From assembly GCF_001997295.1 (NCBI RefSeq), contig NZ_CP019605.1, positions 682,001 through 746,000 of the forward strand: a stretch of 64,000 nucleotides of DNA. The letters run 5' to 3'. Origin of the DNA: Tessaracoccus flavus. Its GTDB lineage: Bacteria; Actinomycetota; Actinomycetes; Propionibacteriales; Propionibacteriaceae. The notes under the pieces are model-generated. The model worked only from the letters and a program-made list of their open reading frames with translations, was not told where the DNA came from and ran no database searches. Position numbers and translations under genes: made by a program. Positions 1 through 64,000 of this stretch are shown in pieces (the first letter of the stretch is position 1; each line of letters starts with the position of its first letter).

Positions 1-877
1 GCACGACGTAGTAGTGCGCCTTGATCTGCTCGAAGTCGACGTTGTCGCCGAAGCCGGGCGTCTGGAAGAGATCCCGGGCGTAGCCCCACAGGTTCGGCAT
101 CTCGGTCAGCTTGTTGCGATTGCACTTGAAGTGGCCGTGGTAGACGGGGTCGAAGCGCACCAGGGTGGTGAACAACCTTACGTCCGCCTCGGTGATCTGC
201 TCGCCCATGAGGTAACGACGCTCGGCGAGGCGCTCTTCGAGCCAGTCCATCGCGGTCCACAGCCGGTCGTAGGCCGCGTCGTAGGCCTCCTGCGAACCCG
301 CGAAACCGCACCGGTAGACGCCGTTGTTTACTTCGGTGTAGATCCGCTGCATCACGTCGTCCATCTCGTCACGGAGTTCGTCCGGCCAGAGGTTAGGGGC
401 GTCGGCCTTGTGGAACTGCTTCCACTCGACGTAGAAGTCCTCGGTGATCTGCGGGAAGTTGTTGGTCACCACCTCGCCTGTGGTCTCGTCGACGATGGCC
501 GGGACGGTGATGCCACGGTCGTAGCCGGGGAAGCGCCGCTCGTAGGCCTCCTTCAGCTTCGCGATGCCCAGGACCGGGTCCACTCCACCCGGGTCGAGGT
601 CGAACGTCCAGGAGTCCTCGTCGTGGGTGGGGCCGGGATTACCCATGGAGATGACCTGGTCGAGCCCCAACAGGTCGCGCACGATGATCGCGCGGTTGGC
701 CCACGGGCAGGCGTAGGCGGCGACCAGGCGGTAGCGGTGGGGCTCGACGGGGTAGTCGTCGGTTCCTTCGCGCGGCTCGGCCACGATCCGCGTCTCGATG
801 TAGCGCGAGTCCCGGTTGAATTCCTTGCCCTTGACGGAGTAGACGCCGCCCTTGCTGTGTTCATTGCGTTCGCTCAT
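1..877 (-). CDS. glutathionyl-hydroquinone reductase / omega-GST family (YqjG/ECM4-like), 3' end cut by window edge
   Basis: The minus frame from ATG at 877 is open to the window edge, giving 292 complete codons. The N-terminal thioredoxin-fold part has the family motif AACPWANR with the nucleophile Cys at about residue 57, followed by an all-helical GST C-domain (for example NLWPDELRDEMD, GEQITEADVRLF). This family reduces S-conjugated hydroquinones. Actinobacteria usually use mycothiol instead of glutathione, so the physiological thiol is probably mycothiol (inference). The last codons visible read IKAHYYVV, close to the usual C-terminus, so only some tens of residues are probably missing. 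The Ala-rich gene at 899-1432 lies directly upstream on the same strand. Confidence 0.85.
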   Translation of the reverse strand, partial: MSERNEHSKGGVYSVKGKEFNRDSRYIETRIVAEPREGTDDYPVEPHRYRLVAAYACPWANRAIIVRDLLGLDQVISMGNPGPTHDEDSWTFDLDPGGVDPVLGIAKLKEAYERRFPGYDRGITVPAIVDETTGEVVTNNFPQITEDFYVEWKQFHKADAPNLWPDELRDEMDDVMQRIYTEVNNGVYRCGFAGSQEAYDAAYDRLWTAMDWLEERLAERRYLMGEQITEADVRLFTTLVRFDPVYHGHFKCNRNKLTEMPNLWGYARDLFQTPGFGDNVDFEQIKAHYYVV

Positions 878-898
878 GGAAATAGTTTAGCATTCAAC

Positions 899-1432
899 TT
901 AACGCGAAGGACTGTCGTCGACGGATTGGCCCGGATCGGCGCCGTGCCCGGCGCGTGGTGGGGCCAACTCCCGCACCACCTGCGGGTCCGGAAGGTAGTA
1001 CAGCGCAAGGGAGCTGAGGAGCCGCGCGGCACTCTCCAACGCCGCCGCGCGTTCCCCGTCACTCTGGCTCCGCTGAGCCAGCCGCAGGCTCCCGGCGGCA
1101 CGCTGGGCCACGGCCCGCGCGGTGGCGGGAAGATGATGAAGGCCGAGCGTCTCCGCATGTGCGCGGGCGGCGTCGAACCTCACCTGGATCTCTGCGGCGA
1201 GCCTCGCCTGCTCGCCGGGCGACAGCGTGGCGGCGGAGTCGTCCCAGCCCATCAGCGCAACGTGGAACTCCCTCGTCTGCGGCACAGTCGTATCGAAGAG
1301 GGCGGAGTTCTCGATCCTGTAGACCACGTCCTCCCGGAGAGCTCCGTAGGTTTCCTTGACTGCGTCGACGCGATCCGTGGCAGCATCCGCCGGCTCGGCC
1401 CCGAGCGCCCCGGAGTGGGCCCGGCGATACAC
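899..1432 (-). CDS. uncharacterised Ala-rich soluble protein
   Basis: About 177 residues, Ala/Arg/Glu-rich and mostly predicted helix, without signal peptide, membrane segment or a motif I recognise. The protein ends 21 bases before the start of the reductase gene, so the two may be co-transcribed. The start is doubtful. GTG at 1432 is the first usual start codon, but the same frame continues upstream with plausible coding sequence (TEIPGPDGKTLAITDV) to a TGA near 1512 without any ATG, GTG or TTG. Either the N-terminus uses a rare start or one base is wrong near 1505-1512. Function unknown. Confidence 0.55.
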   Translation of the reverse strand: MYRRAHSGALGAEPADAATDRVDAVKETYGALREDVVYRIENSALFDTTVPQTREFHVALMGWDDSAATLSPGEQARLAAEIQVRFDAARAHAETLGLHHLPATARAVAQRAAGSLRLAQRSQSDGERAAALESAARLLSSLALYYLPDPQVVRELAPPRAGHGADPGQSVDDSPSR

Positions 1433-1550
1433 GTCGGTGATCGCCAGCGTCTTCCCGTCGGGGCCGGGGATCTCCGTCTGCCGGGTGGCACCTGCCCTCC
1501 CGATGACCGGTCATGGGCCCAGGGTAACCCCGAACCGGTGCAGCGGGTGC

Positions 1551-3299
1551 TCAGCGGAGCCAGGCGCGGATCGCGGCCAGGCGCTCGTCCACCTGGTGCT
1601 GCGACGCCTGCGCGAGCTTGGGGCCGCCGCACTCGCGTCGCAGATCGGCGTGCACATGGCTGTGCGGGACGCCCTTGAGGCGGGCGTACTGCGCCACGAG
1701 CGAATTGAGCTCCTTGCGCTTCGAGGCGAGCGCCCGGTGGAGCGCAACCTCAGGCTCTGCACGTCGGTCCTGTTTCTCGCGCCGACGGAGCTGGCGGCGT
1801 TGCCGCTCTGCCAGCAGGACGCTGACCTGCGCCGGTTCGAGCAGGCCTGGCAGGCCCAGGTAGTCCTGCTCGTCGGCCGACGTCGGCTCCGCGTGCATGC
1901 CGAACGCCTGGGAGTCGAACAGGACGTGGTCGAACGTCGCCTGCGACTCGAGGGCCTCGAACTCTCCGAGGAGGTCGTCGGACGCCTTGTCGGCGCGGTT
2001 CTCGCGCTCGATGAGCGCCTCGGTCTCGGCCCAGATGTCGCCCTCGTCCGACGTCGGCCGGCCGAGCACGTGGTCCCGCTGGCGTTCGATCGTGGCGGCG
2101 TGGGCGAGCAGCACCGGCACGGTCGGCAGGAAGACGGTGGCGACCTCTCCGCGGCGTCGGCTTCGCACGAAGCGGCCGACAGCCTGGGTGAAGAAGAGCG
2201 GGGTGGACGTAGCCGTGGCGTAGACACCGACGGCCAACCGCGGTACGTCGACCCCCTCCGAGACCATTCGGACGGCGACCATCCAGCGGTCCGTGCCCTC
2301 TGAGTACTCCTCGATCCGGACGTTCGCCTTCGCGTCGTCCGAGAGCACGACGACGGGCTTGGTGCCCGTCAGATCGTGGAGGATGCGCGCGTAGGCACGG
2401 GCCGAGGTCTGGTTGGTGGCGATGACGAGACCGCCCGCGTCGGGCACGTGACGGCGCACTTCGGTCAGGCGCTTGTCCGCAGCGCGCAGGACGGCCGGAA
2501 TCCACTCACCGGTGGGGGAGAGGGCGGTGCGCCAGGCCTGGGCCGTCAGGTCCTTCGTGAGGGGTACACCGAGATCGGCGGCGAGCTCGTCGCCGGCCTT
2601 GGTGCGCCAGCGCATCGCGCCGCCGTAGTTCATGAACAGCACCGGCCGGACGACGTGGTCCGTCAGCGCCTCTGTGTACCCGTAGGTGTAATCGGCCCGC
2701 GATTGTCTGACGCCGGGGGCCAGCTCGTCGTAGGCGACGAAGGGGATGGGGTGGTCGTCGGAGCGGAAGGGGGTCCCGGTCAGAGCCAGCCGGCGGGTGG
2801 CATGGCCGAACGCGTACTCGATGGCCTCGCCCCAGCTCTTCGAGTCGCCGGCGTGGTGGATCTCGTCGAAGATGACGAGGGTCTCCTTGGAATGGCACAG
2901 GGCCTCGTAGACGTAGCTGCGGGCGGCGACACCGGCGTAGGTCACCACCGACCCGTGGAACTCCTTGGAGCGGCCTGCCCTGGAGGAGCCGCCGATCCCC
3001 GGATCGAGTTGGATGCCCACCCGGGCGGCGGCGTCGGCCCACTGCACCTTCAGGTGCTCGGTCGGGGTGACGACGACGATCCGCCGGACGGTGCGGGCGC
3101 TCATGAGTGTGGCCGCCACCCGCAGCGCGAAGGTGGTCTTGCCGGCCCCCGGCGTCGCGACGCAGAGGAAGTCGCGCGGGGACTCCTGCTCGTACTGATC
3201 AAGGGCCGCCTGCTGCCAGGCGCGCAGCGACGACGCCGTGCCCCAGGCCGCGCGGCCGGGGAATGCGGGGGAGAGGTGTTCCAGAGCGGAGGACGACAT
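1551..3299 (-). CDS. DEAD/DEAH-type SF2 helicase
   Basis: 582 residues. Helicase motifs appear in order: Walker A ATPGAGKTT (about residue 50), Walker B as DEIHH (about 145), motif III-like TGTPFRSD (about 175), and motif VI QAVGRFVRSRR (about 375). The Q-motif-like WQQAALDQY precedes Walker A. The C-terminal 180 residues are charged and helical and not recognisable. This architecture matches a conserved actinobacterial SF2 helicase of the type-III restriction/UvrB-like superfamily. There is no methylase or nuclease beside it, so a restriction role is not supported. It probably acts on nucleic acid in housekeeping or repair; substrate unknown. Confidence 0.85.
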   Translation of the reverse strand: MSSSALEHLSPAFPGRAAWGTASSLRAWQQAALDQYEQESPRDFLCVATPGAGKTTFALRVAATLMSARTVRRIVVVTPTEHLKVQWADAAARVGIQLDPGIGGSSRAGRSKEFHGSVVTYAGVAARSYVYEALCHSKETLVIFDEIHHAGDSKSWGEAIEYAFGHATRRLALTGTPFRSDDHPIPFVAYDELAPGVRQSRADYTYGYTEALTDHVVRPVLFMNYGGAMRWRTKAGDELAADLGVPLTKDLTAQAWRTALSPTGEWIPAVLRAADKRLTEVRRHVPDAGGLVIATNQTSARAYARILHDLTGTKPVVVLSDDAKANVRIEEYSEGTDRWMVAVRMVSEGVDVPRLAVGVYATATSTPLFFTQAVGRFVRSRRRGEVATVFLPTVPVLLAHAATIERQRDHVLGRPTSDEGDIWAETEALIERENRADKASDDLLGEFEALESQATFDHVLFDSQAFGMHAEPTSADEQDYLGLPGLLEPAQVSVLLAERQRRQLRRREKQDRRAEPEVALHRALASKRKELNSLVAQYARLKGVPHSHVHADLRRECGGPKLAQASQHQVDERLAAIRAWLR

Positions 3300-3366
3300 A
3301 CGGTCGGCGACTCTAGCGGCCGTCTCCGACGTTGGGAAACGCCTGCGTGTCCACTTGACCCCAAGG

Positions 3367-4037
3367 TCAGGACAGCCGGATCGCCTGGCCCAGCGTGGTC
3401 AGGTCCAGCTCCTGGGCCAACGCGAGGTACAACTCGGCGCAGGCGAGCGCGTCGACGACGGCGTCATGCCCCTTGTAACTGGGCAGGCCCGCGCGGACGC
3501 GCAGCTTCCAGAGGCGCAGAGCGTCGCGGGGGTGGTCCTCGCCGAAGCCCAGGGCGCGATGCCCCAGGCCCAGGGTGTCAACCACCGGTATCTCGATGGT
3601 GATGCCGTAGAGGCGTTTCACGGCCGCGGCCAGGAATCCGACCTCGATGGCGGCGTGATGCGCGAGGAGAATGCGCCCCGCGAGCCGCCCGAAGACGCGA
3701 TCGAGAGCTTCCTCGGGGGTCGCGCCCTTGGCGAGCAGTTCGTCGTCGGTGAGCTGGTGGATGATGGCGGACTGGCCCACTCCGACGCCGGGGTCGACGA
3801 GGAAGTTGGTCGCTGTTCCAAGCGGGATCCTGAACCCGTCGACGTCGACCATGCCAACCGAGATGACGTGGTCCACACCGGGGGTGAGCCCGGTGGTCTC
3901 GAAGTCGACGGCGAGGAGGGGGCTTCGCCGAGAGGGGTTGATCGGGGAGGGGGAGGAGCGGTCAGGAACTGACGCAGCCCTCCCTCCGGGATGTCATCGG
4001 CCAATGCCGCGTTGGTGCGGCGGAACGGCCATTTCAC
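3367..4037 (-). CDS. 3'-5' exonuclease, DEDDh family (DnaQ-like), frameshifted as assembled
   Basis: The reading frame starts with GTG at 4037, which overlaps the stop of the upstream cNMP/CBS/DUF294 gene by 4 bases. It reads MKWPFRRTNAALADDIPEGG and then loses the family frame in a run of five C (plus-strand G 3918-3922). One extra C restores continuity into LLAVDFETTG (motif I), AHHAAIEVGF (motif II) and GHDAVVDALACAE (motif III). The corrected protein is about 223 residues. DEDDh enzymes remove nucleotides from 3' ends. Pairing with a DUF294 nucleotidyltransferase-type protein is common and suggests joint nucleic-acid or nucleotide turnover. Pseudogene or homopolymer error; error is favoured because two other genes here show the same lesion. 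Confidence 0.75.
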
Positions 4038-5857
4038 GAGATGAACTGCGTCTGGAACGCCACAGTCAGAGCCGACTGCGCCTTCGCGACGATGGAGAAG
4101 GCATCGCGCAGGTGGCGGCGATCGAACTCCGACAGGGTCTCGGGATCGATGTAGTTGTGCGGCGCTTCGCCTCGGGCCACCTGCGATCCCTGATGCTGCA
4201 GCCGTGTGTACCCCAGGAACTCGTGCGCGTCCAGGAGGTTGCCGACCTCGGCACCGTGCTCAGCGGCGGCGAGCAGCCGTCCGCGGGTCGAGACCTGGGG
4301 GAGGCCCCACCGCAGGGCGTAGATGCGGGCGACGTCGACGATGGGGTTGATGCCTCCGAGCTTGATGTCCAGGCGGTCTCGATGCTCGCCCTTCTTCTCG
4401 ACGACGAACCCGCGCAGGAACCCGATCGGCACCTCGGCGTCGTTGGCGTGCTTGGCGAGGTGGCCGAGGAACCGTGACGACTGGGGCGCCGTGCGGAGCA
4501 CCCGCTGTTGCAGTGCGGTGAAGAGGGTGTGGTCGCCGTGGATGGGCCGCATGTCGAAGAAGATCGAGCTGTTGAGGACCGCCTCCGACGTCGGGGCGCT
4601 GAGCCAGGTTGAGAACTCGCGTTGCCAGGCAGCAAGGGGTTTGCGCCACTGCGGGTTGGTGGCCATGGCCTCGCCTTTGCAGCGTGGGAATCCGCACTCG
4701 ACCAGGGCGGCCGTGACGTATTCGGCCATCGCCGAGAAGTAGGCGTCGTGCTCGGGAAGCGCATCGTCGGCGAGGATCAGGGCGTGGTCCTGGTCGGAAG
4801 CCAGCGCCTGCTCGTTGCGAGCCAGGGATCCGAGCGCCACCCAGCAGTACGGCACGGGCGGTGCGCCCAGTTCGGCCTGCGCCATGTCGAGGAGGCGTTG
4901 CCACAGCGCCTCGGTCGTCCTGCTGACGATCCTGGAGATGTCCTCAGCGGTGGCGTCCTGCCGCAGCAGTCGTCCGACCAGCTTGGGCACGCGGGCCATG
5001 ACGCGAGCCAGTCCCGCCACGTCGTCCTGACGCGCCAGGTCGCCCACCACGTAGAGGGGGCTGGACCGCTCGAGGCGCATGAGGTCGCCGGAGGTGACCA
5101 TGCCTACCAGCGCGTCACCGTCCATGACGGGAAGGTGGTGAATCTTGTGCTGGACAAGGCTGAGCAGCACGTCGAGGGCCAGCGCGTCGTGAGAGATGCG
5201 GAAGGGGTCGCGGGACATGGCCTCGACGAGCGGTGAGGAGGGGGACACATCGTGGGCCACCACGCGGCGAAGATCCCTGTCGGTGAGAATTCCGACGAGT
5301 GCGTCGCCCTCGGTGACGAGGATCGCCGAAATCCTGTTCTCGTCCATGACCGCAGCAGCCTGTCCGACCGTCGCGTCGGCGGTGATGGTCACCGGCGCCC
5401 GGGTGACCATGTCGGCCACCGGCACCTGGAGGACGGGCCCCCCGTCGGGGACGTGGCGGGTGGCGTCGGCCAGCCGCGCCTCGGTGAAATACCTTCGGAT
5501 CTCCGGCGTCGCCACCAGTTCACGGACCGTCTCGGGGCTGAACCCCCACAGCAACGAGTCCTCGATAGCGGTGAACGTGAAACGGGAAGGTCGCTCCTCG
5601 ATGATCGAGGACTGCCCGAAACAGGCCCCCTGCTCGTCGTGATCGACCAGGTTGCCGTCGGCGTCGACGATCTCGATGGCACCGGACCTGACGACATACA
5701 TAGCGGTGGGGGCCGCCCCGGCTGCCAGAACGACCGTGCCCCGCCGCACGTACTGGCCGACGGCGCGTTGTGCGAAGGCCGAGATCTGACCCGGGGACAG
5801 GAGCGACCAGGGCTCGCGCGCCGCGAGGAACTGCGTGATCTCTGCGAGCTCGGACAT
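4034..5857 (-). CDS. cNMP-binding / CBS-pair / DUF294 nucleotidyltransferase-like protein
   Basis: 607 residues from ATG at 5857, preceded by GGGAG at good spacing. The frame is open far upstream, but that extension is non-coding in character. Domains: cyclic-nucleotide-binding fold (about 15-125; RRGTVVLAAG, GQSSIIEERPSRFTF), two CBS domains (about 145-265; GILTDRDLRRVV, VGMVTSGDLMRL), then a putative nucleotidyltransferase DUF294 with GSLARNEQALASDQDHALIL (about 330) and the DUF294 C-terminal helical domain. The GS...SDQD pattern is that of GlnE/GlnD-type nucleotidyltransferases. It is likely a signal-responsive nucleotidyl-transfer enzyme; the target is unknown. It overlaps the exonuclease gene by 4 bases (GTGA). 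Confidence 0.85.
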   Translation of the reverse strand: MSELAEITQFLAAREPWSLLSPGQISAFAQRAVGQYVRRGTVVLAAGAAPTAMYVVRSGAIEIVDADGNLVDHDEQGACFGQSSIIEERPSRFTFTAIEDSLLWGFSPETVRELVATPEIRRYFTEARLADATRHVPDGGPVLQVPVADMVTRAPVTITADATVGQAAAVMDENRISAILVTEGDALVGILTDRDLRRVVAHDVSPSSPLVEAMSRDPFRISHDALALDVLLSLVQHKIHHLPVMDGDALVGMVTSGDLMRLERSSPLYVVGDLARQDDVAGLARVMARVPKLVGRLLRQDATAEDISRIVSRTTEALWQRLLDMAQAELGAPPVPYCWVALGSLARNEQALASDQDHALILADDALPEHDAYFSAMAEYVTAALVECGFPRCKGEAMATNPQWRKPLAAWQREFSTWLSAPTSEAVLNSSIFFDMRPIHGDHTLFTALQQRVLRTAPQSSRFLGHLAKHANDAEVPIGFLRGFVVEKKGEHRDRLDIKLGGINPIVDVARIYALRWGLPQVSTRGRLLAAAEHGAEVGNLLDAHEFLGYTRLQHQGSQVARGEAPHNYIDPETLSEFDRRHLRDAFSIVAKAQSALTVAFQTQFIS

Positions 5858-5941
5858 GGCATCTCCCTCGATCTCCTTGGCTCTGTGCACACTACCGACT
5901 CGGGCGTCCTCGAAGGGTGGAACGCAGAAGAGTTCGCTAGG

Positions 5942-7135
5942 GTGGCAACGTCGATCGAGAACCGACGCCACGACGGCGACACCTCCGATCTGCGCATTCT
6001 CTGGCGCGACGAGGTGGACGGGCGTGAAGTCGGATCCGGAGTGGTCGAAGCCCGACCGGTCGAGGCGGGCGAACTGATCGCAGTGTCGATGCCGTCGTAC
6101 CAGGTCCCCGAGTCCGGGGAACTGTGGCGGACCGTGGAGGCGGTCACCGCGGCCGGGTCGGCCTGGGCTGACGAAGGTCACGTGGTTGCGTCCCAGCAGC
6201 TGCTCCTGGCAGAAGCGCCGGTGCCGCCGCGCCGCCCGTCGGTCACCGAGATCCCGACGGAGGTGGCGGGGGAGTACCACCTCGGCGGCGCCCGCTTCGA
6301 TGCCCACACCGGAGACCTCGTCGAACTCGGCGGACGACCGATCGGCGGCCCCCGGCTCGAGCTGTGGCGGGCTCCCATCGAGAACGATCTGCTCGCGTTC
6401 TCCAACTCCTACGTCGCCGTCGAGCCGACCGCATCCCGGGGCGTCGGCGCCCCTGCCCCCTCGTGGGCCGATCAGTGGCGCGCCGCCGGCATCGACCGCC
6501 TCCAGCGCCGCGTCGTCAGCGTGACGCCGGGCCCCGGAAGCTTGTCGGTCGTCCACCGGTATGCACCGGCGGCATCGAGGGAGGCCGTGGTGGTGGAGCT
6601 TGCGTGGACGTGGGACGGCGCGTCCCTGATCCTGGAGGGTTCGGCAGTGCCGAGCAAGGGGTGGACCGGGACGTGGCCACGCATCGGCCTGCACTTCCGG
6701 CTGCCGGAGGGGCTCAGCCGCGCCGAGTGGTTCGGGACAGGGCCGGCGGAGAACTACGCCGACTCCAATGTCGCTGCGCGCGTCGGGCGCTTCGCCTCGA
6801 ACGTCAGTGACCTCATCGTCGACTACGCGGTCCCGCAGGAGAGCGGTCTTCGAATGCAGCTCCGTGAGCTGCAGCTACCCGATATCGACCTCGAGATCCG
6901 CGCCCAGCGGGCCGGGGGCGACCTCCCGGGGTTCGCGCTGCGCGCGCACGATGCCCACGAGGTCACGGGCGCCGCGCATCCCTACGAACTGCCGGAGTCG
7001 ACGGCGACCCATCTGTACCTCGACGTGGCGCAGCACGGGCTGGGGTCACGCAGCTGCGGACCAGACGTGCGGCCGGAATATCAGCTGCGGCCGCGGGCGG
7101 CCTCCTGGTCGCTGGCGCTCCGCCTGCGTGAGTGA
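5942..7135 (+). pseudogene. 3' fragment of a GH2 beta-galactosidase (lacZ remnant)
   Basis: About 397 codons matching only the C-terminal 40 percent of LacZ. An Ig-like linker domain comes first (IENRRHDGDTSDLRILWRDE), then the Bgal_small_N/domain-5 beta-sandwich: WRAPIENDLLAF, AEWFGTGPAENYADSN, VPQESGLRMQLRELQLPD, HPYELPESTATHLYLDVAQHG and a C-terminal PEYQLRPRA. The catalytic TIM barrel (about 600 residues with both Glu) is missing. The space upstream is only about 85 bp and is shared with the divergent cNMP/CBS gene. No ATG fits the 5' end; the first in-frame GTG is at 5942. A stand-alone LacM-type small subunit is the alternative, but no large subunit is present. The frame is still intact, so the loss may be recent. 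Confidence 0.75.
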
Positions 7136-7200
7136 GGGTGCCATGCGACCCCTGCACACGCCGTCGGGCGTGTCGCAGGCCGTCGGGGCACCCTGATTTT
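7136..7200 (+). terminator. nested hairpin terminator between lacZ fragment and S10 operon
   Basis: GGGTGCC (7136-7142) pairs with GGCACCC (7187-7193). Inside it, TGCGAC pairs with GTCGCA and ACACGCC (7156-7162) pairs with GGCGTGT (7167-7173) over a GTCG loop. TGATTTT follows. It starts right at the stop codon of the lacZ fragment and would insulate the S10 operon. Confidence 0.55.
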
Positions 7201-7227
7201 GCGTCACGCTCGGGCCGTGCCAGAATA
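7199..7227 (+). promoter_or_regulatory. candidate S10 operon promoter
   Basis: TTGCGT at 7199-7204, a 17-base spacer, and AGAATA at 7222-7227 give a sigma-70-like promoter. It leaves a leader of about 220 nt before rpsJ. The leader holds small hairpins such as GGGG-TTTTA-CCCC (7399-7411). A ribosomal-protein autoregulatory leader is possible but I see no known motif. Nothing else is seen in 7228-7455. Confidence 0.4.
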
Positions 7228-7455
7228 GGAGGGTTGCTCCGCGAGGGGTGCGAGGCTGAAAACGCCCTGTTACCTCCCCGATTGTGGTCGAGACAGCACT
7301 CACATACGAGATTCGGCCCCTTCGACGCGAGTCGAGGGAGGCGGATCGGGCATGTGGGAAGGTTCCGACACTCCCGACCGCGGGGTACGGAGCGACAAGG
7401 GGTTTTACCCCACAGGAACTTGAAATTTCCAAAGGGCTAGAAGTAAGGAACGACT

Positions 7456-7767
7456 GTGGCTGGACAAAGGATCCGCATCAGGCTGCGGGCGTATGACCAT
7501 GAGGTCATCGACAGCTCGGCGCGCAAGATCGTCGACACCGTGACTCGCACGGGCGCGAAGGTGGCCGGCCCAGTGCCGCTGCCGACGGAGAAGAACGTGT
7601 TCTGCGTTATCCGTTCGCCCCATAAGTACAAGGACAGCCGCGAGCACTTCGAGATGCGCACGCACAAGCGCCTGATCGACATCCTCGATCCGACGCCGAA
7701 GACCGTCGATTCGCTGATGCGTCTCGACCTGCCAGCCGGTGTTGACATCGAGATCAAGCTTCCGTGA
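7456..7767 (+). CDS. rpsJ: 30S ribosomal protein S10
   Basis: 103 residues, full length, starting with GTG after AAGGA. The sequence [20 protein letters not shown] and [20 protein letters not shown] are S10 signatures. S10 sits in the 30S head and is also NusE in antitermination complexes. It is the first gene of an 11-gene operon read without internal gaps larger than about 35 bp. Confidence 0.98.
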
Positions 7768-7778
7768 GGTCTGAGAAG

Positions 7779-8435
7779 ATGAGTGAACGAATTGTAAAGG
7801 GCATCCTGGGCACGAAGCTCGGCATGACCCAGCTCTGGGACGAGAACAACAAGGTCGTCCCCGTAACAGTGATCCAGGCCGGGCCCTGCGTGGTCACGCA
7901 GGTGCGCACCCCCGAGGTCGACGGCTACTCCGCCGTTCAGCTCGGCTTCGGCGCCATCAAGGCCAAGAAGGTCACCAAGCCCGCCGCTGGCCACTTCGCC
8001 AAGGCGGACGTCACCCCCCGTAAGCACCTCGTTGAGCTGCGCACCGCCGATGCCTCCGAGTTCACCCTCGGGCAGGAGCTGACCGCCGAGGTCTTCGCCG
8101 ACGGCGAGTTCGTCGACGTGACCGGCACCAGCAAGGGCAAGGGCACCGCCGGCGTCATGAAGCGCCACGGCTTCCACGGTCTGCGCGCCTCGCACGGTGT
8201 GCACCGTAAGCACCGTTCACCCGGCTCGATCGGTGGCTGCGCCACCCCCGGCCGTGTGTTCAAGGGCCTCCGCATGGCTGGCCGCATGGGCAACGAGAAG
8301 ATCACTGTCCAGAACCTGAAGATCCACGCTGTCGACGTGGAGCGTGGCCTGCTGCTTGTCCGCGGCGCCATCCCCGGTAACAACGGGTCGCTCGTCGTCG
8401 TCCGCAGCGCTGCCAAGAAGGGTGTTGCATCATGA
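7779..8435 (+). CDS. rplC: 50S ribosomal protein L3
   Basis: 218 residues from ATG 7779; an in-frame ATG-less extension into the rpsJ stop is ignored because AGG lies 9 nt before this ATG. It begins [18 protein letters not shown] and contains the conserved long loop [20 protein letters not shown] with [16 protein letters not shown]3 binds 23S rRNA near the peptidyl transferase centre. It overlaps rplD by 4 bases (ATGA), so translation is probably coupled. Confidence 0.98.
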
Positions 8436-9184
8436 GCGACCTGACCGTTGACGTGGTCGACGCCAAGGGCAAGAAGGCCGGCACGGCCGACCTGCCCGCC
8501 GAGCTGTTCGACGCGCAGACCAACATTCCGCTGATCCACCAGGTCGTGGTGGCCCAGCTCGCTGCTGCCCGTCAGGGCACGCACGACACCAAGACCCGCG
8601 CCGAAGTGCGTGGCGGTGGCGCCAAGCCCTGGCGTCAGAAGGGCACCGGCCGTGCCCGCCACGGCTCGCGGCGTTCCCCGATCTGGACCGGCGGTGGTGT
8701 GGTCCACGGCCCCACCCCTCGTGACTACTCGCAGCGCACCCCCAAGAAGATGATCGCGGCCGCCCTCCGTGGCGCCCTGTCGGACCGGGCCCGCGACGGC
8801 CAGGTCTACGTCATCTCCGAGGTCGTTGCCGGTGACAAGCCGTCGACGAAGGCCGCGCTGGCCGCGCTGACCGCCGTCGCCGGCGACGTCAGCAAGGTGC
8901 TCCTCGTGCTTGATCGCTTCGAGGACGTCGCCTGGCTGAGCGTCCGCAACTCGGCGACGGTTCACGCACTGGCCGTCGATCAGCTCAACACCTACGACGT
9001 GCTGGTCAACGACAAGGTCGTGTTCACCTCCGCCGCCCTCGCCGCGTTCGTGGCCGGGCCGGCCGGTGGCAGGAACGTTGCCGTCGAGGCTGACGCTGAA
9101 GCGGAGCCCGTCGCAGAAACCGACGAGAAGCCCGCCAAGGCTCCCAAGGCCAAGGCCAAGAAGACCGAGGAGACGGACAAGTGA
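8432..9184 (+). CDS. rplD: 50S ribosomal protein L4
   Basis: 250 residues. The core [20 protein letters not shown] and the extended loop lining the exit tunnel are typical. The last 35 residues form a Glu/Ala/Lys-rich tail ([19 protein letters not shown]) beyond the usual L4 end, as in other actinobacteria. L4 autoregulates the S10 operon in E. coli; whether it does so here cannot be read from the sequence. It overlaps rplC and rplW by 4 bases each. Confidence 0.98.
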
Positions 9185-9492
9185 CGCAAGCGCTTAAGAT
9201 CCGCGACCACCGCGACGTCATCCTGCGTCCCGTGGTGAGCGAGAAGAGCTACAACCTGCTCGACGACGGCAAGTACACCTTCGTCGTCGCGCCGGACGCC
9301 AACAAGACCGAGATCAAGATCGCCATCGAGGCCATCTTCGACGTCAAGGTCACCTCCGTGAACACCCTCAACCGCCAGGGCAAGCGCCGCCGCACCCGCT
9401 ACGGGTCCGGCAAGAAGGCCGACACCAAGCGTGCGATCATCACCGTGGCCGAGGGTCAGAGCATCGACATCTTCGGAGGCCCGGTCGGCTGA
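9181..9492 (+). CDS. rplW: 50S ribosomal protein L23
   Basis: 103 residues, GTG start with AGGAG 8 nt upstream inside rpl[21 protein letters not shown] and [19 protein letters not shown] are L23 signatures. It lies at the exit of the ribosomal tunnel, where trigger factor and SRP dock. Confidence 0.98.
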
Positions 9493-9527
9493 CCGGAGCG
9501 CTAGAAGAGAAGGACTGAGAAACACTC

Positions 9528-10364
9528 ATGGGTATCCGTAAGTACAAGCCGACTACGCCGGGCCGTCGCGGCTCCAGCGTCGCCGACTTCGTTGAACTCA
9601 CGCGCTCCACGCCGGAGAAGTCGCTGCTCGCGCCGAAGCCGAAGACCGGTGGCCGCAACAACACCGGCCGAATCACGACGCGTCACATCGGCGGCGGCCA
9701 CAAGCAGGCCTACCGCATCATCGACTTCAAGCGCTACGACAAGGACGGGGTCCCGGCCAAGGTCGCTCACATCGAGTACGACCCGAACCGCACCGCCCGC
9801 ATCGCGCTGCTCCACTACCTGGACGGCGAGAAGCGTTACATCATCGCCCCGAACGGGCTCACCCAGGGCACCACGGTGACCGCTGGTGAGGGCTCCGACA
9901 TCAAGCCGGGCAACAACCTCGAACTGCGCAACATCCCTGTGGGCACCACGGTGCACGCGGTGGAGATGCGCCCGGGCGGCGGCGCGAAGCTCGGCCGCTC
10001 GGCCGGCGCAGCGATCCAGCTCGTCGCCCGCGAGGGCAAGTACGCCACCCTGCGCATGCCCTCGGGCGAAATGCGCATGGTCGACGTCCGCTGCCGCGCG
10101 ACCGTCGGCGCTGTCGGCAACGCCGAGCAGTCCAACATCAACTGGGGCAAGGCCGGCCGCAAGCGTTGGAAGGGCGTCCGCCCGACCGTCCGTGGCGTCG
10201 TCATGAACCCGGTCGACCACCCGCACGGTGGTGGCGAGGGCCGCACCTCCGGTGGCCGTCACCCCGTATCGCCGTGGGGCAAGCCTGAGGGCCGCACCCG
10301 CGACAAGAACAAGGCGAGCAACCGCCTGATCGTCCGCCGTCGCAAGACCGGTAAGAAGCGCTGA
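9528..10364 (+). CDS. rplB: 50S ribosomal protein L2
   Basis: 278 residues, full length. It begins [20 protein letters not shown] and carries [19 protein letters not shown] and the C-terminal [20 protein letters not shown] loop that reaches the peptidyl transferase region. AGAAGGA precedes the start. Confidence 0.98.
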
Positions 10365-10382
10365 TAGGGAGCCTGAAGAACT

Positions 10383-10664
10383 ATGCCACGCAGCCTGAAG
10401 AAGGGCCCCTTCGTCGACGACCACCTGCAGAAAAAGGTGGACGTGCAGAACGAAAAGGGCACGAAGAACGTTATCAAGACCTGGTCGCGCCGCTCGATGA
10501 TCATTCCCGAGATGCTCGGGCACACCATCGCGGTGCACGACGGTCGCAAGCACATCCCGGTGTTCGTCACCGAGTCGATGATCGGTCACAAGTTGGGCGA
10601 GTTCGCTCCCACGCGCACCTTCAAGGGGCACGTGAAGGACGACAAGAAGGCCCGTCGCCGCTGA
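10383..10664 (+). CDS. rpsS: 30S ribosomal protein S19
   Basis: 93 residues. [15 protein letters not shown] and [18 protein letters not shown] with [18 protein letters not shown] ending ([17 protein letters not shown]) are diagnostic. S19 sits in the 30S head with S13. Confidence 0.98.
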
Positions 10665-10691
10665 GGCGCGAGAAAAGGAACTGATTCAACT

Positions 10692-11093
10692 ATGAGCAAC
10701 GAGAACGGCAACAGCCGTCGTCGCGAGACCCTGCTCGGGGATCGTCCTGGCTCGTACGCCATCGCGCGCCACGTCCGGATGAGCCCCACCAAGGTCCGTC
10801 GCGTCGTCGATCTGGTCCGCGGCATGGACGTCAAGGACGCCCTGGTCGCACTCAAGTTCGCCCCGCAGGCCGCTTCCGAGCCGGTCTACAAGGTGGTCGC
10901 CTCGGCGATCGCCAACGCGGAGTCGGCTGAGGCGCTGCGGTCCGACGACCTGTACATCTCCAAGGCGTTCGTCGACGAGGGCGTGACGCTCCGTCGTATT
11001 CGCCCCCGCGCCAAGGGTTCGGCCAGCCGCATCCTCAAGCGTGGGTCGCACATCACCGTGGTCGTCGAACCCCGCGAGACGAAGGGAGCCTGA
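10692..11093 (+). CDS. rplV: 50S ribosomal protein L22
   Basis: 133 residues. The N-terminal 17 residues ([18 protein letters not shown]) are variable. The core [20 protein letters not shown] and the tunnel loop [20 protein letters not shown] are typical. Its beta-hairpin lines the exit tunnel, the region altered in macrolide resistance; the loop here looks ordinary. Confidence 0.97.
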
Positions 11094-11095
11094 TA

Positions 11096-11899
11096 ATGGG
11101 CCAAAAGATCAACCCGAACGGCTTCCGTCTCGGCATCACCACCGACCACACGACCCGCTGGTACAGCGACAAGCAGTACTCGGAGTTCGTCGGTGAGGAC
11201 GTCAAGATCAGGGAGTACCTGACCAAGAACCTTGAGCGCGCCGGCGTGTCCTCGATCGAGATCGAGCGTCGCTCCGAGCGTGTGACGATCTTCCTGCACG
11301 CTGCCCGTCCGGGCATCGTCATCGGCCGTAACGGTGCCGAGGCCGAGCGCGTCCGCGCCGAGCTGGAGAAGCTCACCGGCAAGCAGGTTCAGCTGAACAT
11401 CCTTGAGGTGAAGAACCCGGAGATCGACGCGCAGCTGGTCGCCCAGGGCGTCGCCGAGCAGCTCGGTGCCCGCGTGGCGTTCCGCCGCGCGATGCGCAAG
11501 GCTCAGCAGACCGCGATGCGGGCTGGTGCCAAGGGCATCCGCATCAAGTGCTCCGGCCGACTCGGTGGTGCGGAAATGTCCCGCTCCGAGGGCTACCGCG
11601 ACGGCCAGGTGCCGCTGCACACGCTCCGCGCGGACATCGACTACGGCTTCTACGAGGCCCGCACCACGTTCGGTCGCATCGGCGTCAAGGTGTGGATCTA
11701 CAAGGGTGACGTCGCAGGCACTCGTGCCGAGCGCGCCGCCCAGAAGGCCGCCCGCGCCTCCGCCCCCGGCAACCGTCAGCGTCCGGGCCGTCGTCCGGCT
11801 CGCGGCGAGGGTCGTGGGGACCGTCCCGAGCGCGGCGGTCGACGCCGCGCCGACGCAGCCGAGCAGGCTGCGCCCGCAACTGAGAACGCAGGAGCCTGA
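11096..11899 (+). CDS. rpsC: 30S ribosomal protein S3
   Basis: 267 residues. Start [22 protein letters not shown] domain with [22 protein letters not shown]-domain [29 protein letters not shown]. The last 50 residues are an Arg/Ala/Gly-rich tail ([20 protein letters not shown]) longer than in E. coli. GGGAG lies 7 nt before the ATG, 2 nt after the rplV stop. Confidence 0.98.
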
Positions 11900-11901
11900 T
11901 C

Positions 11902-12321
11902 ATGCTGATTCCTCGTCGAGTTAAGTTCCGTAAGCAGCACCACCCCAAGCGGGATGGCGCGGCCAAGGGTGGCACCAGGCTGGCCTTCGGTGAGTACGGA
12001 ATCCAGGCGCTCGAGTCGTCGTACCTGACCAACCGGCAGATCGAGGCGGCTCGTATCGCGATGACCCGCCACATCAAGCGTGGCGGTAAGGTCTGGATCA
12101 ACGTCTACCCGGACCGTCCCCTGACCAAGAAGCCGGCCGAAACCCGCATGGGCTCCGGCAAGGGCTCGCCCGAGTGGTGGGTCGCCAACATCAAGCCGGG
12201 CCGCGTGCTCTTCGAGCTCTCCGGCGTCCCGGAGGATGTGGCCCGAGAGGCCATGCGTCTGGCCATCCACAAGCTGCCTTTCAAGGCACGCTTCATCAAG
12301 CGCGAAGCAGGTGACATCTGA
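11902..12321 (+). CDS. rplP: 50S ribosomal protein L16
   Basis: 139 residues: [39 protein letters not shown] and [19 protein letters not shown] are diagnostic. L16 helps position tRNA in the A site. Its stop overlaps the rpmC start by one base. Confidence 0.98.
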
Positions 12322-12554
12322 TGAGTAAGTCTCTCACCGCACACGACCTCCGTGGTCTGTCGCGTGACCAGCTCAACGCCAAGGTCGTTGAGCTGAAGGA
12401 GGAGCTGTTCGGGCTCCGCTTCCAGGCGGCCACCGGCCAGCTGGAGTCGAGCAGCCGGCTGCGCAACGTCCGCAAGGACATCGCGCGCATCTACACCGTG
12501 CTGCAGGAGCGCAACCTCGGCATCGTTGACGAGCCGGCCGCACAGGAGAAGTGA
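12321..12554 (+). CDS. rpmC: 50S ribosomal protein L29
   Basis: 77 residues. [35 protein letters not shown] and [18 protein letters not shown] are the two long helices of L29. It carries an 8-residue C-terminal extension ([10 protein letters not shown]). Confidence 0.97.
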
Positions 12555-12556
12555 AC

Positions 12557-12832
12557 ATGAGTGAAGAAACCACCACTGCAGAGCGCAGCCGCCGCAAGGT
12601 GCTCTCCGGGGTCGTCGTCAGCGACAAGATGGACAAGACCATCGTCGTCCTCGTCGAAGACCGCGTGAAGCACCCGCTGTACGGCAAGGTCATGACCAAG
12701 TCGTCGCGGGTCAAGGCCCACGACGAGAACAACGACGCCAACACCGGCGACCGCGTTCGGGTCATGGAGACCCGTCCGCTGTCGGCGCAGAAGCGCTGGC
12801 GTCTCGTCGAAATCGTCGAGCGCGCCAAGTAG
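12557..12832 (+). CDS. rpsQ: 30S ribosomal protein S17
   Basis: 91 residues from ATG 12557, which has AGGAG at 8-nt spacing; the in-frame GTG at 12551 would be only 2 nt from it. [21 protein letters not shown] and [25 protein letters not shown] are S17 motifs. It is the last gene of the S10 operon; a strong terminator follows within 16 nt. Confidence 0.97.
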
Positions 12833-12847
12833 TCACCAGCACAACAG

Positions 12848-12880
12848 GAGCGGCCCACCCCGAAGGGGAGGGCCGCTCTT
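12848..12880. terminator. bidirectional terminator closing the S10 operon
   Basis: GAGCGGCCC (12848-12856) pairs with GGGCCGCTC (12870-12878), with an inner CCCC-GAA-GGGG pair, then TT. It lies between the converging ends of rpsQ and the DUF6498 gene and can serve both. Confidence 0.75.
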
Positions 12881-12896
12881 GTCGTATCGTGCGGCT

Positions 12897-13520
12897 CTAC
12901 GGGGATGGAGCCGGTTGCACCGCTGCCTGGCCGCGGAGCGACGAGATCTCCGACACGGTCTTGGCCAGGAGAAGGATTGCCAGCGCCACGAGCGGCAGCG
13001 AGGCGCCGAGCGGTGCCGCTGCTCCTCCGTCCTGCACCAGGCGGATGATCCCGAAGACCAGCACGAACCAACTGGCCATGATGGCGATGTGGAGCGTGAC
13101 GATTCTCCGGAGGGCGAAGCGGTAGCCGTCATCGATCGAGGACGGCCGAGGCGCGCGCGGACCGAACCAGCCCAGTGCCTCCACCGCGTACCGCAGAATG
13201 AGCACGACCACGGGCACGGCGAAGAAGGCGGCCCCGAGGTTCAATCCCGTCGCCAGTGCGAGCGCGACGGTGAACGCCCCGTGCACCACCGCGAAGATGG
13301 CCAGCACGGACGACGCGATCAGTTTGCCCGCCAGCTCACCGCCGTCTCCGCGCGGGACCGCTGCGACCCGGGCGATGGACATGATGGTGATGATGACGTT
13401 CTCCACCCAGAACAGGAGGAAGACGTTTCCGATGGGCCAACGCCACAGCATCACCCCGAGAAATTGCACGATCGAATTGAGGATCGCCAGCAGGACGAGG
13501 CGAAGGCTCTGGGTTCTCAT
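12897..13520 (-). CDS. DUF6498-type integral membrane protein
   Basis: 207 residues from ATG 13520. Five to six hydrophobic segments: VLLAILNSIVQFLGVMLW, NVFLLFWVENVIITIMSIA, LIASSVLAIFAVVHGAFTVA, FFAVPVVVLILRYAVEAL, IAIMASWFVLVFGIIRLV and LPLVALAILLLAKTV. The FLLFWVEN turn in TM2 is the family hallmark. Function unknown for the family. It begins 46 nt after the LPSTG protein stops, on the same strand, so the two may be co-transcribed. Confidence 0.7.
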   Translation of the reverse strand: MRTQSLRLVLLAILNSIVQFLGVMLWRWPIGNVFLLFWVENVIITIMSIARVAAVPRGDGGELAGKLIASSVLAIFAVVHGAFTVALALATGLNLGAAFFAVPVVVLILRYAVEALGWFGPRAPRPSSIDDGYRFALRRIVTLHIAIMASWFVLVFGIIRLVQDGGAAAPLGASLPLVALAILLLAKTVSEISSLRGQAAVQPAPSP

Positions 13521-13566
13521 GGGTGCATAGTCTGCCCGAGGCAGGGTCCTCAGTATGGCTGTGGCC

Positions 13567-15381
13567 TCAGCGCCCGGTCGACGGAAGGCCCGGCTTCTCG
13601 GGCTCGGGCGCAGGAGTTGTCGGACGCGACGGCTGAGTCGGCGTGGGTGTCGGGGTCGCGGGCGCGCTCGGCGCAGGCTCCGGCTCAGGATCTGGGGCTG
13701 TGACGAGGATCGTCTGGTCGGGATGGCCCAGGGGATGCTCCACGACCAAGGGCGGTCGTGACGGGTGCTGGATCGCCAGGGTGGTCTCGGCGGAGTAGCA
13801 GCCTGGGGACTCCAGCCTGGCTGGTGCCAGGCCCGCGAGGCGGTCGGTGGCCACGACCTCGTCCCGGTAGGCGCTGATCGTGGGCGCCGTGGACCAGTCC
13901 AGTCCATCGCAAGAGAGAGCGCCATCCCTACCGGCGAGCGGCTCGATGGGCCCTGCGACGCGTCCACTGGCGGTCACCATCAAGGTCGACCCGTCGGGCA
14001 CGAGACGTCCTGGGACGCCCGCGAGGTGGATGGTGTCGCTGACCTCCACACCCGGTTTGGCGTGACGGTGTGGAGTCAGCGTCGTGGACACGGCCGGATC
14101 GATGACCAGGCTGGTTTCCGGCAGTTGCGGCCATTGGGGCGGCTGGGGTGGCGTCACGAATTCGGCCGGGGACAAGCTCTCAACCCAGGTGTAGTACCCG
14201 GGCGCGGGGAAGACGAGGGCCTCTGAAGCCACCTCGGCGTTGCCCTGGTTGTCGTAGCGTCCCGTGAAACTGGCGGTGCCCACGACAGCTGCGTCCTCGG
14301 GGGAGCCGGCCTTGAGCGCCTCGAGGCTGGCGAACGGTCCGTAAAGGCTGGTGCTGCCGTCGAAGACGGCTCCGGGGCGGCCTCCCTCAACCGAGATGAT
14401 GTCGACCGCAGGCTCCCCACTGACCGCGACGATGTCTCGGGTACGCGTGGTGACCTTCGGCCGAAACTGCGGGGTCAGCTCAGTGGTGGCCGTGGCGGTC
14501 AGGCGTGTGTCCGGGGCCGCAACGAGCAGACGTTGGACCGTCGCCTCGGCAGGAACATGGAGCTCAGGGGATACGGCAGGCAGACCTGAGACCGTGACGG
14601 AGACGGCCCCCCGGGTGCTGGCGATCTGAGGGGCCTCGAGGGTCACGTGGACGAGGGCGAGACCGGTCGGTCCGGTGGTTGGGTCGGCACTGTCGACGAC
14701 GAGGTCACCATCGCCGGCTGCGCTGAGAGGCAGGTGCTTGACCGAGTGACCCGCGTGCGACCTCACCTCCACCATCAGCGTCCCGTGCACATCGTCGAGC
14801 GAGGGGCGCTTCGCCCAGACGAGCTTCGCGGAGTAGGGTCCGGCGTAGCGGGTGGCTTCCCGCGTGATGCGGTCGAACTCCTTCTGAGCTCCTGGGTGAC
14901 TCTGAGTTACTGCCTGCCATCTAATGGCCTCTCTGCGTTCCTGGGCGGCGTCGCCGACTGTGCGTAGCCGGACGAAGTGCTCGACAGCCGCGCCGAGGTC
15001 TGGGGAGGGGGAGTGCCCGGTACGACTCAGCACCCACGCCAGTTCCGCTCGCTCGCGTTCATTGAGGTCAGCGCCGCCTTCGCCGTGTGGAAGAAGCTTT
15101 CCCTGGGCCAAGCCTGCCTGTTTGCTGATCGGCGCCCCCAGGGGCGCCGCGACCCAGGCGCTTGCCGTGCGCGGCGGGGCGGACATCAGGTCGGCGCAGT
15201 AGGCGACGGCCGGACCGAGGTGTTGGGCTCCGTACCATGACCGCCCGGTCCCGGGCAGATCCACCCAGTGTCCCGAGCCTGTGAGGTGACCGTCTTGTGG
15301 CCGTGCCTGGGCCTGTTGTCCGCCCGCGAGAAGAGCCATCAGTAGCCCGATGAGAATGACGAATACGGTGAGCCTGCGCAC
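13567..15381 (-). CDS. secreted protein ending in a sortase-like LPSTG motif without a membrane anchor
   Basis: 604 residues from GTG 15381, with AGGAG 5 nt upstream. A signal peptide is clear (RRLTVFVILIGLLMALLAGG, cleavage after AQA). The mature N-terminus has WYGAQHLGPAVAYCADL, a Cys-containing segment that recalls thioester-type surface domains of Gram-positive adhesins (weak resemblance only). Beta-rich repeats follow, then a Pro/Thr/Glu wall-spanning linker (PDPEPEPAPSAPATPTPTPT) and the final residues GLPSTGR. The hydrophobic segment and basic tail that should follow an LPXTG signal are absent; the stop comes one residue after the motif. Either it is released, or the reading frame was cut here. 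Confidence 0.75.
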   Translation of the reverse strand: MRRLTVFVILIGLLMALLAGGQQAQARPQDGHLTGSGHWVDLPGTGRSWYGAQHLGPAVAYCADLMSAPPRTASAWVAAPLGAPISKQAGLAQGKLLPHGEGGADLNERERAELAWVLSRTGHSPSPDLGAAVEHFVRLRTVGDAAQERREAIRWQAVTQSHPGAQKEFDRITREATRYAGPYSAKLVWAKRPSLDDVHGTLMVEVRSHAGHSVKHLPLSAAGDGDLVVDSADPTTGPTGLALVHVTLEAPQIASTRGAVSVTVSGLPAVSPELHVPAEATVQRLLVAAPDTRLTATATTELTPQFRPKVTTRTRDIVAVSGEPAVDIISVEGGRPGAVFDGSTSLYGPFASLEALKAGSPEDAAVVGTASFTGRYDNQGNAEVASEALVFPAPGYYTWVESLSPAEFVTPPQPPQWPQLPETSLVIDPAVSTTLTPHRHAKPGVEVSDTIHLAGVPGRLVPDGSTLMVTASGRVAGPIEPLAGRDGALSCDGLDWSTAPTISAYRDEVVATDRLAGLAPARLESPGCYSAETTLAIQHPSRPPLVVEHPLGHPDQTILVTAPDPEPEPAPSAPATPTPTPTQPSRPTTPAPEPEKPGLPSTGR

Positions 15382-15703
15382 GTGAACTCCTACAGTTCCG
15401 AGCGGCCTCCAGCGGGCCGCGATTGCAGTGTCGTCACCGGACGAGTGGTTTTCCCGCCGTGTCTTGTCGTTGTTGATAACCCCCGGCCCAGCCGGCCTCT
15501 AAAGCGGTTGGCCTCTCCCGTCTCCCTCACCTGGAAGTGGGGCTTCTCCTTACCCACTCTGAAAGGGGCAGTTTGGTGACACGCGGGACCACAGTGGTCG
15601 TACATGTCGCTGAATGTCACCTCTCGTGGGCCCTCAGAGAAGCGACGGGGACGGTCGGACGTCCCTCGCAAACTCAGGGGGAAATGGAGGACCGTCAGGC
15701 CCG
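15382..15703. other. 322-bp intergenic region with a palindrome and two hairpins
   Basis: It lies between two minus-strand genes. It holds a near-perfect palindrome GACCAC-A-GTGGTC (15587-15599), a possible operator for the LPSTG gene, and a GGGACG/CGTCCC hairpin (15648-15665) that could terminate the tauE transcript. GCGGCC/GGGCCGC lies close to the LPSTG start. No tRNA or small ORF is supported. Confidence 0.4.
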
Positions 15704-16462
15704 TCAGAGCAGTTCGGGGATGCTGCCCGCCGCCATCAATAGCCCTACGGCAATCATGAGGACGACGAACGAGATTGTCAGGACCCGGGGGCCGAGCCTC
15801 TTGCCGACCCGGGCCCCTAGGAGGCTGCCCGCGGCCGCGGTGACGCTGAACGCCAGGAGCAGGGGCCAGTCCAGACCTCCTGTGCCACCGAGCAGCCGGG
15901 TGCCAAGGGCCGTGGCGGCGTTGATGCTGATCACCAAGAGAGACGTCCCGACCGCTGCGGGCATGGAGAATCCCAGAACCAGTGTCAGCGCCGGCACGAT
16001 CGCGAAGCCGCCGCCTACGCCGAAGAACCCAGTCAGGAGGCCCACCGCCGTCGCGGTCGCGATCACCGCCAGCCACCCCTTACGTTGCGGATCCGGGCGG
16101 GTGCCCCGGAGGCGTCGAAGCATGACGGCGGCGACCACCAGCATCAGCACCGAGAACGCGGCGGTGAGCACCGTATCTGGGACGCGAACCGACGCGATGG
16201 ACCCGGCCGCAGCTCCGGCGATCCCAAGGAGCGCGAAGGTGAGTCCCTCCCGCCATCTGACGTTGCCATCGCGCTGGTGGGGGATCACCCCGACCAGTGA
16301 CGTCAAGCCAACGATGATGAGCGCGCCGGTGGTCGCGGCGCCAGCGCCCTGCCCGAAGATGTAGATGAGGGCAGGGACAGTGAGGATCGCCCCTCCGCCC
16401 CCGATGGCGCCGAGCACGGCGCCAATCAGGAGGCCGAGGGGGATCGCCCAGGGCCAGGCCAT
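15704..16462 (-). CDS. TauE/SafE-family (sulfite exporter-like) membrane protein
   Basis: 252 residues with eight hydrophobic segments in two similar halves. Each half starts with the family glycine motif: LGAIGGGGAILTVPALIYIFG and TGFFGVGGGFAIVPALTLVLG. TauE/SafE proteins move sulfite, thiosulfate or sulfonates. Its start codon overlaps the stop of the MBL-rhodanese gene (ATGA), so it belongs to the same sulfur operon and probably exports sulfite or thiosulfate made by its neighbours (inference). Confidence 0.85.
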   Translation of the reverse strand: MAWPWAIPLGLLIGAVLGAIGGGGAILTVPALIYIFGQGAGAATTGALIIVGLTSLVGVIPHQRDGNVRWREGLTFALLGIAGAAAGSIASVRVPDTVLTAAFSVLMLVVAAVMLRRLRGTRPDPQRKGWLAVIATATAVGLLTGFFGVGGGFAIVPALTLVLGFSMPAAVGTSLLVISINAATALGTRLLGGTGGLDWPLLLAFSVTAAAGSLLGARVGKRLGPRVLTISFVVLMIAVGLLMAAGSIPELL

Positions 16463-17808
16463 CAGACGAGCGTCAGCCCGGCCGCCCGCGCCTGCTCATC
16501 GAAGCTGTCATCCACATGAACGACGGTCTTGCCCGCTGCCTGGAGGATCGACGAGGCGATCGACGCCCGGTAACCGCCGGCACAGTGCACCCACAGCTCG
16601 CCGTCGGGAACCTCATCCATCCTCTTGAGGATGTCGTGGAGCGGGATGTGGACGGCGCCCTCGATGTGGGATTCGTCCCATTCCTGCTTGCGGCGGGTGT
16701 CGAGGATGACCACCTCGCGGTGGTGCTTGACCTGGGCCAGATCGGCAAATGTTGCGCGGGTCAGTGTCCCCAATTCGTCGTCGGTCCAGTCCGACGGCCC
16801 GCCCGTCGCCGACGCCGCGGCGCGGTCGATACCGATGAGGGTCATTTCGCGCTGAGCTTCAGCCACCTGCTCCTCCGACTCGCCCAGCAGTGTCACCGGC
16901 GTTCCCCACGGGATCAGCCAACCCAGGTAGGTCGAGAACTGTCCGTCGAGGCCGATGTTGTAGGTGCCGGGTGCGTGCCCGGCCGCGAAGGCGGTGCGGG
17001 TGCGCAGGTCAACCAGCCATTCGCCGGCTTCCAGGCGGGCGCGGAGCTCCTGCTTGTCGGCGCGGTGAACCGGGGAGAGGTCCGAAGCGTCAGGGCCGGA
17101 GGCATTCGCGGGCCCCATGTGTGCGTAGTAGGCGGGGAAGACGTCGAGGCCGGCGAGGAGAGCTTCGACGTACTCTTCCTCACCCTGGGTGAGGGCGGGG
17201 TTCTGCTTCTTCTCGAGCCCGATGGTCGAGGAATCCCCGGTGGTCGGGGTCGCGGAACAGAACGAGCCGAAGCCGTGGGTCGGCATGATCTGGGTCTCGT
17301 CCGGGAGTTCGCTCGCCAGCCTGTGGGCGGAGGCGTGCTGATGACGGGCCAGCGCCTCGGCATGCTCCTTGCCGAGCAGGTCAGGGCGCCCGGTCGCTCC
17401 GTAGAGGAGGGATCCGCCGGTGAAGACCACAGGCTCTGCGTCGTCCAGGAGGGCGTAGGAGAGGTGCGTGAACGTGTGCCCGGGCGTGAGCAGGGCCTGC
17501 ACCTTCATGGAACCGACGTCGATAACGTCCTTGTCGGCGATGGGCGTGCGCTCGAAGCTCACGTCGTCGTCGCCGTTGACGTAGTACTTGGCTCCGACCT
17601 GCTGCGCCAGAGCATAGCCGCCCGTGACGTAGTCGTTGTGGATGTGGGTCTCGAAGATGGCTTCGATGCGAACGCCCTCGTCAGTGGCGAGCTTGAGCAC
17701 ACGTTCGATGTCGCGCTGCGGGTCGATGACGAAGGCGACGTCGCCGTCGTGGACGAGGTAGCTCCGGTCCCCGAGGGACTTGGTCTCAATGGTGTGAATG
17801 GTGGGCAT
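16462..17808 (-). CDS. MBL-fold persulfide dioxygenase-like / rhodanese fusion protein
   Basis: 448 residues. N-terminal metallo-beta-lactamase domain (1-250) with THIHNDYVTGG (His55, His57, Asp59), GHTFTHLSY and FTGGSLLYGATGRPDLLG, as in ETHE1/BaeB-type enzymes. Then a first rhodanese fold (about 270-345) lacking a Cys at the active loop, and a second rhodanese fold (360-440) with active loop HCAGGYRAS. The layout resembles CstB of Staphylococcus, which oxidises low-molecular-weight persulfide to thiosulfate. The context (separate rhodanese upstream, TauE downstream, CsoR/CstR-like operator) fits sulfide/persulfide detoxification. Confidence 0.85.
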   Translation of the reverse strand: MPTIHTIETKSLGDRSYLVHDGDVAFVIDPQRDIERVLKLATDEGVRIEAIFETHIHNDYVTGGYALAQQVGAKYYVNGDDDVSFERTPIADKDVIDVGSMKVQALLTPGHTFTHLSYALLDDAEPVVFTGGSLLYGATGRPDLLGKEHAEALARHQHASAHRLASELPDETQIMPTHGFGSFCSATPTTGDSSTIGLEKKQNPALTQGEEEYVEALLAGLDVFPAYYAHMGPANASGPDASDLSPVHRADKQELRARLEAGEWLVDLRTRTAFAAGHAPGTYNIGLDGQFSTYLGWLIPWGTPVTLLGESEEQVAEAQREMTLIGIDRAAASATGGPSDWTDDELGTLTRATFADLAQVKHHREVVILDTRRKQEWDESHIEGAVHIPLHDILKRMDEVPDGELWVHCAGGYRASIASSILQAAGKTVVHVDDSFDEQARAAGLTLV

Positions 17809-17825
17809 GATCAGTCTCCTGGCGG

Positions 17826-18146
17826 TCAGTTGGGCTGGGTTCCTGTGGCGACGGGGAGCCCGGCGTCGATCCACGCGAGGGTGCCGCCCGCGACGGAGCA
17901 GGCGCTACGGCCCGACGCCGCTACCGCCTCGGCCCCCTTCAGGCTGCGGACGCCGCTGCGGCAGATGACCCAGACATCCTCGGGTAGCTCGTCAACCCGG
18001 TCGGCCACCTGGCCGAGGGGAATGAGGACGGCGCCGGGGACGTGCACCTCCTCGTACTCGTGCGGTTCACGCACGTCCAGCAGGAACGCACCCTGGTCGA
18101 GCGCAGCGCGGAGCGTAGGGATATCGACTTCTCTCATGCCCGCCAT
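17826..18146 (-). CDS. single-domain rhodanese
   Basis: About 103-106 residues from ATG 18146 or 18137. It has VDIPTLRAALDQGAFLLDVREPHEYEEVHVPGA and the active loop VICRSGVRS with the persulfide-carrying Cys. It probably moves sulfane sulfur to or from thiols. It is the first gene of the sulfur operon; the palindrome TACCCC-TG-GGGGTA ends 3 nt upstream of ATG 18146, so the transcript may be leaderless or nearly so. A longer start at 18197 would run across the operator and is not preferred. Confidence 0.85.
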   Translation of the reverse strand: MAGMREVDIPTLRAALDQGAFLLDVREPHEYEEVHVPGAVLIPLGQVADRVDELPEDVWVICRSGVRSLKGAEAVAASGRSACSVAGGTLAWIDAGLPVATGTQPN

Positions 18147-18148
18147 GC

Positions 18149-18162
18149 TACCCCTGGGGGTA
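18149..18162. promoter_or_regulatory. CsoR/CstR-like operator
   Basis: TACCCC-TG-GGGGTA has perfect 6-bp arms. C/G runs flanked by TA are the form of operators bound by CsoR-family repressors (copper CsoR, persulfide-sensing CstR). The downstream genes are all sulfane-sulfur genes, which favours a CstR-type sensor. The repressor gene is not in the window. Confidence 0.6.
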
Positions 18163-18178
18163 TGCACTGTCCAAGGAA

Positions 18179-18196
18179 TGCAGATGATCGTCTGCA
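18179..18196. promoter_or_regulatory. candidate operator upstream of the three-gene PLP/FAD cluster
   Basis: TGCAGATGATCGTCTGCA matches its own reverse complement at 16 of 18 positions. It lies 68 bp before the first cluster gene and just upstream of a possible -10 (TAGTGT, 18232-18237). No regulator gene sits next to it. Confidence 0.4.
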
Positions 18197-18263
18197 CCCT
18201 CGCGGGTGAACCCGGGGATCCGGCTCGGCGCTAGTGTGTGAGGGTGAATTCCGGTGTCGGCGC

Positions 18264-19274
18264 ATGAGCAGCGCACGCTTCCCAGCCTCCATCGGGGCGG
18301 ACGTTGGGTCTACGCCGCTGGCCTCCCTGGAGCGCCTCTTCCGCAGGCCGGACGTCCGGGTTTTCGGGAAGCTGGAGAATCGCAACCCGACGGGAAGCGC
18401 CAAGGACCGCTCTGCTCTGGGCATCGTCCGAGAGGCCTGGGAGAGTGGCCGGCTGAAGCCTGGGACCGTCGTTGTCGAGTCGAGCTCGGGCAACCTCGCG
18501 ATGGCTTGCGCTCGTCTCAGCGCGTTGCTTGAGTTCTCATTCGAGTGCGTGGTCGACCCCAGGGCCAACGCCCGCACGATCGCGGCGATCGAGGCCTACG
18601 GGGCCCGCGTCCACCGGATCGCGGAGCCGGACCCTGAGACCGGGGATTGGCTTGTCGCCAGACTCGCCCGGGTGCGGGAACTGCTCGGGTCGATCCCGGG
18701 CGCCATCACGCTCGACCAGTACTCCAACGTTGCGGCGATCAGGGCCCACGCGGACGGCACCATGCGGGAGATCCTTGAGCAGGCGGGGGAGCCGGACCTG
18801 CTCTATGTGGCGACCAGCACGACCGGCACGGTCGGTGGCTGCCTTCGCGTGGTGGGCGAGCGAGCCCTGCGCACCGATGTGGTGGCCGTCGACGCCGAGG
18901 GGTCCGTCCTCTTCGGAGGCACTCGCGGCCGCAGGATGTTGTCAGGCTATGGCGCGGGCTTCGTGCCGCCGCTCTCCCAGTACTCCAGCCCCGCCCGCGT
19001 CGCGCGCGTCGACGACCTCAGTGCGGTCATCGGGGCCCGCGCGCTGACGCTCACCGAGGGTCTGCTGGCCGGAGCCTCGACCGGAGCGGTGATCTCGGCG
19101 CTGCGCGCTGACTATGCCAACCTCCCGGCGGGCAGCACTGTCGTGGTGATGGTGCACGATGGGGGCATGCCCTACCTCGACACCGTTTACGACGACGACT
19201 GGGTGTGCCGAACCTTCGAGGTCACGCGCGCTGAGCTCCGGGCACGGGTGGCCGACTTCGCCGCCGCCCCATGA
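18264..19274 (+). CDS. PLP-dependent cysteine-synthase-fold enzyme (SbnA-like)
   Basis: 336 residues, fold-type II. KLENRNPTGSAKDRSALG contains the PLP lysine (Lys47) and SSSGNLAMACA is the substrate/PLP loop; TSTTGTVGGC is the phosphate-binding Gly/Thr loop. The overall look is closer to SbnA (which joins O-phosphoserine with glutamate on the way to diaminopropionate) than to CysK, which has SGNTG. The gene overlaps the next by 4 bases. The start at 18264 is the first ATG; its ribosome site is weak. The likely role is a beta-replacement that builds a non-protein amino acid. Substrates are unknown. Confidence 0.75.
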   Translation: MSSARFPASIGADVGSTPLASLERLFRRPDVRVFGKLENRNPTGSAKDRSALGIVREAWESGRLKPGTVVVESSSGNLAMACARLSALLEFSFECVVDPRANARTIAAIEAYGARVHRIAEPDPETGDWLVARLARVRELLGSIPGAITLDQYSNVAAIRAHADGTMREILEQAGEPDLLYVATSTTGTVGGCLRVVGERALRTDVVAVDAEGSVLFGGTRGRRMLSGYGAGFVPPLSQYSSPARVARVDDLSAVIGARALTLTEGLLAGASTGAVISALRADYANLPAGSTVVVMVHDGGMPYLDTVYDDDWVCRTFEVTRAELRARVADFAAAP

Positions 19275-20767
19275 GGGTCGCCATCGTCGGAGCCGGGCCC
19301 CGCGGGCTGTTCGCAGTGGAGCGACTCTGGGCACACGCCGCGCCGGGGACGTGCCTCGACGTCGTCCTCTTCGATCCCCGCGACCCGGGGGTGGGGGCCG
19401 CCTACGACCCTACGCAGCCGGAGTATCTGAGGCTCAACGTCAACTCCGCCGTCGTCTCCGCCGCCTGGCCAGGAGAAGACACCATCCCATCCTTCAACGC
19501 CTGGAGGCTGTCCACGGGCGAGCGCGAACCGTTGGAGCCGTTTCCGCCGCGGGCCCTCGTGGGACGCTATCTCGGCTGGTTCTGGGGATGGCTGAACCAG
19601 CAGACGCCGAGCGGATCCTTGCTCGCTCACCGCAGCCTGAACGTCGCCGAGCTCGCCGCGTCCGGAGCCGGCTGGGTCGTGGACGGAGAGATCTTCGACG
19701 AGGTCCTGCTCGCCACCGGGCATGAAGGGAGCTGGCCGGGACAACTTCACGGCGACGGGGTTATCCCCGCCGTTTTTCCGGTCCAGCGGTGGCTGGGCGA
19801 GGACGACGTCCCGCCGGGGTGCCGAGTGGCCTTCCGCGGCGCGGCGCTCACCTTCATCGACGCAGCGCTGGCGCTCACCGAGGGTCGCGGGGGAAGGTTC
19901 ATCGGCGACTGGGCGACGGGCCTGGCCTACGAGCGCTCAGGCCGGGAACCGCGCACACTGTGGCCGGTGGGCCGCTCCGGGCGGTGGATGGATCCGAAAC
20001 CCCAGCCGGGAACCCTGCTGGCCGAGGCCGACCCCGAGATCCTGCGCGTCGGCAGGGCCGCAGTGTTGAGTGCGGAGACCCCGACGGCGTCGCTCGGGGC
20101 CGTGCACACCACGGCGGTGGCGCTGGGGGCGGACCCGGACCGGCTGGCGAGCCTGCTCGACCCCGGCCGGGGCGATGCCACGGAGGCGCTGCGCCAGCGT
20201 CTCACCGCAGTGGCGGGCTCTTCCGATCCCGGCACCTCCTGGGCCTTGGGGCACGCCTGGCGTGGGCTCTACGACGCCCTGCGGTACCGCTTCGAAGGGA
20301 CCGTCGAGGGGTTCGCCCCGTTCGCCCGGCTCGCCAGCACGCTGGAGCGAGTGGCCTTCGGGCCGCCCCCGGTGAATGCCGCCAAGATCCTGGCCCTCAT
20401 CGAGGCCGGCCTCATTGATCCCACATCCCTCGAGCGGGCGCACTTCGACGGCGCCTCCCCGATCGGCCTCCCAGCAGCGCCCGACGTGATCGTCGACGCC
20501 GTGCTGCCTCCCCCCGGGGTGGTCCCCGGATCGCTGGTCGGCAGACTGGTCGACGACGGGGTGATCGTCTCCCCGGCGGGCCGTCGCGGAGTGGCGGTGG
20601 CCCCGGACGCCAACTGCCTCGACCGCGATGGCGTGCCGGTGCCCGGTCTGGCCTGCATCGGACGCGCCACCGAAGATGTGGTCATCGGCAACGACACCCT
20701 CAACCGCGCGCTTCACCCAGCTGTTGACCTGTGGGCGCGCCGCATCACCCAGAAAGGTAGCCAATGA
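19271..20767 (+). CDS. FAD/NAD(P)-binding protein (FAD-NAD(P)-binding family, PF13454 type)
   Basis: 498 residues. N-terminal Rossmann motif VAIVGAGPRGLFAVERL, then VVLFDPRDPGVGAAYDPTQPEYLRLNVNSAV, typical of this poorly known family, and a second nucleotide-linked segment CRVAFRGAALTFIDAALALTEGRGG. The C-terminal GLACIGRATEDVVIGNDTLNR resembles the closing FAD motif of related oxidoreductases. It is locked between two PLP enzymes by 4-bp overlaps on both sides (ATGA), so it should act in the same pathway, perhaps as an oxidase or N-hydroxylase of the amino-acid product (inference). Confidence 0.75.
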   Translation: MRVAIVGAGPRGLFAVERLWAHAAPGTCLDVVLFDPRDPGVGAAYDPTQPEYLRLNVNSAVVSAAWPGEDTIPSFNAWRLSTGEREPLEPFPPRALVGRYLGWFWGWLNQQTPSGSLLAHRSLNVAELAASGAGWVVDGEIFDEVLLATGHEGSWPGQLHGDGVIPAVFPVQRWLGEDDVPPGCRVAFRGAALTFIDAALALTEGRGGRFIGDWATGLAYERSGREPRTLWPVGRSGRWMDPKPQPGTLLAEADPEILRVGRAAVLSAETPTASLGAVHTTAVALGADPDRLASLLDPGRGDATEALRQRLTAVAGSSDPGTSWALGHAWRGLYDALRYRFEGTVEGFAPFARLASTLERVAFGPPPVNAAKILALIEAGLIDPTSLERAHFDGASPIGLPAAPDVIVDAVLPPPGVVPGSLVGRLVDDGVIVSPAGRRGVAVAPDANCLDRDGVPVPGLACIGRATEDVVIGNDTLNRALHPAVDLWARRITQKGSQ

Positions 20768-22110
20768 ACACCGCAGTGCACGGAGCGCCCCCACTCACGG
20801 GGCGGCGCGAGCCCTGGATGGACGAACTGCTGGGTGATCCAGAGACCGTCACGGGGTTACTGGACCAGTTCGGGTCCCCGGTCAACGTCCTGGACCCTTC
20901 GCCGCTCGGGAGAAACGCCGCGGAGCTCGTTGCCGCGGGCCGAGAGTCCGGCGTTGAGACCAGGGTCTTTTTCGCGCGAAAGGCGAACAAGACCCACGCC
21001 CTTGTGAAGCGTGCGATCGAGGACGGTCACGGTGTGGACGTCGCCAGCCACGCCGAACTCCGTCAGGTGCTGGATCTGGGCATGCCTCCCGCCAGGATCA
21101 TCGTCAGCGCCGCGGTCAAAACCGATCAGCTGCTCGCCCTCGCCGCGGACAGCGGCGCGACGATCTCCGTCGACCACGTGTCCGAACTACGTCGAATCGA
21201 GCGCCTCGCCTCCCCCGGGAGGCTTGTCGCCGTCGCCCCCCGGCTGGCTCCAGACCCCGCCTCCGGGGTCCCTCCCACCCGCTTCGGGGAACTGCGTGAC
21301 ACCTGGATCGCGGCGCTGTCTGAGGTTCAGCCGGGAGTCAGCGTCACCGGCCTCCACGTCCACCTCCACGGGTACGCCGTGGCCGACCGGGCCACGGCGA
21401 TAGCGGAGTCCGTCCGGATGGCAGATGAGCTGCGGAGTCTCGGCCATGCTCCGACCTTCCTCGATCTGGGAGGGGGAGTGCCGATGAGCTACCTCACCGA
21501 CGAGACCCAGTGGCGTGAGTTCTGGGACGTCCTGGGGGCGGGTGGCGAGCCGGAGTCCATCACGTGGCGGGATCACCGGCTCGGCACCGTCTACCCCTAC
21601 TACCAGGCCCCGACGCGGGGCGAGTGGCTCCGCGAGCTGCTCTCCGCCCGCCCCGAGAGTGGAGACACGTGCGCAGGCCTCCTGCGTCGGGCGGGGCTGG
21701 CGCTGCACCTCGAACCTGGCCGGAGCCTCGCCGACGGCTGCGGAGTGACTCTCGCCCGCGTGGCTTTCATCAAGCGCCGCAGCGACGGGGTGCCGCTCAT
21801 CGGTCTGGAGATGAACCGCACCCAGTGCCGCTCCACCTCCGACGACTTCATGGTCGACCCCGTCCTGGTAAGGACCAACGCCCCGGGAGAGCCCCTCGAC
21901 GGATTCCTCGTCGGTGCCTACTGCATCGAGGACGAGGTCATTCTGCGTCGGCGGATGCATTTCCCGCACGGCGTGGCGGCCGGTGACGTCATCGCGCTGA
22001 TCAACACCGGCGGCTACCTCATGCACATCCTTGAGAGCGCATCGCATCAGTTGCCGCTGGCGAAGAACGTCGTGTGGCCGAGCCTGGAGCTCGACGGGAT
22101 CGATCGCTAG
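20764..22110 (+). CDS. fold-type III PLP decarboxylase-like enzyme (Y4yA / SbnH / LysA-like)
   Basis: 448 residues. PLP barrel with VFFARKANKTHALV (PLP Lys73), GVDVASHAELRQVLDLG, GLHVHLHGYAV and FLDLGGGVPMSY, then LHLEPGRSLADGCG, and GAYCIEDEVILRRR, whose Cys corresponds to the second-subunit active-site Cys of ornithine/diaminopimelate decarboxylases. An insertion of about 60 residues around 260-320 (GTVYPYYQAPTRGEWL) is unlike LysA and is typical of the Y4yA-type group. It would decarboxylate an amino acid made by the first two enzymes. The real substrate is unknown. Confidence 0.75.
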   Translation: MNTAVHGAPPLTGRREPWMDELLGDPETVTGLLDQFGSPVNVLDPSPLGRNAAELVAAGRESGVETRVFFARKANKTHALVKRAIEDGHGVDVASHAELRQVLDLGMPPARIIVSAAVKTDQLLALAADSGATISVDHVSELRRIERLASPGRLVAVAPRLAPDPASGVPPTRFGELRDTWIAALSEVQPGVSVTGLHVHLHGYAVADRATAIAESVRMADELRSLGHAPTFLDLGGGVPMSYLTDETQWREFWDVLGAGGEPESITWRDHRLGTVYPYYQAPTRGEWLRELLSARPESGDTCAGLLRRAGLALHLEPGRSLADGCGVTLARVAFIKRRSDGVPLIGLEMNRTQCRSTSDDFMVDPVLVRTNAPGEPLDGFLVGAYCIEDEVILRRRMHFPHGVAAGDVIALINTGGYLMHILESASHQLPLAKNVVWPSLELDGIDR

Positions 22111-22142
22111 TCGGCGCGGCCGCCTCCGACTACGAGTTCCTT
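22108..22142. terminator. bidirectional terminator between converging genes
   Basis: TAGTCGG (22108-22114) pairs with CCGACTA (22136-22142) around a GC-rich loop. It covers the ends of the Y4yA-like gene (22110) and the epimerase-like gene (22130). No T-run. Confidence 0.45.
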
Positions 22143-22897
22143 GGCCAGTCGTCCGGGGTCGGCTCGTCCGGGTTCTCGGGCCTCGATGAGTGGCGCGTCA
22201 CGTCGTGCGCGGGGCGGTACCCGAGCTCCAGGCGCGTGTTGGTCGTCGACCACCGGCGGTGTGGGTTGTCGGAGACCGCGTAGTACAGCCCGAACGTGAC
22301 GTCCGCCTCGATCGCGGAGCGCACCACGTCGACGGTGTCGTCGTAGCTCAGCCACATCGCCCTCAGCAGGTCGACGTCGGCTCCCGCGTCCGGATCATCC
22401 GATATCCAGCCGATGCGCAGCGCGATGAACTCCAGACCGAACTCGTCGTGGTAGTAGCGACCGATCGTCTCCCCGAACGCTTTCGACACCCCGTAGAGCG
22501 AATCCGGTCGCGGCAGCATATGCGGGTACACGGGCCACTCCTCGTCGCGGTCGTACATGCCCATGACGTGGTTCGACGAGGCGAAGACAAAGCGCCGGAC
22601 CCCCGCCTCGCGGGCCGCTTCGAGCGCGTTGCGCACGCCGATGATGTTGGCGTTGAGCACTGCGTCCCAGGACGATTCCGGGGAAGCGGCTCCCGCCATG
22701 TGCACAACGGTGTCGACGCCGTCCATGAGGGCGAGCACCGCCGGGTAGTCGACCAGGTCGGCCGCAAGCAGATCTGGATCGTTCTCGTCGGGCCTGTGGG
22801 CGTGCCGGATGAGCTCGTACTCGTCTCGGAGCCGCTCCGACAGGAGGGTCCCCACGCCACCGTTGGCCCCAGTGATGAGGATTCTGCGCTTAGTCAT
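22130..22897 (-). CDS. NAD-dependent epimerase/dehydratase family, uronate dehydrogenase-like
   Basis: 255 residues from ATG 22897. Extended SDR: NAD motif LITGANGGVGTLL, catalytic YGVSK (Tyr-x-x-x-Lys), and VFASSNHVMGMY. The short length and NHVMG...YP..PD.LYGVSKAFGE pattern match bacterial uronate dehydrogenases, which oxidise galacturonate or glucuronate to lactones. No other uronate genes are nearby, so the substrate is tentative. Confidence 0.75.
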   Translation of the reverse strand: MTKRRILITGANGGVGTLLSERLRDEYELIRHAHRPDENDPDLLAADLVDYPAVLALMDGVDTVVHMAGAASPESSWDAVLNANIIGVRNALEAAREAGVRRFVFASSNHVMGMYDRDEEWPVYPHMLPRPDSLYGVSKAFGETIGRYYHDEFGLEFIALRIGWISDDPDAGADVDLLRAMWLSYDDTVDVVRSAIEADVTFGLYYAVSDNPHRRWSTTNTRLELGYRPAHDVTRHSSRPENPDEPTPDDWPRNS

Positions 22898-22954
22898 ACG
22901 CCGAGTCTGCCAGGCCCGCGAAGCATCGATGCGGGAATCCGGCCGTGCGCACGG

Positions 22955-22960
22955 TAGACT
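22955..22960 (+). promoter_or_regulatory. -10 element of the RNA helicase gene
   Basis: TAGACT is a good actinobacterial -10; no clear -35 is seen. It would leave a leader of about 120 nt before ATG 23086. Long leaders are usual for cold-inducible DEAD-box helicases; whether this one is cold-regulated is not shown. Confidence 0.35.
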
Positions 22961-23085
22961 GCTGCACAGCGCTCGGGATGTTCTGCTCCGGGCCCCATAG
23001 ATTTCATTCTTACGATGCCATCGCGCTGCGGTCATCACCGCGCCGGGCAGAACCGCTGCATCGCCCCACCAGGGAGACCCACACC

Positions 23086-24534
23086 ATGACCTCATCGGCC
23101 TTTCGCGCGCTCGGCGTGCCCACTCACCTTGCTGCAGTCCTCGAGGCTCGCGGCATCACCACCCCGACCCCGATCCAGGCGGCGACGCTGCCCGACTCCA
23201 TGAGCGGGCGCGACGTGCTCGGCCGCGGACGCACGGGCTCCGGTAAGACCTACGCCTTCCTGCTGCCCATGGTGGCCCGCCTCACCGAATCGGGCACGAA
23301 GCGCGCCCCGAAGCGCCCCCGCGCCCTCATCCTCGCCCCCACCCGCGAGCTCGCCACACAGATCGACGAAGCCCTCGCACCGCTTGCTGAGGCAGCGGGG
23401 CTGACCTCGCGAACCATCTTCGGCGGGGTGAACCAGCGCCCGCAGGTCGCGGCGCTGACCCGTGGCGTGGACGTGCTCGTCGCCTGCCCGGGCCGGCTCG
23501 AGGACCTCATCGCCCAGGGGTTCGTCACCTTGAACGCGATCGAGATCACAATCCTCGACGAGGCCGACCACATGGCCGACCTCGGATTCCTCCCGTCTGT
23601 GCGCCGGCTGCTGGGGGCGACTCCCCAGACCGGCCAGCGCATGCTGTTCTCCGCGACGCTGGACAAGGCCGTCGACACGCTGGTCAAGCAGTTCCTGCAC
23701 CAGCCCAAGGTCCACGAGGCGGACTCCGCAGAGTCCCCTGTGCCGACGCTGCACCACCACGTGCTCCACGTCTCGAACGATGCGCACCTGCCCGTGTTGG
23801 TGAACCTGGCCGCCGCCCCAGGACGCTCGGTGGTCTTCACGCGGACCAAGCACCGCGCCAAGAAGCTGGCCAAGCAACTCAATGCCGCGGGCGTGCCCGC
23901 CGTCGAACTGCAGGGAAACATGAGCCAGGGCCAGCGTGAGCGCTCCATGGCCGCGTTCCACGCCGGGACGGCGCAGACGCTCGTCGCGACGGACGTCGCC
24001 GCACGCGGTATCCACGTCGACGACGTCGGCCTGGTCATCCACGCCGACCCGCCGGTCGAGCACAAGGCCTACACCCACCGCAGCGGCCGTACCGCCCGCG
24101 CCGGAGCCGAGGGCACGGTCGTGACGCTGATGCTCGATGCCCAGCGCTCCGACGTCCGCGACCTCACCCGCAAGGCGGGGGTCAAGCCCACCATCACGCG
24201 CGCCGACGAGCGCCACCCCGTTCTCGTCGAGATCGCACCCGGGGAGCGCACGTTCCCTGGCGGACTGGTCAAGCCGGAGCCCCAGCAGCCCACCGGCGGA
24301 CGCCGGCGCAACCCCGCAGGTGACCGCTCGCGCGGAGCCGAGCAGGGGAGGGGTGCCAACCGTACCGAAGGGCGTGCCCAGAGCAGGTCTGAGCGCCCCC
24401 GCGGCGCAGCCCAGGGCGATGCGCCGTCGGGCCGCCGTCAGGGTCAGCCCCGCTCACGGTCGGCGCAGCCCGTCGGGACAGGTGGGGCCGCAGCCTTCTC
24501 TGCCTCGACCGGTCGCGGTCGGGGACGTCGCTGA
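23086..24534 (+). CDS. DEAD-box ATP-dependent RNA helicase (RhlE/CsdA-like)
   Basis: 482 residues. Q motif (TPTPIQAATLP), Walker A GRTGSGKT, PTREL, DEADHMADLGF, SAT (LFSATLDK), VVFTRTKHRAKKLAKQL, VATDVAARGIHVDDV and HRSGRTARAG are all intact. The last 90 residues are a basic Arg/Gly/Ser/Gln-rich tail for RNA binding. It stands just before the spc operon, so a role in ribosome assembly is natural but unproven. Confidence 0.95.
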   Translation: MTSSAFRALGVPTHLAAVLEARGITTPTPIQAATLPDSMSGRDVLGRGRTGSGKTYAFLLPMVARLTESGTKRAPKRPRALILAPTRELATQIDEALAPLAEAAGLTSRTIFGGVNQRPQVAALTRGVDVLVACPGRLEDLIAQGFVTLNAIEITILDEADHMADLGFLPSVRRLLGATPQTGQRMLFSATLDKAVDTLVKQFLHQPKVHEADSAESPVPTLHHHVLHVSNDAHLPVLVNLAAAPGRSVVFTRTKHRAKKLAKQLNAAGVPAVELQGNMSQGQRERSMAAFHAGTAQTLVATDVAARGIHVDDVGLVIHADPPVEHKAYTHRSGRTARAGAEGTVVTLMLDAQRSDVRDLTRKAGVKPTITRADERHPVLVEIAPGERTFPGGLVKPEPQQPTGGRRRNPAGDRSRGAEQGRGANRTEGRAQSRSERPRGAAQGDAPSGRRQGQPRSRSAQPVGTGGAAAFSASTGRGRGRR

Positions 24535-24571
24535 CGCTGAAGGCGATTTCGCCGCCGGGGACGTCTACAGC

Positions 24572-24577
24572 TAGACT
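24572..24577 (+). promoter_or_regulatory. candidate spc operon promoter (-10)
   Basis: TAGACT at 24572-24577 with a weak TTCGCC 18 nt upstream, giving a leader of about 160 nt before rplN. The leader carries a CCCC-TTC-GGGG hairpin (24601-24611). The second transcription start for ribosomal genes is needed because 11.8 kb separates this from the S10 operon. Confidence 0.4.
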
Positions 24578-24739
24578 GAACCGGTTGCCTTGGAACTGTG
24601 CCCCTTCGGGGGGACCTTTTCCGGGTATACACGTGCCCTTCACTCTCTCGAGCTGACGGGTGCCTCCTGGCAAAATCCAGGGGGTCGGTTTCTAGTTTCG
24701 CAAGGCCCTGCCAGGGAACCGGTGAGACAAGGAGAAGTA

Positions 24740-25108
24740 ATGATCCAGCAGGAGTCGCGACTGAAGGTCGCCGACAACACTGGTGCGAAGGAAATCCTCT
24801 GCATCCGCGTTCTCGGTGGCTCGAAGCGCCGCTACGCCTACCTCGGCGACACCATCGTCGCCACCGTCAAGGACGCGATCCCGGGCGGCAACGTCAAGAA
24901 GGGCGATGTGGTCAAGGCCGTCATCGTCCGCACCAAGAAGGAGCGTCGGCGCGCCGACGGTTCCTACATCAAGTTCGACGAGAACGCAGCGGTCATCCTG
25001 AAGACTGACGGCGAGCCCCGTGGCACCCGTATCTTCGGCCCCGTTGCCCGTGAGCTTCGCGAGAAGAAGTTCATGCGCATCGTCTCTCTCGCCCCGGAGG
25101 TGATCTGA
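24740..25108 (+). CDS. rplN: 50S ribosomal protein L14
   Basis: 122 residues, full length. [18 protein letters not shown] and [20 protein letters not shown] are diagnostic. Start ATG 24740 has AAGGAGAAGTA just upstream. First gene of the spc operon. Confidence 0.98.
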
Positions 25109-25110
25109 CC

Positions 25111-25482
25111 ATGGCTACCCTCCATGTGAAGAAGGGTGACCGCGTCAAGGTCATCTCTGGCAAGGACAGGGGCGTGGTGGCCGAGGTCATCGCAGTGCAC
25201 CCCGAAACGCAGCGCGTGACCGTGCAGGGCGTCAACCTCGTCAAGAAGCACCGTCGCGAGTCGCAGACCGCTCAGGGCCGCAGGGTCGAGGGCGGCATCA
25301 TCAACGTCGAGGCGCCGATTCACGTCTCGAACGTCCAGCCCGTGGTCAAGGTCGACGGCAAGGAGGTCGTCACGCGCGTTGGCTACAAGCGCGTCGACGT
25401 CACCAAGCGCCGTCCCGACGGCTCCGAGTACACCGCGCAGCGCTCGGTGCGCATCGCCCGCAAGACCGGTGAGGAGTTCTGA
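25111..25482 (+). CDS. rplX: 50S ribosomal protein L24
   Basis: 123 residues, about 20 longer than the E. coli protein. KOW motif [20 protein letters not shown] at the N-terminus, then [22 protein letters not shown]. The extra C-terminal segment ([25 protein letters not shown]) is usual in actinobacteria. Confidence 0.97.
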
Positions 25483-26108
25483 TGACTGACACCGCCACCA
25501 CCACGACGATGCCCCGCCTGAAGGCCAAGTACCGCGAGACCATCGTTCCTGCTCTGCAGGAGGAGTTCTCCTACGACAACGTCATGCAGATCCCCGGTCT
25601 GGTCAAGATCGTTGTGAACATGGGCGTCGGCGAGGCCGCGCGCGACTCGAAGATCATCGAGGGCGCCATCAAGGACCTCACCGCCATCACCGGCCAGAAG
25701 CCCGCCGTCACGAAGGCGCGCAAGTCGATCGCCCAGTTCAAGCTCCGTGAGGGCATGCCGATCGGCTGCCACGTCACCCTCCGCGGTGACCGGATGTGGG
25801 AGTTCGCCGACCGTCTCCTGACCCTGGCTCTGCCCCGTATCCGCGACTTCCGTGGCCTCAACGGTCGCCAGTTCGACGGTAACGGCAACTACACGTTCGG
25901 GCTCTCGGAGCAGGTCATGTTCCTGGAGATCGACCAGGACAAGATCGATCGCGTTCGCGGCATGGACATCACCTTCGTGACGTCCGCCGACAACGACGAA
26001 GAGGGCCGTGCGCTGCTGAAGCACCTCGGCTTTCCCTTCAAGGCAGTCGACGACCCGAAGAAGCAGAAGTCCAAGCGTGGCCCTGCGTTCTACAAGAAGA
26101 AGAAGTGA
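25482..26108 (+). CDS. rplE: 50S ribosomal protein L5
   Basis: 208 residues. [40 protein letters not shown] and [20 protein letters not shown] are conserved; it contacts 5S rRNA. A 10-residue Thr-rich N-terminus ([10 protein letters not shown]) and a basic C-terminus ([16 protein letters not shown]) extend the core. Its ATG overlaps the rplX stop by one base. Confidence 0.98.
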
Positions 26109-26116
26109 GCTGACCC

Positions 26117-26302
26117 ATGGCGAAGACAGCACTCAAGGTCAAGCAGTCCCGCAAGCCGAAGTTTGGTGTGCGCGCTTACACGCGTTGCCAGCGTTGCGGC
26201 CGACCCCACTCGGTCTACCGCAAGTTTGGTCTCTGCCGCATCTGCCTGCGTGAACTTGCACACGCGGGCGAACTGCCCGGCGTGACCAAGTCGTCTTGGT
26301 GA
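26117..26302 (+). CDS. rpsN: 30S ribosomal protein S14, zinc-binding (type Z)
   Basis: 61 residues. Cys24-x2-Cys27 and Cys40-x2-Cys43 form the zinc site, so this is the zinc-dependent short form. A zinc-free paralogue, if any, would lie elsewhere. Position between rplE and rpsH is standard. Confidence 0.97.
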
Positions 26303-26381
26303 CCCCCACCCCGAACAGAAGTTTTGAGTTGCGCAAGGTCCACTCCACGGAAACCAGCGCGAGAAATGAGGACAACAAGTC

Positions 26382-26786
26382 ATGACCATGACTGATCCGA
26401 TCGCAGACATGCTCACGCGTCTGCGTAACGCCAATCAGGCGTATCACGAAGAGACGACCATGCCGTCGTCGAAGATCAAGGTGGGAATCGCCGAGATCCT
26501 GAAGGCCGAGGGTTACATCTCGAACTATGAGCTCACCGAAGTCGAGGGCCAGGTTGGCCAGGTGCTGAAGCTGACGCTGAAGTACGGCGACTCCCGCGAG
26601 CGTTCCATCATCGGCATCCGCCGCATCAGCAAGCCTGGGCTCCGCGTCTACGCCAAGGCCAACGAGCTCCCCAAGGTGCTCAACGGCATGGGCATCGCGA
26701 TCATCTCGACCTCGCAGGGCCTGCTGACCGATAAGGCAGCCAAGGCCAAGTCCGTAGGCGGCGAAGTCCTCGCCTACGTCTGGTGA
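26382..26786 (+). CDS. rpsH: 30S ribosomal protein S8
   Basis: 134 residues. [20 protein letters not shown] and [18 protein letters not shown] are S8 motifs. ATG 26382 has GAGGA 10 nt upstream; the in-frame ATG 26388 is farther. S8 is the spc operon autoregulator in E. coli; no matching RNA site is evident here. Confidence 0.97.
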
Positions 26787-26812
26787 CCGGGCGAAGGTAA
26801 GGAGAAACAGTT

Positions 26813-27355
26813 ATGTCGCGTATTGGCAGACTCCCCATCGCCATCCCGTCCGGTGTCGACGTGAAGCTCGACGGCCGCAAGGTCGACGTCAAGGGCCCCA
26901 AGGGCTCCCTGTCGCTCACCGTGGCCGAGCCGCTGACGATCGAGAAGAACGACGAAGGCCAGCTGGAGGTGTCGCGTCCCAACGACGAGCGCCTCAGCCG
27001 GTCCCTGCATGGCCTCACCCGCACCCTGGTCAACAACATGATCACGGGTGTCACCGAGGGCTACGAGAAGAAGCTCGAGATCGTCGGTGTCGGTTACCGA
27101 GTCATCTCCAAGGGCCCGCAGCAGCTCGAGTTCGCGCTCGGCTTCTCGCACCCGGTGGTCATCAACGCCCCTGAGGGCATCACGTTCAACGTCGAGACCC
27201 CGACCCGATTCTCGGTGTCCGGCATCGACAAGCAGCTCGTGGGAGAGACAGCGGCCAACATCCGCAAGCTCCGAAAGCCTGAGCCCTACAAGGGCAAGGG
27301 TGTCCGCTACGCGGGCGAGCAGGTCCGCCGCAAGGCTGGAAAGGCTGGTAAGTAA
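26813..27355 (+). CDS. rplF: 50S ribosomal protein L6
   Basis: 180 residues in two similar domains. [20 protein letters not shown] and the C-terminal signature [20 protein letters not shown] are typical. AAGGAG precedes the ATG. Confidence 0.98.
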
Positions 27356-27357
27356 CA

Positions 27358-27741
27358 ATGGCCATTTCGCTTAGCAACTCCAAGTCGCTGGCACCGAAGG
27401 CGGCCTCCAAGGCCCGCCGCCAGCTGCGTGGACGCAAGAAGATCAGCGGCTCGGGCGATCGCCCGCGCCTGGTCGTGACCCGTTCGTCCCGCCACCTGTT
27501 CGTTCAGGTGATCGACGACACCCAGGGCAGGACGCTCGCGTCCGCTTCCACCATGGAGGCTGACCTGCGTTCCGCCGAGGGCGACAAGTCGGACAAGGCT
27601 CGCAAGGTCGGCGCTCTCATCGCCGAGCGTGCGAAGGCTGCCGGCGTCGAGCAGGTCGTCTTCGACCGTGCGGGCAACAAGTACCACGGGCGGATCGCGG
27701 CTCTCGCGGATTCCGCTCGCGAGGCCGGGCTCGGCTTCTAA
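27358..27741 (+). CDS. rplR: 50S ribosomal protein L18
   Basis: 127 residues. [20 protein letters not shown] and [25 protein letters not shown] are diagnostic; L18 binds 5S rRNA. Two bases separate it from rplF. Confidence 0.98.
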
Positions 27742-27763
27742 CGACGAAAGGAAGGATTTCGCG

Positions 27764-28369
27764 ATGAGTGAAACCCAACAGCGCCGGGGCTCCGGTGCCG
27801 GTGGTGAGCGTCGTGGCCGTGACGATCGTCGTGGCCAGGCTCCCAAGGAAGAAAGTAAGTACCTCGAGCGCGTGGTGACCATCAACCGCGTCGCCAAGGT
27901 CGTGCAGGGTGGTCGGCGCTTCAGCTTCACCGCTCTGGTCGTCGTCGGTGACGGCGAAGGCATGGTCGGTGTCGGTTACGGCAAGGCGAAGGAGGTGCCG
28001 GCCGCTATCGCCAAGGGTGTGGAAGAGGCCAAGAAGCACTTCTTCCGCGTGCCGCTGATCCAGCGCACGATCCCGCACCCGGTGCAGGGTGAGAAGGCGG
28101 CGGGCGTGGTTCTCCTGCGTCCCGCGTCGCCCGGTACCGGTGTCATCGCAGGTGGTTCGGCTCGCGCCGTTCTCGAGTGCGCAGGCGTGCACGACGTGCT
28201 CGCCAAGTCGCTCGGCTCCGCGAACGCGATCAACGTGGTGCACGCCACCGTCGACGCGCTCAAGCAGCTCGAAGAGCCTGCTGCCGTGGCGAAGCGTCGC
28301 GGTCTGCCGGTCGAGGACGTCGTCCCGTCGTTCCTCCTGCGCGCGCAGAAGGAAGAGGTGGCTAGCTGA
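27764..28369 (+). CDS. rpsE: 30S ribosomal protein S5
   Basis: 201 residues from ATG 27764, with AAAGGAAGG upstream. Core [40 protein letters not shown] and [17 protein letters not shown]. The 30-residue N-terminal part is Arg/Gly-rich ([18 protein letters not shown]). Its stop overlaps the rpmD start. Confidence 0.98.
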
Positions 28370-28551
28370 TGGCTGACCTCAAGATCACCCAGGCAAAGTC
28401 TGGGGTGGGTGGCAAGCAGAACCAGAAGGACACGCTGCGCACTCTCGGTCTCAAGCGCATCGGCGCCTCGGTTGTCCGTCAGGACACCCCCGAGGTCCGT
28501 GGCATGATCCGTGCAGTGGCCCACCTCGTTACCGTGGAAGAGGTGAAGTGA
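28369..28551 (+). CDS. rpmD: 50S ribosomal protein L30
   Basis: 60 residues: [40 protein letters not shown]. It overlaps rpsE by one base. Confidence 0.97.
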
Positions 28552-28553
28552 CC

Positions 28554-28994
28554 ATGTCGCTGAAGCTGCATCATCTACGCCCCGCCCCCGGCGCCAAGAC
28601 GGCTAAGACCCGTGTTGGCCGTGGTGAGGGATCCAAGGGCAAGACCGCTGGTCGCGGTACGAAGGGAACCGGCGCTCGCAAGAACGTGCCGCAGAACTTC
28701 GAGGGTGGCCAGATGCCCATCCACATGCGCCTGCCGAAGCTGAAGGGGTTCAAGAACCCGTTCCGCGTCGAATACCAGGTCGTCAACGTCGGCCGTCTCG
28801 CCGAGCTTTTCCCGCAGGGTGGCTCTGTGTCGGTGGCTGACCTGGTCGACGCCGGTGCCGTGCGCTCCGGCTCGCTCGTCAAGGTGCTCGGCAACGGAGA
28901 CGTCGATGTCGCACTCGACGTCACCGCCGATGCCTTCTCGGGATCGGCCAAGGCGAAGATCGAAGGGGCCGGCGGCTCCGCGACCCTCGCCTGA
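28554..28994 (+). CDS. rplO: 50S ribosomal protein L15
   Basis: 146 residues from ATG 28554; the in-frame GTG at 28548 is too close to the GAGG site. [37 protein letters not shown] and [17 protein letters not shown] are typical. Last ribosomal gene before secY; a strong hairpin follows. Confidence 0.97.
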
Positions 28995-29009
28995 GGTCAA
29001 ACTCGCTCC

Positions 29010-29043
29010 GACGGGGCGGACCGGTTCGCCGGTCCGCCCCGTC
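29010..29043 (+). terminator. terminator after rplO
   Basis: A perfect 15-bp stem, GACGGGGCGGACCGG (29010-29024) with its complement at 29029-29043, closed by a TTCG tetraloop. No T-run follows, as is common in high-GC genomes. It separates the spc operon from secY. Confidence 0.8.
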
Positions 29044-29099
29044 GCTGCATCTGCGCCGAGGTGTCAAGGCCAAACACTCAGGCAGCGGGTCGGTTAGTT

Positions 29100-29127
29100 T
29101 TGGCCCACGCCGCCCCCTTGATAGGGT
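29100..29127 (+). promoter_or_regulatory. secY promoter
   Basis: TTGGCC (29100-29105), 16-base spacer, TAGGGT (29122-29127), 60 nt before the secY start. A small hairpin CCGTGC-TCA-GCACGG (about 29138-29152) lies in the leader. Confidence 0.5.
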
Positions 29128-29187
29128 TGGCTGGTTGCCGTGCTCAGCACGGTGTTTTCCTGTACTTATCGTCGAAAGTAGGGTCGG

Positions 29188-30504
29188 ATGCTCTCCGCCT
29201 TCGCTAACGCGTTGAAGACGCCGGACCTTCGGAAGAAGATCCTCTTCACGCTGGGCATTATTGTCATCTTCCGCTTGGGTTCGACGATTCCGTCGCCGAA
29301 CGTCAACATTGCCCGGATCGACGAGTGCCTTGCGCTGGCGACGGCTGGCGAGAGCGCCGGCATCTACAACATGGTCAACCTGTTCTCAGGTGGAGCACTG
29401 CTCCAGCTGACCATCTTCGCGCTGGGCATCATGCCGTACATCACCGCGTCGATCATTCTCCAGCTGCTCACCGTGGTCATCCCGCGGTTGGAGGCGCTGA
29501 AGAAGGAGGGGGCCTCCGGCACCGCCAAGATCACGGAGTACACCCGTTATCTGACCCTGGTGTTGGCCGTCCTCAACGCGACGGCGTTCGTCACGCTCGC
29601 GCGCACCGGGCAGCTGTTCCCCGGCTGTGACGGCATCCTCTACACCAACGAGCTGTTCCCGCTCATCACCATGGTGCTGGTCATGACCGCCGGCACCGGC
29701 ATCATCATGTGGATGGGTGAGCTGATCACCGAACGCGGAGTCGGCAACGGCATGTCGATCATGATCTTCACGCAGATCGCCGCCTCGTTCCCCGCTGGTC
29801 TCTGGGCCATCAAGCAGAGCCACCCCGGCGCCGTCGGCTGGTTCCTCTTCTTCCTCGTCATCGGGATCGGCCTCGTGGTCATGCTGGGCATCATCTGGGT
29901 GGAACAGGGGCAGCGGCGCATCCCCGTCCAGTACGCCAAGCGCATGGTCGGTCGTCGTCTGGTGGGTGGATCCACCACGTACATCCCCCTCAAGGTCAAC
30001 CAGTCGGGCGTCATCCCGGTCATCTTCGCCACGTCGATCCTCTACCTGCCCGTGCTGTGGGCCACCTTCCGGCCCGAGGGTGCGGTGTCCGTCTGGATCC
30101 AGCAGAACTTCGCAGGCCAGGGGATGCTGTCGAGCTTCTGGTACAACCTCGTGCAGTTCGTCCTCATCATCGCGTTTTGCTACTTCTACGTGTCGATCAC
30201 CTTCAACCCTGAAGAAGTCTCCGACAACATGAAGAAGTACGGCGGCTTCATCCCGGGTATTCGTGCGGGCAAGCCCACTGAGCGCTACCTCGCCTACGTG
30301 CTGTCGCGGTTGACTGCGCCCGGTTCGCTCTACCTGGCGACCATCGCACTCATCCCGACGATCGCGTTCATGGCGGTCGGTGCCAACCAGAACTTCCCGT
30401 TCGGCGGCACCTCGATCCTCATCATCGTGGGCGTCGGTCTTGACACGGTCAAGAAGATCGAGAGCCAGTTGCAGCAGCGCAACTACGAGGGCTTCCTGCG
30501 GTGA
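29188..30504 (+). CDS. secY: protein translocase subunit SecY
   Basis: 438 residues with ten hydrophobic segments. [68 protein letters not shown] and the cytosolic loop [17 protein letters not shown] are SecY signatures. It forms the channel for Sec-dependent export. adk begins inside its last codons (30501). Confidence 0.98.
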
Positions 30505-31078
30505 GGCTACTCATCATGGGGGCTCCGGGTGCCGGCAAGGGCACCCAGGCCACAGCTCTGGCTGAACGCTACGGCGTGCCCGCGATCTCGACGGGAGACA
30601 TCTTCCGGCACCACATCCGCAACCAGACGCCCCTGGGCATCAAGGTCAAGGCCCTCATCGACGCCGGCGAGTACGTTCCAGACGACGTCACCGAGGAGAT
30701 CGTCGCCTCCCGCTTGGCGGAGGACGACTGCGCCGGGGGATTCCTCCTGGATGGGTTCCCCGAACGATGCATCAGGTGCACTTCCTCGATCGCTACCTCG
30801 CCGATCGCGGACAGTCGCTCGACGCGGTGGTGTCGCTCCATGTTGAGCCCGACGCCCTCGTCGAACGCCTCCTGACGCGTGCGGCCCTCGAAGGTCGCGC
30901 CGACGACAACGCCGACACCATTCGACGGCGGATGGAGGTCTACGCGGGCCAGACCGCGCCGCTCATCTTCCACTACGAGAGCAAGGGCCTGCTCGTCGAC
31001 GTCGAAGGCACCGGGTCCGTCGAGGACGTGCGCGAGCGGATGTTCGACATGGTCGACGCACACGTGCGCGAGCGGTGA
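30501..31078 (+). CDS. adk: adenylate kinase, frameshifted as assembled
   Basis: Adk catalyses ATP + AMP to 2 ADP. The N-terminal part has the P-loop [11 protein letters not shown] and [12 protein letters not shown], then GFLLDGFPE. At this point the frame breaks in a run of four C (30758-30761). One more C gives [20 protein letters not shown] and joins the second part with [31 protein letters not shown]. The corrected length is about 192 residues, the usual short-LID form. adk is essential, so a missing base in the assembly is far more likely than a true mutation. Confidence 0.9.
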
Positions 31079-31893
31079 ATATCGAGGTCAAGACGCCGGA
31101 TCAGCTGCGTCTCATGCGCCGCGCGGGCCTCGTCGTCGCGGAGGGGCTGGCCGCGATGACCGCCGCGGCGGCACCAGGGATCACGACTGCAGAGTTGGAC
31201 GCCATCGGCCGGGATGTGCTCGCCGGCCACGGCGCGGACTCATCCTTCCTCAACTACGGTGCCGACTACGGCACGGGCTTTCCGGGGGTGGCGTGCATCT
31301 CCGTCAATGACGAGTTGGTCCACGGCATTCCGGGCGAGCGGGTGCTCGCCGAGGGGGACATCGTCAGCATCGATTTCGGCGCAATCGTCGAGGGATGGCA
31401 CGGGGACGCTGCGCGTACCGTCGCCGTGGGTCGGATCTCCGACGAGGACTCGCGCCTCATCGACGCCACGCGCGAAGCGATGTGGGCGGGGGCGCGTGCC
31501 ATGCGTGACGGCGGCAGGGTCGGCGACGTGTCACGCGCGATAGAAACGTACGTGAAGAGGCTGCCCGAGCGCTACGGCACGCTGCGGGAGTACACCGGGC
31601 ACGGCATCGGCTCCGAGATGCACATGGAACCGGACGTGCCGAACTGGTACCGCATGCGCCCCACCCCCCGGCTGAGCGTCGGGATGGCCTTGGCGATCGA
31701 GCCCATGCTCACCACCGGAAGCAACCAAACCCTCGAACTCGACGACGAGTGGACCGTGGTCAGCCGTGACGGCTCCCGCGGATCGCACTGGGAGAACACG
31801 GTCGCGATCACGGAGCGCGGCCTGTGGGTGCTCACGGAACCCGATGGGGGAGAGGAACGCCTGGGCGACCTCTTCGGGCCGCTCGGCGACTGA
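31075..31893 (+). CDS. map: methionine aminopeptidase, type I
   Basis: 272 residues from GTG 31075, overlapping the adk stop by 4 bases. Metal ligands are visible in IVSIDFGAIVEGWHGDAARTV (two Asp), GHGIGSEMHMEP (His), IEPMLTTG (Glu) and WTVVSRDGSRGSHWENTVAI (Glu). It removes N-terminal Met from new proteins. The secY-adk-map order is classical. Confidence 0.96.
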   Translation: MNIEVKTPDQLRLMRRAGLVVAEGLAAMTAAAAPGITTAELDAIGRDVLAGHGADSSFLNYGADYGTGFPGVACISVNDELVHGIPGERVLAEGDIVSIDFGAIVEGWHGDAARTVAVGRISDEDSRLIDATREAMWAGARAMRDGGRVGDVSRAIETYVKRLPERYGTLREYTGHGIGSEMHMEPDVPNWYRMRPTPRLSVGMALAIEPMLTTGSNQTLELDDEWTVVSRDGSRGSHWENTVAITERGLWVLTEPDGGEERLGDLFGPLGD

Positions 31894-31936
31894 GCTTTCA
31901 GGCGATGAAACCGGGGTCGCACGTATGATGTGACCC

Positions 31937-32299
31937 ATGGCGCTACCTCCCTCCTCGAAGTACCTGCAGCGGGCGAACGACCCGGTCGATGAGGTTGAGC
32001 GCGACTCCCTCAACAGGCGGCTCAACGCCGCTTTCGCGGACGGTCGGATCACGCACGACGACTATGCCGCAGCGATGGACACCGTCTATGGGGCACGCGT
32101 CCTCGGCGACCTGGTGCCGGTCATCGAGCGGCTCCCGGCCGCAGCGGTGGACGTGCCCGCGATCGTTCAGCAGGGAGGGCCCCCTGCAGGGCGGGTGGCC
32201 GAGTCCCGCAATCTCGTGCCGGTGGCGATCGGAGTGGGACTCGTCGGAATCTCACTGCTGACGATCCTGCTGCTGATCCTGGCGGTGGTCATCCTGTGA
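31937..32299 (+). CDS. DUF1707 (SHOCT-like) single-pass membrane protein
   Basis: 120 residues. The DUF1707 domain has DSLNRRLNAAFADGRITHDDYAAAMDTVYGARVLGDL, followed by a linker and one C-terminal hydrophobic helix (VAIGVGLVGISLLTILLLILAVVIL). Function unknown for the family; many are small membrane-linked proteins. TATGAT at about 31924-31929 is a possible -10, giving a very short leader. Confidence 0.8.
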   Translation: MALPPSSKYLQRANDPVDEVERDSLNRRLNAAFADGRITHDDYAAAMDTVYGARVLGDLVPVIERLPAAAVDVPAIVQQGGPPAGRVAESRNLVPVAIGVGLVGISLLTILLLILAVVIL

Positions 32300-32426
32300 C
32301 CGGCGCACGTGTCCCAGGGGGCAGCTGATCGCCGAACTCCCCCGCAGGGCAGCAGGTTCGCCGCAGGGCAGTGCGGCGAGCCCCAGACGTGCCCTTGATC
32401 CGGCCTCTCAACGCGGACGATCCGTC

Positions 32427-33305
32427 ATGTCGCCCGGGATGCGGCTGGGGGCCGCGGTATTGGGCGTGACGGTCGCGGCCGCGCTCGTCGTCGTTGCCGC
32501 GCAGTTGCTCCGGCCACCGATCGCAGCGGACCGAACCTCGGCAGCCCCGAGCCCCACTGCGACGGCGGACCCCGCTGCGGGCGCGCTGCAGTGGCAGCTC
32601 CCCGAGCAGGAATGGCCGGCGCTACCCGCAGCGGACCCCCAGTCGCCGCTGTACGAGGCTCAGGCCACGGCATTGGATGCGGTGGAACCCGCGGCCCTCG
32701 TCGGTTGTCCCGAGCCGGGCGTCGTGGCTGACGAGGCCGCGTGGCGTAGCGCCGTGACAGCGCAGTGGGAATGTCTGCACCTGGCCTGGACGCCGCACCT
32801 CGTGAGTCTCGGCTGGTCCACGGAACCCCCCGAACTTCACTTCTTCGATGGGCTCGGAACCGCCAGCGAATGCGGCTATCTTGAGGCTCCTGCCTTCTAC
32901 TGCTCCACGGGCGGGGGATCGGCTCATTTCGGCTCGCGCCACCTGAGAATGGCGGGGGAGTGGGACCTGTCCATCAACGAGATGGTCAATCACGAGTACG
33001 GGCACCACCTGCAGAAGCTGGCCGGCATCACGGACGTGAAGATGGGGCTGAAGTCCTCCGATGAGGTGGAGCGCCGCGTTGAGTTGCAGGCGACCTGCTG
33101 GTCCGGCGCCATGACCTATCGCAACGAGTCCGTGGGTTTCGACGCCGCGGACTTCGCGTCGTGGACCGCTCGCCTGGAGACGATGCTGGTCGACGGGGTC
33201 CACGGAAGCCGCGACTCGCTGCGGTACTGGGGGATGAGGGGGCTCTACGCCGAGACCATGGGCGACTGCAACACGTGGGTGGTCGCCGCTCAGGCGGTGG
33301 CGTGA
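32427..33305 (+). CDS. secreted or membrane-anchored neutral zinc metallopeptidase
   Basis: 292 residues. N-terminal hydrophobic segment (GAAVLGVTVAAALVVVAAQLL) followed by a Ser/Thr/Pro/Ala linker, so it is exported or signal-anchored. The catalytic motif is HEYGHH (His189, Glu190, His193), with VELQATCWSGAMTY downstream giving the third-ligand region, as in the PF04228 neutral zinc peptidases. Cys pairs flank the core. The short region before it (32343-32375) has a direct repeat CCGCAGGGCAG twice and nothing else. Confidence 0.8.
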   Translation: MSPGMRLGAAVLGVTVAAALVVVAAQLLRPPIAADRTSAAPSPTATADPAAGALQWQLPEQEWPALPAADPQSPLYEAQATALDAVEPAALVGCPEPGVVADEAAWRSAVTAQWECLHLAWTPHLVSLGWSTEPPELHFFDGLGTASECGYLEAPAFYCSTGGGSAHFGSRHLRMAGEWDLSINEMVNHEYGHHLQKLAGITDVKMGLKSSDEVERRVELQATCWSGAMTYRNESVGFDAADFASWTARLETMLVDGVHGSRDSLRYWGMRGLYAETMGDCNTWVVAAQAVA

Positions 33306-33318
33306 CGGCGCCGGCCCG

Positions 33319-33831
33319 TCAGATGAGGCGGCCCAGCCAATCCACGATCGTGCTCGCGATCAGCTCGTGATCCTTCCTGAGTGAATGGTCCCCCTCCACG
33401 AGCAACACCTCCCGGGTATCCGAATCCGGGGTCCGGCCGAATGCGTCGCTTCGGCCCTGGATGACCAGCACCGGCAGGTCGCCAGGCGCTTCCACATCCT
33501 CCAGCCGAGACTTCTCCGGCTTGCCGGGCGGGTGCAGGGGGAAGGCGAGGCACAGAACTCCGCTGCTCCCCAGCGGTCGGGCGGCGCGGCAGGCGATCCG
33601 ACTGCCGTAGGAGCGGCCCCCGAGCACGAGCGGCAGAGCCCTGGGGCGGACCTGTTCTACGACCGAGGCGAGGACCTCCCCGTCGACCCGCCCCCGCGGT
33701 GGCGTCCTGCGTCCGGCGAGCCGGTACGGCGGCTCCACCAGGATCGTTGTGACGCCAGCGGCCTGGGCGGCCCGTGCCGCCACGTGCAGGTCGGGGGCCT
33801 CGACCGATCCGCTCGCGCCCGGTAGGAGCAC
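33319..33831 (-). CDS. alpha/beta hydrolase (dienelactone hydrolase/KANL3-Tex30-like), N-terminus uncertain
   Basis: 170 residues from GTG 33831. LVLLPGASGSVE is the oxyanion region, LVLGGRSYGSRIACRAA holds the nucleophile (G-x-S-x-G with Ser), VLVIQGRSDAFG the Asp, and LLVEGDHSLR the His. The same frame continues upstream as DTPHGPARLHRFDAEEPRAL, which matches the expected first strand of this family, but meets TGA near 33900 without any start codon. The annotated start therefore truncates the fold; a small sequence error is suspected. It follows iolG on the same strand but no inositol role is evident. Confidence 0.65.
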   Translation of the reverse strand: MLLPGASGSVEAPDLHVAARAAQAAGVTTILVEPPYRLAGRRTPPRGRVDGEVLASVVEQVRPRALPLVLGGRSYGSRIACRAARPLGSSGVLCLAFPLHPPGKPEKSRLEDVEAPGDLPVLVIQGRSDAFGRTPDSDTREVLLVEGDHSLRKDHELIASTIVDWLGRLI

Positions 33832-33910
33832 GAGCAGGGCCCGCGGCTCCTCCGCATCGAAGCGGTGGAGGCGGGCGGGCCCGTGCGGTGTGTCGCCTCA
33901 GCGTAGGTGG

Positions 33911-34899
33911 TCAGAGGGTGACGGTGGCTCCAGTCCGAGCGGACTCGGCGGCCGCCTCGGCGATGACGAGAGCTGCGACGCCGTCGGCGACCGTGGGGGA
34001 GACTGGCGTGCCGTTGTTGATCGCGTCGATGAAAGCGGTCAACTCGTTCCGGTAGGCCGCGGCGTACCGCGTCAGGAAGAAGTTGAGGTACGGCTCCTGG
34101 GCTGCGGCGGCACTCGTCGAGAACACGGTGAGCGACGTCTCGGTCTGGTTCTCCATCCGCAGCGATCCCTCGGAGCCGTGCAGCTCGATGCGCTGGTCGT
34201 ACCCTGTGGCGCACTTCCGGTTGAACGTCACCGTCGTGATGGCGCCGTCCTTGCCTCGCAGGACCACGACACCGGCGCTGTAGTCGCCGGCCTCGGTGAC
34301 CTCAGGGAGTAGCTCCTGGCCGAAGGCGGTGACCGACTCGATCTCACCCATGTAGAAGCGGCCCAGATCGAAATCGTGGATCGTCATGTCCTTGAAGATG
34401 CCACCGGACTGCGCGATGTAGGAGGCAGGCGGCGGGCCGGGGTCGCGGGAGATGATGTTGACCTGGTTCAGCTCGCCGATCGACCCCTCCTCCAGCAGTC
34501 GCTTGGCCTTCGCCATCGAGGGGTCGAACCGGCGCTGGAACCCGATCATGATCGGGGATGGTCGAACTGCGCGAGATCGGCCTCCAGCTTCCGGCCCTCC
34601 TCGACGGAGATGGCCACCGGCTTCTCGCAGAGCACGGCCTTGCCGGCGCGGGCGGCGGCGAGGAGGTGCTCGGCGTGGAACGTCGAGGGCGACCCGATGA
34701 CAACGGCGTCCACCTCGGGGTCGGCGAAGACCTCCGAAGCGTCCTTGCAGCTGCGGGCTCCGTAGCTGGCCGCAAGGTCCTCGGCGGCGGTCCCGATGGG
34801 ATCGCAGACGAGGACGAGCGTTGCCTGGGGGTGAGACGCGATGGCCTCAGAGTGCACGCGGCCGATGCGGCCGGCGCCGATGACTGCAACTCGCAGCAT
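33911..34899 (-). CDS. iolG: inositol 2-dehydrogenase, frameshifted as assembled
   Basis: Start ATG 34899 with AGGAGAA upstream. LRVAVIGAGRIGRVHSEAIA is the NAD-binding motif, VLCEKPVAIS the conserved Glu-Lys-Pro motif. The frame stops near 34546 after FDHPRS and resumes as MIGFQRRFDPSMAKAKRLLE. Adding one C to the four-C run (plus strand 34554-34557) gives FDHPPIMIGFQRRFDPSM and a 329-residue protein of normal length. DLGRFYMGEIESV and YAAAYRNELTAFIDAINNG complete it. It oxidises myo-inositol to 2-keto-myo-inositol, the first step of the pathway. It lies 19 bp after the transaldolase. Confidence 0.88.
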
Positions 34900-34918
34900 G
34901 GGAAACGATTCTCCTGGC

Positions 34919-35995
34919 TCAGGGGGCGGGGACGAGGACGTCACGGACGAGCGCGTCGAGATCGGCGTCGGCCTGGAGGAACTGGCGCAGCGTCTTCCGC
35001 GTGGGCCCGAACTCCTCGAACTCTTCGAGCGTCATGCCGTCGACGTCGTAGGCGCGGCGGAAGTCCTCGATCTTCATCAGCTCGTCCAGGTACTCCTGAC
35101 GGACAGGCTCCTCGATGCGTGAGGTCGGCTCGTAGTCGGAGCCGTTGATGATCTGCTGCCACTTGAACGGGGGAGACACGACGAGGTCGCCGCCCACGAG
35201 TTCAGACCAGTGGTGCACGTTGCGGAAGGCCGCCGACAGCACGCGGGCCCGGAAGCCGCGCTCCTTGAAGATCTGATAGGCCTTCTTCATGCAGGCGACG
35301 CCTGCCCACTCGAGTGCAGACGGGTCGATGAAGAGCTTGTCGCGCGCGACCACATGCTTCAGCCAGTCGTCGAGACGGCCCACCATGATGGTCACGACGG
35401 GGCCCATCTCCGAGACGTCGTGGCCCTCAGCCTCGCGCTTCTGCAGACCACGTTCGATGGCCTCGGCGGCACGTACCGCCTGCGGAACGCTGAAGGAGAC
35501 GGTGACGTTGATGCTGACTCCGCGGGAGGTCGCGTCTTCGATGGCTTCCAGTCCGGTCTTGGTGGCGGGGATCTTCACCACGATGTTCTCAGCGAGCTGG
35601 TGGAACTCTTCTGCCTGGTCGGCGAGCGCCTTGGCGTCGCGATGGAGGCGGGGATCCGTCTGCACGGAGAGTCGACCGTTGCGGCCCTTGTGCTCGTCGT
35701 AGATGGGCTTGAGGATTTCGGCTGCCTCGATGGACATGTCCTTGACTGCCTGCCAACCGATCTCGGACTCGCCCCACGTCGGGTTCGCGTCCGCGATCGC
35801 CTTGATGCGTGGCTTCCACACGTCGAGGTGCTGCGAAATGGTGGTGTAGGCGATCACCGGGTTGCAGGTGGCCCCAACGCCGCCGAAGGAGATCGACTGC
35901 TTGAGCTCTTCGAGGTCGGAAGAGTCGTTCCACAGCGCGGTGGGTGTGTTGCGGGCAGCCTCGAGCAACGGCCCTGGGGTGTACTGGTCGGTCAT
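34919..35995 (-). CDS. transaldolase family protein
   Basis: 358 residues from ATG 35995, which has AGGAG at 8-nt spacing (the ATG at 36001 is too close). TIM-barrel transaldolase with FGGVGATCNPVIAYTTI, the Schiff-base lysine in IVVKIPATKTGLEAIE and INVTVSFSVPQAVRAAEA. The C-terminal DGMTLEEFEEFGPTRKTLRQF is unlike the central-metabolism enzyme, suggesting a specialised aldolase. As first gene of the iolG operon it may act on an inositol breakdown product in place of an IolJ aldolase (inference). Confidence 0.8.
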   Translation of the reverse strand: MTDQYTPGPLLEAARNTPTALWNDSSDLEELKQSISFGGVGATCNPVIAYTTISQHLDVWKPRIKAIADANPTWGESEIGWQAVKDMSIEAAEILKPIYDEHKGRNGRLSVQTDPRLHRDAKALADQAEEFHQLAENIVVKIPATKTGLEAIEDATSRGVSINVTVSFSVPQAVRAAEAIERGLQKREAEGHDVSEMGPVVTIMVGRLDDWLKHVVARDKLFIDPSALEWAGVACMKKAYQIFKERGFRARVLSAAFRNVHHWSELVGGDLVVSPPFKWQQIINGSDYEPTSRIEEPVRQEYLDELMKIEDFRRAYDVDGMTLEEFEEFGPTRKTLRQFLQADADLDALVRDVLVPAP

Positions 35996-36081
35996 GTTCA
36001 TCGCTCCTGCGTGACTCGTGCGGCCGGCTGCGATGCCGGAGGTCTTGCGTGGTCACTAGTTAATCCCCGGTCGCGGCCCTA

Positions 36082-36103
36082 TGTCAAGCCATTGTACATA
36101 CAA
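36082..36103 (-). promoter_or_regulatory. promoter of the transaldolase-iolG operon with inositol-type operator
   Basis: On the minus strand TTGACA (36087-36082) is followed 18 nt later by TTAACT. The dyad TTGT-ACAT-ACAA (36092-36103) adjoins it, and a weaker partner ATGT-CAAG-CCAT (36081-36092) overlaps the -35. The same dyad recurs at the other inositol promoters in the window. Confidence 0.55.
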
Positions 36104-36214
36104 AAGGGCGCGCTCGGCGGCGGGGGCGCCGGCTCGAGGCGATGCGGCTTCCCGCTCCTTGTTGTCGCGACGCCTCTCGTGGCGTGCTCGCCGCGGCCTG
36201 CCCGTGGCTCCCGA

Positions 36215-36259
36215 TTGTGTGGACAAAAGTTTGACCCGGACGAGAGGCTGAGGCAGACT
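36215..36259 (+). promoter_or_regulatory. iolB-iolD promoter with operator
   Basis: The dyad TTGT-GTGG-ACAA (36215-36226) lies directly before TTGACC (36231-36236), a 17-base spacer and CAGACT (36254-36259), about 60 nt before iolB. Confidence 0.5.
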
Positions 36260-36317
36260 GGGGGTGAAGAAGCAGCGGCCGGTCCGCTTCGGCAGCGAGG
36301 CCGACAGGAAGGCGAAG

Positions 36318-37205
36318 ATGAGCGACAACGACAAGTACGTGATCCGGGCGGGAAGCACGGCCAACGGGCAGTACGAGACAGATGTCAGCGCGCAGCGCGC
36401 CGGCTGGGAATGGTGCTCCATCCGCGTGCTGGCTCTTTCCGCCGGCGGTGCCGAGGCGCTCGACTCCGGCGAGCAGGAACTGCTCGTGCTGCCGTTGCAG
36501 GGTGGGTGCGTCGTCGAGATCGACGGTCGGGAGTACGAGCTCGCAGGACGGACCGAGGTGTGGACCTCCATCACCGACTACCTCTACGTACCTCGCCACA
36601 CCGCGTTCACCATCAGGAGCGCCGATGGTGGTCGGTTCGCCCTTCCCGGCTCCAAGGCCACCCAGGATCTGCCCGTCCGGTACTGCCCGGCGTCCGAGGT
36701 GCTGACGGGGCTTCGGGGCGCCGGCAACTGCTCCCGCCAGGTCAACAACTACGCCCTCGGTAACGATGTGGAGACGTCCCACCTGCTCGTGTGCGAGGTG
36801 CTGACCCCGGGCGGCAACTGGTCCAGCTACCCGCCTCACAAGCATGACGAGCACACCGACGTTGAGCGGGTCCTTGAGGAGATCTACTACTACGAAGTAC
36901 GTCCCGCGGCCAACGGCACCACCGGCATGGCCCTCCAGCGGATCTACCCGTCCCCGGCCGGCGAGATCGACGTGTGCGCGGAGGTGCATTCCCGCGACGT
37001 GGTCATCATGCCGTTCGGGTACCACGGCCCGTCGGTGGCTGCTCCCGGCTACGACCTGTACTACCTCAATGTCATGGCGGGCCCTGCCGAGGGCGCAGCG
37101 TGGCTGATGACAGACGATCCGCACTACACCTGGCTGCGCCAGGAGTGGGAGACCGACGAGGTCGATCCGCGGCTCCCGATGACCCCCCTCAACACCCAGG
37201 AGTGA
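36318..37205 (+). CDS. iolB: 5-deoxy-glucuronate isomerase
   Basis: 295 residues from ATG 36318 (AGGAAGG upstream; the GTG at 36264 lacks a site). KduI/IolB cupin with NWSSYPPHKHDEHTDVERVLEEIYYYEV, the metal-binding His/Glu motif, and FGYHGPSVAAPGYDLYYLNVMAG near the end. It isomerises 5-deoxyglucuronate to 2-deoxy-5-keto-gluconate. Five bases separate it from iolD. Confidence 0.95.
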   Translation: MSDNDKYVIRAGSTANGQYETDVSAQRAGWEWCSIRVLALSAGGAEALDSGEQELLVLPLQGGCVVEIDGREYELAGRTEVWTSITDYLYVPRHTAFTIRSADGGRFALPGSKATQDLPVRYCPASEVLTGLRGAGNCSRQVNNYALGNDVETSHLLVCEVLTPGGNWSSYPPHKHDEHTDVERVLEEIYYYEVRPAANGTTGMALQRIYPSPAGEIDVCAEVHSRDVVIMPFGYHGPSVAAPGYDLYYLNVMAGPAEGAAWLMTDDPHYTWLRQEWETDEVDPRLPMTPLNTQE

Positions 37206-37210
37206 AACCA

Positions 37211-39103
37211 ATGTCCGAAACAGTGAGACTGACAGTCGGCCAGGCCGTCATCCGCTTCCTCGTCCACCAGTACGTCGAGAGCGATGGGGAGGAGATGCGG
37301 CTCATCGCGGGCGCCTTCGGCATCTTCGGCCATGGCAACGTCGCGGGCATCGGGCAGGCGCTGCTGCAGAACGAACTCGATCCCGACGCCGACGGCGGGC
37401 ACATGCCCTACATCATGCCGCGCAACGAGCAGGGGATGGTCAACGCGGCAGCCGCCTACGCGAAGTCGATGAACCGGCGCCAGACGTGGATGTGCACGTC
37501 CTCGATCGGCCCCGGTGCGCTCAACATGGTGACCGGTGCAGCCGTCGCCACCACGAACCGCCTGCCCGTGTTGCTGTTCCCGTCGGACCAGTTCGCAACG
37601 CGCTACCCCGACCCGGTGCTGCAGCAGGTCGAGGACCCCGCCTCGCCGTTGACGGCGGCCACGGACTGCTTCCGCCCCGTATCGCGGTTCTTCGACCGGA
37701 TCGAACGCCCTGAGCAGCTCGTCCCGTCGCTGATGGCGGCGATGCGTGTGCTCACCGACCCCGTCGACACGGGCGCCGTTACCGTGGCACTGCCCCAGGA
37801 CGTCCAGGCCGAGGCCTTCGATTTCCCCGTCGAGTTCTTCGCCAAGCGCGTGTGGCGGATCCGTCGCCCGGCGCCGGAGCAGGTTGCCATCGAGCGGGCG
37901 GCCGAGATCATCCGGGGCGCGAAGAAGCCTCTCGTTGTTGCCGGGGGCGGCGTGATCTACTCCCTGGCAAGCGAGGAGCTGCGTGCGTTCGCGTCGGCCA
38001 CCGGCATCCCCGTCTCCGATACCCAGGCCGGCAAGGGCGCGATCAACTTCGACCACGAGTGCGCCGTCGGCGGTGTGGGCTCGACCGGTGCGAAGTCGGC
38101 CAACCTCCTGGCCGAGGAGGCCGACGTCGTGATCGGCATCGGGACCCGCTATTCGGACTTCACCACGGCCTCCCACACGCAGTTCCGCAACCCGGACGTG
38201 AAATTCGTCAACATCAACGTGGGCGCCTTCGACGCTGCCAAGCACGCCGCCGAAATGGTCGTGGCCGACGCCCGGGAGGCCCTCGTCAGCCTCACCGCCG
38301 CACTCGACGGCTACCGGGTCGACGAGGAGTACACAGGCCGGATCGCGGAGCTGCGCGAGGAGTGGGCCCGCCTCACCGACGAGTGCTACCACCGCGATCA
38401 CGGACCTCTGCCGGCGCAGACCGAGGTGTTCGGGGCCCTGAACGAACTCATGGGCGACGACGACGTGGTCATCAACGCGGCCGGCTCCATGCCCGGCGAC
38501 CTGCAGGCCCTCTGGCGCGCGAAGACGCCGAAGCAGTACCACCTCGAGTACGCCTTCAGCTGCATGGGCTACGAGATCCCCGCTGCGATGGGCGTCAAGC
38601 TCGCGCTGCCGGACTCCGAGGTGGTCGCCATCGTCGGCGACGGCACCTACCAGATGCTCCCCATGGAGATCGCGACCATCGTGCAGGAGGGTCTGAAGGT
38701 CATCTTCGTGCTCCTCCAGAACCACGGCTTCGCGTCCATCGGTGGACTATCTGAGTCGCACGGCTCTCAGCGCTTCGGCACCCGGTACCGCAAGGGCGGC
38801 GGTGAGGCGCACAACGCGGAAGGGGAGTTGCTCCCCGTCGACATCGCGGCCAACGCCGAGTCGTGGGGCATCAAGGTGCTCCGCGTCAACGGCATCGAAG
38901 AGTTCAAGGCCGCTTACCAGGAGGCAGCGGCGTACGACCGCTCGGTGATGATCCACATCGAAACCGACCTGATGGGCCCCAACCCTCCTGGAACCAGCTG
39001 GTGGGACGTCCCGATCTCGGAGACGTCGCGCATCAGCTCCACGCAGGAAGCGCGGGAGTGGTACGAGGAGAAGAAGCAGCCTCAGCGCCACTACCTTCGG
39101 TGA
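37211..39103 (+). CDS. iolD: 3D-(3,5/4)-trihydroxycyclohexane-1,2-dione hydrolase
   Basis: 630 residues. ThDP-dependent enzyme: N-terminal MRLIAGAFGIFGHGNVAGIGQ and NEQGMVNAAAAYAKSM (ThDP Glu), central FAD/sulfate-type domain (PLVVAGGGVIYS), C-terminal VAIVGDGTYQMLPMEIATIVQ with the ThDP/Mg motif GDG. FGTRYRKGGGE and GPNPPGTSWWDVPISETS are IolD-specific. It opens the inositol-derived ring. A strong terminator follows. Confidence 0.97.
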   Translation: MSETVRLTVGQAVIRFLVHQYVESDGEEMRLIAGAFGIFGHGNVAGIGQALLQNELDPDADGGHMPYIMPRNEQGMVNAAAAYAKSMNRRQTWMCTSSIGPGALNMVTGAAVATTNRLPVLLFPSDQFATRYPDPVLQQVEDPASPLTAATDCFRPVSRFFDRIERPEQLVPSLMAAMRVLTDPVDTGAVTVALPQDVQAEAFDFPVEFFAKRVWRIRRPAPEQVAIERAAEIIRGAKKPLVVAGGGVIYSLASEELRAFASATGIPVSDTQAGKGAINFDHECAVGGVGSTGAKSANLLAEEADVVIGIGTRYSDFTTASHTQFRNPDVKFVNINVGAFDAAKHAAEMVVADAREALVSLTAALDGYRVDEEYTGRIAELREEWARLTDECYHRDHGPLPAQTEVFGALNELMGDDDVVINAAGSMPGDLQALWRAKTPKQYHLEYAFSCMGYEIPAAMGVKLALPDSEVVAIVGDGTYQMLPMEIATIVQEGLKVIFVLLQNHGFASIGGLSESHGSQRFGTRYRKGGGEAHNAEGELLPVDIAANAESWGIKVLRVNGIEEFKAAYQEAAAYDRSVMIHIETDLMGPNPPGTSWWDVPISETSRISSTQEAREWYEEKKQPQRHYLR

Positions 39104-39122
39104 GCCTGAGCTGACGACAGGC

Positions 39123-39151
39123 GGGGGCCCGGTGCGATGCACTGGGCCCCC
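39123..39151. terminator. bidirectional terminator between iolD and the PIG-L gene
   Basis: GGGGGCCCGGTGC (39123-39135) pairs with GCACTGGGCCCCC (39139-39151), one G-T pair, loop GAT, followed by GGTTTG. It sits between converging genes. Confidence 0.75.
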
Positions 39152-39167
39152 GGTTTGTCGTGGTCGA

Positions 39168-42100
39168 TCAGTTCGCTTTGAACATCACGATGTTGTTGAC
39201 CACCCACTTGTTCTCCTGGGTGAAGTCGTAGCCTCCACCCTTCTCGGACCTCACCGCGTTGTACACGGTGGTCCAGCGGTAGGTGCGGCAGCCGTTGCCG
39301 CCGGTGGCGGGGGTGTCGCACTCGGTGCGCCACTTGGTTCCGTCAGCGGCGGTCCACTGGCCGGTGTGGCCCAGCGGGTTGGTGGCCCACTGTGCCCTGG
39401 TCATGTAGGGCAGGTAGGTCAGGTTGTTGAACGCCCAGCCCCGTTCGATGGTGACCGTGTTGCCGGTGCGCTTGACGACGGAGGCCCAGATTTCGGTGCG
39501 GCACCGTTCGGTCTGCGAGTAGGGCTCGCAGGTGGTGCGCCACTCGCGACCGTTGATGGTGTGCAGTCCGGGCTTGGTGTAGGGCGCGGTGGGCACGAAC
39601 ACCGGGGTGGTCGGCTCGGTCGGCGTCGTCGTTGCGGTGGGCACGGGGTAGTACCACGCGTTCACCCCTGTCTCGGACTCGAACGAGATGAGCACCGATC
39701 CGTCCGCAACCAGTTCGGCGAGGTCTGCGTCGCCGAGATCGATGGTCACGGATCCCGCTCCCATGCTCACGGCCTTGACCTCCGCCGCCACCAGTCTGCC
39801 GCCCATGTCGGGTGACCACGGTGGGGTGGTCACGTCGTCGGGGGAGCAGGCTGAGAAGCCGTCGGTGTCGCCGACGCAGCTGCTCACCCACACCGGAGTA
39901 AACCCGGGGTTGCCGAGATAGACGTAGGCCCGAACGGTTCCGGCCTCCGTGGCGGTGACGTCGAGGTTCAGTGTGCCGTCCACAAGGGAAACCTCATCGA
40001 TGCTCAGCCCGGTTGTCGCCGGCAGGCCGGCGATCGTGACGCCGCGCACCGCGGACTGGTAGATGCTCTGCGGCGACTCGACTCCCTTGAGCGCGGTGTC
40101 CGGGATCCGCGCTGTGACCGGCTCGCTTGGCCGGGTCGCCGGTGCGGTGTAGCCAGCCAGGTACGCGTGCCCCCAACGGTAGGGCTCGGACTGCTGGCTG
40201 CCGAACGGCGACCAGGCAGTCCGGGTCTTGCCGATGAACGTCTGCACGTCAGAGTCGTAGGGGGTCACGTTGAGCCCGAGGTACCGGGGGTCGACGGTGT
40301 TGGTGGCCTGATTACCGGTCGGGGCGAGGCTGCTCACCACAGCCGCTGGCAGGTTGGCCAGGGGAAGCTTCACCTCGACGGTGTAGCCTCCGCCGGCGTA
40401 GAGCCCCTCAGCGGTGCGGGTCACGTCGACGGCAACCTGCTGGCCGGGAGCGTTCGGAGCGCCCTCCACCGTCGCGGCGAGCGGACCGGAGGAGAAGCCC
40501 TGGTGGTTGTCGGCGTCCCGGCTCCAGCAGGGACCGTCCACACCCTGCCCGGCGGCGCCGGAGGGATCGTCGGTGAACGGCATGACACCGCTCTTGAACG
40601 TCGTCGATGTGTCGCGCGAGCCGGACATCGGGTCGAGGAGGAATTCGACGGAGTCGACCAGCCAGTGGCCGAAGCATCGCTCGGGCGGGGCAGCCGCGCT
40701 GGCGACGTCGTCGACGACGTACGCGACCGCGTAGAGGTCGTCGCCGTGCCAGGCCAGCTTCACGGTGCTTCCGGTGCCGCAGTCCGTGCCATCGGGCTGA
40801 CATTCGCGGCCCTCCCAGCGACGGCCGATGTTCAACTCCGGACCGTAGCCAGCGTCGTCGGCAGCGCCGTCGACGGTGGGAGCCACCTCAGCCTTGGGGA
40901 TGACAGTGGTGGGGACGACGTACAGCCGGAGGCTCTCAATGCTGGTGGTGGTATCGGTGGTCGTGGTGATGGGAACGTCGACGGTCCGGCCGCCCGCATC
41001 GGCGACGTCGGTGTGCGTGACGACCAGCTCCACGGTGGTCTCCCCTCCCGGCGCCAGGTCCGTGAAGGACGCGCTCGCCGGATTCACGACGAGCGGTGCG
41101 GCAGTGTCAATCGTCACGCTGCCGCTCTGGGAGGCTGCGGTGCGGTTGCTGACGACCACCGGGATCGTGATGGATTCTCCGGCACCGATCTGGCGTTCGG
41201 CGCGGGCGCGGCCGGCAACCCAGGTGAACTCTGCAGCCCACTCCTCGTACTCGGCGTAGTTGCCCCAGCGCTGGAACCTGCCCTCGACACCTGCGACGAG
41301 TTCGACTCGCGTGTCGTTGTAGGCGGTCACGTTGCCGTTGTCGAAGGAGGCCGAGACCCGGTACCGGGCGAGATCGGCCTCTGCATCCGGCGTCACGATG
41401 AAGGTTTGACTCGACGTGGCGTACGTGCGGATAGGTCCGAACTGCGCGGGTTGCCCTTCGGCAACCGTGTAGGTCCAACCTTCGGGAAGGTTCAGTGTGA
41501 CGGTGCCCGCGGCGATGGTGCCTGCGGCTGATCGGCTGGACACCGTGAGTTCGAACGGCTCACCGGGTGCCTGGAAGTAGTCCTCGACGTCGATCATGTA
41601 GGTCGAACCCAGCGGGAAGCCCCCGGGATCCTGGATCACCGAACCGAAGAGGATGGCGTCGTCGCGGGCGTTGTCGGGGTCCCCGTTCGGCTGGAAGGGG
41701 ACGATCGAGTGGGCGATGCCGTAGCGCTGGCAGCTCGGATCCCAGACCTCTGTCAGCTTGGTGCGGGCCTGGGTCGGGTGGCCCCGGTTGCCCTCACGTC
41801 CCACCTGCGCCCAAGTCATGGGCGTGCCCGGCTCCTGGCCCTGAAGATTGCCCTCCAGCCACACGTAGGGTGAGTTGTGCCCGGTCCAGGTGCCGACCAC
41901 GGTGAACGGATTGGTGGGTGCGGGTACGAAGCCGGCATTGCATTCCGGGCCGGCGACGCCGCCCTCTCCGGCGGTGCTCGCTCCGGACGTGATCATCTTC
42001 ACCGTCCAGGGGTCGACGGCGTGGGGGCCGGTGAGCTGCTCGGGGAAGACGCTGGGGTCGGCGGCCATGGCGGCTGCCTCCCAGATCACCCGACCCGCGT

Positions 42101-42623
42101 ACTGATGGTTGCCGTGACCAGCCGGAGACGGCGAGAAGCCGGTGAGGATCTCGGGTTGGGTCTGGCGGATGACGTGAACGACCTGGCGCTGGATGCGTTC
42201 GGAGCCCCACACCTCCTCGGTGAGGGCGGCACTCGTGTTGTAGAAGAAGTCGACTGCATCGATGTTGTAGATGTCGACGGTCCCGGACCGGTAGTGGGAT
42301 GCCCGGTCCTCGTTCTCCCGGCGCAGTCCGAGGTCGGGGCCAGCCTCGTTGCCGACGGAGTTGGAGCCGCCTTCGCCCCTGGTGAGCATGATGACACCGC
42401 ACGACACGTCGTACAGGTCGTTCCACACGCCGCAGGGGGTGGTGAAGCTGGCGTCGTCGTCGGGGTGGGCCCAGATGCCCATGACATCGATCTTGTTGGG
42501 CGAGACCTCCGTCGTTGATGAGGGTTGCGTGGGTAGGGATTCCTCGGCCGTCGCCGGTACGGCGAAGCCGAACGCGAGAGCCGCAATGGCTCCCAGCGCG
42601 AGGAAACGTTTCTTGACGGTCAT
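39168..42623 (-). CDS. large secreted PIG-L/LmbE-type deacetylase with CBM9-like and C-terminal Trp/Cys module
   Basis: 1151 residues from ATG 42623, with AGGAGG 9 nt upstream. Signal peptide VKKRFLALGAIAALAFGFAVPATA. Residues about 45-330 are a PIG-L deacetylase: GIWAHPDDDASF (metal His-Pro-Asp-Asp) and GHGNHQYAG (second metal His). Beta-sandwich domains follow (about 380-620; NEW3-like VNPASASFTDLAPGGETTVEL), then a CBM9-like domain (VDGAADDAGYGPELNIGRRWEG and TVKLAWHGDDLYAVAYVVDD). The last 120 residues carry two related units: GREWRTTCEP...CRTEIWAS...GWAFNNLTYLP and GTKWRTECDT...CRTYRWTT...KWVVNNIVMFK. It probably deacetylates N-acetyl sugars on an extracellular glycan (inference). Confidence 0.85.
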   Translation of the reverse strand: MTVKKRFLALGAIAALAFGFAVPATAEESLPTQPSSTTEVSPNKIDVMGIWAHPDDDASFTTPCGVWNDLYDVSCGVIMLTRGEGGSNSVGNEAGPDLGLRRENEDRASHYRSGTVDIYNIDAVDFFYNTSAALTEEVWGSERIQRQVVHVIRQTQPEILTGFSPSPAGHGNHQYAGRVIWEAAAMAADPSVFPEQLTGPHAVDPWTVKMITSGASTAGEGGVAGPECNAGFVPAPTNPFTVVGTWTGHNSPYVWLEGNLQGQEPGTPMTWAQVGREGNRGHPTQARTKLTEVWDPSCQRYGIAHSIVPFQPNGDPDNARDDAILFGSVIQDPGGFPLGSTYMIDVEDYFQAPGEPFELTVSSRSAAGTIAAGTVTLNLPEGWTYTVAEGQPAQFGPIRTYATSSQTFIVTPDAEADLARYRVSASFDNGNVTAYNDTRVELVAGVEGRFQRWGNYAEYEEWAAEFTWVAGRARAERQIGAGESITIPVVVSNRTAASQSGSVTIDTAAPLVVNPASASFTDLAPGGETTVELVVTHTDVADAGGRTVDVPITTTTDTTTSIESLRLYVVPTTVIPKAEVAPTVDGAADDAGYGPELNIGRRWEGRECQPDGTDCGTGSTVKLAWHGDDLYAVAYVVDDVASAAAPPERCFGHWLVDSVEFLLDPMSGSRDTSTTFKSGVMPFTDDPSGAAGQGVDGPCWSRDADNHQGFSSGPLAATVEGAPNAPGQQVAVDVTRTAEGLYAGGGYTVEVKLPLANLPAAVVSSLAPTGNQATNTVDPRYLGLNVTPYDSDVQTFIGKTRTAWSPFGSQQSEPYRWGHAYLAGYTAPATRPSEPVTARIPDTALKGVESPQSIYQSAVRGVTIAGLPATTGLSIDEVSLVDGTLNLDVTATEAGTVRAYVYLGNPGFTPVWVSSCVGDTDGFSACSPDDVTTPPWSPDMGGRLVAAEVKAVSMGAGSVTIDLGDADLAELVADGSVLISFESETGVNAWYYPVPTATTTPTEPTTPVFVPTAPYTKPGLHTINGREWRTTCEPYSQTERCRTEIWASVVKRTGNTVTIERGWAFNNLTYLPYMTRAQWATNPLGHTGQWTAADGTKWRTECDTPATGGNGCRTYRWTTVYNAVRSEKGGGYDFTQENKWVVNNIVMFKAN

Positions 42624-42641
42624 CCGAACTACCTCCTGATC

Positions 42642-42690
42642 GGCGGACAACGATGTCCGCCTAGCCAAAGCCGTCACGCTCGGTGTGACG
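42642..42690. promoter_or_regulatory. two inverted repeats in the PIG-L gene leader
   Basis: GGCGGACA-ACGA-TGTCCGCC (42642-42661) and CGTCAC-N7-GTGACG (42672-42690) lie 19 and 49 bp before the start. They may be a leader hairpin and an operator. No matching copies were seen elsewhere. Confidence 0.4.
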
Positions 42691-42777
42691 TACCGGCAAC
42701 GTATGTCGGCCCTGCGAGGAGGTGCAAGGGTTTGGAGGATAGTGTCAACTTTTGGCTGAAATTGGTCCCGAGCCTTG

Positions 42778-43917
42778 TCAGTGGCGCCCGGCGTCAGACG
42801 CGCTCGCGAAGGTCCCCTGCGCGCGGCGGACACCCTGCACCTGGTGCTCGGGGATGAGGTCGGCAAGGAAGGCGTAGTCACGCAGGACGAAGGCGGCCTT
42901 GAGGTCGCCGTCGGCCGCGCGTCTCGACCCTTGCCGCCACCAGTCGGCGATGTCACCCCACCCGGGAGCGGCCAGGGAGCCTCCGAATTGGCGCACGGCG
43001 AGCGACGAACTGAGCGACGCGAACCGGAGCCTGTGTTCCAGAGGCCATCCGGCCAAGGTGCCCAGCACGATGGAGGCGGCGAAGACATCGCCCGCTCCGG
43101 TGGGGTCGATGGCGTCGACGGTGACCGAGGGACAGAACGCCTCCTCGCCCGTGGACTGGTCGATCGCGTAGGAGCCGCTCGGCCCGTCGGTCACCACCGC
43201 CAGGGGCACGAGTTCCGCGAGCTTGCGCACGGCGTCGGTCGGTCTGTCCGTGCGCGTATAGTTCATCGCCTCGACGGCGTTGGGGGTGAACGCGTGGCAC
43301 TCGGAGAGGCGCGCCAGCACGGACTGATCCCACTTCCCGGTCTCGTCGAAGCCGAGATCCGCGAAGAGCAGGGTGCCCCGATCGCGCATGCTGTGCCACC
43401 AGGACGAGTTGCTGGCGAGGTCCACCGTCGCGGCACGGGCGGCGGGCGCCGCCAGGTAGTTGTCGTCGAGGTCCTCCGGCAGGGGGTGGGAGTGGGTCAC
43501 CATCCCGCGATCGCCGTGGAAGGCCATCGAGACCGTGATGGCCGAGTGGAAGTTCTCGAATCGGCGCGAGGCGCTGAGGTTGATCTTCTCCTGCCCCTCG
43601 AGTGTCTCCCACATCCAGTCGCCGTAGGCGTCGTCGCCGAAGCCCGCGACGAGTCCGGTTCTCAGGCCGAGCCTCGCCGCCGCAGTCGCGAAGTTCGCGA
43701 TGCCGCCGGGGCAGGAACCCATGCCCGCGCTGTGCAGTTCCTCGCCGGGCTCGGGGAGCCGGGGCAGGCCCGTGAAGATGATGTCGAAGAACAGAGGCCC
43801 CGTGGTCAGTACGTCGAGCGGGGGATCCCCCTCCCGGCGGGTGTCGGCCAGCGGGTCCCAGGCCCAGCAGAACTCGCAGATCCCCCCGTCGTCGGCATGA
43901 TCGTGGTCGTTTGTCAT
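42778..43917 (-). CDS. PfkB-family carbohydrate kinase with N-terminal CxxC extension
   Basis: 379 residues. PfkB core: GSCPGGIANFATAAARLGL (substrate/dimer Gly-Gly motif), FTPNAVEAMNYT and DAIDPTGAGDVFAASIV (the second PfkB signature with catalytic Asp). The first 35 residues (HADDGGICEFCWAWDPLADT) are an unusual extension with Cys-x-x-Cys-Trp. It overlaps the upstream permease gene by 4 bases, so it is the last gene of a sugar-uptake operon and should phosphorylate the imported sugar or its product. It lacks the look of IolC. Confidence 0.85.
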   Translation of the reverse strand: MTNDHDHADDGGICEFCWAWDPLADTRREGDPPLDVLTTGPLFFDIIFTGLPRLPEPGEELHSAGMGSCPGGIANFATAAARLGLRTGLVAGFGDDAYGDWMWETLEGQEKINLSASRRFENFHSAITVSMAFHGDRGMVTHSHPLPEDLDDNYLAAPAARAATVDLASNSSWWHSMRDRGTLLFADLGFDETGKWDQSVLARLSECHAFTPNAVEAMNYTRTDRPTDAVRKLAELVPLAVVTDGPSGSYAIDQSTGEEAFCPSVTVDAIDPTGAGDVFAASIVLGTLAGWPLEHRLRFASLSSSLAVRQFGGSLAAPGWGDIADWWRQGSRRAADGDLKAAFVLRDYAFLADLIPEHQVQGVRRAQGTFASASDAGRH

Positions 43918-44723
43918 TCCTTCGCCGCACCTTCCAGCATCCCGTTGATGAAGTAGCGCTGCAGCAGGAGGAAGACGACGATGATCGGAGCGGCGATGAT
44001 GACGCCGGCAGCCGCGATCAGCGCGTTGTCCGCCGTGTACTGACCTTTGAAGATCGCGAGCCCGAGTGGCGCCGTCCGCCACTGCGCGCCGGGGCTCATG
44101 ATGAGGGGAATGAGGAACTCGTTCCAGGTCCACATGAACATCAGCACCGCAACGGTGGCGATGGAGGGGAGCGACGGCGGTACGACGACCTTCGAGAGGG
44201 TCCGCATTCCGCTCACCCCGTCGATGGCGGCGGCCTCGACGAGGTTCGGCGGGAGGGCCCGGAACTGCGCGCGCATCCAGAATGTGCCGAAGGCAACTGA
44301 CTGGGCGATCTGGGGCAATGCCACTGCCCAGATCGTGTCGGTGAGTCCCACCGTTCGCAGGTCGAAGAACAGCGGGATGACGATCGCCTCCGCTGGGACC
44401 ATGAGTCCCAGGAGGAAGAGGTAGAAGAGGAAGGTCGAGCCCTTGAAGCGCATCGTGCCGAAGGCGTAGCCGGCGAGCACGGACAGCGTCAGGGCGACGC
44501 TGACCACCAGTGCCGCCACCATGAGTGAGCGGGTCAGCGCCCCGGCGAAACCGCCGATCTCCCAGGCGTCGGCGATGTTGTAGAAGTGCGGCCCGGGCTC
44601 CGTCACCCCGTTCTGCGGCCCGAGTGCAGTCACGGCGATCGTGATGATGGGAAAGAGCGCGTATGCAGCGAAGAGCGCCAAGATGACGTAGTTGAGGACT
44701 TTCTCGCCAGTGCCGACCCTCAT
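43914..44723 (-). CDS. sugar ABC transporter permease (MalG type)
   Basis: 269 residues with six hydrophobic segments and the ATPase-docking EAA loop: EAAAIDGVSGMRTLSKVVVPPSLPSIATV. The N-terminus is short. It forms the channel with the partner encoded by 44720-45631, overlapping it by 4 bases. No ATP-binding protein is encoded in this cluster; a shared MsiK-type ATPase elsewhere is likely, as is common for such importers in actinobacteria. Confidence 0.93.
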   Translation of the reverse strand: MRVGTGEKVLNYVILALFAAYALFPIITIAVTALGPQNGVTEPGPHFYNIADAWEIGGFAGALTRSLMVAALVVSVALTLSVLAGYAFGTMRFKGSTFLFYLFLLGLMVPAEAIVIPLFFDLRTVGLTDTIWAVALPQIAQSVAFGTFWMRAQFRALPPNLVEAAAIDGVSGMRTLSKVVVPPSLPSIATVAVLMFMWTWNEFLIPLIMSPGAQWRTAPLGLAIFKGQYTADNALIAAAGVIIAAPIIVVFLLLQRYFINGMLEGAAKE

Positions 44724-45631
44724 CGTGCCACCACCTTCTCCTCGCCGATCCGGGAGATGACGACGTTGATGCCGAACACCAGGATCGTCAGCACGATCGC
44801 CACCGCTGACGCCGAGCCGACCTCTTTCAGGTTGAACGCACGGTTGTAGACCTCGTAGCTCGGCACGGTGGTCGCTGTTCCGGGACCGCCGGACGTCGTC
44901 ACGTAGACGAGGTCGAAGGTCTTCAGTGCCGCGATGATGGTCAGCACCAGGGCAGTGGTGATCTCAGCCTTGACGCTCGGGAGGCTGATGGCGAGGAACT
45001 CGCGGACAGGGCCGGCTCCGTCCAACCGGGCCGCCTCGTACAGGTCGTTGGGGATGCGGCCCATGCCGGCGAGCAACAGGAGCATGACGAGGCCCGTCGA
45101 GAGCCAGAACCCGATCATGCCGACGGCGGGCAGAGCGAGGTTCGGATCGCCCAGCCAGCCGCGGGCCAGGTGGCCGAGGCCAACGACGTCAAGGGCGTCG
45201 TTGAGGAGGCCGTTGGGGGAGTAGATCTGGTGCCAGGCGACTGCCACGACGACAAGGGCGATGACCTGCGGCATGAAGATGACGACGCGGAAGAAGCTGA
45301 GGCCCCGCACCTGCCCGCGCCGGAGAATGGCGGCGAGGACGAGTCCCACCACCAGGGGCATGATCGAGTAGAAGAAGATCAACGTCAGGGCGTGGGTGAT
45401 CGCATCGAGGAAGCGGTCGTCGCTCATCAGGTCGACATAGTTGCCGAGCCCCACGAACCGCGACGCGCCGAAACCCGGCCAGTCGTACAGAGAGAACTGA
45501 CCTGCCCGGATGAGGGGATAGAGCAGGAACATCCCGTAGACGAGGAAGGCGGGGAGTATGTAGAGGTACGGGGTCAGCCGTCCCTCCACCACCGCGGACG
45601 GCCTCCTCGCCCGCCTCGTCCTGGCGGCCAT
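44720..45631 (-). CDS. sugar ABC transporter permease (MalF type)
   Basis: 303 residues from ATG 45631. TPYLYILPAFLVYGMFLLYPLIRAG is TM1; the EAA loop is EAARLDGAGPVREFLAISLPSVKAEI. The ATG falls just beyond the stop of the binding-protein gene (45633), indicating coupled expression. Confidence 0.93.
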   Translation of the reverse strand: MAARTRRARRPSAVVEGRLTPYLYILPAFLVYGMFLLYPLIRAGQFSLYDWPGFGASRFVGLGNYVDLMSDDRFLDAITHALTLIFFYSIMPLVVGLVLAAILRRGQVRGLSFFRVVIFMPQVIALVVVAVAWHQIYSPNGLLNDALDVVGLGHLARGWLGDPNLALPAVGMIGFWLSTGLVMLLLLAGMGRIPNDLYEAARLDGAGPVREFLAISLPSVKAEITTALVLTIIAALKTFDLVYVTTSGGPGTATTVPSYEVYNRAFNLKEVGSASAVAIVLTILVFGINVVISRIGEEKVVAR

Positions 45632-45632
45632 G

Positions 45633-47012
45633 TCAGCCGCCGATGAAGGCCTGGTAGTCAGCCTCGAAGTCGGCGAGCACTTCCTCCGGGGTCTTCTGCC
45701 CGCCCAGGACCTCTTGGAGGCCGGTCCCGGCCGTGTCGCTGAACGACGGAGTGGCGTAGTCGAGGTAGGGCAGCAGGGTGCCCTCCTGCGACACAGTGTC
45801 GAACGCCTCGTAGATGTCCTTCTGGACCCCGGCCTCCGGCGCAAGTTCGGCGGTTCGGAGAACGGGCATTCCGCCGTTCTCGGCGATGATCTCCATGGCT
45901 TCGTCGCTGGTGATGAAGTCGATATAGGCCGCTGCAGCGGCTGCGTTCTTGGCCTTGGCCGGGATGGAGAAGGGGATACCGGTTCCGCCGGTGGTTGCCA
46001 GTTCGCCGTTGGTGGCGGGCGGCGGTGCCATGAACTTCAGGTCCTCGCCCATCACGGCTTCCATGTCGGTTCCGAGCCACGATCCGCCGGGGAGGAAGAC
46101 GCCGGTGCCCTGAGTGAATTCGGTCCAGGCCGGGTCGTAGTCGAGACCGTTGGGAGAGGTTCCGAAGTACCCTTCGAGCCCCCACTTGGCGAACTGTTCC
46201 ATGGCGGCGGTGTTGCCCTCACTCGTCCACGAGGCGCCCTCGTTGCCCATGCCGAGCTTGACCACGTCCTCCGGCTCCACGTAGTGGGCCTGCAGGGGTC
46301 CGAAGACGTGGAGCGCCGGCCACTTCTCGATGTTGCCTAGCACCATGGGCTGTTCGCCGGCGGCCTTGGCGGCGTCGAGGATGGCGAAGTAGTCCTCCCA
46401 CGTCTCAGGTGCCGACGCGCCGAGGGCGTCCAACTTCTTCTGCGAGTAGAAGATGCCGACGATCTCGCCGGTCTGGGGGAGTCCGTAGAGATTGCCCTCG
46501 CCGAAGGTTGTAGCGTCGGAGGAGTAGCGCACCTTGCCCAGCACGGAAGCGGGGAAGCGATCCTCCCAGCCGTACTGCGCCGCGTAGGGACTCAGGTCGA
46601 GCAACTGGCCGGCCTTCACGAATTGGCCCATGTCGCCACGCGCGTTGTTGACCTGGACGACGTCTGGGACGTCGTTTCCGCTGAGCGCCAGGGATACCTG
46701 CGCCTTGAGGTCGTCGAACGACTGGCTGGTGCGGTTGATCGTGATGTTGGGGTACTTCTCCTCGAACGCCGCGATCAGCGCGACCAACGCGTCGTTCTGG
46801 CTGCCGCGGACCTCCTGGTCCCAGACCACGAGTTCGACATCGCCCAGTTCGGCAGGGTCAGTCGCTTCCGGTGCGGCGGCGGTCGTGTCGCCGGGGGCGG
46901 CAGTCGTCGTGGGGGCCGTCTCCCCCGGAGCGCAGGCTGCGAGCACGGCGGCGGATGCGAGGCCGGAGGCCCCCAGCAGGAAGTGGCGGCGATGGATAGG
47001 ACGGAGCGTCAT
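45633..47012 (-). CDS. sugar-binding lipoprotein of the ABC importer
   Basis: 459 residues. Twin-Arg-like start RRHFLLGASGLASAAVLAACAPG with lipobox LAAC (lipidated Cys), then a Thr/Ala linker (TAPTTTAAPGDTTAAAPEAT) and a family-1 solute-binding fold (ELVVWDQEVRGSQNDALVALIAAFEEKYPNITI, FTQGTGVFLPGGSWLGTDM). First gene of the minus-strand operon. Substrate probably an oligosaccharide or glycoside, from the neighbouring GH4 enzyme. Confidence 0.93.
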   Translation of the reverse strand: MTLRPIHRRHFLLGASGLASAAVLAACAPGETAPTTTAAPGDTTAAAPEATDPAELGDVELVVWDQEVRGSQNDALVALIAAFEEKYPNITINRTSQSFDDLKAQVSLALSGNDVPDVVQVNNARGDMGQFVKAGQLLDLSPYAAQYGWEDRFPASVLGKVRYSSDATTFGEGNLYGLPQTGEIVGIFYSQKKLDALGASAPETWEDYFAILDAAKAAGEQPMVLGNIEKWPALHVFGPLQAHYVEPEDVVKLGMGNEGASWTSEGNTAAMEQFAKWGLEGYFGTSPNGLDYDPAWTEFTQGTGVFLPGGSWLGTDMEAVMGEDLKFMAPPPATNGELATTGGTGIPFSIPAKAKNAAAAAAYIDFITSDEAMEIIAENGGMPVLRTAELAPEAGVQKDIYEAFDTVSQEGTLLPYLDYATPSFSDTAGTGLQEVLGGQKTPEEVLADFEADYQAFIGG

Positions 47013-47059
47013 GGGTCCTCCTAGGACTGCGGGTTGTGGCTGATTCTGCCACCATCTGC

Positions 47060-47073
47060 TCGATCTTGATCGA
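47060..47073. promoter_or_regulatory. palindromic operator between sugar-uptake operon and DeoR gene
   Basis: TCGATC-TT-GATCGA, perfect 6-bp arms, in the 103-bp divergent region. It is the natural candidate target for the DeoR-family protein encoded next to it. Confidence 0.5.
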
Positions 47074-47115
47074 ATTCTGGTAAAACTTGTGGCATCACGA
47101 TCCGGGGGTCCCCCA

Positions 47116-47886
47116 ATGCTGACTGACGTACGCCATCAACGCATCGCCGATTGGGTGCGCCGCGAGGGCTCCGTCTCCGTGCTGGGCGTCGCCGATGCGT
47201 TCGGTGTCTCCGAGGCCACTGCCCGGCGGGACCTCGATCAACTGGCGAGCACCGGCGTCGTCGAGCGTATCCGCGGCGGCGCCCGCGCTCTGCGTCGGCC
47301 CATTCGCCCGGAAGCCGACGCGTCGGAGTTCGCAGTGGTTGCGGCCCAGGAAAGCGACGAGAAGCGCGCCATCGCGAAGCGTGCCGCCGCGCTCGTCCAT
47401 GACGGAGACGTCGTCGCGCTCGACATCGGCACCACGGTCTTCGCGATGTGTGAACATCTCAAGGAGCGCTCGATCACCGTCGTGACGGCTTCGCTGGCAG
47501 TGGTTCGTGCTCTCTCGGACGCCCCCCACATGGACATCGTGGTGATGGGCGGGGTGCTGCGTCCCAACTACGACTCACTGGTGGGAGTGCTGACGGAATC
47601 GTGCCTTCGCCAGGTGCGTGTGGACATCGCCTTCCTGGGCGCGGCTGGGATCCACGCTGACGGAGCTGTGATCGACTCGACGCCGAGCGAAGTCCCGGTC
47701 AAACGCGCGATGATCGACGTCGCCCGCAAGGCCTGGCTGCTTGCCGATCACCAGAAATTTCCGGGCATGGGCTTCCTGCAGGTGGTTCCGATCGACCGGT
47801 TCGCCGGACTCATCACGGACCGTCCGCCCAGTTCAGCCCAGCTCCGTCTGCCGCCCGACTCGACCCTGGAGGTACTGACGCCATGA
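47116..47886 (+). CDS. DeoR-family transcriptional regulator
   Basis: 256 residues from ATG 47116. N-terminal winged helix RHQRIADWVRREGSVSVLGVADAFGVSEATARRDLDQL, then RIRGGARAL, then the sugar-phosphate-sensing isomerase-like fold (DIGTTVFAMCEHL, VVTASLAVVRAL, VVMGGVLRPNYDSLVG, KAWLLADHQKF). It overlaps the GH4 gene by 4 bases and is divergent from the ABC operon, so it most likely represses both in the absence of a phosphorylated sugar. Confidence 0.92.
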   Translation: MLTDVRHQRIADWVRREGSVSVLGVADAFGVSEATARRDLDQLASTGVVERIRGGARALRRPIRPEADASEFAVVAAQESDEKRAIAKRAAALVHDGDVVALDIGTTVFAMCEHLKERSITVVTASLAVVRALSDAPHMDIVVMGGVLRPNYDSLVGVLTESCLRQVRVDIAFLGAAGIHADGAVIDSTPSEVPVKRAMIDVARKAWLLADHQKFPGMGFLQVVPIDRFAGLITDRPPSSAQLRLPPDSTLEVLTP

Positions 47887-49262
47887 AACTCGTGATCACC
47901 GGTGGGGGCGGCTTCCGGGTTCCCCTCGTCTACGACGCCGTAGCGACGAACGCTCTGGCCGCCGCCGGCCGTCCGGCTGTGCACATCGACGAGGTGGTGC
48001 TCCATGACGCCTCGGCGGCGAGGCTGGAGGGCATCGCCAGGGTCATCCGGGAGCGGGCCGCCCAGCTCGATCACGCTCCGACCCTGAAGGTGACGACCGA
48101 CCTTCGCGACGCGCTGACCGGTGCGGACTTCATCTTCGCCGCTGTCCGCGTCGGCGGGGTCGAGGGCCGCATCGCCGATGAGCGGGTGGCGCTCGATCTC
48201 GGGCTCCTCGGGCAGGAGACGATCGGCCCTGGGGGATTGGCCTACGCGCTCCGGACGATCCCGGTGATGCGTGAGCTGGCACGGGTGACGGCCGAGGTCG
48301 CTCCTCACGCCTGGACGATCAACTTCACCAACCCGGCGGGAATCGTGACCCAGTCGATGCGGGAGGTGCTGGGCGACCGGGTCGTGGGCATCTGCGACAC
48401 GCCGATCGGTCTGGTTCGCCGGGTCTCGCGACTGTTGGGCGTCTCGCTGGAGCATGACACAGCGCGGGTGGATTACGACTACGTGGGGCTCAACCACCTC
48501 GGGTGGCTCCGCTCGGTCAGGATCGACGGCGTCGAGCGTCTTCCCGACGTCCTCGGCTCGGACTCCGCCCTGGACGAGATCGAGGAAGCCCGCGTGGTGG
48601 GCAAGGACTGGGTGCGCGCCACGGGCGCACTGCCCAACGAGTACCTCTACTACTACCTCAAGACCGACGAGGCGATCGCGAACATCAGGCGTTCGGCGCA
48701 GACGCGGGGCCAGTACCTGCAGGCGCAACAGGGCGACTTCTACGAGTCCGTGGGTTGCTGCGACTCGCCCCTGGCCCTGTGGCAGGAGGCGCTGCACGAG
48801 CGGGAATCGACCTACATGGCCGAGGCACGCGAGGACAGTGAGGAGCGCCGGGCGGAGGACGCGGCGGGTGGCGGCTATCAGGAGGTGGCGCTCCGGCTCA
48901 TGACCGCGTTGGCCACCGGCAGCCCTGAACGGATGATCCTCGACGTCGGCAATCTCAGCGAGGGGGAACGGATCATCCCGGAGCTGCCTGACGATGTCGT
49001 GGTGGAGGTCGGGTGTGTGGTGGACGAGGGGGGCGTCCACCCGCTCCCGGTCGCTCCGCTCACCCTGTCGCAGCTCGGCGCGATGTCGACGCTCCGCGCC
49101 TCGGAGGAGGCAATCGCCGAGGCCGCCCGCACCGGCGATCCGGAGAAGGCCTGGGAGGGCTTCTCCACCCACCCCCTCGTGCGGTCGCCCAGGCTCGGCA
49201 AGGAGTTGCTGGACGGCTACAGCCGAGCGCACCCTGAAATCGCACAGCTCTTCACCCGCTAG
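47883..49262 (+). CDS. GH4 family 6-phospho-beta-glucosidase-like enzyme
   Basis: 459 residues. NAD-binding ITGGGGFRVPLVYDA, INFTNPAGIVTQSM, VGICDTPIGL with the metal-binding Cys, and VGLNHLGWLRSV with the metal His are GH4 signatures. GH4 enzymes need NAD, Mn and act by redox elimination, often on 6-phospho-glycosides. The sugar here enters by ABC transport, not PTS, so phosphorylation must come from the PfkB kinase or the enzyme takes unphosphorylated substrate. Confidence 0.92.
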   Translation: MKLVITGGGGFRVPLVYDAVATNALAAAGRPAVHIDEVVLHDASAARLEGIARVIRERAAQLDHAPTLKVTTDLRDALTGADFIFAAVRVGGVEGRIADERVALDLGLLGQETIGPGGLAYALRTIPVMRELARVTAEVAPHAWTINFTNPAGIVTQSMREVLGDRVVGICDTPIGLVRRVSRLLGVSLEHDTARVDYDYVGLNHLGWLRSVRIDGVERLPDVLGSDSALDEIEEARVVGKDWVRATGALPNEYLYYYLKTDEAIANIRRSAQTRGQYLQAQQGDFYESVGCCDSPLALWQEALHERESTYMAEAREDSEERRAEDAAGGGYQEVALRLMTALATGSPERMILDVGNLSEGERIIPELPDDVVVEVGCVVDEGGVHPLPVAPLTLSQLGAMSTLRASEEAIAEAARTGDPEKAWEGFSTHPLVRSPRLGKELLDGYSRAHPEIAQLFTR

Positions 49263-49316
49263 CGGTACACCTAAAAGGGTGCCGACGCGGCGAGGGTGGC
49301 GGTGCAAGGGTGGGGT

Positions 49317-49796
49317 ATGAACGAACAGAAGACACTGAACGACGTCATCGATCTCATCAGCAAGCAGAAGGTCGGCATGCTGACCACCCACGAGGGGGAC
49401 CGGCTGGTCAGCCGGCCGATGGGCATGCAGGATCCCGACCGCGACGGCACGTTGTGGTTCTTTGCGAAGGCTGACTCGGACGTGGCCCACCAGGTGGGCG
49501 CTGATCCCCGCGTCAACGTCTCGCTGGCCGATGGTGACTACCTTTCGGTCACCGGCACGGCTGCCGTCGTCAACGACGTCGCGAAGAAGCGCGAACTGTG
49601 GGACGCCTCGGTCGAAGCCTTCATGCAGACCGATCCCGAGGATCCCCAGGCCGTACTGATCAAGGTCGCTGCGGACAGCATCGCGTACTGGGACACGCCC
49701 AGCGCCGTCGGATCAGTGTTTGCGATGGTGAAGGGAATGGTGGGGGACTCGGAGCCGGACGCTGGCGAGAGCGGCGTCGTGGAGGCCGGGAGGTGA
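49317..49796 (+). CDS. pyridoxamine-5'-phosphate-oxidase-fold protein (general stress protein 26-like)
   Basis: 159 residues from ATG 49317. Split-barrel flavin fold: VGMLTTHEGDRLVSRPMGMQ, DGTLWFFAKADSDVAHQVGA, VSLADGDYLSVTGTAAVVND, ELWDASVEAFMQTDPEDP and ALIKVAADSIAYWDTP-like ending. Proteins of this group bind FMN, FAD or F420; role unknown. Its stop overlaps the next ATG (TGATG). Confidence 0.85.
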   Translation: MNEQKTLNDVIDLISKQKVGMLTTHEGDRLVSRPMGMQDPDRDGTLWFFAKADSDVAHQVGADPRVNVSLADGDYLSVTGTAAVVNDVAKKRELWDASVEAFMQTDPEDPQAVLIKVAADSIAYWDTPSAVGSVFAMVKGMVGDSEPDAGESGVVEAGR

Positions 49797-50977
49797 TGAG
49801 GGCGCTTACGTGGCACGGAATCGAGGACGTCCGAGTCCAGGATGTGCCCGAGCCGGCGCTGCTGGCCCCCACCGACGCGATCGTGCGCGTCACCTCAACC
49901 GCGATCTGCGGCTCCGACCTGCACCTCTACGGAGTGCTGGCGCCCTTCCTGACCCGGGGCGATGTCCTGGGTCACGAGTTCATGGGCATCGTCACCGAGG
50001 TGGGCGACGCAGTGACGACGATCGCCCCAGGCGACCGGGTGGTCGTGCCGTTCACGATCGCCTGCGGCGCGTGCTGGATGTGTCGACGCGGTCTCCACGC
50101 GCAGTGCGAGACCACGCAGGTCCGGGAGCACGGGAAGGGAGCGGCGCTGTTCGGATACACCAGCCTGTACGGACAGGTGCCGGGCGGACAGGCGGAGCTG
50201 GTCCGCGTCCCGCACGCCGACGTGGGGCCGGTCAAGGTGCCGGAAGGCACGCCTGACGAGAGATTCCTCTTCCTGTCCGACATCCTCCCCACCGCCTGGC
50301 AGGGAATTCGTTGGGCCGACGTCGAGCAGGGGTCGACGGTCGCAATCCTCGGACTCGGGCCCGTGGGTCAATTGGCTGTCACCTGCGCCCGCCGACAAGG
50401 CGCGGGCCGGGTGATCGGCGTCGACCTCGTCCCCGAACGTCTCGAGCGGGCGGGCGCAAACGGGGCCGAGGTGGTCGACGTCACCGCCGTCGACGACGTG
50501 GCTGCGACGTTGCGCGAGATGACCGACGGGCGGGGACCGGATTCCGTCGTGGACGCCGTCGGGATGGAGGCGCACGGAAGCCCGGTCGCGGAGCGCGTCA
50601 TCAAGATGGCCGCGCGGCTCCCCAAGCCGCTCGGCAGGGGCGCGATTGAGCACGCCGGCATCGACCGCCTGGCGGCGCTGCATACGGCGATCGATGCGGT
50701 CCGCCGGGGCGGCACGGTGTCGCTCTCCGGTGTCTACGGGGGAGCGCTGGACCCGATGCCGCTCATGGACATGTTCGACAAGGGGATCACGATGCGGATG
50801 GGGCAGTGCCACGTGCAGCGGTGGACGGGTGAACTCCTGGACATCCTCACCCATGGCGACCCCTTCGGCGTGGATGACCTTGTCACCCACCGGCTCCCCC
50901 TCGAGGAGGCACCCGAGGCGTACGCGATGTTCCAGGAGAAGCGTGACGGCTGCATCAAGGTGGTGCTGAAGCCCTAG
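49796..50977 (+). CDS. zinc-dependent alcohol/formaldehyde dehydrogenase-like protein
   Basis: 393 residues. Catalytic zinc ligands in AICGSDLHLYG and LGHEFMGIV; structural zinc in CGACWMCRRGLHAQC with four Cys. NAD motif AILGLGPVGQLAVTCAR. The long insertion (KMAARLPKPLGRGAIEH) resembles the glutathione-independent formaldehyde dehydrogenase subgroup. Coupled to the PNPOx-like gene; substrate not known. Confidence 0.85.
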   Translation: MRALTWHGIEDVRVQDVPEPALLAPTDAIVRVTSTAICGSDLHLYGVLAPFLTRGDVLGHEFMGIVTEVGDAVTTIAPGDRVVVPFTIACGACWMCRRGLHAQCETTQVREHGKGAALFGYTSLYGQVPGGQAELVRVPHADVGPVKVPEGTPDERFLFLSDILPTAWQGIRWADVEQGSTVAILGLGPVGQLAVTCARRQGAGRVIGVDLVPERLERAGANGAEVVDVTAVDDVAATLREMTDGRGPDSVVDAVGMEAHGSPVAERVIKMAARLPKPLGRGAIEHAGIDRLAALHTAIDAVRRGGTVSLSGVYGGALDPMPLMDMFDKGITMRMGQCHVQRWTGELLDILTHGDPFGVDDLVTHRLPLEEAPEAYAMFQEKRDGCIKVVLKP

Positions 50978-51041
50978 AACCGCGTCGTTGTCAGGTCAAT
51001 CGCAGTCCCCGGCGAGGAGCGATCCACGGGCCACAAACCTC

Positions 51042-51078
51042 TTGGGCAAACGGGTCCCGCGTGATATTGTTACTACAA
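51042..51078 (+). promoter_or_regulatory. mmsA/iolA promoter with overlapping operator
   Basis: TTGGGC (51042-51047), 17-base spacer, TATTGT (51065-51070). The dyad ATTGT-TACT-ACAAT (51066-51079) covers the -10, the right place for a repressor. Confidence 0.6.
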
Positions 51079-51136
51079 TTCATCGTGCCGGCAGTGATTG
51101 CGGCGCCAAGACTGACAGAGGAAGGGCCCAGGCCAC

Positions 51137-52633
51137 ATGACTCAGACCATCACCCACTGGATCGGCGGAGCTCCCTACGAGGGAAGCCCCGACCACCGCA
51201 TCCCCGTCGAGAACCCAGCCTCCGGGAAGGTCGAGGGCGAACTGCTCTCGGCAAGCGCGGCCGATCTCGACCACGCCGTCGAGGTCGCCCGCGAGGCGCT
51301 CAAAATCTGGTCCAAGACGTCCCTGGCCAAGCGCACCGCGATCATGTTCAAGATGCGGGAGCTCGTGCTCGCCAATCAGGACGAACTGGCCAAGGCCATC
51401 GTCAACGAGCACGGCAAGGACTACAACGACGCCATCGGCGAGATCCAGCGCGGCCGCGAGACCCTCGACTTCGCCTGCGGCATCAACGCTGCACTCAAGG
51501 GGGAGTTCTCCTACGACATCTCCACCGGCGTCGACATCCACACCGTGCGCCAGCCCGTCGGCGTGGTCGCGGGCGTGTGCCCCTTCAACTTCCCCGTGAT
51601 GGTGCCGATGTGGATGCATCCCGTCGCCATCGCCACCGGCAACACCTTCATTCTGAAGCCGGCTAGCCCCACGCCCACCGCGTCGCTGCTGGTCGCCAAG
51701 CTGTACAAGGAGGCGGGTCTTCCCGATGGCGTGTTCAACGTCGTCGCTGGGGACCGCGACATCGTGACCAACATCCTGGAGCACCCGGGCATCAACGCCA
51801 TCTCTTTCGTCGGCTCCACCCCCGTGGCCCGGATCATCCAGGAGAAGGGCACGGCCAACGGCAAGCGCGTCCAGGCGCTCGGCGGTGCCAACAACCACGC
51901 CATCGTGATGCCCGACGCCGACCTCGCGTTCGCCGCCCAGCACATCTCCGCTGCGGCTTTCGGCGCGGCCGGTGAGCGCTGCATGGCGCTGCCCGTCGTC
52001 GTCGCTGTCGGTGGGGTCGGTCCGAAGCTCGCCGAGCTGGTCAAGGAGCACGCCCAGAAGATCAAGGTGGGCTACGGCCTCGACGAGGGCGTGCAGATGG
52101 GCCCGGTCATCACCCGCAAGGCGCAGGAGCGCATCAAGGCAATCATCACCGATGCCGAGGAGCGCGGCGCGAGCGTCGTGCTCGATGGCCGCGACATCAA
52201 GGTCGACGGGTACGAGGACGGCTTCTGGGTCGGTCCCACGGTCCTCGACGACGTGCCGCTCGACGCCCCGGCCTACCACGAGGAGGTGTTCGGGCCCGTG
52301 CTCACCATCGTCCACGCCGACACCTACCAGGAGGCCATCGACCAGGTGAACTCGTCGGAGTACGGCAACGGCGCTGCGATCTTCACCAACGACGGCGGCG
52401 TGGCCCGCCGCTTCGAGCTGGACGTGGAGGCGGGCATGGTCGGCGTCAACGTGCCGATCCCGACCCCGGTCGCCTACTACTCGTTCGGCGGATGGAAGGA
52501 CTCGCTGCTCGGCGACACCCACATCCACGGGCCGGAAGGCGTGAAGTTCTACACCAAGCTGAAGGCCATCACGTCCCGCTGGCCCTCCGAGCGCACCTTC
52601 GAAGCGACGATGTCCTTCATGCGTGAGGAGTGA
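51137..52633 (+). CDS. mmsA: methylmalonate-semialdehyde dehydrogenase (CoA acylating)
   Basis: 498 residues. Aldehyde-dehydrogenase fold with PFNFPVMVPMWMHPVAIATG, FVGSTPVARIIQ and the catalytic Cys in AAGERCMALPVVVAVG. The loop LGGANNHAIVMPDAD, where other aldehyde dehydrogenases have Glu, is the CoA-acylating MmsA/IolA type. It converts malonate or methylmalonate semialdehyde to acetyl- or propionyl-CoA, the last step of inositol breakdown (also valine). The inositol-type operator upstream favours IolA. Confidence 0.95.
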   Translation: MTQTITHWIGGAPYEGSPDHRIPVENPASGKVEGELLSASAADLDHAVEVAREALKIWSKTSLAKRTAIMFKMRELVLANQDELAKAIVNEHGKDYNDAIGEIQRGRETLDFACGINAALKGEFSYDISTGVDIHTVRQPVGVVAGVCPFNFPVMVPMWMHPVAIATGNTFILKPASPTPTASLLVAKLYKEAGLPDGVFNVVAGDRDIVTNILEHPGINAISFVGSTPVARIIQEKGTANGKRVQALGGANNHAIVMPDADLAFAAQHISAAAFGAAGERCMALPVVVAVGGVGPKLAELVKEHAQKIKVGYGLDEGVQMGPVITRKAQERIKAIITDAEERGASVVLDGRDIKVDGYEDGFWVGPTVLDDVPLDAPAYHEEVFGPVLTIVHADTYQEAIDQVNSSEYGNGAAIFTNDGGVARRFELDVEAGMVGVNVPIPTPVAYYSFGGWKDSLLGDTHIHGPEGVKFYTKLKAITSRWPSERTFEATMSFMREE

Positions 52634-52653
52634 GCGTCACGTAGCTCTGAGGT

Positions 52654-52688
52654 GGAGGGTCCGGCAGCGCCGGGCCCTCCGCCTTTTT
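52654..52688 (+). terminator. Rho-independent terminator after mmsA
   Basis: GGAGGGTCCGGC (52654-52665) pairs with GCCGGGCCCTCC (52669-52680) over AGC, with one mismatch pair, followed by GCCTTTTT. Confidence 0.85.
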
Positions 52689-52763
52689 GCTGTCGCACGG
52701 TGTCGTCGGGGATGACGCTGAGCTCTGGGCGCCGTCGGTCTCGGAATCGTCAACCCTACGTTC

Positions 52764-52968
52764 CGAACGCCAACGCGCGGGACCGAACGCCAACGGATTG
52801 CCGGGAACGCCAACGGATAGCCGGGAACGCCAACGACCCTCAGCGATGCCCCTGATATCTGACGGGCGACGCTGAGTCTCGCGGGCGTCGCCCGCTCTCA
52901 GTTGGCGTTCGGTCCTCCCCGTTGGCGTTTGGTCCTGCCCGTTGGCAGGTGGCGTTCAGTCGCGCCGG
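52764..52968. repeat. 20-bp-period repeat array arranged as a large inverted repeat
   Basis: GAACGCCAACG occurs at 52765, 52785, 52805 and 52825, exactly 20 bp apart, with related 9-bp fillers (GATTGCCGG, GATAGCCGG). After 65 bp the complement GTTGGCGTTC/T starts at 52901 and 52921 and a decayed copy (GTTGGC) at 52941, again 20 bp apart. The spacer itself folds: CTCAGCG (52839) with CGCTGAG (52870), and GGGCGACGC (52864) with GCGTCGCCC (52885). The GGACC flank is also shared (52781 and 52911). No ORF is supported. It fills the gap between the mmsA terminator and the permease terminator. Confidence 0.8.
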
Positions 52969-52980
52969 GGGGCCAAACGG

Positions 52981-53007
52981 AAAAGAGCGCCCCCGAGAGG
53001 GCGCTCT
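52981..53007 (-). terminator. terminator of the inositol ABC importer operon
   Basis: AGAGCGCCC (52984-52992) pairs with GGGCGCTCT (52999-53007). On the minus strand the stem is followed by TTTT (52984-52981), 18 nt after the permease stop. Confidence 0.85.
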
Positions 53008-53024
53008 CTTCGATGTCGGGGTCG

Positions 53025-54020
53025 CTAGCGGTTCTTCCGCTCGTCGATGATGATGGCGATCACGATGATCGCGCCCTTGACCACCATCTGCATGAACGGA
53101 GACACGTTCATCAGATCCAGGCCGTTGTTGATCACGCCGATGATGAGGGCGCCGACGACGACGCCCCAGACGGTGCCGACGCCACCGTTGAACGACGTGC
53201 CACCGATAACCGCCGCCGTGATGGCGTCGAGCTCGAGCATCACGCCGAGCGTCGGCTGCCCGGAGCCGATGCGTGCGGCCAGGATCATGCCCGCCAAGCC
53301 CGCGAGTAGACCGATGAGGGTGTAGATCAGGAACTGCACGCGGCCGATGCTGATGCCGGACACACGGGCGGCCTGATCATTGCCGCCGATGGCGTAGACG
53401 TGGCGGCCGAAGCGGGTGCGGTTCAGCACCACCCAGATGATGGCGGCGATGATGATGAAGATGATCATGGGCACCGGGATGCCGAACACGTCGCCCTGGC
53501 CCATCCAGTTGAAGCCGTCGGCGAGGTTCGAGACCGGACGGCCGCCGGTGTAGATGTTGGCCAGACCGCGGGCGGCCGTCATCATGCCGAGCGTGGCCAC
53601 GAAGGGCGGGATGTGGAAGTACGCCACGAGGCTGCCGACGACGGCGCCGACGGCCGCACCGACGAGAAGGCCGGCGATGACCGCGACGAAGACGGGCATC
53701 GGCGGGAGGCCGGGGAACATCATCGAGTCGCTCTGTACCTGAGCCAGGCTGGCCGACACGACGGCGACGAGCGCCACCGTCGATCCGACAGACAGGTCGA
53801 TGCCCTTGGTGATGATGGCGAACATCATGCCCAGCGCGATGATGCCGATCGGGGCCACCTGGACGACGACGTTGATGAGGTTGCGCGGCTGGAGGAACGT
53901 TCCTTGGGTGATGATCGCGAGGATCACCATGAACGCGATGAGGATCAGCAGGATCGCGTAGGTCTTGATGAAGCCCGTGGTGTCGAATTTGGGCTTGCTG
54001 TCAACTGCGGGGTCAGACAT
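53025..54020 (-). CDS. ABC transporter permease, ribose/inositol type
   Basis: 331 residues with eight to ten hydrophobic segments. IIALGMMFAIITKGIDLSVGSTVALVAVVSA is the RbsC-family signature, and AVIGGTSFNGGVGTVWGVVVGALIIGVINNGLDLM the conserved C-terminal loop. With the ATPase and binding protein upstream it forms a CUT2 importer; placement among inositol genes indicates myo-inositol. Confidence 0.93.
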   Translation of the reverse strand: MSDPAVDSKPKFDTTGFIKTYAILLILIAFMVILAIITQGTFLQPRNLINVVVQVAPIGIIALGMMFAIITKGIDLSVGSTVALVAVVSASLAQVQSDSMMFPGLPPMPVFVAVIAGLLVGAAVGAVVGSLVAYFHIPPFVATLGMMTAARGLANIYTGGRPVSNLADGFNWMGQGDVFGIPVPMIIFIIIAAIIWVVLNRTRFGRHVYAIGGNDQAARVSGISIGRVQFLIYTLIGLLAGLAGMILAARIGSGQPTLGVMLELDAITAAVIGGTSFNGGVGTVWGVVVGALIIGVINNGLDLMNVSPFMQMVVKGAIIVIAIIIDERKNR

Positions 54021-54037
54021 GGGGGAGTGGTTCCTTC

Positions 54038-55540
<1,503 letters not shown>

Positions 55541-55604
55541 CCTCGTTCCTCCCTACCGAAGAAAGGTGGCCGGGCGCTCACCGCACCCGGCCACCGCTCG
55601 GTTG

Positions 55605-56642
55605 TTACTTGAAGTCTGCCATGTTCTCGGGCGTCACGAGCTGGTACGGCACGTCGATGACGGCCGGGGTCTCGTCGCCGTTGTACATGTTGATGATGGC
55701 GTCGACGCCGCCTGCGCCCTGGCCGGCCGCGTCCTGGAACACGGTGACCTCGAGCTCGCCGGCCTCCATCGCGGCGAGCGCGTCGGCCGTGGCGTCCACG
55801 CCACCGACGAGGACGTCATCGAGCATGTCGGCGTTCTTCAGGGCCTGGATTGCGCCCAGTGCCATCTCGTCGTTGTTGGCACAGATGATGTCGATCTCGT
55901 CGCCGGACTGGATCCAGTTCTCGGTGATCTGGAGGCCCTTCTCGCGGTACCAGTTGCCGGCCTGCTCGCGCACGACCTCCATATCTGGGTACTCCGCGAC
56001 GACGTCCTTACAGCCCTGCGTGCGGAGACGTGCGGCTTCGTTGGCGGGGTCACCCTGGAGGATGCCCACCTTGCCCTTGCCGCCTGCCAGTTCGGCGAGG
56101 GCCTCCATCTCAAGGATTCCGGAGACCAGCGAGTCGGAGCCGACGTAGGGGACGCCGGCGGGAAGGTCCGCGGGGCGACGGTTGACGTAGGCCAGCGGGA
56201 TGTCCGCGTCCATGGCCTTCTCGGTCATCGGGCCAGCGGCGTCGGTGTCAACGGGGATCACGATGATGCCCTGGACGCCCTGGGAGATGAAGTTCTCCAC
56301 CTGTCCGAGCTGGGTGTCGGCCTTCTCCTGGGCGGACACGATGGTGACCTCGACCCCAGCCTCTTCGGCGCGGGCCTCGATACCGTCGGCCACGTTCTGC
56401 AGGAACTGGTCGAGGATCGGGAAGGTCACGCCGATCTTGATCGACTCGCCGTCTGCCGGCTTGACGACGTCGGCCGGGGCGAAGGTGACGGTGCCGCCTC
56501 CGGACGCAGCCGGCGCGGTGGCGTCGCTCGAACCCTCGGCGGCCGGGGTCGTGGTGGGTGTGGTGCTGGCGGTCGTGCCGCAGGCGCTGAGCGCCATCGC
56601 GGCGGCAGCGATAACGCTGGCGAGTTTGATTGCTTGCTTCAT
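55605..56642 (-). CDS. substrate-binding lipoprotein, inositol/ribose type
   Basis: 345 residues. Lipoprotein signal MKQAIKLASVIAAAAMALSACG with the lipidated Cys at 21, then a Thr/Ala/Ser linker. Periplasmic-binding-protein-1 fold: IKIGVTFPILDQFLQNVADGIEARAEEAGVEVTIVSA, IDIICANNDEMALGAIQAL and VLVGGVDATADALAAMEAGELEVTVFQDA. First gene of the importer operon. Confidence 0.93.
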   Translation of the reverse strand: MKQAIKLASVIAAAAMALSACGTTASTTPTTTPAAEGSSDATAPAASGGGTVTFAPADVVKPADGESIKIGVTFPILDQFLQNVADGIEARAEEAGVEVTIVSAQEKADTQLGQVENFISQGVQGIIVIPVDTDAAGPMTEKAMDADIPLAYVNRRPADLPAGVPYVGSDSLVSGILEMEALAELAGGKGKVGILQGDPANEAARLRTQGCKDVVAEYPDMEVVREQAGNWYREKGLQITENWIQSGDEIDIICANNDEMALGAIQALKNADMLDDVLVGGVDATADALAAMEAGELEVTVFQDAAGQGAGGVDAIINMYNGDETPAVIDVPYQLVTPENMADFK

Positions 56643-56722
56643 TGCAAATCTCTCTTCCGTGGTGGAAGCGGATGTCGGGCGACTCCGCGGGGGCGAGGGA
56701 GTGTCACGGGGGCGACACGCCT

Positions 56723-56756
56723 ATCTTGGTGGTGGGGTCAGTTTATGTCAAGACAA
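56723..56756 (-). promoter_or_regulatory. importer promoter with overlapping operator
   Basis: Minus-strand TTGACA (56751-56746) followed after 17 nt by CAAGAT. The dyad ATGT-CAAG-ACAA (56745-56756) contains the whole -35. Confidence 0.6.
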
Positions 56757-56779
56757 TTTGGAAAATCTTTGCCGTTTCG

Positions 56780-57643
56780 TTATCTGAACTCGGCCTCGAG
56801 GCGTTCGCGCATCCGGATGTGGATTGCGTCCGCTTCTTCCTCCCAGCCGAAGACGCAGACGCTCAGGGCTCCGTCGTAGTTGATCTCCCGGAGGTAGTCG
56901 AAGACCTCGCCCCACGGGACCTCGCCGTTGCCGATCTCGTTGTGCTGATGGATGCGCGCGTCCACCCCTGGGGGATTGATGATGTACCGGTTCCCGACGT
57001 TGGCGAGATGGTTGAACCCGTCGGCGATATGAAGGTGCTTCAGACGCTCGCCCGCGTACTCCATCATGGACCGGGCGTCGTAGGAGCCACTGGACAGGTG
57101 GAACATGTGCGGCAGACAGAACTGGTAGTTGAACCAGGGCTTGTTCACTCCCCGGACCACCTGCACGGCGCGGTCATTTGTCTCGACAAAATCGTAGGGG
57201 TGTGCCTCCACGGCGCACTCCAACCCCCGGGACTCGAACTCGGGGATGAGTTCCTCGATCGACTTGTAGAACTGGTTTTCGCTCCGCACCGGCTGGTTCG
57301 GATCACCGGAGTACTCGGTCGCGATCAGCGGGATCTCCAGCTCCTGCGCGATCTCAAGCGTCCGCCTGAAGTTGCGCACCTGGTGCTGACGCTCCTCCTC
57401 GTCGGGAGAGGCCCAGTTGTAGACCGGGTTGAGCGACCAGATCTTGACGCCCGTCGACGCCATGGCCTTCTTCACCTTAGCGATCTCCGCATCGTCCACC
57501 TTGGGGTAGTGGTGCCACTCGTGGAAGTCGGCGCGTGGTGACAGCTCGATGTACTCGTAGCCGAGGTCGGCCGCCTTCTGGCACTCCTCCGCCACCGTGA
57601 GGTGGGGGTGGTACATCGACGGGTCCAGCAGGATCTTGACCAT
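56780..57643 (-). CDS. sugar phosphate isomerase/epimerase, TIM barrel (IolI/IolE-like)
   Basis: 287 residues. AP-endonuclease-2-type barrel: KAADLGYEYIELSPRADFHEW, IPLIATEYSGDPNQP, CAVEAHPYDFVETNDRAV (metal Glu/His), LKHLHIADGFNH and YDGALSVCVFGWEEE (C-terminal metal ligand region). Probably isomerises or epimerises an inosose. It is the last gene of the iolE operon, 12 bp after the MocA-type dehydrogenase. Confidence 0.8.
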   Translation of the reverse strand: MVKILLDPSMYHPHLTVAEECQKAADLGYEYIELSPRADFHEWHHYPKVDDAEIAKVKKAMASTGVKIWSLNPVYNWASPDEEERQHQVRNFRRTLEIAQELEIPLIATEYSGDPNQPVRSENQFYKSIEELIPEFESRGLECAVEAHPYDFVETNDRAVQVVRGVNKPWFNYQFCLPHMFHLSSGSYDARSMMEYAGERLKHLHIADGFNHLANVGNRYIINPPGVDARIHQHNEIGNGEVPWGEVFDYLREINYDGALSVCVFGWEEEADAIHIRMRERLEAEFR

Positions 57644-57655
57644 GGTCGCTCCTTA

Positions 57656-58660
57656 TCAGGCGTAGAGGGCGGGCTTGTCCATCATGGAGATGGGCACCTC
57701 GCCGTCGGCGGTCAGGGCCTGCACGCCGGCGTCGCACACCACGGCGGCGGCGTAGCCGTCCCAGCTGGACGAGCCGGTGTGGCGGTCCTCGGTCACGGCG
57801 GTGATCCACTCCTGGACCTCCGTGACGAAGGCGCCCCCGAAGCGCTGGTTGTGGTCCATCGTCAGGCGGTTGCGGCGTCCGAGCTTGTCGGCCCGCTGCA
57901 CCAGTTCCTGATCGCTGAGCCGGACCGCGCCGGTCTCGGCCACCACCTCACACTGGATGTCGTAGCCGTACTGGCAGTTGACGAAGACCTCGTCGGAAAC
58001 CCGGACGCCGGACTCGGTGTAGAGGATGAGGACGAGCGGGTCCTGCAGGTGCTCGAAGCGCAGCGATGTCTTCTTCGGCTTGTCGACGCGGGCGGAGACG
58101 AACTCCTCGCCCAGCAGCCAGCGCATCGTGTCGATCTCGTGGATTGCGGTGTCGTTGATCGCCATGTCCCAGGTGTAGAACTCCGGCACGGTCGGGTTGC
58201 GATGGGCGCAGTTGACCATGAGGGGTTCGCCGATCTCACCGTCGTCGATGATCTGCTTCATCTCGCGGTACGACGCGTCGAAGCGGCGCATGAACCCCAC
58301 GGTCACAAGCTTACGTCCGGCCTTCTGCTCGGCCTCCATGATGCGGACACAGGCCTCGGCCGTGGGCGCCAGGGGCTTCTCGCAGAAGACGTACTTGCCG
58401 GCCTCGATGGCCGCGATCACGTCTGGCTCGTGAGCGGGGCCGTGGCTCGTGATCATGATGGCGTCGATGTCGGGGGAGTTGATGAGATCGGTGCTGCTGT
58501 CGAAGGCGGTGCCGCCGATCTGCTCTGCCACCGCCCGCGCGTTGTCGGCGTTGACGTCGCTGACGCCCACCACACGACCGCCCGAGATGACGGAGTGGAT
58601 GCGCTCGATGTGCGCGCGACCCATGCCGCCGGGGCCGATCATTCCGATACGAAGTGTCAT
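57656..58660 (-). CDS. Gfo/Idh/MocA oxidoreductase (inositol dehydrogenase-like)
   Basis: 334 residues from ATG 58660. NAD-binding IGMIGPGGMGRAHIERIHSV, conserved Glu-Lys-Pro in KYVFCEKPLAPT, GFMRRFDASYREMKQII and the catalytic region TWDMAINDTAIHEIDTMRWLLGEE (Asp, His). Same group as iolG of this window but clearly diverged; may oxidise scyllo- or chiro-inositol. 14 bp after iolE. Confidence 0.88.
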   Translation of the reverse strand: MTLRIGMIGPGGMGRAHIERIHSVISGGRVVGVSDVNADNARAVAEQIGGTAFDSSTDLINSPDIDAIMITSHGPAHEPDVIAAIEAGKYVFCEKPLAPTAEACVRIMEAEQKAGRKLVTVGFMRRFDASYREMKQIIDDGEIGEPLMVNCAHRNPTVPEFYTWDMAINDTAIHEIDTMRWLLGEEFVSARVDKPKKTSLRFEHLQDPLVLILYTESGVRVSDEVFVNCQYGYDIQCEVVAETGAVRLSDQELVQRADKLGRRNRLTMDHNQRFGGAFVTEVQEWITAVTEDRHTGSSSWDGYAAAVVCDAGVQALTADGEVPISMMDKPALYA

Positions 58661-58674
58661 GGTTCGGGTCCCTC

Positions 58675-59610
58675 TCAGAGCTGGCCGAGGCCGATGGAGG
58701 CCAGGTACTCGCGCACCTTGATGGCGTTGGGCAGCGGGTAGGACGGGTCGCAACCGTACATGTCCTGCTCGCAGATCACGTAGAGCTCCTTGTCCAGGTC
58801 CGCCAGCGCTTCGACGAGGCTGGGCATGTCGGGCTCGCCCTCGGGCGGGGGTACGGAGCAGCCGGCCTTGACGGCCTTGACGAACGGCCAGTCCTCGTCG
58901 TGCGCCTGCTTCACGATCGCAGGGTCCATGGCCTTGATGTGGACGTAGGAGATGCGGTCCGGGTAGGTGCGGATGAGGTCGATGTTGTCTCCCATGCCGT
59001 AGACGATGTGGCCGGTGTCGAGGCAGAAGCCCACGTACTCCGGGTCGGTGGCCTGGAAGATGCGGTCGATGTCGTCGCGGGTCTCGATGTGCGAGTCGCC
59101 GTGGGGGTGCAGTACGAGCTTCAGCCCGTAGTCGTCCTTCATCATCTTGCCGAGACGGTTGGCGTTGTTGACGTACAGGTCCCACGCGGCGCCGTCGAGG
59201 TGGCGCACGTCGGTGAAGTCTCCAGTGTGCTCGTCGCGGAACATGGGGGGAAGGTGCACGACGTACTCGGCGCCAACCGCTGCATGGGTCTCGCCCACGC
59301 GGCGGAAGAGTTCCTCGGTGGCGGCCCAGGCGTCCTCCTGGTGCAGGACGCCCCAGGCCGTGCCGGCCACGACGCGGAAGCCGCGCTTGGCCATCTCCTC
59401 GGAGAGCCGCTTCGGATCGGTCGGGAAGTACCCGAACGGTCCGGTCTCCATCACCGAGAAGCCGGCCTCGGCCATCTCATCGAGGGCCTTCTCCCATGGA
59501 ATCTGGAGCGGGTCCTCGGGGAACCAGACGCCCCACTGGTCGGGGCAGACTCCCACCGTGAGCTTGTTGTAGCGGGGATCAGGGTTGCGGGACTTGTCGA
59601 TCTGCGTCAT
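58675..59610 (-). CDS. iolE: myo-inosose-2 dehydratase
   Basis: 311 residues from ATG 59610, with AAAGGA upstream. LTVGVCPDQWGVWFPEDP and GFSVMETGPFGYFPTDP at the N-terminus, KLVLHPHGDSHIETRDDIDRI, YVGFCLDTGHIVYG and YVHIKAMDP hold the metal-binding His, Asp and Glu of the IolE barrel. It removes water from 2-keto-myo-inositol to give the substrate of IolD. Confidence 0.9.
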   Translation of the reverse strand: MTQIDKSRNPDPRYNKLTVGVCPDQWGVWFPEDPLQIPWEKALDEMAEAGFSVMETGPFGYFPTDPKRLSEEMAKRGFRVVAGTAWGVLHQEDAWAATEELFRRVGETHAAVGAEYVVHLPPMFRDEHTGDFTDVRHLDGAAWDLYVNNANRLGKMMKDDYGLKLVLHPHGDSHIETRDDIDRIFQATDPEYVGFCLDTGHIVYGMGDNIDLIRTYPDRISYVHIKAMDPAIVKQAHDEDWPFVKAVKAGCSVPPPEGEPDMPSLVEALADLDKELYVICEQDMYGCDPSYPLPNAIKVREYLASIGLGQL

Positions 59611-59648
59611 TGCGGATCCTTTCAGCACTGTAGGCGGCTTTTGGAATC

Positions 59649-59677
59649 AGGGTAACCCGCCATTTATGTACTGTCAA
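59649..59677 (-). promoter_or_regulatory. iolE operon promoter with operator
   Basis: Minus-strand TTGACA (59677-59672), 17-base spacer, TACCCT (59654-59649), 39 nt before ATG. The dyad ATGT-ACTG-TCAA (59666-59677) covers the -35. Confidence 0.65.
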
Positions 59678-59754
59678 AGGCCGCGTTCCTAGCGGTGGGT
59701 AGGCGGCCCTGGCTGCTCCTGCTATCGATCCGGCCGTTGACCTCCGAGAGAGTG

Positions 59755-59789
59755 TTGCGGCCCGGATGAACTCGTGTATGTTAGGACAA
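59755..59789 (+). promoter_or_regulatory. promoter of the divergent MocA-type gene with operator
   Basis: TTGCGG (59755-59760), 16-base spacer, TATGTT (59777-59782). The dyad ATGT-TAGG-ACAA (59778-59789) overlaps the -10. Confidence 0.6.
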
Positions 59790-59838
59790 GAAAAGTCGTG
59801 GCGCGGGTGCGCCTGTCAAGCGCGAAGGAGCGTGAACT

Positions 59839-61029
59839 GTGTCTGCTCGCACAATCGGGGTCGGAGTCGTGAGTCTCGGCTGGATGGGCCGTTTGCACGC
59901 TCGTAGTTACAGGGCGCTGGCCGAGAAGTTCCCCCACTTGGGCGCGGATGTGCGGCTCGTGGCCGCCGCCGACAGCAACGAGGCCACCTGTGCGGCGGCG
60001 CTCACCGAGATGGGCTTCGAGCGTGCGTACGACGACTACCGCAAACTCATCGCGGATCCCGACGTCGACGTCGTGAGCATCTGTTCGCCCAACTTCCTGC
60101 ACAAGGAGGTCGCGCTGGCCGCCGCTGCGGCGGGTAAGCCGTTCTGGATCGAGAAGCCGATGGGCGTCAGCGCCGCGGAGTCCCGCCAGATAGCCGAGGC
60201 CGTCGAGGACGCCGGGCTGGTGACCGCCGTCGGCTTCAACTACCGTCACGTGCCGGCGATCGAGAAGGCCAGGGAGTTGATCCGGAGCGGTCGCCTGGGG
60301 CGGATCATGAACGTCCGGTGCTGGCTGATTGCGGACTACGCGGCATCTCCCGAGGGGCCCCTGACCTGGCGGGACAGCCGGGAGAGGGGCGGCAGCGGCG
60401 TCATCGGTGACCTCATGAGCCACGGTGCCGACCTCGTGCAGTACCTGGTCGGCAGGATCGAGTCCGTGACCGCGTTGACGGGCCAGTTCATCACCGAGCG
60501 TCCCATCCCGTTGAAGAGCGGCGTCGGGCACTTCGGCTATGAGCTCTCGGACGAGAAGGGCCCGGTCGAGAACGAGGACTACATCGCTCTCTTGGGGCGC
60601 CTCGAGGGCGGTGCGCTCGCCACGCTGGAGGCCAGCAGGGTGGCCATCGGCCCGCGCGCCGAATACATCGTGGAGGTCTACGGTTCGGACGGCTCGATCC
60701 GGTGGAACTTCGAGCACCTCAACGATCTCCAGGTCTGCATCGGCCGCGACAGTGAGTTCCTCGGCTACACCCGTGTGATGGCAGGGGGCGACTTCCCCCG
60801 GTTCGCCACCTTCCAGCCGGGTGCTGGCACGTCGATGGGATTCGATGACATGAAGGTGGTCGAGGCGGCAAAGTTCATCGAATCGGTCCTCACCGGTCGG
60901 CAGTTGGCGCCCTCGGTCGCGGACGGCTGGTCGGCCGCTGAGATCGACGAGGCGGCGCTCCAGTCCGCGGCGGACGGCCGCTGGCACGATGTGCCGGAGG
61001 TCACCGGGGCGGTCACATACAACGCGTGA
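59839..61029 (+). CDS. Gfo/Idh/MocA oxidoreductase
   Basis: 396 residues from GTG 59839, with GGAG 8 nt upstream. VGVVSLGWMGRLHARSYRAL, FWIEKPMGVSAAES (Glu-Lys-Pro) and SGVIGDLMSHGADLVQYLVG (catalytic Asp/His region) mark a third dehydrogenase of the family in this regulon. The longer C-domain (about 130-396) resembles inositol or sugar-acid dehydrogenases. Substrate not known. Confidence 0.88.
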   Translation: MSARTIGVGVVSLGWMGRLHARSYRALAEKFPHLGADVRLVAAADSNEATCAAALTEMGFERAYDDYRKLIADPDVDVVSICSPNFLHKEVALAAAAAGKPFWIEKPMGVSAAESRQIAEAVEDAGLVTAVGFNYRHVPAIEKARELIRSGRLGRIMNVRCWLIADYAASPEGPLTWRDSRERGGSGVIGDLMSHGADLVQYLVGRIESVTALTGQFITERPIPLKSGVGHFGYELSDEKGPVENEDYIALLGRLEGGALATLEASRVAIGPRAEYIVEVYGSDGSIRWNFEHLNDLQVCIGRDSEFLGYTRVMAGGDFPRFATFQPGAGTSMGFDDMKVVEAAKFIESVLTGRQLAPSVADGWSAAEIDEAALQSAADGRWHDVPEVTGAVTYNA

Positions 61030-61047
61030 CGTCTGGGGCTTCGCCGG

Positions 61048-61788
61048 TCACACCAGTAGGTAGAGCGACGACGCGATCGTGAGTCCTATGACGACGCGGT
61101 CGAACAGTGTCTTGTCGATCCGTCGCGCCCAGACCCGCCCCGCGAAGGCGCCGGCGAGTACCACCGGCGCCAGGGCGCCGAGCAGGGGCAGCATCGATGG
61201 CTGAAGGAGGCCCAGGCCGATCGAGAAGGGCAGCTTCACCGCGTTCAGCACGAAGAAGAACCACGCCTGGGTGCCGAGAAACCGCAGGACGTCGAAGCGG
61301 GCGGCAACGAAGTACAGCGTCATCACCGGCCCGCCCGCGTTGGCCGCCATGGACGTGAAGCCGCCCAGGCTGCCGAAAACGCCTCGAATCCAGGGATTGG
61401 TGAGCGCCCGCTCGGCGGTCAGATGGCCCCGCCTCCTCAGCGTGAGGGTCAGCGCAGTGAGCGTCAACAGGATCGCTCCGATCCCGCGGCGGACCAGGGG
61501 ATCGTCGGCTGAGGCCAGGAACAGCCATCCGACGATCATCCCGCCGACGACGGTGGGGAGCAGGCGCGCCAGGATGCGCCAGTCGACGTCGCGCCGGTAG
61601 CTCCAGATGGCGACGATGTCGCCGACGAGCAGCAACACGAGCAGCGCCGCCGTCGACTCCCGTGCCGGGAGGATGGCGGCGAACGCCGCGACCGATAGCG
61701 TCGCGGCTCCAGGCAGTGCCGTTTTGGCGATGCCGATGAGCAGCGCGGCCGCGATCAGCACGACCAGCGCGGTGATCGTCAGGTCCAC
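61048..61788 (-). CDS. TauE/SafE-family membrane protein
   Basis: 246 residues, eight hydrophobic segments. TALVVLIAAALLIGIAKTALPGAATLSVAAF at the N-terminus and GGFTSMAANAGGPVMTLYFVAARF in the second half are family features. A paralogue of the protein at 15704-16462, but without sulfur genes around. Convergent with the MocA-type gene. Confidence 0.82.
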   Translation of the reverse strand: MDLTITALVVLIAAALLIGIAKTALPGAATLSVAAFAAILPARESTAALLVLLLVGDIVAIWSYRRDVDWRILARLLPTVVGGMIVGWLFLASADDPLVRRGIGAILLTLTALTLTLRRRGHLTAERALTNPWIRGVFGSLGGFTSMAANAGGPVMTLYFVAARFDVLRFLGTQAWFFFVLNAVKLPFSIGLGLLQPSMLPLLGALAPVVLAGAFAGRVWARRIDKTLFDRVVIGLTIASSLYLLV

Positions 61789-61820
61789 GGCTCGATCCTA
61801 ACGGAACGTGAGTTGTGACA

Positions 61821-61854
61821 ATGTGATGACATTTTCTACGACAGGCCGTAGGAT
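61821..61854 (+). promoter_or_regulatory. zinc dehydrogenase promoter with inositol-like dyad
   Basis: ATGACA (61826-61831), 17-base spacer, TAGGAT (61849-61854). The dyad ATGT-GATG-ACAT (61821-61832) overlaps the -35 and fits TGT-N4-ACA, though the last base differs from the other sites. Confidence 0.45.
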
Positions 61855-61904
61855 TGATTCAGGGTCCAGCCGGACGACATCCCTCCCAGCTCTAAGGGGC
61901 CACC

Positions 61905-63041
61905 ATGTCCAGTCAAACCATTCCCAACCTGATGCGCGCGGCGGTGTTGCGGGACGTCTCCAGGGGGTTCGCCGTCGAGGAGATCCGGACTCCTCGACCC
62001 AAGGAGGGTGAGATCCTCATCCAGGTGTCTGCCTGCGGCATGTGCCACTCGGATCTGCACGTCCTTGGTGGGGCGATCTCGTTCCCGACGCCGTGCGTAC
62101 TCGGCCACGAGGTGGCGGGGGTCGTTGTGGAGATCGGGCCGCACAACGAGCACACCACCCTCAAGGTGGGCGACCGGGTGGCGGGCGCGTTTCTGATGCC
62201 CTGCGGCCAATGCGAATCCTGTGCGGCGGGTAGGGACGACCTGTGCAGTAACTTCTTCTCTCTCAACAGGTTGAAGGGTCAGTTGTACGACGGGAACACC
62301 CGCCTCTTTTCACGCGACGGTGAGCCGATCTGGATGTACTCCATGGGTGGACTGGCGGAGTACTGCGTGATTCCGACGACGTCCGCGGCCAAGCTTCCCG
62401 ACGGAGTCGATCCCGTCGCCGGCGCGATCCTGGGGTGCGCGGCCATGACGGCGTACGGTGCCGTCCGTCGGGGAGCCGACCTGCGCCACGGTGAGGATGT
62501 GGCGGTTGTCGCGACCGGCGGCGTCGGGTCGAACGTGATCCAGATCGCCAGGGCGTTCGGGGCGCGGCGGGTGATCGCAATCGACATCTCCGATGAGAAG
62601 CTCACCGACGCCATGGGTCTGGGAGCCACGCACGCGGTCAACTCGGCCACCACCGACGTCCGCGAGGCGGTCTTCGACATCACTGAGGGGCGCGGCGTGG
62701 ACGTGGCCTTCGAGGTGCTCGGGCGCCCCGAGACGTGGCTCACAGCGCTCGATGCGCTGCGCGACGGCGGCAGGATGGTGCCGATCGGGCTGGGTGCAGG
62801 GATCCAGAAGGCCGAAGTGGAGATCAACCGCACGGTGCGCCGTTCGCAGTCGATCATCGGCTCCTACGGTGCCCGCACCAGGCTGGATCTGCCCGAGGTG
62901 GTCCGCATGGCCGCGAGCGGCGTCATCGATTACAGGCACATCGTCAGTCGGCGCTTCTCACTCGACGAGGTTGCCGAAGGCTACGACCTGCTCCACCACG
63001 GCAAGATCCGCGGCAGGGCTGTGGTCGACCTCTCCCTGTAG
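61905..63041 (+). CDS. zinc-dependent alcohol dehydrogenase
   Basis: 378 residues. Catalytic zinc site CGMCHSDLH and LGHEVAGVV; structural zinc site CGQCESCAAGRDDLC; coenzyme loop VVATGGVGSNVIQIARAFGARRVIAIDIS. Medium-chain family III/AdhD-like. The dyad upstream suggests shared control with inositol genes. The hairpin AGCCG-N7-CGGCT (63051-63067) after the stop may terminate it. Confidence 0.88.
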   Translation: MSSQTIPNLMRAAVLRDVSRGFAVEEIRTPRPKEGEILIQVSACGMCHSDLHVLGGAISFPTPCVLGHEVAGVVVEIGPHNEHTTLKVGDRVAGAFLMPCGQCESCAAGRDDLCSNFFSLNRLKGQLYDGNTRLFSRDGEPIWMYSMGGLAEYCVIPTTSAAKLPDGVDPVAGAILGCAAMTAYGAVRRGADLRHGEDVAVVATGGVGSNVIQIARAFGARRVIAIDISDEKLTDAMGLGATHAVNSATTDVREAVFDITEGRGVDVAFEVLGRPETWLTALDALRDGGRMVPIGLGAGIQKAEVEINRTVRRSQSIIGSYGARTRLDLPEVVRMAASGVIDYRHIVSRRFSLDEVAEGYDLLHHGKIRGRAVVDLSL

Positions 63042-63140
63042 CGATCGACGAGCCGGTTCGGTCGGCTTTCGTATCACGGTTACATTTGAGACGGGCCGCA
63101 GTCAGGGCGGCCCGCCTCACCGCCCGCCCGAAAGGTCACA

Positions 63141-64000
63141 GTGACCGGTCTGCCCCTGCTGAGCCTCAAGAACCGCTCCTTCATCGCCCTTGTCTGCGTC
63201 GTGATCGCCGTCCTGGGCGGGGTGGCGATGAGCACGCTGCGCCAAGAGCTCATCCCCTCCATCTCATTGCCCGCCGTCGCGGTGGTGGCCACCAATCCGG
63301 GAGCGTCGTCGGAGCAGATGGCCGACGCCGTGGCCGACCCGATCGAGCGCCAGCTCCGCACGCTGGACCGCATCGAGGGCACGAGCGCTGTGAGCAACTC
63401 CAACTTCACCATGGTGAGCGTCGAGCTCGAGTACGGTGCCGACATCTACAGGGCAGCGTCCCAGGCGGATGTGCTGCTGGGGAGAGTGGAGGATCAACTC
63501 CCGGAGGGGACCAGCACCCAGGTCATGACCGGCGGCTCGGGTGACCTGCCGGCGATGATCGTCGCCGTGGCCTCCGACCTCCCCACCCCGGAACTGGCGA
63601 GACGGTTGGAGCTCACCACGCTGCCGGACATCGACACGGTCCAAGGCGTCTCGACCGTCCAGCTGGTCGGGTCGGCCGATGAGATCGTGCGCCTGACGCT
63701 CGACGACGCGGCCATGGCCGCGAACCAGGTGACGCAGGGTGAGATCATCGGCAGCCTCGACGACGCCGGCCTTCGGATTCCCGGCGGCACCGTCACGGAC
63801 GGCGAGTTCGAACTCGACATCACGGTCGGCAACAGCTTCGACTCGGTCGAGGATCTGGCCGACCTGGTCATCCTCCCCGCCGCCGAGGGGGCGTCCCCGG
63901 TCAGACTGGGCGACGTCGCCACGGTGGAGCGCACGGTGGCCGAGGCCCAGTCGATCTCGCGCACGGACGGTCGCGACTCGATCACGATGCTGATCCTCCC
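63141..64000 (+). CDS. RND-family efflux permease, 5' part
   Basis: 286 codons from GTG 63141 (AAAGG upstream), open to the window end. N-terminal TM1 SLKNRSFIALVCVVIAVLGGVAMS, then PSISLPAVAVVATNPGASSEQMADAVADPIERQL, the start of the first porter domain of AcrB/CzcA-type pumps, and VRLGDVATVERTVAEAQSISRTDGRDSITMLI near the end. Full proteins have about 1000 residues. No membrane-fusion partner is encoded just upstream. A hairpin GGGCCGC-N7-GCGGCCC lies in the leader. Confidence 0.85.
   Translation, partial: MTGLPLLSLKNRSFIALVCVVIAVLGGVAMSTLRQELIPSISLPAVAVVATNPGASSEQMADAVADPIERQLRTLDRIEGTSAVSNSNFTMVSVELEYGADIYRAASQADVLLGRVEDQLPEGTSTQVMTGGSGDLPAMIVAVASDLPTPELARRLELTTLPDIDTVQGVSTVQLVGSADEIVRLTLDDAAMAANQVTQGEIIGSLDDAGLRIPGGTVTDGEFELDITVGNSFDSVEDLADLVILPAAEGASPVRLGDVATVERTVAEAQSISRTDGRDSITMLIL

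Follow-up and report, generated by a model that had tools for sequence, protein, structure and literature searches.

Three intact open reading frames, A, B and C, lie in tandem on the forward strand of the window, the 64,000-nucleotide stretch of the Tessaracoccus flavus chromosome analysed here. At both junctions the genes overlap by 4 bp within an ATGA (Table 1), which bears out the compact three-gene cluster proposed in an earlier, sequence-only reading. An alternative in-frame GTG for A is found at position 18234. The host chromosome is a single contig of 3.22 Mb (99.98% complete), and the closest relatives of the three proteins occur in Tessaracoccus and other Propionibacteriaceae.

Table 1. 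Genes and sequence features of the A-B-C locus (window coordinates)
Feature	Position	Strand	Remark
Gene A, SbnA-like fold type II PLP beta-replacement enzyme	18264-19274	+	336 aa from ATG
Gene B, PF13454 flavoenzyme, FzmM-like flavin N-oxygenase fold	19271-20767	+	498 aa
Gene C, Y4yA-type fold type III PLP decarboxylase	20764-22110	+	448 aa
ATGA overlap, A stop/B start	19271-19274	+	Read in sequence
ATGA overlap, B stop/C start	20764-20767	+	Read in sequence
Imperfect palindrome, 8/9 pairs, not conserved	18179-18196		Sequence comparison of upstream regions
CTACCCCTGGGGGTAT inverted repeat, divergent intergenic region	18148-18163		Probably belongs to the rhodanese genes on the reverse strand

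Family assignments and conserved residues

In the domain search, A matches PF00291; it scores 327.8 bits against the SbnA model TIGR03945, just below the cut-off of 349.95, and its closest solved relative is SbnA (5d84, E 4e-60). PMC12414870 assigns the selective binding of O-phosphoserine by SbnA to Arg132, Tyr152 and Ser185. These residues, together with Lys47, are kept in 55/55 trio A proteins; y4xP of S. fredii NGR234 carries Ser152 and Gly185 at the SbnA positions. Since A keeps the O-phosphoserine residues of SbnA, it should make an N-(2-amino-2-carboxyethyl)-amino acid, and its sequence predicts the joining of O-phospho-L-serine and an amino acid.

C belongs to PF02784, with relatives at 75% identity and less that are named 'Y4yA family PLP-dependent enzyme'. 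The decarboxylase features Lys73, GGG, EPGR, Cys387 and Tyr418 are present in all 35 proteins compared. LysA has a Cys-Glu active-site pair; in C, the residue following Cys387 is Ile (31/35) or Val (4/35), and the LysA glutamate is absent. C reaches 106 bits against the LysA profile, where the cut-off is 297.9. It matches LysA structures (3vab, E 3e-18) better than SbnH of staphyloferrin B (6knh, E 7e-5), and its predicted model is not clearly nearest to any of the diaminopimelate (DAP), ornithine and lysine decarboxylases. C should decarboxylate the product of A or a derivative of it.

B is a member of PF13454, and its best structural match by far, at full length and with the fold extending over 482 residues, is FzmM. 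B has the fold, the catalytic Asn, the aromatic flavin partner and a conserved GRGG stretch in common with the L-aspartate N-hydroxylases FzmM/CreE, although identity is only ~24% and the helical domain is smaller in B. FzmM Asn62 corresponds to Asn56 of B (kept in 54/54), Trp51 to Tyr45 (53/54), Arg266 to Lys243 (54/54) and Arg409 to Arg331 (49/54). The position of Asn413 is occupied by Pro (41/54) or Asp (8/54) and that of Arg416 by Val (43/54) or Arg (8/54), while Arg276 and Arg577 align with gaps or other residues, the helical-domain alignment resting on ~25% identity. As these four residues of the FzmM aspartate site are not conserved in B, the substrate of B cannot be read from its sequence; N-hydroxylation is the reaction we predict. 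The earlier identification of the three products as an SbnA-like enzyme, a flavoprotein and a Y4yA-like enzyme is supported by TIGR03945 and 5d84, by PF13454, and by PF02784 with the Y4yA-named relatives, and the FAD protein in the middle can now be described more sharply as a flavoenzyme of the FzmM flavin N-oxygenase fold.

The trio as a conserved unit

B loci were collected by scanning two B-family motifs over the contigs of named genomes (n = 60). A, B and C stand together on one strand in 51 of these, with matches in pieces at L038, L055, L060, L061 and L063. Three further loci are cut by a contig edge and retain one visible partner (L011, L024, L047), and six carry B without intact neighbours, namely L031 and L036 (Brevibacterium), L045 (Bowdeniella), and L048, L049 and L066 (Corynebacterium). 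The expected co-occurrence of the three families thus holds at 51/60 loci and fails at 6/60. The motif scan is possibly biased towards some members of the B family, and whole genomes were searched with a single protein as well. Among 198 Propionibacteriaceae genomes searched with no motif filter, which overlap in part with those of the motif scan, B occurs in 14 genomes at 15 loci: 11 full trios, two contig-cut loci with one partner, and two (L158, L160) with no partner within flanks of 0.7-1.5 kb. In a search of 394 class genomes, B has matches at E 1e-6 in 53, most of which cover the N-terminal half of PF13454 proteins other than B; four genomes encode B at full length and three have the trio. 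C-like proteins at E 1e-30 or better are found in 26/394 class genomes; three exceed 50% identity, and B adjoins all three. B was found neither beside more distant C at 27 class loci (~1.5 kb flanks) nor near it in 19 longer stretches (12-18 kb). The distribution of the trio is patchy, and its content is constant.

Trio hosts include Corynebacterium (among them C. striatum), Brachybacterium, Propionibacteriaceae, Sulfitobacter and Planctomycetes, and the same trio is carried on the Sulfitobacter plasmid pSpoCB-4 and the Tsukamurella plasmid pTpau01. In the C tree, trio proteins from Actinomycetota, Planctomycetota and Roseobacteraceae form a single group (53 rows, support 100/99), separate from 12 C proteins linked to OCD and 17 others. 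At 53 loci B and C adjoin, and in 24 of these they make up a single open frame; Micropruina, Propioniciclava, Kocuria and numerous Corynebacterium are among the hosts with the fused form, and one class genome holds a B-C frame of 942 aa. Distance matrices from 49 loci correlate at 0.87 for A-B, 0.87 for B-C and 0.90 for A-C, partly because of the common descent of the hosts, which was not removed. The solo B proteins of three closely related Corynebacterium are nested among trio copies in the B tree; A and C were therefore lost there, and fragments of C persist at L048 and L066. Its survival without them argues that B does not strictly depend on A and C.

The gene neighbourhoods of 63 stretches show neither a transporter nor a resistance gene in a constant position next to the trio, in agreement with the earlier statement that a transporter is missing, and the survey found no further gene that recurs in a set position. 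ABC ATPases of various types lie 87-9116 bp away in 14/63 stretches.

Related clusters and a proposed pathway

The comparison with staphyloferrin B (sbnA, sbnB, sbnH; Staphylococcus aureus) in the sequence-only reading stands for the SbnA-like residues that are kept; the nearest clusters are those of a wider Y4yA/SbnA set. The trio shares with staphyloferrin B the SbnA-like step, including the three O-phosphoserine residues, and a fold type III PLP decarboxylase. However, staphyloferrin B has SbnB and NIS synthetases, whereas the one-contig host genome gives no match to IucA/IucC or to SbnB/OCD (PF02423), in line with the absence noted earlier, and the FzmM-like flavoenzyme is additional in the trio. 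In the NGR234 cluster y4yA-y4xP-y4xO-y4xN-y4xM, Y4yA and SbnA-like genes adjoin as in the trio, but opine dehydrogenase, IucA/IucC and MFS genes take the place of the flavoenzyme. On M. avium pMAH135, and also in members of two actinomycete families, homologues of A and C are accompanied by an OCD/SbnB-like enzyme and a MATE transporter; we believe these to be aes clusters. Such presumed EDDS/EDHA-type clusters contain the same SbnA-like and Y4yA-like pair, but their OCD-like enzyme and MATE transporter are both missing from the trio, trio C forms its separate group, and the M. avium A homologue has Gly in place of Ser185. In a third arrangement, at three loci, the pair is combined with a class V aminotransferase. 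With partners so varied, the SbnA-like and Y4yA-like enzymes constitute a repeated core to which the third enzyme differs.

Flavin N-hydroxylases that follow a PLP decarboxylase are known from valanimycin (VlmD/VlmH) and desferrioxamine (DesA/DesB). The logic is the same, an amine from a decarboxylase being subsequently N-hydroxylated, except that the amine of the trio would first arise by an SbnA-type condensation. PMC7347517 treats VlmH as well as hydroxylases of diamines, RhbE and GorA among them. Diaminopropionate N-hydroxylation is discussed for alanosine, where the enzymes are different ones, in PMC7347517 and PMC11705231. A literature search for publications on the A-B-C trio found none; the enzyme families are known, and their combination is new.

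We tentatively favour, at something close to an even call, that the three enzymes of the operon make up an entire pathway, the end product being a small N-oxygenated aminoethyl amino acid. In favour of it are the conserved and partly fused gene set, the correlated distances, the separate group of trio C, the O-phosphoserine residues of A, the FzmM-like fold and residues of B, and the decarboxylase/N-hydroxylase pairing known from other pathways. We infer its substrates, step order and product as follows. A would convert O-phospho-L-serine into a PLP-bound aminoacrylate, to which an amino acid would add through its amine. Glutamate and aspartate are the likeliest partners, and the product would be an N-(2-amino-2-carboxyethyl)-amino acid, either ACEGA or the corresponding aspartate compound. 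C would then decarboxylate the diaminopropionate part to an N-(2-aminoethyl)-amino acid, and B, as an NADPH/O2 flavin enzyme, would hydroxylate a nitrogen of it, perhaps repeatedly. The fusion of B with C at many loci points to consecutive reactions, although the order of the two may be reversed. Such a chain of condensation, decarboxylation and N-oxygenation would require no carrier, and the 'modified diamine or amino acid' suggested earlier would fit as its product. Against this pathway stand the loci that keep B without A and C in Corynebacterium, Brevibacterium and Bowdeniella, and the two in Propionibacteriaceae at which no partner was found. The marginally sub-threshold SbnA score of A and the differing aspartate-site residues of B also count against it, and no clear metal-regulator box, fixed transporter or resistance gene hints at a role.

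It is doubtful that B instead replaces SbnB, cleaving ACEGA oxidatively to L-2,3-diaminopropionate and 2-oxoglutarate, and that C decarboxylates the diaminopropionate unit, with diaminopropionate or ethylenediamine as the product. The SbnB/OCD-like enzymes beside A/C homologues on pMAH135 and in actinomycete genomes, the opine dehydrogenase of NGR234 and the lack of an SbnB homologue in the host would all suit such a role, but the fold and kept residues of B are those of an NADPH/O2 N-oxygenase and not of a known amine dehydrogenase, and OCD in the OCD-linked clusters may build a second arm rather than cleave. Nor is it likely that the trio makes an exported metallophore of the EDDS/EDHA (aminopolycarboxylate) type with an N-hydroxyl group in place of the second carboxylate arm. 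No transporter recurs in one position next to the trio, and a simple consensus scan of 55 upstream regions gave no clear DtxR- or Zur-like box. IucA/IucC was found in 7 of 44 B-bearing genomes searched, all seven among the 38 with the trio, and is lacking in the other 37. Arguing for a metallophore, the superfamilies of A and C recur in clusters with OCD and MATE and in those with opine dehydrogenase and NIS synthetases, and a C. striatum pangenome study (PMC10486106) reports a cluster for an aminopolycarboxylic metallophore that resembles the one for EDDS. In C. striatum ATCC 6940, C has a single homologue with an E value of 1e-15 or lower, and it belongs to the trio. Our guess is that the reported EDDS-like cluster is the A-B-C trio; if so, a defined product would explain a gene set that is now annotated as EDDS-like.

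That B acts on aspartate as CreE and FzmM do, its nitrosuccinate or nitrous acid then reacting with the A/C product, is very unlikely: FzmM is indeed the nearest solved relative, but B differs from it at four residues of the aspartate site, has no visible lyase partner, and no recurrent gene at a fixed place offers a candidate CreD-type lyase. We give hardly any credence to the view that A and C are a normal cysteine synthase and diaminopimelate decarboxylase with an unrelated flavoprotein next to them. A and C do fall into the same superfamilies as these enzymes, but the host encodes separate CysK (419 bits) and LysA (429 bits) genes elsewhere, both over their cut-offs, A obtains 165 bits in the CysK search of the genome and C 86 bits in the LysA search, and the conserved trio and its B-C fusions count against it too. 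The housekeeping role is thus disfavoured.

Distinctly unlikely, in our view, is a more specific form of the three-enzyme pathway, in which the trio would be a free-standing route to an N-hydroxylated iminopolycarboxylate metal ligand. A would join O-phosphoserine with glutamate or aspartate, C would decarboxylate, and B would hydroxylate the secondary amine, so that three soluble enzymes would do the work, the trio having neither a synthetase nor a carrier protein nor an exporter to itself. We presume that such a compound would be an amavadin-like chelator. The three-gene pathway is small enough for one-tube reconstitution. Furthermore, the solved FzmM acts on aspartate, and a related enzyme that takes a different substrate would extend the range of N-O chemistry known in biology.

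Upstream region

The palindrome in front of A had been described as the cluster's own, but the comparison does not support it as a control element: palindromes of at least 8/9 pairs (gap 0-5) lie within 300 bases upstream of A in 21/55 stretches, that of the host included, and share no common sequence. In the simple consensus scan of the 55 upstream regions, the mean best score of DtxR-like sites differed from that of shuffles by -0.3 positions, and two forms of Zur-like site exceeded shuffles by 0.3 and 0.5 positions, the top Zur-like match (12/15) being located in L033. The CTACCCCTGGGGGTAT inverted repeat, which we take to be similar to CsoR/CstR operators, probably serves the rhodanese genes on the reverse strand.

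Genes flanking the trio

The trio is separated by the CTACCCCTGGGGGTAT repeat from a divergent set of genes encoding a TauE/SafE protein, a protein combining MBL-fold and rhodanese domains, and a rhodanese. Taken together, the divergent genes look like a persulfide-response operon; the MBL-fold and rhodanese protein is CstB-like, and the set as a whole bears a likeness to CstR/CstB. Short-chain dehydrogenase genes lie close to the trio in the compared stretches L009 and L032. As such genes are present in 7 of the 63 stretches, this adjacency may be due to chance.

Downstream of the trio, the window has a gene order in common with T. massiliensis (L007). Judged by reading, the genes in this order seemingly encode ribosomal proteins. 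They start 64 bp past the trio in L007, and are separated from it in the window by two open reading frames, one epimerase-like and one helicase-like.

Coordinates of features in the window and in compared stretches (own coordinates each)
Stretch	Coordinates	Feature	Relation to trio
Window	15704-18163	TauE/SafE, MBL-fold and rhodanese, and rhodanese genes, repeat included	divergent
Window	22130-24534	one epimerase-like and one helicase-like ORF	downstream
Window	22130-25108 and onward	these two ORFs, then the gene order common to L007	downstream
L009	8092-9003	short-chain dehydrogenase gene	24 bp away
L032	12710-13585	short-chain dehydrogenase gene	64 bp away
L003 (NGR234)	8-15 kb	y4yA-y4xM	

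Solo copies of B

The open frame of B is still present in three Corynebacterium loci (L048, L049, L066) after the loss of A and C. In L048 and L066, fragments of C persist at a distance of about 9 kb. Long-branch solo B lineages are found in Brevibacterium and Bowdeniella (L031, L036, L045, L119), where the neighbours in L031 and L045 encode phosphate acetyltransferase, cardiolipin synthase, and LD-carboxypeptidase.

Other clusters with SbnA-like and Y4yA-like genes

SbnA-like and Y4yA-like genes are clustered with MATE and OCD-like genes in eight loci (L004, L097, L100, L104, L107, L109, L111, L112), which are possible EDDS/EDHA-type clusters. One of these is borne by a mycobacterial plasmid, M. 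avium pMAH135 (L004). In L099, L102, and L105, a class V aminotransferase is clustered with an SbnA/CysK-like enzyme and a Y4yA-type decarboxylase. The gene content of NGR234 y4yA-y4xM, situated inside a type III secretion locus, would suit a rhizobactin-like siderophore.
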